A stretch of DNA of 49,838 bases from Cytophagaceae bacterium (lineage in GTDB: Bacteria > Bacteroidota > Bacteroidia > Cytophagales > Spirosomataceae), in contig CANGCD010000002.1 in assembly GCA_947452215.1 (NCBI GenBank), positions 1-49,838 on the forward strand, read 5' to 3'. This document shows, piece after piece, positions 1 through 49,838 of this stretch (its first letter is position 1; each line of letters begins with the position of its first letter). A program made the position numbers and the translations under genes. The notes under the pieces are model-generated. The model had not been told where the DNA came from and did no database searches. It was given only the letters and a program-made list of their open reading frames with translations.

Positions 1-1429
1 CTTGATATTTTTTAACTAAACGGGCTATTTCTTCTGCGATATGACGGAATTGCTTGTGCCCCTCTTCGGTCTTCAAATTAATAATAGGCCTCAAGTGCAA
101 TTCACCTGAACCCGCGTGAGCATAGTGCACGCAATACAAATTATTTTCAGTAAGTATTTCGTTAAACTCCGCAATAAAGGCCGGCAAATCATTTACGTCT
201 ACCGCGGTATCTTCAATCACCGCCACAGCTTTTTCATCACCCGGCAGATTTGACAAAAGACCTAATCCAGCTTTCCGCAAATCCCAAACCTTTTTCACAT
301 CCCCACCCGTTACGAACGGAAAATGATAGCCTAAGTTTTCAGCTAACATCGCTTCCTCGACTTCTTTTGCTTGCTTTGCTAAATCATCTGCGTTGTCGGA
401 ACGTAGTTCAACAACCAAAATGGCACCAGGATCACCCTCGACAAAGAAGCGATTTTGCATCTGTTCTGCATTGGCTTTGGTGCATTCTAAAATATAATGA
501 TCCATCAACTCCGAAGCTGAGGGATTAAAACGCAAAGCAATTAAATTAGCGCGTAGGGCCTCATCAATCGTATTAAAATGCGCACAAACCAATCCTAAAT
601 GCGCAGGTGGCAAGGGGTCGACATGGACTTTGATCCGCGTCACAAAACACAGGGTTCCTTCTGAACCTGCTAAGAGCGCACAAAAATTGAAAGCAGGCCT
701 GTCGGCCAAAAAAGCTTCCGTATTCAATAGCATATCCACCGCATAGCCCGTATTTCTTCGCTTGATGCTAGGCTTCGGAAATTCATCGTGAATATTCTTT
801 TGATTTTTGGGATTCGAAAGGGCAGCCAGTGTTTGCGCATAAATGGTATGCAAGCGTGAACCGGGTTGCAATTTTTGAACGGTTTGATGCGGATCCTCTG
901 CCTTAAATTGGACGAATGTTCCGTCCGACAAATATCCCTCAACTTCCAAAATATGATCACGTGTAGAGCCATAAATGACGGAATTCGAACCGCAGGAGTT
1001 ATTCCCAAGCATCCCGCCGATCATGGCACGATTTGCAGTAGACGTTTCAGGACCAAAAAACAAGCCGTGCTTTTTCAACTCCACATTCAATACATCACGC
1101 ACAACGCCGGGTTCGACCCAAGCATAAGATTCTGAGGCATTAACCTCCAAAATCCGATTGAAATGCTTCGATACATCTACGACCAATCCACTTCCAACCA
1201 CCTGGCCCGCTAATGAAGTACCAGCTGTGCGTGGAATCAGCGGAATTTGATGTTGGTCGGCAAATTGAATCAAGGTCTCTATATCCTGAATTGTCTCCGG
1301 TATGGCAACGCCAAGCGGCATCTCCCGATAGGCAGACGCATCGGTTGCATACAAGGTTCGCATCACGTTGTCCGTGTACAAAGCACCTTGTAATTGACTT
1401 GCTAATTGATTGAGAACTTGAGCTTCCAT
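1..1429 (-). CDS. FAD-binding oxidase/dehydrogenase (D-lactate dehydrogenase/glycolate oxidase-like, FAD_binding_4), C-terminus beyond the window edge
   Basis: My own reverse-strand translation from ATG at 1429 stays open to base 1: MEAQVLNQLASQLQGALYTDNVMRTLYATDASAYREMPLGVAIPETIQDIETLIQFADQHQIPLIPRTAGTSLAGQVVGSGLVVDVS... The PRTAGTSLAGQ and GGMLGNNSCGSNS motifs are typical of this family. It is absent from the supplied ORF track because it has no stop in the window. Confidence 0.88.
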   Translation of the reverse strand, partial: MEAQVLNQLASQLQGALYTDNVMRTLYATDASAYREMPLGVAIPETIQDIETLIQFADQHQIPLIPRTAGTSLAGQVVGSGLVVDVSKHFNRILEVNASESYAWVEPGVVRDVLNVELKKHGLFFGPETSTANRAMIGGMLGNNSCGSNSVIYGSTRDHILEVEGYLSDGTFVQFKAEDPHQTVQKLQPGSRLHTIYAQTLAALSNPKNQKNIHDEFPKPSIKRRNTGYAVDMLLNTEAFLADRPAFNFCALLAGSEGTLCFVTRIKVHVDPLPPAHLGLVCAHFNTIDEALRANLIALRFNPSASELMDHYILECTKANAEQMQNRFFVEGDPGAILVVELRSDNADDLAKQAKEVEEAMLAENLGYHFPFVTGGDVKKVWDLRKAGLGLLSNLPGDEKAVAVIEDTAVDVNDLPAFIAEFNEILTENNLYCVHYAHAGSGELHLRPIINLKTEEGHKQFRHIAEEIARLVKKYQ

Positions 1430-1439
1430 GTACCTGAAA

Positions 1440-2072
1440 TTATCGCTGAGCCTGCAATTTACACAAAGCAAGGGTTAGTAGCAATTGAGCAAGAATATAA
1501 GTCGACATGACCGCAAGGGAATTCCAAGGATATTCAAAATAAAACTTACCAAAAGCTAATAAACTGTCGGAAACCACAAATAAAAATGCACCCAAACGCA
1601 ATGAAAGATATGAGATTTGAAAGGCAAAATACAACATCGAACCCAATGCCACCGCATACACAATCACCGGCGGAACTAAGGCAACTGGTAAGTTGGGATA
1701 CAGGAATCCTAAAAATCCAATAACATAAAGAAGAACTGGAATTAAAAAATAGGACCTGCGCAAGGCACCTAACTGAATAAATTGCCGAATATAAGCAAAC
1801 TGCATCACCAAAAATGATCCGAGCCCTAATTGGAAATAAAGCGCGCCATTACCAGGTAAAAGCAAAAAAACATCCCCTAGCCAAGCAAAAAACAAAGTAA
1901 ATAGCAATCCATTCCGTGGAACGGATTGCATACCTGCAGTATAAACATAAGCCGCTAATAAGATCATCAGCAAAGGCTTCGTAACAAACCGCAATTCGTT
2001 ACCCAAATAAGGAGCCATTAATTCCAAAAGGCCTACAACAACATAGCTGGTAAGAATCTTATTCCATTTCAT
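1440..2072 (-). CDS. Lysoplasmalogenase-like membrane protein (YhhN/TMEM86 family)
   Basis: 210 aa, multiple hydrophobic segments, FFAWLGDVFLLLP motif and SDSLLAFGKF typical of YhhN proteins. Confidence 0.75.
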   Translation of the reverse strand: MKWNKILTSYVVVGLLELMAPYLGNELRFVTKPLLMILLAAYVYTAGMQSVPRNGLLFTLFFAWLGDVFLLLPGNGALYFQLGLGSFLVMQFAYIRQFIQLGALRRSYFLIPVLLYVIGFLGFLYPNLPVALVPPVIVYAVALGSMLYFAFQISYLSLRLGAFLFVVSDSLLAFGKFYFEYPWNSLAVMSTYILAQLLLTLALCKLQAQR

Positions 2073-2086
2073 AGGCCTAATGTATT

Positions 2087-3676
2087 TTAATAGCGATGGG
2101 GATTGTGTGCAAAATCAAACAACACAATGCGACGACCGTGTGCTCCTCTAATCAGAATAGAATCTTGACTTTGCAAATCAATGCGTTGAATATACTTGGC
2201 GTCCTCAGGCAAATAAAGATTGACTAATTGTGCATCCGAGGTATTATATACCCTTTTCGTCGTATCGCTTTTGACAAATCCAGCACTTTGTGCAGATGGA
2301 TATACAATCGTGTCTCCAGCTTGATAAGTCGTCAAGATTTTGGAGGCTACTAAGGGATATGGATTAGGAGCCCGATGATTTGAGAAAGTATATTTTTGAG
2401 GTGCATCCGAGTAAAGAGCACTAAAAATCTCCACTTGGAAATACATTTGAATAAAGACATATAAACTCGCCAGTAGGCGAATCCAAATAGTTTGACGAAA
2501 TAGGTGGCGTAAATAACCTACGGACACAAAAATACCCAAGGGCAATGCAAAGCTTGCATAGCGGATAAAATACCCCGTCGTTGTCCCGGCGTTGATTGCA
2601 GCAGCAATTAACACCACGATGGGTAACAGAATTTGAAGTAAACAAAATAAATAGAAAGCACTTAGTTGCTTATTTTCTACCTTAAGCCATCGGTATATAC
2701 CATAGGCAAATATCAAAAGTGCCACGCCACCAAATCGATACCCCTTTTTTAGGTATATATCATTCGTCCAAAGAAACTGATCGCTTAGGATCGAAATCGT
2801 ACGCTTGGATACATTCCCAAATGTACTAGGTTCAATCCAACCTTGAATAGGTCCATGCGCTTGAATGTAGGCAACATATTTAGCCGCAGCATCTGCTTGA
2901 TAGCCAAGGAAATGTTGGCCAGGTCCAAATAAAATCCAACAAGCCATCGGAATTACAGCTACAATCCCACCCAACAGCATACTGAAATATAGTTTCTTAG
3001 ACGGGAAACGTAAGGTTAAGTAAATTCCCTGCCCTACGAGAACCAAGGCGGTCAAATACGTTGAAAACAAAGCACAAAGCGTTGCCAGTATCCAGCCAAC
3101 CAGGTATTTTCGCTTGAATGGTTCTTGTTGCTTGATTGCCAGTACCCAAAAGAAATAATTGGATAGGGTCGAGAAAAAAATGGATGTGGTGTAATTGCGT
3201 GCTTGCTGGCTGTAGATTACAAAAAAGGGTTCAATGACAGCGAATAATAAAACCAATAACTGCCAATTCCATTGCCCAGCAAACATTTTCCGATACCAAT
3301 AAAAGAGCAACCAAACGGTGAGCAAATTAAACAACACGGATACGCTTCTGAATACTGTATCGGTATGACCAAAAAGTTGGGCAAACAATTTGAGCATCAT
3401 ATCATGCACCAAACTATTGCCACTCACATCTCCCCGCGCATCGGCATCTAACCAAGATGCAATGCCACGATCGGCCCAAAAATCCAAAGATGTAAATGTT
3501 TTCCCTTCTTGTAGTACGTCGGACATACCCCCAAAATTGGTATTCGCCACCCCAATCAGTATACTTTGTTTTTCATCCCCAAACAAACTGAAGTGATCGA
3601 TGTGGTAAACGCGCAGGAATACAGCCAACAACATGAGCCCAACGAAGGCCAACAAGATGAAAATTTTGTTCTGCAT
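2087..3676 (-). CDS. Polytopic membrane glycosyltransferase, GT39/ArnT-like (PMT_2 superfamily)
   Basis: 529 aa, N-terminal TM followed by FSLFGDEKQSI (acidic loop-1 motif), HDMMLKLFAQLFGHTDTVFRSVSVLFNLLTVWLLF. Confidence 0.7.
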   Translation of the reverse strand: MQNKIFILLAFVGLMLLAVFLRVYHIDHFSLFGDEKQSILIGVANTNFGGMSDVLQEGKTFTSLDFWADRGIASWLDADARGDVSGNSLVHDMMLKLFAQLFGHTDTVFRSVSVLFNLLTVWLLFYWYRKMFAGQWNWQLLVLLFAVIEPFFVIYSQQARNYTTSIFFSTLSNYFFWVLAIKQQEPFKRKYLVGWILATLCALFSTYLTALVLVGQGIYLTLRFPSKKLYFSMLLGGIVAVIPMACWILFGPGQHFLGYQADAAAKYVAYIQAHGPIQGWIEPSTFGNVSKRTISILSDQFLWTNDIYLKKGYRFGGVALLIFAYGIYRWLKVENKQLSAFYLFCLLQILLPIVVLIAAAINAGTTTGYFIRYASFALPLGIFVSVGYLRHLFRQTIWIRLLASLYVFIQMYFQVEIFSALYSDAPQKYTFSNHRAPNPYPLVASKILTTYQAGDTIVYPSAQSAGFVKSDTTKRVYNTSDAQLVNLYLPEDAKYIQRIDLQSQDSILIRGAHGRRIVLFDFAHNPHRY

Positions 3677-3695
3677 TATCCAATCGGTTAAAATG

Positions 3696-3729
3696 AAAAA
3701 TCACCTAATTAGCAAATTAGGTGATTTTC
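3696..3729 (-). terminator. Rho-independent terminator downstream of nrdA
   Basis: Perfect 14-bp stem AAAATCACCTAATT / AATTAGGTGATTTT (3697-3710 / 3715-3728), 4-nt loop, T-run on the minus strand. Confidence 0.85.
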
Positions 3730-3748
3730 AACTGGAATCTAAATTATA

Positions 3749-6202
3749 TTATGATCCACATGCCTCACATGCTTCTGGATTATCCAAAGAACATGCCATG
3801 TCGGCTTTGTTTTGCGCATCATCCGTTTGGAAAGACGCAGCTGCGGCTGCTTGAGCAGCATGCGCTGCATATTGCAATTCCGTTTCGTGAACGTCATTTG
3901 ATTGCTCAATCGCCACATCTGCTTGCTTCTCAATGGTAAACTTAATCGCATCCGCTGCAGCCTTCGTACGCAAGTAATACATACCTGTTTTTAAGCCTAA
4001 TTTCCACGCGTGGAAGTGCATTGATGTTAATTTACCAAAGTTCACATCTTGAATGTGTATATTTAAACTTTGTGATTGACAGATATAAGCACCGCGGTCA
4101 GCAGCCATCTCCAAGATGGTTTTTTGCTTAATCTCCCAAACTGTTTTGTAAAGCTCTTTCAAGTTTTGAGGAATCTCAGGGATGTTTTGAACGGAGCCAT
4201 TCGCTGAGATTAGCTTGTTCTTCATCGTTTCATTCCACAAGTTCAACTTGATCAAATCTTTCAATAAGTGCTTGTTCACAACCGCGAACTCACCAGACAA
4301 TACACGGCGTGCATAGATGTTCGATGTATATGGCTCAAAACACTCGTTATTTCCTAAGATTTGACTTGTCGAGGCCGTAGGCATCGGCGCAACCAATAAA
4401 GAGTTACGAACACCATGCTCCACAACTTGCTTGCGTAATTTGTCCCAATCCCAGTTGCCTGAAGATGGAGTCACATTCCACATATCAAATTGGAAAATAC
4501 CTTTTGAGATTGGAGAACCTTCCCATGTTGAGTAAGGACCTTCCACCTTCGCTAATTCCATCGATGCTTCCATCGCTGCGAAATAGATTGTTTCGAAGAT
4601 ATCTTTATTTAATTGCTTCGCCTCATCAGATTCGAATGGCATACGCAACATAATGAACACATCCGCTAATCCTTGAACCCCTAAACCGATTGGACGGTGA
4701 CGTAAGTTTGAATTACGTGCTTCAGGTACTGGATAGTAGTTGACATCAATAATCTTATTCAAGTTGATCGTCGCTGCTTTTGTTACTTCATACAACTTCG
4801 CGTGATCAAATTCCGACACCCCTTGCTCATTCGTTTGAATGTACTTAGGCAAAGCCAAAGAAGCTAAATTACAAACCGCCACTTCGTCTTTTGACGTATA
4901 TTCCATAATCTCAGTACACAAGTTTGATGACTTGATTGTACCCAAATTCTTCTGATTCGACTTGTTGTTCGCATGATCCTTGTACAACATATAAGGTGTA
5001 CCTGTTTCGGTTTGCGACTCTAGTACTTTAAACCAAAGCTCTTGCGCCTTAACCGTTGCACGCGCTTTACCTTCTAATTCGTATTTGTGATATAATGCCT
5101 CAAATTCTTCACCATACGCATCCGAAAGACCTGGACACTCGTGTGGGCAGAACAATGACCATTCCTCATTGCTTTCTACACGCTTCATGAACAAATCGGG
5201 AATCCACAAGGCATAAAACAAATCACGCGCACGCATTTCTTCCTTACCGTGGTTTTTCTTCAATTCCAAGAAATCAAACACATCTGCATGCCATGGCTCT
5301 AAATAAATAGCAAACGATCCTTTACGCTTTCCACCCCCCTGATCTACGTAACGAGCGGTATCATTGAATACACGCAACATAGGAATAATACCATTCGATG
5401 TACCATTCGTTCCTTTGATGTATGATCCCGTCGCACGTACATTATGAATGCTCAATCCGATACCTCCTGCCGACTGCGAAATCTTAGCCGTTTGCTTCAA
5501 CGTATCATAGATACCTTCGATCGAATCATCCTGCATAGCCAACAAGAAACATGATGACATTTGAGGCTTCGGTGTACCTGCGTTAAACAAGGTTGGTGTC
5601 GCATGTGTAAACCAACGCTCAGACAACAAATTGTATGTATGAATAGCAGCTGCAATGTCAGTACCGTGGATACCTACAGCCACACGCATCAACATGTGTT
5701 GTGGGCGCTCAGCGATTGCTCCATCCAACTTTAATAAATAAGATTTCTCTAAAGTTTTGAAACCAAAGTAATCATAACCAAAATCGCGGTCATAGATAAT
5801 CGCTTCATCCAGCTCAACCGCATTCTTCTTGATGATATCAAAAACCTCTTTCGAAAGAAGTGCTGCATTTTGCCCTGTCTTAGGATCAATGTACGTATAG
5901 AGACGCTTCATTGTTGCAGAAAACGACTTTAACGTGTTCTTATGCAGATTTGAGATGGCTATACGCGCAGCAAGTGTTGCGTAGTCTGGGTGCTTTGTTG
6001 TCAAAGAAGCCGCTGTTTCCGCTGCTAAATTATCCAATTCAGTCGTCTTTACCCCATCATATAAACCTGAAATAACCTTTCTTGCCACCTCTAAAGGCTG
6101 AACAAAAAATGGATCCAAGCTGTAGCACAACTTCTCAATGCGAGCTGTGATTTTGTCAAACTTGACAGATTCGCGACGACCGTCTCTTTTAATTACGTAC
6201 AT
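3749..6202 (-). CDS. nrdA: Ribonucleoside-diphosphate reductase class I, alpha subunit
   Basis: 817 aa; N-terminal ATP-cone ([25 protein letters not shown]), active-site region [34 protein letters not shown]-terminal redox CEACGS. Confidence 0.97.
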
Positions 6203-6606
6203 GTGTTTCTATAAATATAATATTAGAATAATCAATCTTGTACACCAGGACTAAACACAATAAGACACCGCCTAAGAATTTGCTTTTTCTTAATTTTATT
6301 AGACCTATTTAATGTTAAAACAGATCTGTTGGCGGTTTTGTTTTATTGCTTTTCGTAAGCTGAAAATTGAAGCACTTCCAGCGGCTTGGGCACTACGTAA
6401 AATTAGAAAAAAATGAGGGGCCGTGCAAACATTTATTCAAGCGAAAAAAGGTGAAAATAAACGCATATTTAAAATACACTATGACATTGCCCCAATGGTA
6501 AATCTACAGGCCGTATCCTTCTTGGAAAAGTACTATAAAATATTTTTTAAAAATTTTTATAGCACATTTTGACTTTGATTTTAGATAAAATTATATACGC
6601 GTACAA

Positions 6607-6637
6607 TTTGTATTTATGTAGATAATAATTAATTTTG
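6607..6637 (+). promoter_or_regulatory. Bacteroidota-type promoter for rpmE2
   Basis: TTTG (6607-6610) - N19 - TAATTTTG (6630-6637), exact match to TTTG/TAnnTTTG. Confidence 0.7.
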
Positions 6638-6643
6638 CATCCC

Positions 6644-6707
6644 GATTAAATGAAGTCCATTCCCAGGGATTTCCACTCATTTTAAAAATAGACGGCAGGG
6701 AATCGTC
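6644..6707 (+). other. Candidate structured 5' leader RNA of rpmE2 (two hairpins with complementary loops)
   Basis: Hairpin 1 TTAAATGA (6646-6653)/TCATTTTAA (6677-6685); hairpin 2 GACG (6691-6694)/CGTC (6704-6707); loop sequences ATTCCC (6659-6664) and GGGAAT (6698-6703) are perfectly complementary. Confidence 0.4.
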
Positions 6708-6721
6708 ATTATTCAAACACA

Positions 6722-6964
6722 ATGAAAAAAGATATCCACCCAGAATACAAAGAGGTTGTATTTCACGATTTATCAGCTGATTACAAATTCTTAACTCGTT
6801 CTTGCGTTCAAACAACAGAAACAACTGAATTCGAAGGAGCAACTTACCCAGTTTACAAACTAGAGGTTTCTTCACAGTCACACCCATTCTACACAGGTAA
6901 AAATGTGTTGTTAGATACAACGGGTCGTGTTGATAAATTCAACAAACGTTACGCGAAAAACTAG
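6722..6964 (+). CDS. rpmE2: 50S ribosomal protein bL31 type B (zinc-independent paralogue)
   Basis: 80 aa [31 protein letters not shown]..., lacks the CxxC zinc motifs; HPFYTGK and [10 protein letters not shown] conserved. Confidence 0.95.
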
Positions 6965-6981
6965 TATTCTTTATCGTATAC

Positions 6982-7019
6982 AAAAAAAGCCTCATCATGA
7001 CTTCATGTTGAGGCTTTTT
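6982..7019 (+). terminator. Rho-independent terminator downstream of rpmE2
   Basis: GCCTCA...TGAGGC stem flanked by A7 and T5, with inner CATG/CATG pairing. Confidence 0.8.
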
Positions 7020-7034
7020 CCGTTTATTTGCATT

Positions 7035-8147
7035 ATGTGGAATACGAACCAATTACTTGATGACGAACAGATATGCCAACAACTCCGACCGCTCACGTAC
7101 ATACGTCATTTGAGTGATCTGTGGATTGGTTTATCCACCATTTCTACCAAATGGAATCATTACCAAAAGGACATACCGGCAGACACCTATATACTGGGAT
7201 CCTTATTGCCAAACCCTTCCTTAATCAATAGCCTGCTTGAATTACCAGCCGAAACGGCTTTATATTGGAATAAGCAGTGGATTGCCTACCGCGCGAAAGC
7301 CCCGAGTAACAATCATACGCAAATTCAATACCTGAACGAAGAGCCTCACTTCATTCAGCATCCCGAAGCGCTATTAGATGCCAATAGCCAAGCCTTAATC
7401 GATGAAATTCAACCGAATTCCGTTGATCCAACAAAATATACCTCCCGCGGCAATACATTGATCCATCCCGAGAATTGCTACATCGATCACAGTGCAGAAT
7501 TATCAGGATGTATATTAGATGCTAGCCATGGTCCTATTTACATTGGAGCAAAAGCAAAACTCCAAATCGGGACCTGTATCCAAGGTCCAGCTGCACTATT
7601 AGAAGGAAGCATCACCAATCTCGGAACAAAAATTAGGCCTTATACCACCATTGGACTCGGATGCAAAGTAGGTGGAGAAATAAGTGCGAGTTTAATCTTT
7701 CCCTACAGCAACAAAGCGCATGAAGGTTTCATAGGCAACTCCATTATTGGCTCATTCTGTAATTTAGGTGCATTGACGAGCTGCTCAAACGTACGAAACG
7801 ACCTGAAAAATATACTATTATACGATTTTAGTACAAATAACTTACGCAACACCGAACGAAGCTCGTTTGGTGTTTTGATGGGCGATTACGTCTGCACTGG
7901 AATTCATACCAAATTCAATACCGGGACGGTAATTGGTAATCATTGCAACATCAGCGGCAGCCAATTTTTACCAAAATTCATCCCATCCCTGACTTGGGGA
8001 GAATTTCCAACGTTTACACCCTATCTTCCTGAACGGGCCGCCACCAATGCCGGATCATGGATCCGTGCCAAAAATCAAGAAATACCTGAAAATCTGCCGA
8101 GCATCATCCAACAAATTTGGAAAGCGGAGGCAAATGCCCGAAATTAG
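7035..8147 (+). CDS. GlmU-like putative sugar nucleotidyltransferase / hexapeptide-repeat protein (Bacteroidota GlmU family)
   Basis: Downstream ATG chosen (MWNTNQLLDDEQICQQLRPLTYIRHLSDLWIGLSTI) because the track start at 6927 overlaps rpmE2 and its terminator. C-terminal left-handed beta-helix pattern (IGAKAKLQIGTCIQGPAALLEG, IGNSIIGSFCNLGALTSCSNVRND). Confidence 0.82.
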   Translation: MWNTNQLLDDEQICQQLRPLTYIRHLSDLWIGLSTISTKWNHYQKDIPADTYILGSLLPNPSLINSLLELPAETALYWNKQWIAYRAKAPSNNHTQIQYLNEEPHFIQHPEALLDANSQALIDEIQPNSVDPTKYTSRGNTLIHPENCYIDHSAELSGCILDASHGPIYIGAKAKLQIGTCIQGPAALLEGSITNLGTKIRPYTTIGLGCKVGGEISASLIFPYSNKAHEGFIGNSIIGSFCNLGALTSCSNVRNDLKNILLYDFSTNNLRNTERSSFGVLMGDYVCTGIHTKFNTGTVIGNHCNISGSQFLPKFIPSLTWGEFPTFTPYLPERAATNAGSWIRAKNQEIPENLPSIIQQIWKAEANARN

Positions 8148-8170
8148 CTTATTCATTTTTAGGGAAAAAC

Positions 8171-9298
8171 ATGCGCTTTCAAGACATCCCCGGATTACAA
8201 CAAACCAAGAAACAATTGAGCCAATCTGTTCTCAACGAGCACATAGCACATGCCCAATTATTTCACGGACCTTATGGGGGTGCCCAATTAGCCATGGCCA
8301 TGGCATTTACCTCCTTTTTGTTTTGTACAAACCGACAAGGCGATGATGCTTGCGGGACCTGCCCCAGTTGCCAAAAAGTACACAAAGGCATACATCCCGA
8401 CATAGTTTATTTATTCCCAAGTGTTACCACCAAAAAAGTAAAAGAGGCTGAATCTGACGCATTCCTTCCCGAATGGCGTGGTTTCATCACAGGTTCACTC
8501 TTTCGCACCTTACCTGATTGGCTTTCCGCCATGGGGGCAGAAGGGAATAAACAGGGCAATATTCCCGTGGAAGAGACCCGTAAACTTCTTGGAAAAATTA
8601 GCTTAAAACCCTTTGAAGCACCTTTTAAAGTGGTTATCCTTTGGAATCCGGAATCCTTGAATTTATCCTCTGGAAACGCATTACTTAAAACGCTAGAAGA
8701 GCCCCCAAGCTCAACTTTATTTTTATTGGTTTGCTCAGATGCTCAAAAACTGCTCACAACCATACTTTCCAGAACCCAACGCATTGCCATTCAAGCCGTT
8801 GATGAAGCTTCTTTAGCCGAATTCCTCGTTAAAGAAACCGGCACAACACTCGAAAATGCACAAAATTTAGCCATCAGTTGCGAAGGAAATATCGCTTGGG
8901 CACTCGAAAAAGGTAAGTCGGAAAACTTGAGTACTTCCACATGGTTTGCCGACTGGATGCGTGCCGTATATCAAAAGAATTTAAGCAAATTGGTAGGCTT
9001 AGCGGACCAGTTTGATGGACTAGCAAAAGAAGATCAAAAAAGCTTATTAGAGTACGCATTGCACATTTTTCGTCAATGTTTATATCAAATTTCAGACGCT
9101 CCAAGTTTAATAAAAGCACTAGAAAAAGAGAAAGCATTCATTTCGAATTTCTCAAAGACCTTGAATCGAAAATCCATCGAGAAAATAAGTGAAAAAGTGT
9201 CCACAGCGCATTACCATCTCGAAAGAAATGGTCGGGCCAAAATGATTCATTTGGATTTATCTTTACAAATAATTCGCATCGCAAATGCCAGCAAATAG
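8171..9298 (+). CDS. holB: DNA polymerase III subunit delta'
   Basis: MRFQDIPGLQQTKKQLSQSVLNEHIAHAQLFHGPYGGAQLAMAMAF, zinc motif CGTCPSC, NALLKTLEEPPSSTLFLL; track start 8117 overlaps the previous gene. Confidence 0.9.
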   Translation: MRFQDIPGLQQTKKQLSQSVLNEHIAHAQLFHGPYGGAQLAMAMAFTSFLFCTNRQGDDACGTCPSCQKVHKGIHPDIVYLFPSVTTKKVKEAESDAFLPEWRGFITGSLFRTLPDWLSAMGAEGNKQGNIPVEETRKLLGKISLKPFEAPFKVVILWNPESLNLSSGNALLKTLEEPPSSTLFLLVCSDAQKLLTTILSRTQRIAIQAVDEASLAEFLVKETGTTLENAQNLAISCEGNIAWALEKGKSENLSTSTWFADWMRAVYQKNLSKLVGLADQFDGLAKEDQKSLLEYALHIFRQCLYQISDAPSLIKALEKEKAFISNFSKTLNRKSIEKISEKVSTAHYHLERNGRAKMIHLDLSLQIIRIANASK

Positions 9299-10220
9299 AC
9301 CTATTCGAATTGGGACACGAAATTCCGCCTTAGCTATGTGGCAAGCAAGGTATATCGCTGGTTTATTGGAACAAGCCGGACACGCCGTTGAAATCATTGA
9401 TATCGTAACCATTGGAGATAAAATATTAGACCGATCTCTTTCTAAAATTGGAGCGAAAGGGGTTTTTACAGAAGAATTGGAAACCATGCTTCGGAACGGA
9501 GAAATTGACATAGCCCAACATTCCGCAAAGGATTTGCCATCTACATTGGCAGAAGACCTTCCTTTAATTGCCTTCACCAAGCGTGAGGCAGCGCATGACG
9601 TTGTCTTAAGTTTGAATCCGGACTTCCGACTCTCATCCAAAATGGGAGGTGTTGTAGGAACGTCTAGTACACGTCGACGCGCCATGTTGGCAAAAGAATT
9701 CCCACAACACCAACTTGTTGAGATGCGTGGAAACCTTCAGACAAGATTAGAAAAATTACAGCGTGGAGCCTGTGATGCTATGCTATTAGCTTATGCGGGA
9801 GTTCATCGCATGGGAATGGAAGAATACATTGTGGAACATTTGGACCTCGACAGGTTTACACCAGCAGTTGGACAAGGTTCTGTAGCGATTCAATGTTCAT
9901 CTCAACTCGCATCAGAATTACAAACAGCTATTCGCAATATATGCAACGATGTCGCCACAGAAACCTGTTTGTTGGCAGAAAGGCATTTACTAGCCCAATT
10001 GGATGGGGGCTGTAGTGTCCCGGTGTTTGGCCATGCCAAATTGCATCCAGATGGAATTGCATTGAAGGGAGGCGTATTAGGTTTACAAGGAGAAGTTGAA
10101 ATGTACGCAAGCGCAATCGGCTATGATCCCCAAAATGTAGGTATGAAGGTCGCTCAAGATTTGATTGAACAAGGAGCTCAAAAGCTACTACAAGACATTA
10201 GGAAACAGTTAGCATCATGA
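9285..10220 (+). CDS. hemC: Hydroxymethylbilane synthase (porphobilinogen deaminase)
   Basis: IRIGTRNSALAMWQARYIAGLLE, AQHSAKDLPS, GTSSTRRRAML, LDGGCSVPVFGHA (dipyrromethane Cys). Confidence 0.97.
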   Translation: MPANRPIRIGTRNSALAMWQARYIAGLLEQAGHAVEIIDIVTIGDKILDRSLSKIGAKGVFTEELETMLRNGEIDIAQHSAKDLPSTLAEDLPLIAFTKREAAHDVVLSLNPDFRLSSKMGGVVGTSSTRRRAMLAKEFPQHQLVEMRGNLQTRLEKLQRGACDAMLLAYAGVHRMGMEEYIVEHLDLDRFTPAVGQGSVAIQCSSQLASELQTAIRNICNDVATETCLLAERHLLAQLDGGCSVPVFGHAKLHPDGIALKGGVLGLQGEVEMYASAIGYDPQNVGMKVAQDLIEQGAQKLLQDIRKQLAS

Positions 10221-11119
10221 AAAAAACCATTCTTATCACGGGATCGAATGGCCTGCTTGGGCAAAAATTAGTCGACTTACTCAGCAAAGCGGCTGGGGTA
10301 AATTTAATCGCAACGGCACGCGGTGAAAATCGATTGCCAAACCAAGATGGATATACGTATCAATCATTGGATATTACAGACCCTAAAGCTGTAGAAGATG
10401 TTTTCACGACCTATAAACCCCATATTGTTATCCATACGGCGGCAATGACAAATGTGGACACCTGTGAAAGTGATCGCTTAGGGTGCGAAGCACTGAATGT
10501 CAAAGCTGTGGAATACATCGTGTCGGCCTGCGCTAAACATCAGAGCTTTTTATGTCATTTATCGACTGATTTCATTTTCGATGGAGAGGCAGGTCCCTAT
10601 GACGAGGATGCAATCCCAAACCCTATCTCGGTGTATGGTGAAAGCAAACTAAAAGCGGAACAAATCATTCAAGCCTCCTCAATTCGTTGGGCCATTGCGC
10701 GCACCGTCTTGGTTTTTGGCATAGTTCCCGACATGAGCCGAACCAACATCATACTATGGGTCAAAAAATCACTCGAGGAAGGCAAACAAATTAATGTTGT
10801 AACGGATCAATTTAGAACCCCTACACTTGCCGAAGATCTAGCCATAGGTTGTTGGCTCATCGCCCAACATGAAGCTGAGGGAATATTTAACATTTCCGGT
10901 GAGGAATTATTAACACCTTACGAAATGGCAATCAAAACTGCTGAATTCTATCATTTACCCAAAGATTTAATTAAGCCTGCGGATTCGTCCACCTTCTCAC
11001 AACCTGCCAAAAGACCCCCTCGAACAGGTTTTATATTAACGAAGGCGAAGAGCATCTTAGGCTACAAACCTAGAACATTCAGTGAAGGTATCGCTTTGAT
11101 GGCAACACAAATCAAATAA
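10217..11119 (+). CDS. SDR-family NAD(P)-dependent sugar nucleotide reductase, RmlD/dTDP-4-dehydrorhamnose reductase-like
   Basis: ITGSNGLLGQKLVDLL Rossmann motif, VIHTAAMTNVDTCE, LSTDFIFDGEAGPYDEDAIPNPISVYGESKLKAE; ATGA overlap with hemC. Confidence 0.88.
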   Translation: MKKTILITGSNGLLGQKLVDLLSKAAGVNLIATARGENRLPNQDGYTYQSLDITDPKAVEDVFTTYKPHIVIHTAAMTNVDTCESDRLGCEALNVKAVEYIVSACAKHQSFLCHLSTDFIFDGEAGPYDEDAIPNPISVYGESKLKAEQIIQASSIRWAIARTVLVFGIVPDMSRTNIILWVKKSLEEGKQINVVTDQFRTPTLAEDLAIGCWLIAQHEAEGIFNISGEELLTPYEMAIKTAEFYHLPKDLIKPADSSTFSQPAKRPPRTGFILTKAKSILGYKPRTFSEGIALMATQIK

Positions 11120-11150
11120 AAAAAGGTCGTCCATTGAGACGACCTTTTTC
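11117..11150. terminator. Bidirectional terminator between rmlD-like (+) and obg (-)
   Basis: AAAAGGTCGTC cattga GACGACCTTTTT. Confidence 0.85.
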
Positions 11151-11168
11151 AGGTAATTATTTCATGCT

Positions 11169-12248
11169 TTACTCCTCCTCCGTTTGGGAATTGATATCCA
11201 AAGGTGCTTGTGGAATAATTTGAATGGAACTTTCAACTTGCTTAGCAACATCCTTGTTCTCCTCTTGCAAGGTTTCCCAAAGTAAATCCTTCAATTCTTG
11301 AATACCCGTATTGGTAACCGAAGAAATGAAAACTAAAGGTAGATCTTTGGGAAGGCTCTCGCGCATTTCCTCTTCCATTTCAGGAATGGATAGATCCATT
11401 TTAGAGACTACGAGAACACGACGTTTATGAAGTAATTCGGGGTTGTATTTTTCTAATTCACCTACGAGAATTTGGTATTCATCGCCCCAATTTTCCGTAT
11501 CCGAAGGAATCAAGAAACATAGAATTGAATTCCGCTCGATATGACGCAAAAAGCGTAAGCCGAGGCCTTTGCCTTCAGCAGCCCCTTCGATAATCCCAGG
11601 AATATCGGCTACCACAAAGGATTTATAATCCCGGTACGCGACCACTCCCAAATTAGGCACTAAGGTTGTAAATGGATAATCCGCAATCTCAGGTTTAGCA
11701 GCAGAAAGTACAGATAAAAGGGTGGATTTACCAGCATTCGGGAAACCAACTAATCCAACATCCGCTAACACTTTTAATTCCATAATGACCCAACGCTCGA
11801 GACCCGCTTCACCGGGCTGCGCGTGTCGAGGGGATTGGTTCGTGGAAGACTTAAAATGGGTATTCCCTAAGCCACCCCGTCCACCAGGTATTAACAATAC
11901 TTTTTGACCTTCTTCGGTGACTTCGGCAAGAAATTCATTGGTTTCGGCATCCTTCACAATGGTTCCGAGGGGAACTTCGATGTAGATATCTTCCCCTTCT
12001 AAACCAGACCGACGACCACCTTCGCCCCCTTTACCATTATCGGCAATAATATGTTTTTGAAATTTCAAGTGGAGCAAAGTCCAGTGTTGGCTATTTCCGA
12101 CAATATAGACATGTCCTCCCCGACCGCCATCACCGCCATCCGGACCGCCTTTGGGAACGTGTTTTTCTCTTCTAAAGTGCGAAGATCCACTTCCCCCACG
12201 CCCTGAACGTAAGTTGATTTTAACGTAATCAATGAAATTTGATGTCAT
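11169..12248 (-). CDS. obg: GTPase ObgE/CgtA
   Basis: Glycine-rich OBG fold ([33 protein letters not shown]), [20 protein letters not shown]. Confidence 0.97.
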
Positions 12249-12250
12249 AT

Positions 12251-12292
12251 TTTAGTCATTAGTCGGCAGTCCGAAGTCAAAAGTCCGGAGTC
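12251..12292. repeat. Heptanucleotide tandem repeat tract 1 (NNNAGTC x6)
   Basis: TTTAGTC ATTAGTC GGCAGTC CGAAGTC AAAAGTC CGGAGTC, exact 7-nt periodicity. Confidence 0.85.
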
Positions 12293-12310
12293 ATTTCAAA
12301 CACCTCCTAC

Positions 12311-12338
12311 CTCTTAACTCTTAGTTCTTAGTTCTTAG
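12311..12338. repeat. Heptanucleotide tandem repeat tract 2 (YTCTTAR x4)
   Basis: CTCTTAA CTCTTAG TTCTTAG TTCTTAG, followed by TTAACTC TTACTTC. Confidence 0.8.
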
Positions 12339-12345
12339 TTAACTC

Positions 12346-12918
12346 TTACTTCTTTTCAACAATGGAAACGATTTGTCCGTAAATTTCCTCGATTTCACCA
12401 ACTCCATTAATGCTAGTAAATTTACCTTGTTGGGCATAAAAATCGGCCACAGGAGCTGTTTTTTCAGTATATTCTTGAACACGCTTTCGGATTAAATCTT
12501 CATTTTGATCATCCGGACGTCCCGATGTTTTACCACGAGATAGTAAACGTTGCGTCAATTCTTCCTCTTCTACTTCCAAAGCAATCATTTGTTGGATACT
12601 CACGTTATGTTGAGCCAATAAGGTATCCAAAGCTCCTGCTTGAGCAACTGTACGCGGGAAGCCATCGAAGATAAATCCAGCAGCAGATTTATTTTCATTT
12701 AATTTGTTGTCAATCATCCCGATTACCACAGCATCCGGAACTAAAATCCCTTGATCCATCAATTTCTTGGCTTCCAAACCTAAGCTTGTTCCTGCAGAAA
12801 TTTCCGCACGCAATAAATCACCTGTAGATAAGTGAATTAACCCATATTGCTCAATCAATTTCGCCGATTGAGTTCCTTTCCCTGCGCCTGGAGGGCCAAA
12901 CAATACTAAGTTTAACAT
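12346..12918 (-). CDS. adk: Adenylate kinase
   Basis: MLNLVLFGPPGAGKGTQSAKLIEQYGLIHLSTGDLLRAEI, GFPRTVAQA; start set at 12918 (12924 also possible) because a -7 promoter motif lies inside the longer track ORF. Confidence 0.95.
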   Translation of the reverse strand: MLNLVLFGPPGAGKGTQSAKLIEQYGLIHLSTGDLLRAEISAGTSLGLEAKKLMDQGILVPDAVVIGMIDNKLNENKSAAGFIFDGFPRTVAQAGALDTLLAQHNVSIQQMIALEVEEEELTQRLLSRGKTSGRPDDQNEDLIRKRVQEYTEKTAPVADFYAQQGKFTSINGVGEIEEIYGQIVSIVEKK

Positions 12919-12946
12919 AATCATTTTGTTAAATAAATGCAAAAGA

Positions 12947-12954
12947 CAAAGGTA
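12947..12954 (-). promoter_or_regulatory. Candidate -7 element for adk (TACCTTTG)
   Basis: Exact TAnnTTTG on the minus strand; no convincing -33 seen. Confidence 0.4.
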
Positions 12955-13106
12955 AGGAAAGCTAAGAGATTTACCTATGTTCAATTCGCTAATTACCTGA
13001 TTATTAAGAAATAATGACCATTTAAAAAATATTTACATTTTTTTAAAAAAAAATCATAAAACAGAGTAGCACAGAATGAAATATTTTATATATTGGACCC
13101 ACAAAG

Positions 13107-13131
13107 TCGACGAAATCTGTTTTTTCGTCGA
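13107..13131 (+). other. Perfect 9-bp hairpin in the susC 5' leader
   Basis: TCGACGAAA (13107-13115) - 7-nt loop - TTTCGTCGA (13123-13131), 23 nt before the susC ATG. Confidence 0.6.
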
Positions 13132-13154
13132 TTATCACTCAAACCTCTTATTTT

Positions 13155-16100
13155 ATGAAAAACAATTTCTACGTAAGCAGAGTGGTCTTTCTAATGGCTT
13201 TCATGTTAACCTTATCATGGGTTGCCTTTGGTCAAGACCGAAAAGTTACGGGTAGTATCCAAGACGCGAATGGCGGTGGTATTCCCGGTGTTTCTGTTGC
13301 AGTAAAAGGTACCTCAACAGGTACAACAACAGATGGAAATGGAGCTTTCTCCATTAATGTAAAAAGCGGTAACGCTGAATTAGTCATTACTTCGGTAGGC
13401 TATGTATCAAAAAGCGTTGCAGTTGGAAACCGTACATCCATTACAGTTAAGTTGGATGAAGACGTTAGCCAATTGAGCGAGGTCGTTGTGACAGGTTACT
13501 CATCCCAACGTAAAAAAGACATTACGGGAGCGGTATCGGTTGTAGGTGCAAAAGAACTGAATGCAGTTCCTACGGCATCCGTGACTCAAATGTTACAAGG
13601 TCGTGCCTCAGGTGTTACAGTGGGTAATGACAACTCACCAGGTGGTGGTACGATGGTTCGTATCCGTGGTTTTGGTTCGATCAACAATAACTCCCCTTTA
13701 TATGTCATTGATGGCGTTCCTACACAAGGTACATTGAACCAGATTAACCCAGCGGATATCGAGTCCATGCAGGTATTGAAGGATGCGTCTGCAGCCTCTA
13801 TCTATGGTGCTCGTGCTGCGAATGGGGTTGTGATCATCACAACAAAACGTGGTGGAGAAGGAGAACCCAAAATTAACTTCGATATGTATACAGGAACTCA
13901 AGATGTTGGTAAAACACTTGATTTGTTGAATACGAAAGAATTAGGACAATACTACTACGAATCTGAAATAGGTGCTGGAAAGCCTGCAGGAACATCTCCT
14001 TCGGCACAATACCGTTTCGGTGCTGATGGTTCTCAGACGATTGCGGATTACATTTATCCAAACGTCTATGGAGAGCTTCCAGCTAATTACACGTACACGA
14101 ATGATATTGCAGATCCTAACTTAGGGAAAACAGCATTCAACATTACGAAAGCGAATAAAGAAGGTACAGATTGGCAACATGCGATTTTTGGACCAGCTAA
14201 AATTTCCAACTATCAATTAGGCGCAACGGGTGGATCGAAAAATGGCAAATATGCTATTTCCGCAAGTTATTTCAACCAAGATGGTATTTTGAAATACACA
14301 GGTTATTCACGTTACTCGGTTCGTGCGAATACAGAGTTCAAGCGTGGAAAATTAACGTTTGGAGAAAACTTCACAGTAACGTACGATGAAAAAATCGGGG
14401 TTCCAGCAGGAAACAATAACGAATCAAATCCAATTTCTTTTGCGATTCGTGTTCAACCGATTATCCCAGTATTTGACATCACAGGCGGTCCACGAGGATT
14501 AGGCGGAACAAACACATCTGATTTAAATGGATTTGCAGGTTCAAGAGGTTCTAACTTAGGTAATGCACCAAACCCATTGGCTCGCCAATGGAGAGAGAAA
14601 GATAACCCATTAAAAGGTTCTCACATCTTCGGTAACGTGTTTACTGAAATTGAATTGATTAAAGACTTAAAAGCTCGTACGAGTTTAGGTTTTGAATACA
14701 ACAACTATAACCAATCGGTGTATTTAAACCGTGATATTGAAGCAGCTGAGCCTCGTTCATCAAACAGCTTAACGGTTTCCAATAGCTATGACCGTACGGT
14801 TACTTGGTTTAATACGTTGAATTACAATAAGACCTTAGGCGATCATACCGTCAATGTTTTAGTAGGTACTGAATCCGTTTCTACCTATGGGTTTGGTTTC
14901 AATGCTGCACGTTCAAACTTTGCGTTTGATGATTTATCTTACCGCTATTTGAACAATGGTTCTGCCGCAGGTCTTTCTAATGCAGGTTCAGGCGCAACTA
15001 TTACTGCCTTATTTTCGCAATTCGGAAAAGTTAACTATGCATACAAAGATTTATTGTTAGCTGACTTTACGATTCGTCGTGATGGTTCATCTCGTTTTGC
15101 ACCGGATTATCGTTATGGTATCTTCCCTGCATTCTCATTGGGAGCTCGCTTAACAGAATTGGCTTTCATGAAGGATCTTACATTCGTAAATGAATTAAAA
15201 GTTCGTGGAGGTTGGGGTAAAACGGGTAATCAGTTAATTCCAAACGTATACAATGCTTACACATTATATACTCCAAATCCGGATAACAACGCATACGATA
15301 TTTCAGGATCTGGTAACTCGATTGCGACTGGTTTCGATATCGCACAATTTGGTAACACAAATGGTCGTTGGGAAACAAATACATCAACAAACATTGGTGT
15401 GGATGCGAGTTTCTGGAATAATAAATTGGATGTTAACTTAGACTGGTACACACGTACAACATCCGATATGTTAACACAGGTGCCTATCCCAAAAACAGCT
15501 GGTACGGCAACAATTCCTTATGTAAATATTGGTGAAGTAAATAACACAGGTATTGACATCAACGTGACTTACCGCGATCAAATTGGTGATTTGCGTTACA
15601 GCATCACAGGTCAATATAGCCAATACAAAAACAATGTAGTTAAGTTGAATGATGACCCGAATGCAACTGTATTTGGTTTCTCAACTCGACTTCCTGCAAT
15701 TTCTGTTACAAAAGCAGGATTGCCAATCGCAAGTTTCTACGGTTACATTGTGGACGGTGTAATCAAAGACGATGCAGAGGCAGCTGCTGCTCCTAAATTC
15801 GGATCATATACACGTGCGGGTGTATTTAAATTCCGTGATGTGAATGGGGACGGTGTTATTACTGCTGCAGATAAAACAATCATCGGTAACCCTCACCCAG
15901 ATTTCACTTATGGTATCAACGTGAATCTTGGGTATAAAAACTGGGATTTAACCGTATTTGCGCAAGGTGTTCAAGGTAACGAGTTATTCAACTACCAAAA
16001 ATACTGGACGGACTTCAACACATTCCAAGGTAACCGTTCAAAAGACATGTTATACAACTCTTGGAAGAAACAAGGAGATGTAGCATTGCTTCCACGTTTG

Positions 16101-16409
16101 AACTCAAATGATGGAACGAGTCAGCAAATCTCGTCATACTTCGTAGAAGATGGATCTTACATGCGAATCAAGAATATTCAATTAACCTATACGGTTCCTA
16201 AAGTATTCTTAAGCAAGATTAAATTAAGCTCTTTACAAGTGTATGTACAAGGTCAAAACTTGTTCACATTCACGAAATACAAAGGCTTGGATCCAGACGT
16301 CAACTTGAGAGCTTCGGGTAATGATAACCAAGATATCCATATGGGTATCGATGAAGGTGCATTCCCAGTTGCTAAATCATACAATGTTGGTTTAAGAGTA
16401 GGATTTTAA
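13155..16409 (+). CDS. SusC/RagA-family TonB-dependent outer-membrane transporter
   Basis: Signal peptide, carboxypeptidase-regulatory-like repeat (VTGSIQDANGGGIPGVSVAVKGTSTGTTTDGNGAFSI), plug LQGRASGVTV...IRGFGSINNNSPLYVIDGVP...ASIYGARAANGVVIITTKRG. Confidence 0.97.
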   Translation: MKNNFYVSRVVFLMAFMLTLSWVAFGQDRKVTGSIQDANGGGIPGVSVAVKGTSTGTTTDGNGAFSINVKSGNAELVITSVGYVSKSVAVGNRTSITVKLDEDVSQLSEVVVTGYSSQRKKDITGAVSVVGAKELNAVPTASVTQMLQGRASGVTVGNDNSPGGGTMVRIRGFGSINNNSPLYVIDGVPTQGTLNQINPADIESMQVLKDASAASIYGARAANGVVIITTKRGGEGEPKINFDMYTGTQDVGKTLDLLNTKELGQYYYESEIGAGKPAGTSPSAQYRFGADGSQTIADYIYPNVYGELPANYTYTNDIADPNLGKTAFNITKANKEGTDWQHAIFGPAKISNYQLGATGGSKNGKYAISASYFNQDGILKYTGYSRYSVRANTEFKRGKLTFGENFTVTYDEKIGVPAGNNNESNPISFAIRVQPIIPVFDITGGPRGLGGTNTSDLNGFAGSRGSNLGNAPNPLARQWREKDNPLKGSHIFGNVFTEIELIKDLKARTSLGFEYNNYNQSVYLNRDIEAAEPRSSNSLTVSNSYDRTVTWFNTLNYNKTLGDHTVNVLVGTESVSTYGFGFNAARSNFAFDDLSYRYLNNGSAAGLSNAGSGATITALFSQFGKVNYAYKDLLLADFTIRRDGSSRFAPDYRYGIFPAFSLGARLTELAFMKDLTFVNELKVRGGWGKTGNQLIPNVYNAYTLYTPNPDNNAYDISGSGNSIATGFDIAQFGNTNGRWETNTSTNIGVDASFWNNKLDVNLDWYTRTTSDMLTQVPIPKTAGTATIPYVNIGEVNNTGIDINVTYRDQIGDLRYSITGQYSQYKNNVVKLNDDPNATVFGFSTRLPAISVTKAGLPIASFYGYIVDGVIKDDAEAAAAPKFGSYTRAGVFKFRDVNGDGVITAADKTIIGNPHPDFTYGINVNLGYKNWDLTVFAQGVQGNELFNYQKYWTDFNTFQGNRSKDMLYNSWKKQGDVALLPRLNSNDGTSQQISSYFVEDGSYMRIKNIQLTYTVPKVFLSKIKLSSLQVYVQGQNLFTFTKYKGLDPDVNLRASGNDNQDIHMGIDEGAFPVAKSYNVGLRVGF

Positions 16410-16444
16410 TTAGAGATATCATTTGAAAATAAATCAGATATAAA

Positions 16445-18223
16445 ATGAAAAAGTTAATCATAATCGCATCATTAGTCGCGACAGTCGGTGTCAACTTTTC
16501 TTGTTCAGATAGTTTCTTCGCAATCGAGCCGCAAGGCGCTGCTTCGTTGACGTCATTAAGCAACAAGAATGGGGTAAACGCCTTATTAATTGGAGCCTAC
16601 TCCCTTATGGATGGAGTTGGTGCTGGAAATACCGGACGTCAGTCCACGATTTCAAATTACGTTTTTGGCGGTATCACTTCGGGTGATGCGGTAAAAGGAA
16701 CGGATATTGGTGATCAGCCAGAGCAAGAGTATATCGAGCAGTTCAACTGGCTTTCTGACAATACATATTTCTTAGGAAAATGGCAACATTCATATGACGG
16801 CGTTGCTCGTGCAAACGAAGCCTTGATGCTAGCCAAAAGTGCAGATGTAAAAGACATGACTGATGCGGAAAAAACGCAAGTCGTGGCTGAATCACGTTTC
16901 TTACGTGGTCACTTCCATTTCGAAGCGAAGAAAATGTGGAACATGGTACCTTACATTGATGAGAATATCTATAAGCGTGATGATCCGAACTCTACGAAAG
17001 TGCCTAATGACAAAGACATTTGGGCGAACATCGAGGCGGACTTCAAATTTGCGGCAGATAACCTTCCAGCAACACAAGCACAAAAAGGTCGCGCTACGAA
17101 ATGGGCTGCAAAGACGTATTTAGCAAAAGCTATGCTTTTCCAAAAGAAATATGCTGAGGCTAAAGCGTTATTGCTAGATGTTTATGCAAACTCTGGCAAG
17201 AAATTAATGCCAAACTTCCATGATAACTACCGTAACATCACGAACAACAATGCGGAATCAATTTTCGAAATTGAATTCTCTGTAAATGATGGTTCTACAG
17301 GTAATAATGGTAATGCAGGAGATAACTTGAACTGGCCTTATTCTGCAAACTCCCCAGGTCGTGGATGTTGCGGGTTCTATTTACCTTCACAAAACTTAGT
17401 AAATTCATTCAAAACAACTTCGGATGGTTTACCAATGCTTGGTGCTAAAGCTGATGGTACAGCAGATACATACAACGCCGTTGACGTACCTAATGATGAA
17501 GGATTAAAATCAAATCAGGCCTTCTCATTGGACAAAACAGTCCCTGTAGATCCACGTTTGGATTGGACAGTAGGTCGTCGTGGAGTTAACTTCTTGGATT
17601 GGGGCCAAATGCCAGGATATGACTGGATTCGTAATCAAAACTATTCAGGTCCATACATCGGTAAAAAATGGATGTACTATTTAGCAGATGAAGGAAGTTC
17701 GACACACTCGACGAATAAACGTGCGGTGAACAACAACTATCGTTTATTGAAAATGTCTTCAGTAATCTTGTGGTTGGCAGAATGCGAGGTAGAATTAGGC
17801 AATTTGGCGGAAGCTGAAAAATATGTCAACTTAATCCGTAACCGTGCAAAAACAGGTTCTGTACAAGATGCAAGCGTAAACTATGTGGTTAATCCTTATC
17901 CTACGGGAACATTTGCTTCCAAAGGAAAAGAATTTGCTCAAAACGCTGTACGCATGGAAAACCGCTTAGAGTTTGCCATGGAAGGTCACCGTTTCTTCGA
18001 TTTAGTTCGTTGGGGTATTGCTGAGCCTTACTTAAACAAATATTTGAAAGAAGAATCTGTTAATGGTACAGACATAACTGGAAGAACCTACAACAAACGT
18101 GGATACCTAGCTGGTAAAACGTTCAAAGCAGGTAGAAATGAATATTTCCCTCTTCCAAATGATGAGATTCTAAATTCGCAAAAAGCGGGTGCAGCTACTT
18201 TAAAGCAGAACCCTGGTTATTAA
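16445..18223 (+). CDS. SusD/RagB-family nutrient-binding outer-membrane lipoprotein
   Basis: Lipobox VGVNFSCSD, SusD helical repeats, C-terminal RMENRLEFAMEGHRFFDLVRWG and YFPLPNDEI. Confidence 0.96.
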   Translation: MKKLIIIASLVATVGVNFSCSDSFFAIEPQGAASLTSLSNKNGVNALLIGAYSLMDGVGAGNTGRQSTISNYVFGGITSGDAVKGTDIGDQPEQEYIEQFNWLSDNTYFLGKWQHSYDGVARANEALMLAKSADVKDMTDAEKTQVVAESRFLRGHFHFEAKKMWNMVPYIDENIYKRDDPNSTKVPNDKDIWANIEADFKFAADNLPATQAQKGRATKWAAKTYLAKAMLFQKKYAEAKALLLDVYANSGKKLMPNFHDNYRNITNNNAESIFEIEFSVNDGSTGNNGNAGDNLNWPYSANSPGRGCCGFYLPSQNLVNSFKTTSDGLPMLGAKADGTADTYNAVDVPNDEGLKSNQAFSLDKTVPVDPRLDWTVGRRGVNFLDWGQMPGYDWIRNQNYSGPYIGKKWMYYLADEGSSTHSTNKRAVNNNYRLLKMSSVILWLAECEVELGNLAEAEKYVNLIRNRAKTGSVQDASVNYVVNPYPTGTFASKGKEFAQNAVRMENRLEFAMEGHRFFDLVRWGIAEPYLNKYLKEESVNGTDITGRTYNKRGYLAGKTFKAGRNEYFPLPNDEILNSQKAGAATLKQNPGY

Positions 18224-18242
18224 TTTGTTTTTCATATTGCAT

Positions 18243-18275
18243 AAAAGTCAGGACTTCGGTCCTGACTTTTTTTTT
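18243..18275 (+). terminator. Intrinsic terminator of susCD with cUUCGg tetraloop
   Basis: A4 GTCAGGAC-TTCG-GTCCTGAC T9. Confidence 0.93.
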
Positions 18276-18306
18276 GCTCAAAAGGCAAAGATTTCGACTA
18301 TATTTG
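18273..18306 (+). promoter_or_regulatory. Promoter for nitroreductase gene, -33 overlapping the T-tract of the preceding terminator
   Basis: TTTG at the end of the T-run - N22 - TATATTTG (18299-18306). Confidence 0.55.
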
Positions 18307-18322
18307 AAAAAAAATAAATTCA

Positions 18323-19048
18323 ATGCTCCCTGAAAATTTAGACCAAATTATCCAACAACGCAGATCCAATCGCAGATTTGACGACAATACACCTGTTGAT
18401 GATTCCGTAATCGAACGAAGTTTAAAACGTGCAATCCTATCCCCCAACAGCAGTAATATGCAATTGTGGGAATTTCATTGGATTCAAAATGCAGAAAAAA
18501 GAACTGAATTTCACGAATTGTGCTTAGGACAATCAGCAGCCAAAAATCCGCCGCACTTGGTGGTCTTTGTTACCCGACAAGACAAATGGAAGCAACGGGC
18601 CCAATGGAATTTAGACCGAATCAATGAAGGCCTACAAGGCAAGGAGCCCGGAAAGCTTGAAAAACGCGGTTTACAATATTACAGCCAACTCATGCCATTA
18701 CTTTACCGCCAAGACATTTTCGGTATATTCACGTTAATTCGTAAAGGCATGTGCTTTTTTATGGGTCTAAGAAAGCCTTTCATGCGCTTTGGCGGAAAAG
18801 CAGACCAACGTGTCATGGTACATAAATCATGCGCATTGGCGGCTCAAACGTTTATGTTGTCAGTCGCAGCTGAAGGCTACGATTCTTGCCCGATGGAAGG
18901 ATTCGATGCAGTCCGTGTGAAAAAAGCATTGAAATTACCTGCAGGTGCTGAAATCAATATGATTATCGCCGTAGGAAAAGGTACACCTGAAGGAATTTGG
19001 GGAGAACGCTTCCGCGTTCCATATGATGATGTTGTCGTTAAATACTAA
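18323..19048 (+). CDS. Nitroreductase-family protein
   Basis: LDQIIQQRRSNRRFDDNTPVDDSVIERSLKRAILSPNSSNMQLWEFHWI; FMLSVAAEGYDSCPMEGFD. Confidence 0.88.
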   Translation: MLPENLDQIIQQRRSNRRFDDNTPVDDSVIERSLKRAILSPNSSNMQLWEFHWIQNAEKRTEFHELCLGQSAAKNPPHLVVFVTRQDKWKQRAQWNLDRINEGLQGKEPGKLEKRGLQYYSQLMPLLYRQDIFGIFTLIRKGMCFFMGLRKPFMRFGGKADQRVMVHKSCALAAQTFMLSVAAEGYDSCPMEGFDAVRVKKALKLPAGAEINMIIAVGKGTPEGIWGERFRVPYDDVVVKY

Positions 19049-21546
19049 AGACAATCTACATCGGGAATAATCTGTACGCCCTTGAAAACGGGCTTACTTG
19101 GCAATTCATCTAATACTAATCGTAAATCCACTTTAAATTGGGCAAGGGAAACCCCCTTTTCCAATTTAATCAGGATTTCCATCACAAATTGATTTCGAAT
19201 TCGTTCGATAAGCGGACGCTCCGGTCCTAATATACGTCCATGCCCATATTTTTCTTTTAGTTGTGCACCGAGGGCAAGTGCTGCTTTCTCTACATTTGTG
19301 GATTCCATGTGACGTAAAGTCAACTTAATCAAACGCACAAAGGGTGGATATGCATAGCCTTCCCGCTCTACAATCTCATCCGCATACAATGCTGCATAAT
19401 CTGCATCCTGAATAAACTGAAATAAACGGTGAGATGGCTGATTCGTTTGTATGTAAACCTGTCCCTGGACATCTCTTCTGCCTGCTCGGCCAGCAACTTG
19501 GGTAATCAATTGAAACGCGCGCTCATGCGCTCTGAAATCCGGAAAATTGATAATCCGATCGGCATCAAAAATCGCTACCGTCGATAGACCTTCAAAATCA
19601 AGGCCTTTGGCCACCATTTGAGTCCCAACAAGTATATCGATATTTCCAGATTGAATCTCGCTTAAAAGGCTATTAAATGCCGTCTTCGAGCGTGTGGTAT
19701 CTAGATCCATCCGACCGATTCTCGCATCCGGTATCAATAATTGTAATTCCTCCTCAAGTTTTTCCGTTCCATAGCCCATGGTTTTTAAATTCGTTCCACC
19801 ACATGCGGCACAACGGCGTAACAATCCTTCTCGATAGCCGCAATAATGACAACGCAATTCCTGATCCTTGGCATGGTAGGTTAAACTCACGTCACATTGA
19901 TTACATTCAGCAATCCAATCACAATCCTGACACTGAATATAAGGCGAATACCCGCGTCTATTTTGGAATAATAAACTCTGCTTGCCTTGCTGGAAATTTT
20001 CCTCCAACATGCGTACTAAATCCAATGAAAACCCACCGTTCATTTGTTTCATTTTGGTGGCATACTTCGTGTCAATCAAGGTCAACTGAGGCAATTGAGC
20101 CTTCCCGAAGCGTTCCATCAAGGTCACAAGCCCATATTTACCTTGTTTGGCTTGGTAATAGGTCTCGATGGACGGAGTGGCTGAACCCAGTAAAACCTTT
20201 GCATTTTGTTGGCCAGCCAGCACCATCGCTACATCACGCGCGTGATAACGCGGTGCAGGATCAACTTGCTTAAACGAAGACTCATGTTCCTCATCAACGA
20301 TAATAAGTCCCAAACGCGAAAAAGGTAAAAAGACAGACGACCTTACCCCCACCACAAACGGATATTTCCCTTCCACAATGGATTTCCAAACTTCCACCCG
20401 CTCATTGTCGGAGAATTTTGAGTGATAAATCCCCACCTGCTCCCCAAATATCTTTTTCAAACGAGCCACAATTTGAGTAGTCAAGGCAATTTCTGGTAAC
20501 AAATACAAGACTTGATCTCCATTAGCCAATGCTTCTTGAATTAGGCGTATATAGATCTCCGTTTTACCACTACCCGTAATTCCATGCAGAAGGACGGTGT
20601 CTTTCTCTTGGAATTGCTGCAGAATGGATTGATAAGCCTTTTCTTGCGGGGCATTTAACTCAAAACTTGCCGGAATAAAATCATCCGCGTCCGTTCCAAA
20701 CCGAGAAATTATTATTTCGAACGATTCAAAATATCCGTTTTTGATGAGCGTTTGTAAAGCGCTTTCCGATAATCCCGCTTGGGTAAAACTGGATTTCGCT
20801 AAACCGCGTAGATTCGCCTCAGCATCCCGCATGACCGGAATAAATTGTAAATAATGTAAAAGGATACTGATTTGCTTTTGTTTGGATTCTAGTTGGCCTA
20901 TTAAAGCCGTCACAGCCTCCTTACTCGCATACGCCGATGCCAATCGAATGCGACGTTGCACTTTGGGCGTATAGCGATCTTTTAATTCATCAAAGATCAA
21001 AATGGCCCCTTTCCCAACCATGGATTTGATGTGGTGGTAAGGACTTTTTACTTCTGCCACACGGGCAACCTCATCGTAGGTTAAAGCTCCTTTTTCTTGA
21101 ATGGCTTGGTAAATGAAGCTTTCCTTTTCCGTTAACTCCGAAACTTGCTGGAACTCCGGGTGGACTTGCACCTTAGACTGACTGGAGATTTTCAATCCGG
21201 CGGGTAAAGCAACTTGAAAAACCTCCCCCGGATAGCACATGTAATAATTCGCAACCCATTGAAAAAGTGCGATTTGAGACGCTGTTACTAACGGGGATTC
21301 GTCTAAAATTTCGAGAATGTATTTGGCTTGATATTGTTTCGGGGGGTGATGATGTACGCTGACAATGACAGCTGTCAATACTTTCGTGCTCCCAAACGGA
21401 ACTACGATGCGCAAGCCTGCCTCAACGACACTCGCCCATTGGCGGGGAATTCGATAGGTAAAATAGCGCGGAATGGGCAAAGGAAGCAATGCGTCAACAA
21501 AAACTGTTGATTCCTCGGATTCAAAAAGTACGGCAGATTCCCCCAT
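19045..21546 (-). CDS. priA: Primosomal protein N' (replication restart helicase)
   Basis: HGITGSGKTEIYIRLI, DEEHESSFKQ, zinc-binding CQDCDWIAECNQCDVSL...CHYCGYREGLLRRCAACGG, VAGRAGR. Confidence 0.97.
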   Translation of the reverse strand: MGESAVLFESEESTVFVDALLPLPIPRYFTYRIPRQWASVVEAGLRIVVPFGSTKVLTAVIVSVHHHPPKQYQAKYILEILDESPLVTASQIALFQWVANYYMCYPGEVFQVALPAGLKISSQSKVQVHPEFQQVSELTEKESFIYQAIQEKGALTYDEVARVAEVKSPYHHIKSMVGKGAILIFDELKDRYTPKVQRRIRLASAYASKEAVTALIGQLESKQKQISILLHYLQFIPVMRDAEANLRGLAKSSFTQAGLSESALQTLIKNGYFESFEIIISRFGTDADDFIPASFELNAPQEKAYQSILQQFQEKDTVLLHGITGSGKTEIYIRLIQEALANGDQVLYLLPEIALTTQIVARLKKIFGEQVGIYHSKFSDNERVEVWKSIVEGKYPFVVGVRSSVFLPFSRLGLIIVDEEHESSFKQVDPAPRYHARDVAMVLAGQQNAKVLLGSATPSIETYYQAKQGKYGLVTLMERFGKAQLPQLTLIDTKYATKMKQMNGGFSLDLVRMLEENFQQGKQSLLFQNRRGYSPYIQCQDCDWIAECNQCDVSLTYHAKDQELRCHYCGYREGLLRRCAACGGTNLKTMGYGTEKLEEELQLLIPDARIGRMDLDTTRSKTAFNSLLSEIQSGNIDILVGTQMVAKGLDFEGLSTVAIFDADRIINFPDFRAHERAFQLITQVAGRAGRRDVQGQVYIQTNQPSHRLFQFIQDADYAALYADEIVEREGYAYPPFVRLIKLTLRHMESTNVEKAALALGAQLKEKYGHGRILGPERPLIERIRNQFVMEILIKLEKGVSLAQFKVDLRLVLDELPSKPVFKGVQIIPDVDCL

Positions 21547-21590
21547 AATAAGCTACAAATAAACAGAAAGTTCAGGAACGGAACAAGTCA

Positions 21591-22196
21591 CTATTTCCAA
21601 GAAAGTGTTTGTATTAAATGCAGCGCATCTTGCTTTAAAAAGCGAATGATCGGAGCCAATGAATCGTTTTGTGTGGCCGTTTTTACATAAATAGCACCGC
21701 GTAAAAAGTGCTTGGTACTATCTGTAGTGAAAAATTGTAATGAGGTTGCCACCTCCCCATTCAATTCAATCAAACCAGCCTTCCGTCCATCCGCTGTTGT
21801 CATGACATAATCATGAATCCCAGCTGCCTTTCCCTGGTGCTTGTAAGCCAAGGCAAATGAATCATTAATAAGCGCCTTCAATTTCTGTTGGTCCCCTCCT
21901 AGGGATTTATACGTAATTTGAATAAAAGCATCCCAACGCGGATAATACAAGTAAATCCAATGAGGTTCCGCCTTAAATATTTCTTTTTTATTGCCAATGG
22001 TGACCGTATCTGGAATAACTTTGGCATAGGCCGACATCTCAAATTGATAGGGATGACCAGCTTCTAAAGGGATATATTTTGCAGATGGCAACTCGATTCG
22101 ATTGTAACCTTTAGGACGTGGTACATCGCCAACTTGCTTTTGCTCGCATGCGAGTAAACTACCTACAATACTAAAAACTACAAGATATCTCATCAT
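21591..22196 (-). CDS. gldD: Gliding motility lipoprotein GldD
   Basis: Lipobox GSLLACEQ, PRPKGYNRIELPSAKYIPLEAGHPYQFEMSAYAKV. Confidence 0.88.
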   Translation of the reverse strand: MMRYLVVFSIVGSLLACEQKQVGDVPRPKGYNRIELPSAKYIPLEAGHPYQFEMSAYAKVIPDTVTIGNKKEIFKAEPHWIYLYYPRWDAFIQITYKSLGGDQQKLKALINDSFALAYKHQGKAAGIHDYVMTTADGRKAGLIELNGEVATSLQFFTTDSTKHFLRGAIYVKTATQNDSLAPIIRFLKQDALHLIQTLSWK

Positions 22197-22198
22197 AA

Positions 22199-22969
22199 CT
22201 ATTGAGACATATCGACACCGTGATAGTCCAGCAATGTTTGTTGGATCTTTTGAAACACTTGCTCCCGCAAAACAGGTAAATCCTCTTGGGTCAATCCTTT
22301 CGTTTCGATTGGCGCGTGAATTCGAACGCGAATAACGCCCGGTTTGAGTACCAAAAGGTCATCATCTAACAATTGATAATTATTCAAAAAGGTAATGGGT
22401 AAGACCGGAACTTGCTGTTGGATTGCCATCGCAAACGCCCCATCCTTCAGCGGAGAGGACATAAATGGGAAATTATTGGATGTAATCCCACCTTCGGGAA
22501 AGATGATGATGCTCCTTTTGGATTGTAAAGCGCGAATGGACTTGCCGAGCGTAGCGGAACGACTTGCTCGGTCACCCCGATCTACGAGAATATTCAAGCC
22601 GGCATATAGATATCCAAATAAAGGAACTTTCTTAATGGAGCTCTTTCCAACAAAGGAAAAATAATTGGGGAGAATCTTGACGAAAGCGGGAATATCTAAG
22701 TAGGAAAAATGATTCGCACAAAAGACATAAACCTGTTTAGGATCTAATTTTTGTTCTGAAACAACTTCAAAACGTAAGAATCCGAATGCGAAAAACAAGC
22801 GCGACCAAAGGCGAACCAATTTATGTGCATAACGCTTCGTTTCCTTATGCTGCAAGCAAATTACCATAAATGGATAAAGTGCAAGAAACCAGCTAATAAA
22901 CCAAAAACCGGTCCATACAGAGTATAGACCGATTAGCGGATTTGATAAATAAGGATTTTTTTTCTTCAT
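22199..22969 (-). CDS. 1-acyl-sn-glycerol-3-phosphate acyltransferase (PlsC-like)
   Basis: ANHFSYLDIPAF (NHxxxxD), IIFPEGGITSNNFPFM, VPVLPITFLN. Confidence 0.9.
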   Translation of the reverse strand: MKKKNPYLSNPLIGLYSVWTGFWFISWFLALYPFMVICLQHKETKRYAHKLVRLWSRLFFAFGFLRFEVVSEQKLDPKQVYVFCANHFSYLDIPAFVKILPNYFSFVGKSSIKKVPLFGYLYAGLNILVDRGDRASRSATLGKSIRALQSKRSIIIFPEGGITSNNFPFMSSPLKDGAFAMAIQQQVPVLPITFLNNYQLLDDDLLVLKPGVIRVRIHAPIETKGLTQEDLPVLREQVFQKIQQTLLDYHGVDMSQ

Positions 22970-22985
22970 GGGTAAACCCTGAAAT

Positions 22986-24455
22986 TTATTCTACGATACC
23001 CAATTGAACCGTATTGGTTTTCTTTGTTGTATGCGCAGGTATGGAAAGCGTCGTAACAAAAACATCACCTACAGATAATAATTGTTCCTTTTTCAAACGA
23101 TCAACCATGCCTTGAACCGTTTTCTCAGCACTCTCCGATGCAGCATCGTAATAAAATACTTTCACACCCCAAAGCAAGCCCATGGTAGACATCAACTGCT
23201 TATTGTTGGTAAATACATACAAATCAGCTTTTGGACGGTGAGCAGATAACTTAAATGCAGTTTGACCCGAATTGGTAATGCAAAGAATGGCTTTGGCTTT
23301 CGAGTCACGTGCCAAGCGGCAAGCTCCCGAAATCAAACGATCTGTTAACGTAACATTAGGTGTATTCGCTAATGCGTGATTTTTGAAATAAATGGCAGCT
23401 TCATCACCTTTGATAATTTCAATGGCATTTTGTTGTTCTTCAACAATTTCGTGAATGTGAGCCATTGTCTCAACTGCCTTGATGGGATATGCACCCGAAG
23501 CAGATTCACCTGATAACATCGTTGCAGATGCACCTTGTAATACGGCATTAGCAACGTCAGACGTTTCAGCACGCGTGGGAACCGGATTTGTGATCATGGA
23601 CTCCAACATCTGTGTAGCCACGATAACAGGCTTACCAGCGGCAGTACATTTCTCAACCATTACCTTTTGTAAATAAGGAACAACAGCACCGTCCATTTCA
23701 ACACCAAGGTCACCACGTGCAACCATAATGGCATCCGTCGCTTCAATGATCTCATCCAAATTATCGATCGCCTCTGGCTTTTCGATTTTTGCAATCACCT
23801 TCGCAGTTTTACCGTATGCTTTGATTTTATCTTTGATATCCCAGATATCAGATGCTTTGCGCACGAATGACAAGGCAATCCAATCAACTCCATGATCCAA
23901 ACCAAAATATAAATCGGCTGTATCTTTTTCAGTCAAACATGGTAAAGAAACTTTAGTTCCAGGAAGGTTAATCCCTTTCTTCGACTTCAAGATTCCTCCG
24001 TAAATTACCTCTGTTACAACTTCTTTTTTCTCTTTATCAATCGATAATACTTTAACTTCTAAGTTACCATCATCCATCAAAATACGCTCACCTACGTTTA
24101 CGTCTAAATACATGGATGTGTACGTTGTACCAACCTTCTCAGATGTACCCAAAAGGTTTTCATCCATCGCAAAGATTAATTGCTTGCCCGCTTCTAACGG
24201 CACCCCATTATTCTCCACCAATTGTGTACGAATTTTAGGACCTTGTAAGTCTTGTAATACCGTAAGATTCAAGCCTAACTCATCGCTAATCGAACGAATT
24301 GTCTTTAAACGTGCTAAATGATCTTCATGTGTTCCATGAGAAAAGTTTAGACGGAAGATATTCACTCCTGCTTGAGCTAATTGGATTAAAGCTTCTCTTG
24401 TTTCAGATGCTGGGCCTACTGTGGCAACAATTTTTGTTTTGCGTTGATACGACAT
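22986..24455 (-). CDS. pyk: Pyruvate kinase
   Basis: TKIVATVGPASETREALIQLAQAGVNIFRLNFSHG, MVARGDLGVEM, VATQMLESMITNPVPTRAETSDVANAV. Confidence 0.98.
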   Translation of the reverse strand: MSYQRKTKIVATVGPASETREALIQLAQAGVNIFRLNFSHGTHEDHLARLKTIRSISDELGLNLTVLQDLQGPKIRTQLVENNGVPLEAGKQLIFAMDENLLGTSEKVGTTYTSMYLDVNVGERILMDDGNLEVKVLSIDKEKKEVVTEVIYGGILKSKKGINLPGTKVSLPCLTEKDTADLYFGLDHGVDWIALSFVRKASDIWDIKDKIKAYGKTAKVIAKIEKPEAIDNLDEIIEATDAIMVARGDLGVEMDGAVVPYLQKVMVEKCTAAGKPVIVATQMLESMITNPVPTRAETSDVANAVLQGASATMLSGESASGAYPIKAVETMAHIHEIVEEQQNAIEIIKGDEAAIYFKNHALANTPNVTLTDRLISGACRLARDSKAKAILCITNSGQTAFKLSAHRPKADLYVFTNNKQLMSTMGLLWGVKVFYYDAASESAEKTVQGMVDRLKKEQLLSVGDVFVTTLSIPAHTTKKTNTVQLGIVE

Positions 24456-24620
24456 AGATTAGTTTAGTCAAATTACATTGCAATTTACATTTAAGTCGGC
24501 AAAAAATGGAATTAAATCAAGATAATAAACCCGCTTTTTTGTAAAAATTTAAGAAAGCAGAGACATATCACTCGTAGTATCTAATTTTTTATTCATTTAA
24601 TCCTATGCAATATTAGACAT

Positions 24621-24650
24621 AAAAAAAGGAGCCCAATTGAGCTCCTTTTC
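24621..24650 (-). terminator. Terminator of the gldKLMN operon
   Basis: AAAAGGAGCcCAATTgAGCTCCTTTT-type stem with T7 on the minus strand. Confidence 0.82.
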
Positions 24651-24666
24651 AATATTTCGTAGGGTC

Positions 24667-25578
24667 TTAGTTCTCCCACATGTCATGTTCCATTTCAAGT
24701 AACTTATACTCGAGTAATTGAGACATCATCAAACCCTCCTTTTCACCACCATAAAGGTCAGTTAAGAACTTATTCTCAACATTTCCTTTTTTGATGATAC
24801 GTGCTTGAAACATTCTCAAATCGAATGCATCTGCCATGTTCTTATGTTGCATTTCATTTTCAGAATTGTACCAAATACAATTAGGGTTCGAACGGAACAA
24901 TTTATACAAATCCTTGTAACGGAAAGAAGCCACCGCTTTATCAAAACCTGCTTTCGTTTTTGATGCTGGGATAATTAAACTGATCGATTGGATATCAAAA
25001 TACAAACGAGAACGACGACGATCAATAATCGCATCTTCTCTAATTTCCAAGATGGATAATTCCTTCGGAAAATAATACGAAACAGCAGCTACAGCTGGCT
25101 TTTGCTCAAAAGAATCTTTAGCCGGTGCTCCTGCTGGCTTGGCAGCACCACCCCAACCGTCATCCGTTCCAGCCGTTTTGGGTGCAGCACCTTCAGCACC
25201 GAATCCTGCTGCTTTTTCAGCATCTGAAAGAGCGGCTTGTTCTGATTGCTCTTCCATTTTCAAGTTGTCTTGAAATTGTTCCGGAGTCAATTTCGTGATA
25301 AGGGAATCGTTTGCGTAAGGTGTCAAAACACCTGCTTTCACCCAATCCAAAATAAACTTAGAAATCTCATTATTGACCGAAAAAAACGGCTGATTGATCT
25401 TTTCGTTCAAATCCATGCGACGCCATAAACGCGCTTTATAATGAATGCTTGATTCATCGATGGGACGAACGGAGTTTTGATTTGGTGGCAAAGGTTTCTC
25501 TTGTGCCTGAGCAGCAAAGCCCAAACCCATCAAAACCAATGACAACAAACACTTATTGACTAATTTCATACGATTCAT
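24667..25578 (-). CDS. gldN: Gliding motility / T9SS protein GldN (PorN)
   Basis: Position after gldM; RPIDESSIHYKARLWRRMDLNEKINQPFFS, YKDLYKLFRSNPNCIWYNSENEMQHKNMADAFDLRMF. Confidence 0.92.
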   Translation of the reverse strand: MNRMKLVNKCLLSLVLMGLGFAAQAQEKPLPPNQNSVRPIDESSIHYKARLWRRMDLNEKINQPFFSVNNEISKFILDWVKAGVLTPYANDSLITKLTPEQFQDNLKMEEQSEQAALSDAEKAAGFGAEGAAPKTAGTDDGWGGAAKPAGAPAKDSFEQKPAVAAVSYYFPKELSILEIREDAIIDRRRSRLYFDIQSISLIIPASKTKAGFDKAVASFRYKDLYKLFRSNPNCIWYNSENEMQHKNMADAFDLRMFQARIIKKGNVENKFLTDLYGGEKEGLMMSQLLEYKLLEMEHDMWEN

Positions 25579-25579
25579 G

Positions 25580-27169
25580 TTAATTCAAAGGAATGTTTTT
25601 CGCCATAGTAAATGGAATGGTTTCAACAGCTCCTTTAAAATTTTTCCGTTGAACTCCTTTAATCTCAATGTAATAGCGATCACCTGCTTGCGCTTGTGCA
25701 GCTAGTTTAGCAATTGAGCCAGAACCTTGCAAGGTTATGTCATCAATTTTCCGTTGGCCACGTGCTAGGGCCACATACAATTCAGAAACTCGGAAATTCG
25801 CATCTTCCGGGTTTGTTGATTTGAATGATTCATCTGCAATCGCACGCGCATCAATGCTACGTAATCCCGATGCACTCGCACCGCGTTTCTCGTCTAATTC
25901 TCCCCCATTTCCAAACACACGAACTTCAGGTCTTGGCACACGGCGAACACGGAATGTTTCTTTCCCTAATAAAGTTCCACCGTTCGTAATATTCAAGGTT
26001 ATCGTCGCCGCTGAAGGAACGATAGTTACCTTACCACGATTTTGACCTCCTATGGCCTCCCCTCCGTCCGCTGAGAATGAAGGATTCCACAAGGCACCTA
26101 AACCCGGACTCGCAACACTTAAACGATTTGCACAGCCTAAATATAGCGCAGGCAATGTTGCTGTTTCAATGTTATAAGTTGGTTTTAACACAAAATATTC
26201 CTTTTGAATCGTCTCTGTTTTAGGTCCTAATGGACTCATATAAGAAACAGAAGCTGTATAGGTCTTTTTCGACAAGCCATTTGCGTCAAATCCTCCACCC
26301 GAAGTTTTGAATTTAATTTGCCCACGACCATCAATGACTGGAATCGATGAACCATTAAAACTCATACGAGGCGTAAATCCACTCGATGTCGCCGCAATAA
26401 ATACCTCTGCTTGATATTCCATCCCAGCCACTACCGTGTTAGCATTCGCAGATACTTGTGCAAAAACTTTGTCAAACTTAATTTCCTTCGCTCCAACCTT
26501 CGCAGCTAATTGCGCTAATACATCACTTTCATACCGACGAACCTCTGCCTGTTTCTGAGAGATGGTTGCCAAAGCAGCCGGAACTGGTGTTTGAGCAAAA
26601 TTCAACTCCGCAAAATCCTTGTTGGCCTGATTCGCATCCTTACTCGCAATCGGATCCGATTTCGCATCGTTTGCTAAGGATGGAAACTTCGTTCCTGGAT
26701 CTGCTAATTTCTCTAAGTCCTGAACATATTTGGTAAACATGCCTTCCAACTTATACGCTTCACCTGATTTGCCAGAACCTACCATCAAGGTAAATACCTT
26801 CTCCTCTTCTTTCGGATTTTTGATATTTCCGGTCTCCGGATCAATACCACCACCCGCTTCTAGAATCTGAGACTTCAAGGCATCTAGATGATTAACTAAA
26901 GCATCCGCCAAACGACGAACCTCGTTAGCGCGTTTAACCACATCAGCATAGGCATCTGGATTGGGCAAATCTTTGATTCGCTCCTCAATCCCTTGAACCA
27001 TGCCCTTATTTTTAGAGGTTGCGGATTGATTCGCAATCTCCAAACTGGAATTCAAAATAGTAAACTTTTGCAATAACGCATCCGATACTTGTAAGGCAAG
27101 TAATGCCGTAAGTACTAAATACATCATCCCGATCATTTTCTGCCGGGGTGTCTCTTTTAAACTAGCCAT
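25580..27169 (-). CDS. gldM: Gliding motility / T9SS motor protein GldM (PorM)
   Basis: MASLKETPRQKMIGMMYLVLTALLALQVSDALLQKF N-terminal TM helix; large periplasmic part. Confidence 0.95.
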   Translation of the reverse strand: MASLKETPRQKMIGMMYLVLTALLALQVSDALLQKFTILNSSLEIANQSATSKNKGMVQGIEERIKDLPNPDAYADVVKRANEVRRLADALVNHLDALKSQILEAGGGIDPETGNIKNPKEEEKVFTLMVGSGKSGEAYKLEGMFTKYVQDLEKLADPGTKFPSLANDAKSDPIASKDANQANKDFAELNFAQTPVPAALATISQKQAEVRRYESDVLAQLAAKVGAKEIKFDKVFAQVSANANTVVAGMEYQAEVFIAATSSGFTPRMSFNGSSIPVIDGRGQIKFKTSGGGFDANGLSKKTYTASVSYMSPLGPKTETIQKEYFVLKPTYNIETATLPALYLGCANRLSVASPGLGALWNPSFSADGGEAIGGQNRGKVTIVPSAATITLNITNGGTLLGKETFRVRRVPRPEVRVFGNGGELDEKRGASASGLRSIDARAIADESFKSTNPEDANFRVSELYVALARGQRKIDDITLQGSGSIAKLAAQAQAGDRYYIEIKGVQRKNFKGAVETIPFTMAKNIPLN

Positions 27170-27197
27170 ATATTCTAAGCTGTAATAAAATCAATAA

Positions 27198-27956
27198 TTA
27201 TCCTTTCATAGCAGTCAACATGCTGCCATACACTTGATTTAATGCCTGAATATTGGCATTCAACTTAGCTAATTCCGCTTTGAATTGCTCCGCATCTTTG
27301 GATGTTGATGCAATCTGCTCTACCGTCGCATTTACATTGCCATAATAACCATTGATGGCTTTCAAATGCTTGCTTGACTCCTGAATCTCTGTTTCATAAA
27401 TCGCATTCAACGCTGACAGTTGATCTCCAGCCTTCGCATATTGCTGAGCATATTTCGCAGCCTCTGTCGAAGAAATTGAAATTGAGCCTAAAGATGTCGT
27501 CGCATCAGCAACTGTCTTATTCAATGTGCCTAAGGATGCGGATGATGTGTTCAAGGACTGAACGAACTCGTTGGCAGCACCTGTCGCTTTCGTAATCTCT
27601 TGAAGACTGTTCGCCGTTTCCGTCAAACCTTTCAAGCTCTTCGTCAAGTTTTCAATCACATCAGCACCTAAACCAGGTTGGTTAGCCAAATTAGCCAAAC
27701 CATTTCCTGCAGGACGCGCTACGGCTTCTCCCCCAACTAATTCCGGATAAACATTTTCCCAATTATATTCTTTCTCAGGCTTTGCTTGGATGTACAATAC
27801 ACCAAATAAAATAAAGATGGCTGCTTCGGTAAACATACCGACCATCAACATCTCGTTTGCACCTTCCCAGTGAACGATTTTAAACAATGCTCCAATAATT
27901 ACGACAGCAGCACCAAAACTTGCTACCACATTGATTGATTTTTCTAATCCCTTCAT
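27198..27956 (-). CDS. gldL: Gliding motility / T9SS motor protein GldL (PorL)
   Basis: Two N-terminal TM helices (INVVASFGAAVVIIGALFKIVHWEGANEMLMVGMFTEAAIFILFG), coiled-coil remainder, upstream of gldM. Confidence 0.95.
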   Translation of the reverse strand: MKGLEKSINVVASFGAAVVIIGALFKIVHWEGANEMLMVGMFTEAAIFILFGVLYIQAKPEKEYNWENVYPELVGGEAVARPAGNGLANLANQPGLGADVIENLTKSLKGLTETANSLQEITKATGAANEFVQSLNTSSASLGTLNKTVADATTSLGSISISSTEAAKYAQQYAKAGDQLSALNAIYETEIQESSKHLKAINGYYGNVNATVEQIASTSKDAEQFKAELAKLNANIQALNQVYGSMLTAMKG

Positions 27957-27986
27957 TTGACTTTATTTGAATCTTTGATTGTTGAA

Positions 27987-29114
27987 CTATTTCTTTAATG
28001 CTGGTCGGCCTAGGTAACGCATCATCGATCTAAAACCGATGTAAGAACGCTTTTTGTTTTGCAACTCATAAGCGCGCGTGCCTGTCTCCAAATAATACGC
28101 AATATCTTTCCAAGAACCTCCACGAACCACTTTACGAGGCTCATCTGCATCTTTATTTACCGTATTTAAATCCCAAGTAACCGCTGAGGCATTATCTGAA
28201 TAAGCATCTTCACACCATTCTGCCACATTACCCGACATATTATACAAACCGAAATCGTTGGGATCATATGCATTCGCTGGTGCCGTATAAGCATAACCAT
28301 CCGCATCATAATTACCACGATGTGGCTTGAAGTTAGCCATCAAACAACCTTTTGCATTAGCCACATATGGATTCCCCCAAGGGTACTTCGCTGAGGCACG
28401 ACCACCACGCGCTGCCCATTCCCACTCGGATTCAGACGGCAACTCAAAACGAGGCAAAATAAACATACCCTGTTTTTTACGATACTCATTCATCATTTTA
28501 GAACGCCATAAACAGAAATATTTGGCAGCTTCCCAGCTCACACCTACTACAGGATATTGATCAAAAGCCGGGCTTGAGAAATAATACTCGAGCATCGGAT
28601 CACCATTGTGGTACGTAAAATCACTCTTCCAAACCGTCGTATCGGGATAAAAATCAGCCATGATTTTATCTTCTCCCAAAACAGAAACCGAATCTTTCAA
28701 TAATGAATTCGTGAATTGACGATACTCGTGGTTTGTAATCTCCGTATCATCCATGTAAAACGCAGCCACCGTCACACGCTTGTTAAAGCTAATTCCTGAG
28801 CGTGATGCATCTTCATCCGCCTGACCCATCATGTAACTTCCAGAAGGAACTAACACCATTCCGTAAGGCGTTGGTTGGCTCCAACCCTTCCGAGAACTCG
28901 CTACAATTTCTCCATTTTCAATCCCTGGGGCATCCTTACCTGATTTACCAAACTTCAATCCCCCCTTTTTAGCGGAAGAAGAACCTTTGGAACTACTCAA
29001 GGTTTTAGCACTACTTGCGCCACCTTTTGAACCACCACAACCGTATAAGGCAACAGTGAGCACAAGGGCTGACAGAATCAATGTCAATGGCTTTCCAACA
29101 AATTTAAAATTCAT
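27987..29114 (-). CDS. gldK: Gliding motility / T9SS lipoprotein GldK (PorK), SUMF1/FGE-sulfatase fold
   Basis: Lipobox VALYGCGG, VLVPSGSYMMGQADED, NMSGNVAEWCEDAY, VVRGGSWKDIAYYLETGTRAYELQNKKRSYIGFR. Confidence 0.92.
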   Translation of the reverse strand: MNFKFVGKPLTLILSALVLTVALYGCGGSKGGASSAKTLSSSKGSSSAKKGGLKFGKSGKDAPGIENGEIVASSRKGWSQPTPYGMVLVPSGSYMMGQADEDASRSGISFNKRVTVAAFYMDDTEITNHEYRQFTNSLLKDSVSVLGEDKIMADFYPDTTVWKSDFTYHNGDPMLEYYFSSPAFDQYPVVGVSWEAAKYFCLWRSKMMNEYRKKQGMFILPRFELPSESEWEWAARGGRASAKYPWGNPYVANAKGCLMANFKPHRGNYDADGYAYTAPANAYDPNDFGLYNMSGNVAEWCEDAYSDNASAVTWDLNTVNKDADEPRKVVRGGSWKDIAYYLETGTRAYELQNKKRSYIGFRSMMRYLGRPALKK

Positions 29115-29206
29115 ATAGACGAATTATTATATCTTTTTAAAAACGATATCAATCTCAAAAAATTGCATACGAACTCGTTCAGTACACACATTTAAATCAA
29201 ATTCCT

Positions 29207-29214
29207 CAAAATTA
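29207..29214 (-). promoter_or_regulatory. Candidate -7 element for gldK operon (TAATTTTG)
   Basis: Exact TAnnTTTG; nearest TTTG is 24 nt upstream, which is long. Confidence 0.35.
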
Positions 29215-29281
29215 ACGGAAATTCTAATAATATATGTACAAAAGCTCCAATTTTTTGTGACATATTATTTAGACCTTATGC

Positions 29282-30262
29282 CTAATTAAAACGTGGTGTT
29301 TTGATGGGCACAAAGCGAGTTGCACTTTGAAAACTTGGCAAAACAAAACGCAACATGATTTCATGGGACAGATTGGCTTTAGCTCCTGTATTTATTACTG
29401 ATAAATCCAAAGCATAGGCAACATCAAATCGGTTATTAAATAATGATACCCCTGTCATGAACATGGTCGCATCATCCCAACGGTATCCGGCACCCACCCA
29501 AAACTGCTGCTGGTAAATTATTTTTGCCCCAGCCTGGGGCAAAAAGGCACCCTGATAATAATTCAGTTGGGCAAAGGGGCTTACATCAAAGCGATCTGTG
29601 AGACTCATCGTTCCCTTGGCATGTAGATTAATCGCTAATTCATTTACTAAGTGTACGTTTGCTGAATTAAAATCGTAAGCCGAGCGATTTAAATGTGCAA
29701 GGCCTAAACCCAATTCCAAGGCATCCGTTGTATAAAGAAGTCCCGCATTAAAATCAGGTAGCGACTGAGACACTTGCTTGCCAGATAATTCAACTGCTAA
29801 AGGATCATTGGCATCCCGCAAACGAAACACTCGACCATCAAAGGATTTACTCTGCATACCAAAGCCCATTCCAATCGAAAGCTGCGCTCCGCTCGCCAAT
29901 GGCAAATGGTAGGCCAATTGAAGCCGCATAACTTGTTGGCCCACACCCGAAGGCGTCTTATCATTCATCAATATTAATCCCATACCCAAATGTTGGAAAT
30001 TCAAGGGAATCGATAAACCAACAATATTGGTGCCTAAATTTCCGGAACCATCTTGGCTAGTTTCATAGGAAGTCCATTGATTCCGATACTGATTTTGAAT
30101 ATAGGCATCGCGTCCTGCACCGGCTGCTGCGGGGTTAAAATACAGATTATTAAGATGATAAAGGCTTAAACCTGGCGACTGTTGGCCAAGGGCAGAAATA
30201 CTCAAACAAACAAGCAGTGAGTACTTTAACATTTCACCCAATATGTGTTGAATTCCTCGCAT
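29282..30262 (-). CDS. PorP/SprF-family type IX secretion outer-membrane protein
   Basis: QQSPGLSLYHLNNLYFNPAAAGAGRDAYIQNQYRNQWTSYE, beta-strand-rich OMP; immediately upstream of gldK. Confidence 0.92.
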   Translation of the reverse strand: MRGIQHILGEMLKYSLLVCLSISALGQQSPGLSLYHLNNLYFNPAAAGAGRDAYIQNQYRNQWTSYETSQDGSGNLGTNIVGLSIPLNFQHLGMGLILMNDKTPSGVGQQVMRLQLAYHLPLASGAQLSIGMGFGMQSKSFDGRVFRLRDANDPLAVELSGKQVSQSLPDFNAGLLYTTDALELGLGLAHLNRSAYDFNSANVHLVNELAINLHAKGTMSLTDRFDVSPFAQLNYYQGAFLPQAGAKIIYQQQFWVGAGYRWDDATMFMTGVSLFNNRFDVAYALDLSVINTGAKANLSHEIMLRFVLPSFQSATRFVPIKTPRFN

Positions 30263-30327
30263 GAATAGTTCTAGGCCAAAAGCTCAGCTAAAATAAGCAA
30301 AATAACTTTAGGGGAATAGCTAGCCAT

Positions 30328-30355
30328 AAAAAAAAGCTCCCGACAGGAGCTTTTC
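30328..30355 (-). terminator. Terminator downstream of hemD
   Basis: AAAAGCTCC-CGACA-GGAGCTTTT with T8 on the minus strand. Confidence 0.85.
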
Positions 30356-30357
30356 AA

Positions 30358-31149
30358 TTAATTATTGGCTTGCTTAATGTAATGCTCTAAAGCTCCCGTC
30401 ATCGAAGGAGCATTAGGCATGGGAGCTTGAATGTCCAAGATAAGACCCGCATCATGTACCGCCTGAGCAGTCGTCGGACCAAAGGCAGCTAATCGCGTAT
30501 TATTTTGTTTGAAGTCTGGGAAATTCTCAAATAACGAAGTAATACCCGATGGACTAAAAAAGGCAATTACATCATAGAAAACATTTTCCAAATCAGATAA
30601 ATCTGCAGAAACCGTCTCATACATCACAGCCTCTGTTAATTGGAAATCATTCGTACCCATGTAATCCGGCAAATCTTTTTGGCGTTTGTTCGAACAAGGG
30701 AACATAAACTTCTCCGTCTTGTGCTTTTTAATCACTTCCAATAAATCCAAAGCAGTCTTCGTTCCCGTAAAAATCTTACGCTTACGAATCACAATGTATT
30801 TATGTAAATAATTAGCCGTCTGCTCCGTAATACAGAAATATTTCATGTCAGCAGGCACCTCAATCTTCGCTTCCTTGCAAATACGGAAGAAATGATCAAT
30901 GGCATTACGGCTTGTGAAAATAATCGCTGTATGCGATAAAATATCAATTTTTTGCTTTCTGAAATCCTTGAATGAAATCCCTTTCACATCAATAAAAGAA
31001 CGAAAATCCACTTTTACATTGTATTTGCGTTCAATCTCGGAATAGGGAGATTTGGCCGCGTCTGCAGGGGCAGCCTGGGTAACAAGGATACTTTTAACTT
31101 TTTTCAACCGATTCGCGTCAGGTTGAGCAACATTAGCAATAACACTCAT
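30358..31149 (-). CDS. hemD: Uroporphyrinogen-III synthase
   Basis: HTAIIFTSRNAIDHFFRIC, YFCITEQTANYLHKY, DVIAFFSPSGITSLFENF, RLAAFGPTTAQAVHDAGL. Confidence 0.88.
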   Translation of the reverse strand: MSVIANVAQPDANRLKKVKSILVTQAAPADAAKSPYSEIERKYNVKVDFRSFIDVKGISFKDFRKQKIDILSHTAIIFTSRNAIDHFFRICKEAKIEVPADMKYFCITEQTANYLHKYIVIRKRKIFTGTKTALDLLEVIKKHKTEKFMFPCSNKRQKDLPDYMGTNDFQLTEAVMYETVSADLSDLENVFYDVIAFFSPSGITSLFENFPDFKQNNTRLAAFGPTTAQAVHDAGLILDIQAPMPNAPSMTGALEHYIKQANN

Positions 31150-31202
31150 AATATAATATTCAAATTAAGCATTACCTTTTGGCCTCAAAATGAAAATGCC
31201 TG

Positions 31203-31210
31203 CAAATATA
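31203..31210 (-). promoter_or_regulatory. Candidate -7 element for hemD (TATATTTG)
   Basis: Exact TAnnTTTG between the DUF4271 stop and the hemD start; no clear -33. Confidence 0.4.
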
Positions 31211-31240
31211 CGACAAAAATTTTCAATAAATTATCTGTCG

Positions 31241-32431
31241 TTACATGTATTCTGGAAAAATCAAATCCCGTAATCCAAAAACCATTACTTGCCCCTCCAT
31301 CAGAATCAAATATGCCAATAATGACAACTGATTAACGGGATATGATCTACGAAATACTTGAAAAAAATAGACCGCACGCAAAACAAAATAACCTGTAATG
31401 ATATAGGAAATATAGGTTAGATTGACCGAATACATGGGCCCCATGTACACTGAGAATAAACTTAGCAAACAGAACAAAACAATAAAAAACTGCAAATTCG
31501 CTTGAATGGATTTGTAAAAATGCGCTTCTGCGATGTTTGGCAATCGAAAGAGATTCGTAAATAATTTATACATAAAATACCGACTCACAAATAAGGCAAA
31601 ACCGAGCAGTGTTTTGGAAAAAACAAATCCCATAGCCGGAAGAAAGCGTTGTAAATTTTCTTGAGATTCAAAGAACACATCGCGAGATTGATCCAACAAT
31701 CCATTGTAAAATGAGAAACAGGCAGTAATTAAACTGAGCAAACCGATGACCAACAAATTAGGAAAGGCAAAAGCATTCTTTAAAAGGACCTCTTCCTTAA
31801 TTTCCCAATGCACCCAATCGGAAAACCGAAAATACGCCGAAAAATAGCGCGGAAATGCAGCATAAAGTACACCCATAAAAAATAGAATCAGTAGGAAAGC
31901 ACTACCAAAAAACTGATTAAATAAATATGCATTGCGTTGCCGCAAATTCAACCTGTCAGAAAAAGTAAGATTGGCCTCCTCAACTTTACGTTCGATGCGA
32001 ACTATTTGTGGCAATCCAGCCATGTTGGCTTGATAAAAGCTCAAATAAAGAGGCCCTGTTGATTTAAATTTGGCTTGTAAGCTATCCATGGACCATCGAT
32101 ACAATTTATCCTTTTCCAAGTGACTGTGAAAGGCCCCTTGAATAAACAATACGTAATCTCCATCCAATTCCAAGTGCAAATAGGTTCGGGGATAATCTGC
32201 CAAAGGAATAGCTAATGACTTGGATTTGTAATTGTAGTGTTTGGATGAAATGTAAGGTAAAAATGACTTTAAGTTGGCCTGATAGACCAACCACGATTTA
32301 TCCATGGCTTGCACCTCCTGCCATTTCCCAATGGCTTGATGGCTCGCGGATACCAACAAAAAGAATAAAAAAAATCTGCTAACCTTCCCGAATAGGATTT
32401 GATTAGCAGATTTTGGATTTAAAGGAATCAT
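31241..32431 (-). CDS. DUF4271-like integral membrane protein with N-terminal signal peptide
   Basis: Start at 32431 (MIPLNPKSANQILFGKVSRFFLFFLLVSASHQAIG) avoids the long sucD overlap of the track ORF; six or more TM segments; RDLIFPEYM C-terminus; hemD-adjacent. Confidence 0.72.
   Translation of the reverse strand: MIPLNPKSANQILFGKVSRFFLFFLLVSASHQAIGKWQEVQAMDKSWLVYQANLKSFLPYISSKHYNYKSKSLAIPLADYPRTYLHLELDGDYVLFIQGAFHSHLEKDKLYRWSMDSLQAKFKSTGPLYLSFYQANMAGLPQIVRIERKVEEANLTFSDRLNLRQRNAYLFNQFFGSAFLLILFFMGVLYAAFPRYFSAYFRFSDWVHWEIKEEVLLKNAFAFPNLLVIGLLSLITACFSFYNGLLDQSRDVFFESQENLQRFLPAMGFVFSKTLLGFALFVSRYFMYKLFTNLFRLPNIAEAHFYKSIQANLQFFIVLFCLLSLFSVYMGPMYSVNLTYISYIITGYFVLRAVYFFQVFRRSYPVNQLSLLAYLILMEGQVMVFGLRDLIFPEYM
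32371..32414 (-). terminator. Intrinsic terminator downstream of sucD, located inside the 5' end of the DUF4271 gene
   Basis: Perfect 12-bp stem AAAATCTGCTAA / TTAGCAGATTTT (32403-32414 / 32371-32382), 20-nt loop, T8 on the minus strand. Confidence 0.8.
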
Positions 32432-32439
32432 CCTTGCTA

Positions 32440-33318
32440 TTATTTTCCAGCTAACGCTTTGATCATCGTTTCGCCGATATCCGCTGGTGAGTATACGACA
32501 TGAATACCACACTCTTGCATAATTTTCATCTTAGCTTCAGCCGTATCATCCGCTCCACCAATGATGGCACCTGCGTGACCCATACGACGTCCTTTCGGTG
32601 CTGTTTGGCCAGCGATGAAACCAACAACCGGTTTACGATTTCCGTCAGCTTTAATCCAACGAGCTGCTTCAGCTTCCATGCCTCCACCAATCTCACCGAT
32701 CATGACAATACCTTCAGTTTCTGGGTCGTTCATTAATAATTCAACCGCTTCTTTCGTTGTTGTTCCAATGATTGGATCACCACCAATACCGATTGCAGTT
32801 GTTTGACCTAAACCTGCTTTCGTTAATTGATCAACCGCTTCATAGGTTAAAGTACCTGATTTTGAAACGATACCCACACGACCTTTTTGGAAGATAAAGC
32901 CTGGCATAATACCTACTTTACATTCTTCAGCCGTCATTACACCTGGACAATTTGGCCCGATTAAACGACAGTCATGGTTTTGAATATATTCCTTCGCAAC
33001 GATCATATCTTTGGTAGGGATACCTTCCGTGATACAAATAATTACTTTGATACCTGCATCCGCAGCTTCCATGATTGCATCCGCAGCAAAAGCTGGTGGA
33101 ACAAAAATAATGGATGTGTCAGCTCCTGTTTGGGCAACTGCATCAGCTACTGTATTAAAAATAGGACGTTCTAAGTGAGTTGCTCCTCCTTTTCCTGGGG
33201 TTACCCCTCCTACCACTTGCGTTCCATAAGCAATCATTTGCTCAGCATGGAAGGAACCTTCTGTTCCCGTAAAACCTTGTACTATAATTTTCGAATTCTT
33301 GTTAACTAAAACACTCAT
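32440..33318 (-). CDS. sucD: Succinyl-CoA synthetase alpha subunit
   Basis: [57 protein letters not shown]. Confidence 0.97.
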
Positions 33319-33356
33319 TTCGTAGGGGTTAAATAAACGTAGGCGTAAAATTTTTC

Positions 33357-33389
33357 CAAAGGTACAAATTATTGATAATATTCATCAAA
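33357..33389 (-). promoter_or_regulatory. Bacteroidota-type promoter for sucD
   Basis: TTTG - N21 - TACCTTTG on the minus strand. Confidence 0.65.
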
Positions 33390-33411
33390 AACCTTTAATC
33401 GGATGAAATAA

Positions 33412-33444
33412 AAATTCGAACAGATTTTTTTATGTAAATTCGAA
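33412..33444 (+). repeat. Two direct copies of AAATTCGAA, 24 nt apart, upstream of recN
   Basis: 33412-33420 and 33436-33444; second copy extends to the perfect palindrome AATTCGAATT (33437-33446). Confidence 0.6.
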
Positions 33445-33459
33445 TTCCAATTTATTCGC

Positions 33460-35127
33460 ATGCTCAAACAATTACACATTCAGAACTATGCCCTCATTGA
33501 CTCCGTCAATTTGAGCCTTTCTGATGGCTTGAGCGTCATTACGGGTGAAACCGGCGCAGGAAAATCGATCTTATTAGGCGCCATTGCATTATTGATGGGT
33601 GCCCGTGCCGACAGCAAATCGCTCTACGATCCCGAGAAAAAATGCATCATCGAAGGGACCTTTGCCCTAGCAAATTACCCCCATATCCGACATCTTTTTG
33701 AAGAAGAAGGATTAGACTTCGAAGATCCCTGCATTATTCGCAGAGAAATTAATCCACAAGGCAAGTCGAGAACTTTCGTAAATGACAGTCCGGTTACCCT
33801 AGAATCCTTACGAAAAATTGGACAGGAGTTGATCGATATTCACTCCCAGCAAGACACGTGGTGGATGTCCCATCCGGATTTCAGTTTAGAGTTAATCGAC
33901 AGTTTTGCCCAAAACCAATCACTCAGGAGCTCCTATTTGCTTGCATTTCAAGCCTATTTAGAGGCCCAAGAACAAGTAGAAAGCCTAGTCAAACAAGCCG
34001 CTTCTGGCATGCAAGGCCTTGATTTCATGCAGTTTCAGTTTCAAGAACTTGAGTCGGCCCAACTCGTGAGCGATGAATATGAGGGATTAGAAATTGCCGT
34101 GGAAAAAGGCGAAAATGCGGAACAAATTCATGAAAAACTAGCCGGAATAGCTAATCTGCTCAGTTTGGATGAGATATCCATTGGCCAACAAATGCGATTA
34201 GCGCTACAGCATGCCCAGGCATTAAGTAAATGGGATCCAGCGTATGAAGCTTGGAAAGTGCGTTTAGATAGCATCTGGATTGAATTAAAAGATTTAAGCA
34301 ACGAAGTAGAACGCGAAGCAGAAGATTTCCAGTCGGACCCAGCAAGTTTAACCCGTCAACAACAACGCTTGGATTTATTAAATCGCTTATTGCAAAAATA
34401 TCAAGTAAGTGATATTGCATCCCTGATCGAATTGCGCAATCAATTGGATGACCAAATCGCGCAGTTCGCTAACATGGACGATGCTATTGCAAAGGCAAAA
34501 GCTACGTTGGCAACAACTCAGGCCGCAGCCGAAAAAGCTGCACAAGATTTGAGCGAAAGTCGGAATAAGGTACTGAATCCCATTGTCGGCCATTTAACTG
34601 ATTCACTTGCGGCATTGGGCATTCCCAATGCGACATTGGCTTGGGAAAACTCTCAACGTGAAATGCGGAGCTCCGGCATCGATAAAATTCAATTATTATT
34701 TTCGGCTAATAAAGGCCTAAGTCCAAAACCATTTAAGCAAGTAGCGTCCGGCGGAGAGTTAAGTCGCTTAATGCTTTCAATTAAACACCTTTTGGCACAA
34801 AAACGCGCATTACCTACATTGATCTTAGATGAGATAGACACCGGCGTTTCCGGTGAAATCGCCATTAAAATTGGACAGATGTTGACCCAAATGTCCAAAG
34901 GCCATCAATTAATCGCAATAACCCACCTTCCACAAATTGCCGCGGCGGGTGTATCACATTGGTATGTTTACAAGGATCACGCTGGGGAAAAAACTGTTTC
35001 AAGCCTTCGTGAGTTAAAAGGAGAGGAACGCGTGGATGAAATTGCCAAAATGATTGGAGGACAGCAAGGCTATTTAGCCTTAAAAGAGAATGTTAGAAAT
35101 TTAATCCAAGCAAATCATGCTGAATAA
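33460..35127 (+). CDS. recN: DNA repair protein RecN
   Basis: MLKQLHIQNYALIDSVNLSLSDGLSVITGETGAGKSILLGAI; VASGGELSRLMLSIK; LPTLILDEIDTGVSGEIA. Confidence 0.97.
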   Translation: MLKQLHIQNYALIDSVNLSLSDGLSVITGETGAGKSILLGAIALLMGARADSKSLYDPEKKCIIEGTFALANYPHIRHLFEEEGLDFEDPCIIRREINPQGKSRTFVNDSPVTLESLRKIGQELIDIHSQQDTWWMSHPDFSLELIDSFAQNQSLRSSYLLAFQAYLEAQEQVESLVKQAASGMQGLDFMQFQFQELESAQLVSDEYEGLEIAVEKGENAEQIHEKLAGIANLLSLDEISIGQQMRLALQHAQALSKWDPAYEAWKVRLDSIWIELKDLSNEVEREAEDFQSDPASLTRQQQRLDLLNRLLQKYQVSDIASLIELRNQLDDQIAQFANMDDAIAKAKATLATTQAAAEKAAQDLSESRNKVLNPIVGHLTDSLAALGIPNATLAWENSQREMRSSGIDKIQLLFSANKGLSPKPFKQVASGGELSRLMLSIKHLLAQKRALPTLILDEIDTGVSGEIAIKIGQMLTQMSKGHQLIAITHLPQIAAAGVSHWYVYKDHAGEKTVSSLRELKGEERVDEIAKMIGGQQGYLALKENVRNLIQANHAE

Positions 35128-35506
35128 GATAATCCTTTGCAGCCTTTTATTAGGCCTCTTTGCCTGCTCGCAAGCAGAGGAAAAATTAAGTGATGAATTA
35201 AAATCAAAGGTTTTGGGCCTTCATGATGAACTGATGCCCAAAACGGAAGAAATTATTTCCTTACAGGCCCAACTCGATAGTCTATCTACGGGAAAGGATT
35301 CCGTTCACGTCAACAAGTTAAAGAAGGCACTAGCTAAATCCGATCAAGCCATGATGGATTGGATGCATCAATTCTCGATCGACAGTTTAGGGAAAATGGA
35401 TGTGAAAGCAAAAATTGAATACCTCGGTAAACAATACAATCAATTAAAAGAATTACAGAAACATACCGACTCCAGCCTACATGCAGCTAAAGCCTATCGT
35501 CCTTAA
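35117..35506 (+). CDS. Small lipoprotein of unknown function, helical
   Basis: 129 aa, lipobox GLFACSQ; Lys/Glu-rich helical body; overlaps recN by 11 nt. Confidence 0.7.
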   Translation: MLNKIILCSLLLGLFACSQAEEKLSDELKSKVLGLHDELMPKTEEIISLQAQLDSLSTGKDSVHVNKLKKALAKSDQAMMDWMHQFSIDSLGKMDVKAKIEYLGKQYNQLKELQKHTDSSLHAAKAYRP

Positions 35507-36110
35507 CGTACTTTTTTTCGTAAGCTTTCTGATTGTAAGCTGTCAAGAAAAGAAAACCTTGCCCTTTTTAGGACCTAAGGAAACACGTGTCTCGGCGGGG
35601 AAAGTAGACACGATCTATCACCAAATTCCTGCGTTTCGATTTTTGAATCAAGATTCCGTTTGGGTAAGTGATCAGGATATGGCTGGAAAAATCTACATCG
35701 CAGATTTCTTCTTTACTTCTTGCCCGACGATTTGTCCCAAAATGAAAACGCAATTATTGCGTATTTATGATCGATATGCATCGAATGATGCTGTTCGCAT
35801 TCTTTCCCATAGCATAGACCCGGCATTCGATACGCCAAGCGTTTTAAACCAATATGCGAAACGATTACACGTGAAGGCTCCACGATGGAACATGTTGACC
35901 GGCGACAAAGCGGCCATTTACAAACTCGGCGAAAAATCCTACATGGTGACAGCGCAAGAAGATAAAAATGAGGCAGGCGGTTTCGTACACAGTGGCGCTT
36001 TTATTTTAGTTGACAAAAATCGCCACGTGCGCGGCATCTACGACGGAACACAAGAAGTTGAAGTGAATCACCTTATCGAGGACATCGAAATTCTCCTACA
36101 AGAAAAATAA
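35481..36110 (+). CDS. SCO1/SenC/PrrC-family copper/thiol protein
   Basis: FFFTSCPTICPKMKTQLL (CxxxC), HSIDPAFDTPSVL, GGFVHSGAFILVDKNRHVRGIYDG. Confidence 0.92.
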   Translation: MQLKPIVLNVLFFVSFLIVSCQEKKTLPFLGPKETRVSAGKVDTIYHQIPAFRFLNQDSVWVSDQDMAGKIYIADFFFTSCPTICPKMKTQLLRIYDRYASNDAVRILSHSIDPAFDTPSVLNQYAKRLHVKAPRWNMLTGDKAAIYKLGEKSYMVTAQEDKNEAGGFVHSGAFILVDKNRHVRGIYDGTQEVEVNHLIEDIEILLQEK

Positions 36111-36517
36111 TGAAAAACATCCTAGCCATCGGCCTCATCGTATTGTTCGCTTCTTGCCAGAGTAAGGAGGAAATCTTATACCAACAATACGTCGTAGAAG
36201 GTCGGTCGATCTATGAAAAAAATTGTTCCAATTGCCATCAATCTGACGGAAGTGGTTTGCGCGATTTGTATCCACCGTTAGCGAAGACCGACTTATGGAA
36301 ACGTGTGAGCCAAGAACAATTGGTTTGTATCATCAAGCAAGGTCAAAAAGGGAATAGCCAGGTGAACGGAAAGCCCTATGCAGGCTACATGCCCGCAAAT
36401 GCAAAACTAGAAGCGATTGATATGGCCGAACTTGTGACCTTTATGCAGGATCAATGGGGTAATAAAAAAGTCTATTCGTTCGATGAAGCAAAGGCCGCTT
36501 TGAAAAATTGCCGCTAG
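36110..36517 (+). CDS. Class I c-type cytochrome lipoprotein
   Basis: Lipobox LFASCQS, YEKNCSNCHQSDGSGL heme site, MPAN axial Met region. Confidence 0.9.
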   Translation: MKNILAIGLIVLFASCQSKEEILYQQYVVEGRSIYEKNCSNCHQSDGSGLRDLYPPLAKTDLWKRVSQEQLVCIIKQGQKGNSQVNGKPYAGYMPANAKLEAIDMAELVTFMQDQWGNKKVYSFDEAKAALKNCR

Positions 36518-37059
36518 TTGGTCGGTAATTCATCCACCGTCAACACCGAATTACTAACCCGCCGTAAGGAATAAGTAGAAAAGTCCTGGGCTGCATCAAA
36601 ACCTACGCCGTGAACAATGTCGGTGCGCGTTTTAATCGAAACGGGTTTGGTGGTAAAAATGCGTTTCTCGTCGGGAAGCCAAGTAAATTCATCCGTTTTC
36701 ATTAGCTCGCCTTTCAGGACATTGTTGATGACAACATGTCCCATCAATTTATACGAATTATCGGTCCGGAAAAAATGTGCGGAATCTCCACGAATTTCCG
36801 AACTTACATTCCCCAATTTATCATAAAACCATAGTTTCATTTCTTTGGGGTAAATACGATCTTCGGTAGGTGACGTGATTTGTTGGTCCGTAATCATATG
36901 TACGACGGTCCGACCTGAATCGGAATAAACCATATCGATACCTAGCAGTTCAGATTTGGGGCCACGGTATACACGTTTGTCTTCTGCTTGTTCTTTTTGA
37001 CAAGACCAAATCAGTAGAGAACTCACTACAAACAGTATGAATCTCGTGCAATGACACAT
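36514..37059 (-). CDS. lptC: LPS export ABC transporter periplasmic protein LptC
   Basis: Start at 37059 (MCHCTRFILFVVSSLLIWSCQKEQ, lipobox); GDSAHFFRTDNSYKLMGHVVINN typical of LptC. Confidence 0.8.
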   Translation of the reverse strand: MCHCTRFILFVVSSLLIWSCQKEQAEDKRVYRGPKSELLGIDMVYSDSGRTVVHMITDQQITSPTEDRIYPKEMKLWFYDKLGNVSSEIRGDSAHFFRTDNSYKLMGHVVINNVLKGELMKTDEFTWLPDEKRIFTTKPVSIKTRTDIVHGVGFDAAQDFSTYSLRRVSNSVLTVDELPTN

Positions 37060-37063
37060 GGAA

Positions 37064-38377
37064 TTAATCAATTTTGATTTTCCGGAACCAGATATCACCT
37101 AAGGTAAGTCCTAATGTAACACGGTGATATTGTTCTTCCAATAAATTATCCGCAAGCAAACCTCGACGCCCTATTTGATACGAAATATTCACGTAGTTCA
37201 AGAAATTACGCAAAGGCAGGGCAACGCCCATGGAAACACTTTGATCTTTCGCGTATTTGCCATTCCCGGCAAAATCATAAGGCGTCGAGATTTGAGTAAC
37301 TCCTACGCGATACGTAACACGTTTGAAGTAATTAGAAATAGACTCAAAATCGGGCGTAAATTCAGCTCCAATGGAGATTTGCTGACTGACAGGCAACACG
37401 GAACTGCGACCTAGATTATTGTCAACTTTCGACCAATCCGTCCGAACATAATCCATACCAATCATCCAATGTGCTAAACGTTCGATACTGAAACCCACAC
37501 GAGAAGCGACAGGGAGTTGTTGAGTAAAGGATTGCGATTTTACTAGGGTATCCGAATTAATAACGTTCAATCCACCTAAATCATAGGTTACGAATCGTTT
37601 CAAGATTTTACCATTCAAGCTTGGACTTAAATCCATTGTTGCTCCTAAGTTCAAAACAATATCATTTTTTAAAACCTTGCGCCACGCTGTACCCACCTTA
37701 AATGTCACATCGCCATAATGTGCTTGATTTTCTAATTGAACTTTGTAATACTGCCCATCAGAAAGGTTTTGAGTACCTACGTTACGATTCACAGCACCAA
37801 ACAAAAATCCCATCTCTAAACCTACATAGAGTTCTTTCCCAATGCGAACGCCATTTGAAATCGTTAATTTACTCACCCCTCCATCACCTTTGTACGTATA
37901 CAACAAACTATCAACGCCCAATACATTTAGGCGGCGATACGAACGAGTTTCATAGTTGACCGTTGAATAAGGCCTAACCCCAAAAGACATCGTCCAACGG
38001 GTTGGAATGACAGGTACGGTTAAATTGACTGACTGATAATTACCCCCTAATACTTGTTGGCGCTGGCGAAAATCTTGCATGTTTTTCAATTCGGTATTTA
38101 CTCCGACTTCAAACATGGTGTAATGATTACGAACTAACAAGGCGGGGTTGATTTGATTAGCATAAATACCGTTGGTATTAGAAACACCAATTCCACCCAT
38201 CATGGAATTAGAGGGAGTGTCAGAAGTATAAAGCTCTCCCATTCCAATGTAGGAAAGCGGCGAGTTAACAATGGTTTGAGCGTGAGTAGTAGGCAAGAAG
38301 GAGGCAAAAAATGTTAGAAAGAGCCCTAACGATGCCAAAACCTTTTTATTCAAATGTGTCAATTGATTGTAAATCAT
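37064..38377 (-). CDS. Outer-membrane beta-barrel protein, FadL/OmpP1-like, function unknown
   Basis: Start at 38377 gives a signal peptide (VLASLGLFLTFFASFLPTTHAQ); SPLSYIGMGELYTSDTPSNSMMGGIGVSNTNGIYANQINPALL; many alternating amphipathic strands. Confidence 0.75.
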   Translation of the reverse strand: MIYNQLTHLNKKVLASLGLFLTFFASFLPTTHAQTIVNSPLSYIGMGELYTSDTPSNSMMGGIGVSNTNGIYANQINPALLVRNHYTMFEVGVNTELKNMQDFRQRQQVLGGNYQSVNLTVPVIPTRWTMSFGVRPYSTVNYETRSYRRLNVLGVDSLLYTYKGDGGVSKLTISNGVRIGKELYVGLEMGFLFGAVNRNVGTQNLSDGQYYKVQLENQAHYGDVTFKVGTAWRKVLKNDIVLNLGATMDLSPSLNGKILKRFVTYDLGGLNVINSDTLVKSQSFTQQLPVASRVGFSIERLAHWMIGMDYVRTDWSKVDNNLGRSSVLPVSQQISIGAEFTPDFESISNYFKRVTYRVGVTQISTPYDFAGNGKYAKDQSVSMGVALPLRNFLNYVNISYQIGRRGLLADNLLEEQYHRVTLGLTLGDIWFRKIKID

Positions 38378-38456
38378 GCGGTTAATATTCCTCCCTTTTA
38401 TATCTTTCAAGTCTGCAAAGGTCGTAATTTTTTTCATAATCGAGTAAGATATTAGC

Positions 38457-38464
38457 TATATTTG
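38457..38464 (+). promoter_or_regulatory. Candidate -7 element for mscS-like gene (TATATTTG)
   Basis: Exact TAnnTTTG 23 nt before ATG. Confidence 0.4.
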
Positions 38465-38487
38465 AAATCATAATTTGAGAATCCCAC

Positions 38488-39561
38488 ATGGAACGCTTAG
38501 GCAATTGGTATTTTTTGGAAAACTCAGCGATTGATTTATTGCTATTTGGATTCATTGTCCTTTTAGGTTTAATTCTTCGGCGTTTTTTTTCAAATACTTT
38601 TTCCAAAATAATTCTTCGATTTTTCCCACATGAATTCCTATCGATTCCTGATGGCATACAATTGTTACGTAAGCCTTTTGAATTATTGGTATTTTGGATT
38701 TTTCTTTACCTCGCATCACAAAACATTCACATCCCTAATGCCTGGCATTGGGTGCCCATTGAAAATTTTGGCATTCGATTTTTAGTGTCCAAAGGGTTCG
38801 AAACAGCGCTTATCCTGAATATTACTTGGATCATCATCCGTTTGATGAAAGTCGGCATTTTGGTTGCCCAAGAAAAATGGCAAGGGGTTGAGCAAAAATC
38901 CAAACAACAATTCATTCCATTTTTAAACGACCTTTCATTAGTCTTTATTATCGCCGGAGCAGGATTTGTGCTATTAGGTCGAATTTTCGAAGTGGATGTT
39001 GTTGCTTTGATTACAGGACTAGGATTGGGGGGCTTGGCCTTGGCTTTGGCAGCGCGCGAAACCCTAGAAAATCTATTCGCGTCATTTACCATTTTCTTGG
39101 ACCTACCATTCGTCGTGGGGGACAGCATTCAAGTAGGTCAAATTACAGGGGATATTGAGAAAATCGGATTCCGAAGTACGAAATTACGGGGTGTTGATGG
39201 AAATTTAATTGTTATCCCGAACCGATTATTAACCTCCCAATCTTTGGAAAACTTAAGTGAACGGGACTATCGACGAGCGAAATTTAACCTTACATGTGAT
39301 TTACAAACATCCAACGCTCAAATAGAAGCAGCCATCGTAGCCATTACGAATGGTATCAAAACGCACAAATTTTGCACACAAAAGGACCCCAAGGTCGTGT
39401 TTGAAGGATTTGGACCGTATTCATTGGACATATCTGTCATGTTTTTTGTCGCGACAAAGGACTTGTCAGTATACCAACAAACCAAGCAAGAGATCAACTT
39501 GCAGATTTTAGCGATTTTGCAGCAAGAAAACATCAAATTAGCGAGTAGTGTCAGCGCATGA
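38488..39561 (+). CDS. Mechanosensitive ion channel, MscS family
   Basis: ALITGLGLGGLALALAARETLENLFASFTIFLDLPFVVGDSIQVG, IGFRSTKLRGVDGNLIVIPNRLL. Confidence 0.95.
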   Translation: MERLGNWYFLENSAIDLLLFGFIVLLGLILRRFFSNTFSKIILRFFPHEFLSIPDGIQLLRKPFELLVFWIFLYLASQNIHIPNAWHWVPIENFGIRFLVSKGFETALILNITWIIIRLMKVGILVAQEKWQGVEQKSKQQFIPFLNDLSLVFIIAGAGFVLLGRIFEVDVVALITGLGLGGLALALAARETLENLFASFTIFLDLPFVVGDSIQVGQITGDIEKIGFRSTKLRGVDGNLIVIPNRLLTSQSLENLSERDYRRAKFNLTCDLQTSNAQIEAAIVAITNGIKTHKFCTQKDPKVVFEGFGPYSLDISVMFFVATKDLSVYQQTKQEINLQILAILQQENIKLASSVSA

Positions 39562-41036
39562 AAAACATAAAAAATCTTACCATTTTACTCGTTTGTAGTT
39601 GTTTTATTATCAATCACTTTTATAATTTATCAACGTATTTAATCAATTTCGCTTCGTGGGGGGATGATTTTCTTTTCCTTTCCTATTTTAGTGATTTACC
39701 CAGCCTGCATGGAATAGCGTTCTTGAAAAGAACCAGTGAATTCCACAATTACGTTCATCGTTTTCCATTTGCCAGAATCGTAACTGCGATATATTGGTTT
39801 TTTAACGATCAATTTAATTTCAAAGAATTAACCATTTGGGCGAATTTGTTTTGGGTAACATTACTTTACCCCTTTTACCAACTGTTCAAACGATATTCCA
39901 TCAACAATTGGCACTTAATAGCCATGGTAGGACTTTTATTTGCACCCAATTCTAATCTGGACAATTTCAATTTAATCGGCGTACTTCAACACGGCACATC
40001 CGTCGTATTCCTCGTTTGGTGTGCCTATTGGATCAGCAACCCGAAGACTCAAACATGGGGTATTTGGGTTGCTCTTTTATATCCAATGTTTAGCACGGAG
40101 GGACTAGCTTTCATTCCACTCATTTTGGCTTTACTTATTTATCAGCGCGATAAAAGACTTTGGTTATTCGCCTTTTTGAGCGCTTTAGTTATATTCCTTT
40201 ATTTCCTTGGATACGACAGGCCAGATTCCGAAGGTTCAGGAACATCCTTGATGAATAAATTAGTATTTACTATCCAGGGCGTCATCATATTTGTCGGCGG
40301 ATTCATAAAAAAGAATATCCTGCAAAGCACCTTCATTGGGCTGATTTTCATGGCAAATACCGCTTATATTTGTTGGCGTTACCATCAAACCAAAAACCCC
40401 ATGTTACTTTTTTCTGTACTCATACTCCTTCAGATTATGTTGACAGGTGCCATGATTACCCTAGGAAGAGGTAACGCAATTTCGGGTGATTATATGGTAT
40501 TATTTTCGGAACGATTTTATAGCTATGGAACGATTTTCCTAGTTATCACCTATGTAGCGGCACTGAGTCCAGAACTCTATCCAGCAAGAATTCCCCTTTT
40601 AGTTAGTTTAATTCCTGCGATGGGATGGGTAGTCGCTTCAGCATGCTTAGCGATTCCTAGGCTAGACAATTTTAGCATTCGACTTAAGGCAGAAGCAAGT
40701 AATGCATATTATTTTGACTTGAATACCCAATATCCGCTTTATGAACGAGATGTTTATTTATTGAAAAAATCAGGAAAATATACCTTTCCAGCAAGCATAC
40801 TTCCCATTTCCGGAATTAGAAACTTCTCAAAAGACATTAAAATCACCCAAATTCCCTCTTATGATAAGGATTTAGTAGAATTTACAGTTAATAAAGAAGG
40901 TGTGTTATTGGTTTACCAAGCTGAAAAACCTAGCTATTTTTTACCCATCAATTCGTTGAGTCATAGCTTTAAATTTAACAAAGACGTCCACTACGATCAG
41001 CGGACGTCTCAATATGTTGTTTATCCAAACGAATAA
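39558..41036 (+). CDS. Polytopic membrane protein of unknown function (GT-C-like topology)
   Basis: 492 aa, ~10 hydrophobic segments, WGDDFLFLSYFSD acidic motif after the first TM; no family confidently recognised. Confidence 0.65.
   Translation: MKNIKNLTILLVCSCFIINHFYNLSTYLINFASWGDDFLFLSYFSDLPSLHGIAFLKRTSEFHNYVHRFPFARIVTAIYWFFNDQFNFKELTIWANLFWVTLLYPFYQLFKRYSINNWHLIAMVGLLFAPNSNLDNFNLIGVLQHGTSVVFLVWCAYWISNPKTQTWGIWVALLYPMFSTEGLAFIPLILALLIYQRDKRLWLFAFLSALVIFLYFLGYDRPDSEGSGTSLMNKLVFTIQGVIIFVGGFIKKNILQSTFIGLIFMANTAYICWRYHQTKNPMLLFSVLILLQIMLTGAMITLGRGNAISGDYMVLFSERFYSYGTIFLVITYVAALSPELYPARIPLLVSLIPAMGWVVASACLAIPRLDNFSIRLKAEASNAYYFDLNTQYPLYERDVYLLKKSGKYTFPASILPISGIRNFSKDIKITQIPSYDKDLVEFTVNKEGVLLVYQAEKPSYFLPINSLSHSFKFNKDVHYDQRTSQYVVYPNE
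40982..41009 (-). terminator. Candidate leuA terminator embedded in the 3' coding end of the convergent gene
   Basis: AGACGTCC - 12-nt loop - GGACGTCT, followed on the minus strand by TTGTTAAATTT. Confidence 0.45.
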
Positions 41037-42176
41037 TTAGCCAACTAATTCTTTTAAATCTTCATCATGGATCATTTTACGCGCATCAGCCATTAGTAGA
41101 AAGCGTGTGTATATTTTATCCAATTCGGGTTTCTCGAATTCAAATCCCAATAAATTTAAGCGGTGACGTAAGGCGGCACGGCCTGAGCGAGAAGTTAATA
41201 AAATCGCTGAAGATGGAACACCCACATCCTCTGGATTCATGATTTCGTAATTCTGCGCGTGTTTCAAGAAGCCATCTTGGTGAATACCGGATGAGTGCGC
41301 GAAGGCATTTGCCCCCACAACCGCCTTATTCGCTTGAACAGGCATACCCATCAAATTAGAAACCAAACAGCTCGTTGGATACAAATATTTCGGATTGATT
41401 CCCGTTGAAAAACCTAAATCCTTATGCACATTTAAAATCATAGCAACCTCTTCCAAGGAGGTATTTCCCGCACGCTCCCCAATTCCATTGATTGTTACCT
41501 CAACCTGACGAGCACCCGCTTGAATACCTGCAATTGTATTCGCCGTTGCCAAACCTAAATCATTGTGGTTGTGCATAGAGATTGTTGCCAGGTGAATATT
41601 GTCTACATGCTCAAAAAGATAGGAAATCCGATCATGCATTTGATTAGGCAACAAATACCCCGTTGTATCAGGTAAATTCACGACCGTTGCACCTGCCTTA
41701 ATAACTTCAGAAGTTAATTTTGCCAAGAAAGGCAAATCTGCCCGACCTGCATCTTCGGCAAAAAACTCAACATCTTCCACAAAGGATTTGGCATATTTAA
41801 CAGCCCAAACACCTCGCTCGATAATCTCTTCCCGAGTTGAATTGAATTTATGTTTAATATGTACATCTGATGCACCAATTCCCGTGTGAATACGCGGCCG
41901 GCGAGCAGGCTTTAACGCCTCCACAGCAGCATCAATATCTTCTTTTTTAGCACGCGTTAAGGCACAAACAGTAGGACCCGTAACCGATTCCGCAATCGCC
42001 TTGACCGAAGCAAAATCACCCGGGGAAGAAATTGGAAAACCCGCTTCAATGATATCAACGCCAAGTTTCTCTAGTTCCAGAGCCACTTCAACTTTCTCTT
42101 CACGGTTCAGCTGACAGCCAGGTACTTGCTCTCCATCGCGTAATGTAGTATCAAAAATTTGTATACGGTTGCTCAT
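41037..42176 (-). CDS. leuA: 2-isopropylmalate synthase-like (short form, no C-terminal regulatory domain)
   Basis: IFDTTLRDGEQVPGCQLNREEKVEVALELEKLGVDIIEAGFP, SMHNHNDLGLATANTIAGI, GIGERAGNTSLEEV; 379 aa only. Confidence 0.85.
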   Translation of the reverse strand: MSNRIQIFDTTLRDGEQVPGCQLNREEKVEVALELEKLGVDIIEAGFPISSPGDFASVKAIAESVTGPTVCALTRAKKEDIDAAVEALKPARRPRIHTGIGASDVHIKHKFNSTREEIIERGVWAVKYAKSFVEDVEFFAEDAGRADLPFLAKLTSEVIKAGATVVNLPDTTGYLLPNQMHDRISYLFEHVDNIHLATISMHNHNDLGLATANTIAGIQAGARQVEVTINGIGERAGNTSLEEVAMILNVHKDLGFSTGINPKYLYPTSCLVSNLMGMPVQANKAVVGANAFAHSSGIHQDGFLKHAQNYEIMNPEDVGVPSSAILLTSRSGRAALRHRLNLLGFEFEKPELDKIYTRFLLMADARKMIHDEDLKELVG

Positions 42177-42200
42177 TTGTTTTGTTATCTAATGCGATGA

Positions 42201-42229
42201 CAAAACTAGCTTTAATTATAGTAACAAGC
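42201..42229 (-). promoter_or_regulatory. Promoter for leuA
   Basis: TTG - N18 - TAGTTTTG on the minus strand; exact TAnnTTTG. Confidence 0.6.
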
Positions 42230-42330
42230 AATATTTGAAGACAATCAGAAATTCAAAAAATAGATTAAAAAACCTAATATTCGTATTTTTTTCGCACAAA
42301 TAGGATATATAAACTTTTAAAAGCTATCGT

Positions 42331-42349
42331 TTTAGATTATTAATCTAAA
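42331..42349. promoter_or_regulatory. AT-rich palindrome between ilvA and leuA, operator-like
   Basis: TTTAGATTA-T-TAATCTAAA, perfect 9-bp arms. Confidence 0.5.
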
Positions 42350-42388
42350 TAAGCTCAATAATGCAAAAATAATAATTTCTTTAAAAAA

Positions 42389-43387
42389 TCAAGATTTCGC
42401 TAATGTGCTTATCTCGGGAAACCGTTTCGTATCAAAATTTCCTCCGGAAATAACACAAACCACTGTTTTACCGACAATTTCCTTGCGGATTTGCTCCAAT
42501 GCGGCGACAGAGAGTGCGCCAGCTGGTTCGACAATCATCCCGTAAAATTGATAGAGATCCAGCATGGTTTGGCAAAGTACTTTTTTCTCGACCACCAACA
42601 TACGGTTAAGGCCTTTTTCACAAATCCCAAAAGTCTTTGCGCCTACTCTTTTCACGGATGCACCGTCAACAAAGGAATCGATAGAATCCAAGGTCACTAC
42701 TTCATGCGCGAAAAGACTTGCCGACATGGAAGGAGCTAATGCGGGCTCGACCCCAATTAATTGGGTTTGGGGAGAAATGGCTTCTAAAACTAAAGCCGCT
42801 CCGGCAGCTAGGCCACCACCCCCGATAGCAGTTAATAGAAAATCAACAGGCGAATTGGACTGATTTATAATTTCTAGCGTTACGGTTGCTTGACCCGCGA
42901 TGATATCATAATCATCGAAAGGCGGGATGAATATTGCCTTGTTTTCCTGACAAAACGCTTGAGCTGCCGCAAAGGCCTCATCATACGTATTCCCGATCAA
43001 CTTGATTCGGACCTTTTCTTTTCCATGAAAACGAACCGCCTCCACTTTTTGCAAAGGTGTCGTTTTGGGCATAAAAATATAGGCTTGAATACCGAGTAAG
43101 GCACAGGAAAGAGCCACTCCTTGTGCATGGTTACCTGCCGAGGCAGCTACAATTCCTTTAGAACGAAGGTCGACGGGGATATTAGCAATTTTATGGTAGG
43201 CACCACGAATCTTATAGGATCGAACCCCTTGAAGGTCTTCTCGTTTTAGAAATATCTTTGCACCAAAGCTTTCGGACAATCGGGGGGCATACATCAAGGG
43301 AGATTCCAAGACAATGTCCCGGATCTGATGTGCTGCTTGTTTGATTTGATGAAGGCTTGGAACGTCTGTTAATGTGTTGAATTCCAT
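42389..43387 (-). CDS. ilvA: Threonine/serine dehydratase, short form
   Basis: Start at 43387; LKREDLQGVRSYKIRGAYHKI (PLP Lys), SAGNHAQGVA, GGGGLAAG; 333 codons, no C-terminal ACT-type domain. Confidence 0.88.
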   Translation of the reverse strand: MEFNTLTDVPSLHQIKQAAHQIRDIVLESPLMYAPRLSESFGAKIFLKREDLQGVRSYKIRGAYHKIANIPVDLRSKGIVAASAGNHAQGVALSCALLGIQAYIFMPKTTPLQKVEAVRFHGKEKVRIKLIGNTYDEAFAAAQAFCQENKAIFIPPFDDYDIIAGQATVTLEIINQSNSPVDFLLTAIGGGGLAAGAALVLEAISPQTQLIGVEPALAPSMSASLFAHEVVTLDSIDSFVDGASVKRVGAKTFGICEKGLNRMLVVEKKVLCQTMLDLYQFYGMIVEPAGALSVAALEQIRKEIVGKTVVCVISGGNFDTKRFPEISTLAKS

Positions 43388-43393
43388 GCCTTG

Positions 43394-43423
43394 CAAATGT
43401 ACGAAAAAGGACGAGGCGGGCAA
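43394..43423 (-). promoter_or_regulatory. Promoter for ilvA abutting the ilvC terminator
   Basis: TTG (43421-43423) - N19 - TACATTTG (43394-43401), ending 6 nt before the ilvA ATG. Confidence 0.65.
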
Positions 43424-43457
43424 TAAAAAAGTCGCCTGAGTTAAACCCAGGCGACTT
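43424..43457 (-). terminator. Terminator downstream of ilvC
   Basis: AAGTCGCCTG-GGTTTAACT-CAGGCGACTT followed by T-run on the minus strand. Confidence 0.9.
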
Positions 43458-43476
43458 GATTCTTTAACAGCTAAAA

Positions 43477-44520
43477 TTAGTTGTTTTCAGGACGTAAGCT
43501 ACGTACCGCAGCTCCCGCTCTCCACATTTCTGAATCACGCATTTCTTGCAATTCAGCCTCTAATTTCACACGGTAATCCGGTTGTGAGTTCAAATCGATT
43601 GAACGTGCCGCCTCCGCTTGCGTCTTAACTGAGTTATATAATTTCTCGAATACGGGCTTCGATGCATCACGGAATGGCTTCCACCAATCCAAAGCACCAC
43701 GTTGAGCCGTCGTAGAGCAGTTGGCATACATCCAATCCATTCCATTCTCAGCCACTAATGGCATTAATGATTGCGTCAATTCTTCAACTGTTTCGTTGAA
43801 AGCCTCAGATGGTGAGTGACCGTTCTCACGCAATACTTCGTATTGTGCAGCGAAGATACCTTGGATGGCACCCATTAGAGTACCGCGCTCACCCGTTAAG
43901 TCAGATGTTACTTCTTTGTAGAAATCCGTTTCAAACAAATATCCTGAACCTACACCGATTGCCATTGCGATACATTTCTCACGTGCTTTTCCTGTTGCGT
44001 CTTGGTATACTGCAAAAGAAGAGTTCAAGCCTTTACCAGCTACGAACAAACGACGCAATGAAGTACCTGATCCTTTCGGAGCAGCTAAAAACACATCCAC
44101 ATCTGCTGGAGGAACGATACCCGTTTTCTCTTTGTATGTGATTCCAAAACCATGTGAGAAATACAATGACTTACCTGCCGTCAAATATTTCTTAACCGTT
44201 GGCCATAATTCGATTTGAGCAGCATCCGAAAGTAAGTAACAAATGATTGTACCTTTTTCCAATGCTTCTTCGATTTCAAATAAAGTTACACCTGGAACCC
44301 AACCATCGGCGACAGCTTTGTCATAGGTTTTACCTTTACGTTGTCCTACGATTACATTCAGACCATTGTCTTTCATGTTCAATGCTTGTCCTGGACCTTG
44401 CACGCCGTAACCAATTACTGCGATTGTTTGATCAGCTAATACTTGTCTAGCTTTCTCTAAAGGAAATTCTTCTCTTGTTACGATGTCTTCAACAACTCCA
44501 CCGAAATTAATCTTTGCCAT
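43477..44520 (-). CDS. ilvC: Ketol-acid reductoisomerase, Bacteroidota-type short form
   Basis: MAKINFGGVVEDIVTREEFPLEKARQVLADQTIAVIGYGVQGPGQALNMKDNGLNVIVGQRKGKTYDKA; APKGSGTSLRRLF. Confidence 0.96.
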   Translation of the reverse strand: MAKINFGGVVEDIVTREEFPLEKARQVLADQTIAVIGYGVQGPGQALNMKDNGLNVIVGQRKGKTYDKAVADGWVPGVTLFEIEEALEKGTIICYLLSDAAQIELWPTVKKYLTAGKSLYFSHGFGITYKEKTGIVPPADVDVFLAAPKGSGTSLRRLFVAGKGLNSSFAVYQDATGKAREKCIAMAIGVGSGYLFETDFYKEVTSDLTGERGTLMGAIQGIFAAQYEVLRENGHSPSEAFNETVEELTQSLMPLVAENGMDWMYANCSTTAQRGALDWWKPFRDASKPVFEKLYNSVKTQAEAARSIDLNSQPDYRVKLEAELQEMRDSEMWRAGAAVRSLRPENN

Positions 44521-44552
44521 TTTTTTGTTTTTTAATTTATATACTTTTTCGA

Positions 44553-45086
44553 TTATACTATTTCCCAATTACCCTCGGGAAGAAATTCAACCAATCCTTT
44601 TTCCGTTTTACCCACGGCAATCCGTCCGGATTTGATGTACTCTAAAATTTCCCACTTTTTCAAGTAGTTATAAAATTCTCCTAATTCTTCTTCGGTTCCA
44701 TTCTTCTCTACCACCACATATTCCAATCCCCAATGAACCACTTTAGCATTCCAATCCAAATTGATTGTCTTCACGTCAATCGGCTCACCGCCTAGTGGAG
44801 TTGCCAACTTAAATAAAGCTACTTCATTGTAGATAATCTCGTCATCCAAATAACCATAAACCGCTAAGACGTCTGTTACCTTACGGATTTGACGCACTAA
44901 TTTTTCCACAACATCCCGATTTTCGCTTCGGATCACAATGGTGAAACGCGAAACACCTCGGCGTTCCGTTTCCGAAACCGTCAAACTCTCAATGTTCAAG
45001 CGACGACGCGTGAAGATGATTGTAATCCGATTTAATAAACCGACCGTGTTCGTGGTAAATACCGATAATGTATAATTTGTCAACAT
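44553..45086 (-). CDS. ilvN: Acetolactate synthase small (regulatory) subunit
   Basis: ACT domain: YTLSVFTTNTVGLLNRITIIFTRRRLNIESLTVSETERRGVSRFTIVI. Confidence 0.95.
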   Translation of the reverse strand: MLTNYTLSVFTTNTVGLLNRITIIFTRRRLNIESLTVSETERRGVSRFTIVIRSENRDVVEKLVRQIRKVTDVLAVYGYLDDEIIYNEVALFKLATPLGGEPIDVKTINLDWNAKVVHWGLEYVVVEKNGTEEELGEFYNYLKKWEILEYIKSGRIAVGKTEKGLVEFLPEGNWEIV

Positions 45087-45089
45087 AAT

Positions 45090-46832
45090 TTACTCGAGCC
45101 TTACGTTAGTTACAGTACTGCCCGCAGGCACCATCGGGAATACATTCCCTTCTTTTTCACAAACAATTTCCAATAAATAAGGCGTCTCAGAATTCAATAA
45201 AGTATCTAAGGACTCACTCAATAAGCTTCGATCCGAGACTGTATGTCCTGGAATTCCAAAACCTTTCGCTATCGTAATGAAATCTGGATTTTCCAATTCA
45301 ACGAATGAATAACGACGGGCATGGAAAAGTTCCTGCCATTGGCGAACCATTCCTAAGAAATTATTATTCAAAATGATAATCTTCACAGGCAATTTGCTTT
45401 GGGCAATCGTGCCTAGCTCTTGCAATGTCATTTGGAAACCACCATCCCCAATCACCGCAATCACTTCGCGTTCCGGAACAGCTACTTTCGCACCAAATGC
45501 TGCTGGCAAGGCAAATCCCATCGTTCCAGCGCCACCGGACGTTACGATTGAATTTCTTTTCTTGAATCGGTAATAACGATTCGTCACCATTTGATGTTGG
45601 CCTACGTCCGTCACCACAACCGCTTCCCCTTTCGTTTTATCCGACATCATCGCAATCGCCTCACCCATTTTAATCTGATCACCCTCATGGAATACATCCT
45701 TCATGGTGATTTTCTCATGCTCTTCTTTGAAATAATAATCAAATTCGGCACGCCACTCCAAATGCTCTGCTGGCTTTATCAGAGGCAAAAGCGCTTTTAA
45801 CGCCGCCTTTGCATCACCTACCACAGGCGCGTCGGCTTTGACATTTTTATCAACTTCCGCTGGATCAATTTCAATATGAACGACCTTTGCTTGCTTAGCA
45901 TAGGTAGCTAAATCTCCCGTAATACGGTCATCAAAGCGCATACCAATTGCAATCAACACGTCACATGAATTCGTCAAGACGTTTGCCCCGTAATTTCCAT
46001 GCATACCTGGCCAGCCCACATACATAGGGTGATCAGCATCCATGGACGACATCCCTAAAAGTGTTGTCGCTACCGGAATACCTGCTTTATCTACTAAATC
46101 ATTTAATTCTTTTTCAGCTCCCGCAATGATAACCCCATGACCCGCTAAGATATAAGGCTTTTTCGCTTCATTAATCAGCTTCGCAGCAGCCGCCAAATGC
46201 TCCGGCTTAGGCTCGATCCGCGGCTTATAGGAAATAATGGATTTGCAAGGAATATATTCAAATGGCACGGTCATCTTATCCGACTGGGCCGTACGTGTAA
46301 TATCAATCAATACAGGACCTGGACGGCCTGTTTCTGCAATATAAAATGCTTTTGCTATAATTTCAGGAATTTCATTCGCGTCCATCACCTGGTAATTCCA
46401 TTTTGTAACTGGCATGGAAATACCAATCAAATCGCACTCTTGAAACGCATCGGTTCCTAATAAATTTCCTTTTACCTGACCCACAATGCATACCAAAGGC
46501 GTTGAATCCAACATCGCATCCGCAATCGGGGTAATTAAATTCGTAGCACCAGGACCCGAAGTTACCATGCAAACGCCTGCTTTATTCAGCATACGTGCAT
46601 AACCTTGCGCAGCATGGCCAGCACCTTGCTCATGACGCACTAATATATGCTTCAAACGATCTTGATAATCGAATAAAGCATCGTAGGTAGGCATAATCGC
46701 ACCTCCTGGGTATCCAAAAATAGTTGTAACTCCCTGCGCGACCAATGACTCCATGATAGCCTGAGCACCCGTCAAGAATTGCTTCTCTTCAGGTTGTTTT
46801 GAATCAGCGGGTTGGGTTTGGGTTTGTCCCAT
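45090..46832 (-). CDS. ilvB: Acetolactate synthase large (catalytic) subunit
   Basis: GYPGGAIMPTYDALFDY, VRHEQGAGHAAQGYAR, ThDP motif GDGGFQMTLQELGTIAQSKLPVKIIILNNN. Confidence 0.97.
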   Translation of the reverse strand: MGQTQTQPADSKQPEEKQFLTGAQAIMESLVAQGVTTIFGYPGGAIMPTYDALFDYQDRLKHILVRHEQGAGHAAQGYARMLNKAGVCMVTSGPGATNLITPIADAMLDSTPLVCIVGQVKGNLLGTDAFQECDLIGISMPVTKWNYQVMDANEIPEIIAKAFYIAETGRPGPVLIDITRTAQSDKMTVPFEYIPCKSIISYKPRIEPKPEHLAAAAKLINEAKKPYILAGHGVIIAGAEKELNDLVDKAGIPVATTLLGMSSMDADHPMYVGWPGMHGNYGANVLTNSCDVLIAIGMRFDDRITGDLATYAKQAKVVHIEIDPAEVDKNVKADAPVVGDAKAALKALLPLIKPAEHLEWRAEFDYYFKEEHEKITMKDVFHEGDQIKMGEAIAMMSDKTKGEAVVVTDVGQHQMVTNRYYRFKKRNSIVTSGGAGTMGFALPAAFGAKVAVPEREVIAVIGDGGFQMTLQELGTIAQSKLPVKIIILNNNFLGMVRQWQELFHARRYSFVELENPDFITIAKGFGIPGHTVSDRSLLSESLDTLLNSETPYLLEIVCEKEGNVFPMVPAGSTVTNVRLE

Positions 46833-46918
46833 GGTCTTTTTACTATTTTGTCTTCAATCTAAAACGAATGGCTAATTTAAGCCTTCAAGCTTTAGAAAAA
46901 AATTGAATTGTTCATTTT

Positions 46919-48595
46919 TTACAAATCCGTTACACAACCTTGGCTGGCTGAAGCAACATTTTTGATATACTTACGTAAAACACCGGAGGTATGCGGGGAA
47001 ACTTTCGGTTTCCATGCTTTCCGGCGCTCTGCTAATTCTTCGTCAGACACATGCAAGATGATTTTATTATCGACAGCGTCAATGGTGATCTTGTCTCCAT
47101 CCTTCACCAAACCGATATTTCCACCTTCTTGCGCTTCTGGCGTTACGTGACCTACTACAAATCCGTGCGTTCCTCCCGAGAAACGACCATCTGTGATCAT
47201 CGCCACTGAATTACCTAAACCTGCCCCCATCAAGGCGGAAGTTGGCTTTAACATTTCCGGCATCCCAGGTCCCCCTTTAGGGCCTTCATTGCGAATTACC
47301 ACGACGTGGCCCGCTTTTATTTCGCCTTTCGATAAGAATTCCATCACCTCTTCCTCGCGCTCACATACTTTGGCAATTCCCTCGAAACGCTCTCCTTCTT
47401 TTCCTGTAATCTTTGCAACAGCTCCTTCGGTTGCCAAATTGCCATATAAAATCTGCAAGTGACCCGTTGGCTTCATCGGATTTGAAATCGGATGAATAAT
47501 TTTCTGTGTCTCAAAATTCAAATCCGGCGCATCTGCCAAATTCTCCGCCATGGTCTTACCTGTTACAGTTAGACACTCCCCATGCAAGAAACCTTCTTTC
47601 AATAAATATTTCAAAATGGCTGGCATTCCTCCGATTGCCAACACATCTTCCATGTAGTATTTTCCAGACGGCTTCAAATCGGCCAATAATGGCGTACGAT
47701 CCGAAATGTCTTGAATATCTTTCAGTGTAAAATCAACACCTGCCGAATGGGCAATCGCTAAATAATGTAACACCGCATTGGTACTTCCACCCAAGGCCAT
47801 AACGACCGTCATCGCATTCTCGAATGATTTGCGCGTCATGATGTCACGTGGACAAATATTTTTCTCCAATAAGACTTTCATCGCTGCACCAATCGCCAAA
47901 CACTCAGCTTTTTTGCCTTCGTGTGTCGCCGGATACGTAGACGAATTTGGCAAAACCAAACCCATCGCTTCCATCGATGATGCCATTGTATTGGCCGTAT
48001 ACATACCTCCACAAGCGCCTGGACCCGGAATTGAATTACGAATAACTCCTTCGTAATCTTCATCCGATATATTACCGGCGTATTTCTTACCTAAGGCTTC
48101 AAAAGCCGACACAATATCTAATTTCTCTCCTTTGTAGGATCCCGAACGAATCGTTCCTCCGTACACCAACATCCCCGGACGATTCACACGTGCCAAGGCC
48201 ATCATCGCACCTGGCATGTTTTTGTCACAACCTACAACAGCAATCACGCCGTCATACCATTGCGCACCTACCACGTTTTCAATCGAATCTGCGATGATAT
48301 CACGTGATGGCAAAGAATAACTCATCCCGTCATTGCCATTTGTCATCCCATCCGAAACCCCAATGGTGTGAAAAATCAAGCCCACCATGCCATTTTCTTG
48401 GATTCCCTTTTTCACGTGAACCGATAAACCGTTCAAGTGCATATTACATGGATTCCCCTCATAACCCGTACTTGCGATACCGATTTGAGCCTTATCCATG
48501 TCCTCTGGAGTCAATCCAATGCCATAAAGCATGGCTTTCGCCGCCGGATTAGTCACTTCTTGAGTAAGTGTTCTTGAGAATTTATTTAATGACAT
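46919..48595 (-). CDS. ilvD: Dihydroxy-acid dehydratase
   Basis: [75 protein letters not shown]. Confidence 0.98.
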
Positions 48596-48617
48596 ACGAG
48601 TAAATTTTTACAAACAA

Positions 48618-48649
48618 CAAATATACGCAATCCAATTTGTTCAAGCCAA
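48618..48649 (-). promoter_or_regulatory. Promoter for the ilvDBNC operon
   Basis: TTG (48647-48649) - N21 - TATATTTG (48618-48625). Confidence 0.6.
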
Positions 48650-48672
48650 CGTTTTACCAAACAATCGTTGGC
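48645..48672. promoter_or_regulatory. Inverted repeat GCCAACG-N14-CGTTGGC overlapping the ilvD -33 element
   Basis: Perfect 7-bp arms at 48645-48651 and 48666-48672. Confidence 0.55.
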
Positions 48673-48695
48673 CAATCAAGGAAATACAAAATAAA

Positions 48696-49838
48696 TTATT
48701 TGTTTTCCCCTACTTGTTGGCGCCACATCGCATAGTATAAACCTTTATCGGCCAACAAACTTTCATGATTCCCTGATTCAACGACCTTACCTTTCTCCAA
48801 TACATAAATGCGCGTCGCATGCATGATCGTAGATAAACGGTGAGCAATCAAAATCGTCAAATGCTCGGAAGCTTGTGAAACCGCACGAATGGTTTCCGAG
48901 ATTTCTTCCTCCGTCAATGAATCCAAGGCCGAGGTTGCTTCGTCAAAAACTAACAAGTTCGGATCTCTCAACAAGGCACGAGCGATACTTAAGCGTTGTT
49001 TTTCGCCTCCGGAAACCTTCACTCCGCCTTCACCGATGAGGGAATCTAACCCTTTATCGGCACGGGCCAATAAGCTTTGGCAAGCTGCTTTTTCCAGCAC
49101 TTCCATACATTGGGCATCGGTTGCATTGGGGTTCACGAACAATAAATTCTCTCGAATGGATCCGGAGAACAATTGGGTATCCTGCGTAACGAAACCTATT
49201 TTCTTGCGTAATTGATCAAAATCAATCGCATCACCTGCTTCACCATTGTAGTAAACTTGACCCTTTTTCGGTCGGTAAAGACCCACCAATAATTTCACCA
49301 AGGTCGACTTTCCTGCCCCCGAAGGCCCTACAAAGGCAATTGTTTCTCCGCCTTTAACTTGGAAAGAAATGTCAGACAAAGCTTCTTGCGTCGCAGATTG
49401 ATGTTGGAAGGAAACATGATCAAAAGTCAAATCCTGAATGTGCGAAATCGACTTGGGATTTTCCGGTTTCTTCTCCCCTGGAATCGCCAAAATTTGCTCA
49501 AAATTCTGTAGCGACACCTCCGCTTCACGGAAGGTATTGACCACATTTCCGATCTCTTGCAAAGGGTTAAATAGGAAGAATGAATAGATGTTCAAGGAAT
49601 AAAACTGGCCGATGGTGATTTGGCCTTTGTAAATCAAATAGATCAACACCACCACCATGAGCATACGCAATAAGTTGACGCAGGTACCTTGAACAAAAGC
49701 CATGGAACGCACATAACGCACTTTTTTCAATTCAAGCTTCAGAATTTTTTCCGTCGTCGCATTCAAATGGGCGATTTCCTGTTCGGCCAAACCGAGCGAT
49801 TTCACCAATTCGATATTGCGTAAGGATTCCGTCGTAGA
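48696..49838 (-). CDS. ABC transporter ATP-binding/permease protein (MsbA-like), N-terminus beyond the window edge
   Basis: Walker A GPSGAGKSTLVKLL, signature VSGGEKQRLSIARALL, Walker B LLVFDEATSALDS. Frame is open to the last base (…STTESLRNIELVKSLGLAEQ), so the track start at 49808 (TTG) is an edge artefact. Confidence 0.93.
   Translation of the reverse strand, partial: STTESLRNIELVKSLGLAEQEIAHLNATTEKILKLELKKVRYVRSMAFVQGTCVNLLRMLMVVVLIYLIYKGQITIGQFYSLNIYSFFLFNPLQEIGNVVNTFREAEVSLQNFEQILAIPGEKKPENPKSISHIQDLTFDHVSFQHQSATQEALSDISFQVKGGETIAFVGPSGAGKSTLVKLLVGLYRPKKGQVYYNGEAGDAIDFDQLRKKIGFVTQDTQLFSGSIRENLLFVNPNATDAQCMEVLEKAACQSLLARADKGLDSLIGEGGVKVSGGEKQRLSIARALLRDPNLLVFDEATSALDSLTEEEISETIRAVSQASEHLTILIAHRLSTIMHATRIYVLEKGKVVESGNHESLLADKGLYYAMWRQQVGENK

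Follow-up and report, generated by a model that had tools for sequence, protein, structure and literature searches.

A conserved structured element almost certainly exists 5' of rpmE2, which encodes ribosomal protein bL31 type B, in the window (the whole stretch of 49,838 nucleotides analysed here), as judged from sequence comparison with its relatives. By its structure, this predicted element is a ribosomal protein leader, namely a covarying RNA 5' of a ribosomal protein gene, and very probably it regulates rpmE2 in cis. L31 is probably the ligand, and translation the step controlled. The element is best read as a cis-regulatory leader particular to its lineage and, most probably, as a translational operator for autoregulation by L31, whose binding is a prediction; if this inference is right, it acts as an L31 leader, and it is outside the described families.

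The features of the locus are listed in Table 1. The rpmE2 product was the sole match to Ribosomal_L31 (PF01197) in the genome and, on comparison of this protein, the window is assigned to Aquirufa (Bacteroidota, Flectobacillaceae), a family that in the NCBI taxonomy also includes Flectobacillus, Arcicella, Pseudarcicella and Sandaracinomonas. The promoter proposed in the earlier note, TTTG-N19-TAATTTTG, was read where it had been placed, and a TAnnTTTG-like box was also found 5' of the leader in the rpmE2 genes of the relatives compared. Downstream of the gene, a strong intrinsic terminator was detected that had been overlooked by a pattern scan because its stem is interrupted. The own promoter and the strong terminator around rpmE2 thus point to a one-gene transcription unit, whose leader would measure about 80 nt from the predicted start. 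Directly 3' of the TTTG box (6638-6644 in the window), a GCA(N)(U)CC(C) start is shared by almost every Cytophagales rpmE2 leader, whether the conserved element is present or absent, and is perhaps the initially transcribed sequence of strong promoters.

Table 1. Features of the rpmE2 locus, in coordinates of the window
Feature	Position	Strand	Details
Bacteroidota-type promoter	6607-6637	+	TTTG 6607-6610, 19 nt, TAATTTTG 6630-6637; sequence inspection
P1, 5' strand GAAGTCC	6652-6658	+	Covarying; strand swap 0/20000; A3 4/7, A4 6/7 pairs
UCCC in the P1 loop	6661-6664 (loop 6659-6666, ATTCCCAG)	+	Present in all distinct carriers, one with CCCC
P1, 3' strand GGATTTC	6667-6673	+	Covarying, as the 5' strand
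Hairpin 2, GACGGCAGGGAATCGTC	6691-6707	+	Stem GACG(G)/(T)CGTC (GACG 6691-6694, CGTC 6704-6707), loop CAGGGAA, GGGA 6698-6701; one copy in each of 54/223 family genomes
A/U-rich spacer, hairpin 2 to ATG	6708-6721	+	12-20 nt in all carriers
rpmE2 (bL31 type B)	6722-6964	+	ATG at 6722; 80 aa, one Cys, no CxxC; PF01197 match, 96 bits
Intrinsic terminator AAAAAGCCTCA...TGAGGCTTTTT	6984-7019 (about)	+	-19.7 kcal/mol, z = -7.0

The most conserved part of the leader is hairpin 2, described in the earlier note as GACG/CGTC and found just there, which belongs to the 17-mer GACGGCNGGGAATCGTC. When 223 Flectobacillaceae genomes were searched, this 17-mer was present in 54 of them, from 8 of the 36 genera, with a single exact copy in each, and its reversed control pattern gave zero matches in the same genomes. 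Comparison of these positions with those of an L31 search revealed that all 54 carriers had it directly 5' of rpmE2. Only one base of the 17-mer, N, varied freely (A in 45, G in 5 and C in 2 of 52 distinct leaders), and hairpin 2 recurred in every Aquirufa leader read, the exceptions being one CATC for CGTC and one C at the variable base. The 17-mer was near-invariant while the L31 proteins of the eight carrier genera differed by up to about 20%, and the carriers formed one group (support 93, one change) in an L31 protein tree that, being built on 79 columns, is a rough guide only.

Beyond the family, no exact 17-mer was found among about 310 genomes of the order, in which the matches were one-mismatch only and as frequent as those of the reversed control; in a phylum sample of 297 genomes, the exact 17-mer appeared solely in the window's own genome. 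The Cytophagales analogue of L31 leaders suggested previously stands as a lineage-specific leader, but one of the Flectobacillaceae and not of Cytophagales generally. Five exact matches in viral contigs lay in unrelated G+C-rich sequence and were taken as chance. The closest non-carrier on the L31 tree, a Cytophagales MAG (L044, genome G123) with an L31 86% identical, had a short rpmE2 leader without the element, marking either the boundary of its gain or a loss; as this genome has L31 without the element, the latter is dispensable in principle.

The distance from hairpin 2 to the rpmE2 ATG was steady (12-20 nt) and covered all three reading phases, whereas that to the promoter box varied threefold, from 52 to 179 nt across carriers, which argues for a link to translation initiation and not for promoter control or a coding extension. 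On account of these same phases, hairpin 2 was rejected as coding for an N-terminal extension of L31; it was also rejected as a Shine-Dalgarno site, its GGGA being at least about 20 nt 5' of the ATG and thus too distant.

Regarding the upstream part of the leader, the first hairpin drawn in the earlier note (TTAAATGA/TCATTTTAA, 6646-6653/6677-6685) was not kept in the closest relatives, and the covarying stem was found to be P1 instead. Its sequences are wholly different between species (GAAGUCC/GGAUUUC in the window, and GAGACU/AGUCUC, UCCAAA/UUUGGA, GGAAUC/GAUUCC or ACAAUAUG/CAUAUUGU elsewhere). When its arms were swapped between genomes, the mean duplex energy went from -7.7 to -4.7 kcal/mol, and none of the 20000 permutations reached the native energy, also with 11 sequences less than 75% identical. 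In two register-matched subsets of the leaders, A3 and A4 (the latter joining P1 and hairpin 2, with the variable linker left out), two-sided changes were observed in 4/7 and 6/7 pairs, respectively, and the covariation scores (0.298 for A3 and 0.231 for A4) were matched by 0/500 shuffles and dropped when the partner was slid. A further alignment, A2, was left out, the L011 type being misaligned by MAFFT. The earlier note had named the lack of compensatory change in either stem as refuting evidence; upon examination, the first stem does show compensatory change.

RNAalifold recovered only hairpin 2 (5 pairs) from the genus alignment because P1 shifts register among species, a problem addressed by the register-matched subsets and the strand swaps. 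On its own, the window leader was no more stably folded than shuffled versions of it (z = +0.24), so that the single sequence is compatible with chance. A pattern scan flagged P1 as a terminator, which was rejected since no T run was found 3' of P1 in other species; a leader peptide was rejected too, as not all relatives have the ATG in P1 from which, in the window and some of them, a short frame starts.

A second nearly invariant feature, the UCCC, was found 5' of hairpin 2 in every distinct leader, with CCCC in G121 as the single departure, and beside or within P1 in every copy. Its enrichment against within-leader shuffling was weak per sequence and is not the main evidence. Aquirufa and a close genus have UCCC presented by P1 itself, whereas elsewhere UCCC adjoins an extra helix, P2. 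In Aquirufa and genus g31, UCCC lies in the hairpin loop, 25-30 nt 5' of hairpin 2. The leaders of Arcicella, Pseudarcicella, g11, g12, g14 and g18 are longer, with 102-179 nt from the promoter box to hairpin 2, and in most of these six genera constrained folds had P1 enclosing P2, followed by UCCC and then by the P1 3' strand, although the folds of L152, L155, L157 and L162 deviate from this order. Strand swaps of P1 in the longer leaders reached the native energy in 0/20000 permutations with 14 leaders and in 14/20000 with 8 leaders. Given the P1-P2 architecture of the longer leaders, Aquirufa and g31 thus have its compact form.

The complementary ATTCCC (6659-6664) and GGGAAT (6698-6703) pointed out in the earlier note are both present in the window, but the conserved match is of only 4 nt (UCCC/GGGA), that of 6 nt being limited to few species. 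The free UCCC/GGGA duplex would have about -6.5 to -7 kcal/mol. Both parts are invariant in A3 and A4, the CCCC of G121 being without compensation, and as they almost never vary, covariation neither supports nor opposes their pairing. From the complementarity, the P1-side UCCC and the hairpin 2 loop are likely to pair. The 17-mer, the UCCC and P1 strongly support the proposal made from the window, namely a conserved and structured leader, with complementary loops, 5' of the gene for bL31 type B.

The near-invariance of hairpin 2 over 8 genera, in single copy and at rpmE2 only, together with the covariation of P1, supports a cis-acting leader, and the one-gene operon with the sole L31 gene of the genome points to the encoded L31 as the natural ligand. 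In the mechanism proposed, UCCC and the GGGA of hairpin 2 would form a kissing loop or pseudoknot, and free L31 would bind the conserved core of the folded P1-hairpin 2 element. With L31 bound to this core, hairpin 2 would be locked close to the margin of the 30S binding region and 30S loading would be blocked, in such a way that rpmE2 translation would be repressed whenever there is more L31 than the ribosomes need; in the absence of L31, the structure, weak and flanked by A/U, would open. Some ribosomal protein leaders resemble the rRNA site of the protein, although this is not required. Here, the likeness of the leader to the E. coli rRNAs was no more than chance (P 0.14-0.95), and nothing above chance was found against the parts of Aquirufa 23S and 5S compared, the 16S and half of the 23S being masked.

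A cis-regulatory leader could also sense a signal other than L31, such as another ribosomal protein, a small molecule, an sRNA or temperature. Structure and conservation are silent on the ligand, and small riboswitches also use pseudoknots with short loop pairs, but this reading is unlikely given the single copy per genome and the association with the L31 gene only, as expected for self-control of one gene, and given that the near-invariant 17 nt plus 4 nt next to a freely variable P1 resemble the contact core of a small protein or RNA. Even less probable is a constitutive element for translation or mRNA stability, such as a standby site or a protective 5' structure, without any sensing. The fixed distance to the AUG agrees with it, as does the need of strong ribosomal protein genes for efficient initiation in Bacteroidota, where translation starts without Shine-Dalgarno pairing according to PMC9976891; nonetheless, the element is restricted to a single gene in the genera of a single family, relatives cope with short leaders of about 50 nt, and a sequence conservation this strict is unusual for a purely structural element. 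A DNA operator, in which the imperfect GACG...CGTC dyad would be a transcription factor site, is very improbable, as the distance to the promoter box varies while that to the ATG is steady, the conserved loop is asymmetric and a covarying RNA stem lies upstream. Finally, a chance match in one A/T-rich leader, a caveat of the earlier note that agrees with the shuffle-like folding of the window leader alone, is hardly credible and already refuted by conservation, considering the divergence of L31 among the carriers, the empty reversed control and the covariation of P1.

The preferred reading, an L31 autoregulatory leader, was compared with known systems. Eckert and Weinberg (2020, PMC7247131) published five L31 leader candidates, those of Actinobacteria, Coriobacteria, Corynebacteriaceae, Firmicutes and Gammaproteobacteria. 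As in these cases, the Flectobacillaceae element is a lineage-restricted structured leader directly 5' of an operon comprising the L31 gene alone, and its likeliest ligand is L31, but it has two conserved parts with complementary loops and belongs to Bacteroidota, whereas those are single hairpins in other phyla. In E. coli, bL31 has been proven to repress its own translation, and the type B paralogue can act likewise (PMC10931766); the rpmE operator, 5' of the Shine-Dalgarno site, consists of a single irregular hairpin in which there are two internal bulges (Aseev et al. 2020, reviewed in PMC10931766). Both are structured 5'UTRs by the initiation region, and the autorepression of translation by L31 known for rpmE is that proposed for the Flectobacillaceae leader, which differs in having no Shine-Dalgarno site and a type B protein. 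Within the phylum, the ribosomal leader candidates of Bacteroidia and Flavobacteria are those of L13, S4, S15 and S16 (PMC7247131), also lineage-specific but at different genes. The Rfam scan that had been suggested gave no family at the gathering score for the window, and only a weak unrelated match to RsaB at E up to 10; Rfam includes the five L31 motifs of PMC7247131 as far as curated. In agreement with the earlier note, no description of an L31 leader in Bacteroidota was found in a literature search mostly outside subscription journals.

Other motifs were observed in further rpmE2 leaders of the phylum. Spirosoma, Fibrella, Arsenicibacter and relatives (L047-L051, L191, L194, L195, L201, L202, L206) have a different hairpin at the transcript start, UCCUUUUCGG(U/A)CGG(A/C)AACCGAGAAG, with a compensatory change from C-G to U-A in L202; it is possibly another lineage-specific L31 leader. 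The rpmE2 leaders of two Paraprevotella (L101 and L102) have in common CAGACCATTACACAT(T)ATAGTTACCAGCTATAAGT, and AUAGUUACCAGCUAU may form a hairpin in them. In Hymenobacter (L073, L076, L077, L080, L087, L091, L092, L095, L097-L099, L104-L106 and L108-L110), a conserved UCCCUUCCGCAAAA(U/C)CGGCNGG(G) hairpin was detected at the transcript start, and both this hairpin and the Flectobacillaceae element have CGGCNGG(G) with an upstream UCCC, N being A, G or C in both. The likeness could be a coincidence. It is rather unlikely that a single small core (CGG-CN-GGG, in which GGG pairs with CCC) is recognised by L31 and built with different topologies across Cytophagales, as a pseudoknot in Flectobacillaceae and, in Hymenobacter, as the plain hairpin UCCCUUCCGCAAAAUCGGCNGGG where the transcript starts; if so, the same binding site would occur in both leaders, permuted in its topology.

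If the preferred reading is true, this would be the first known L31 leader in Bacteroidota, with a likely pseudoknotted architecture and located at the sole L31 gene of the genome, one of type B. As Bacteroidota ribosomes start without Shine-Dalgarno pairing, the usual logic of operators, which is to mask that site, would be inapplicable here. The cultured genera Aquirufa, Arcicella and Pseudarcicella make the leader testable, and the finding would extend a pattern in which L31 leaders have been invented repeatedly, once per lineage.
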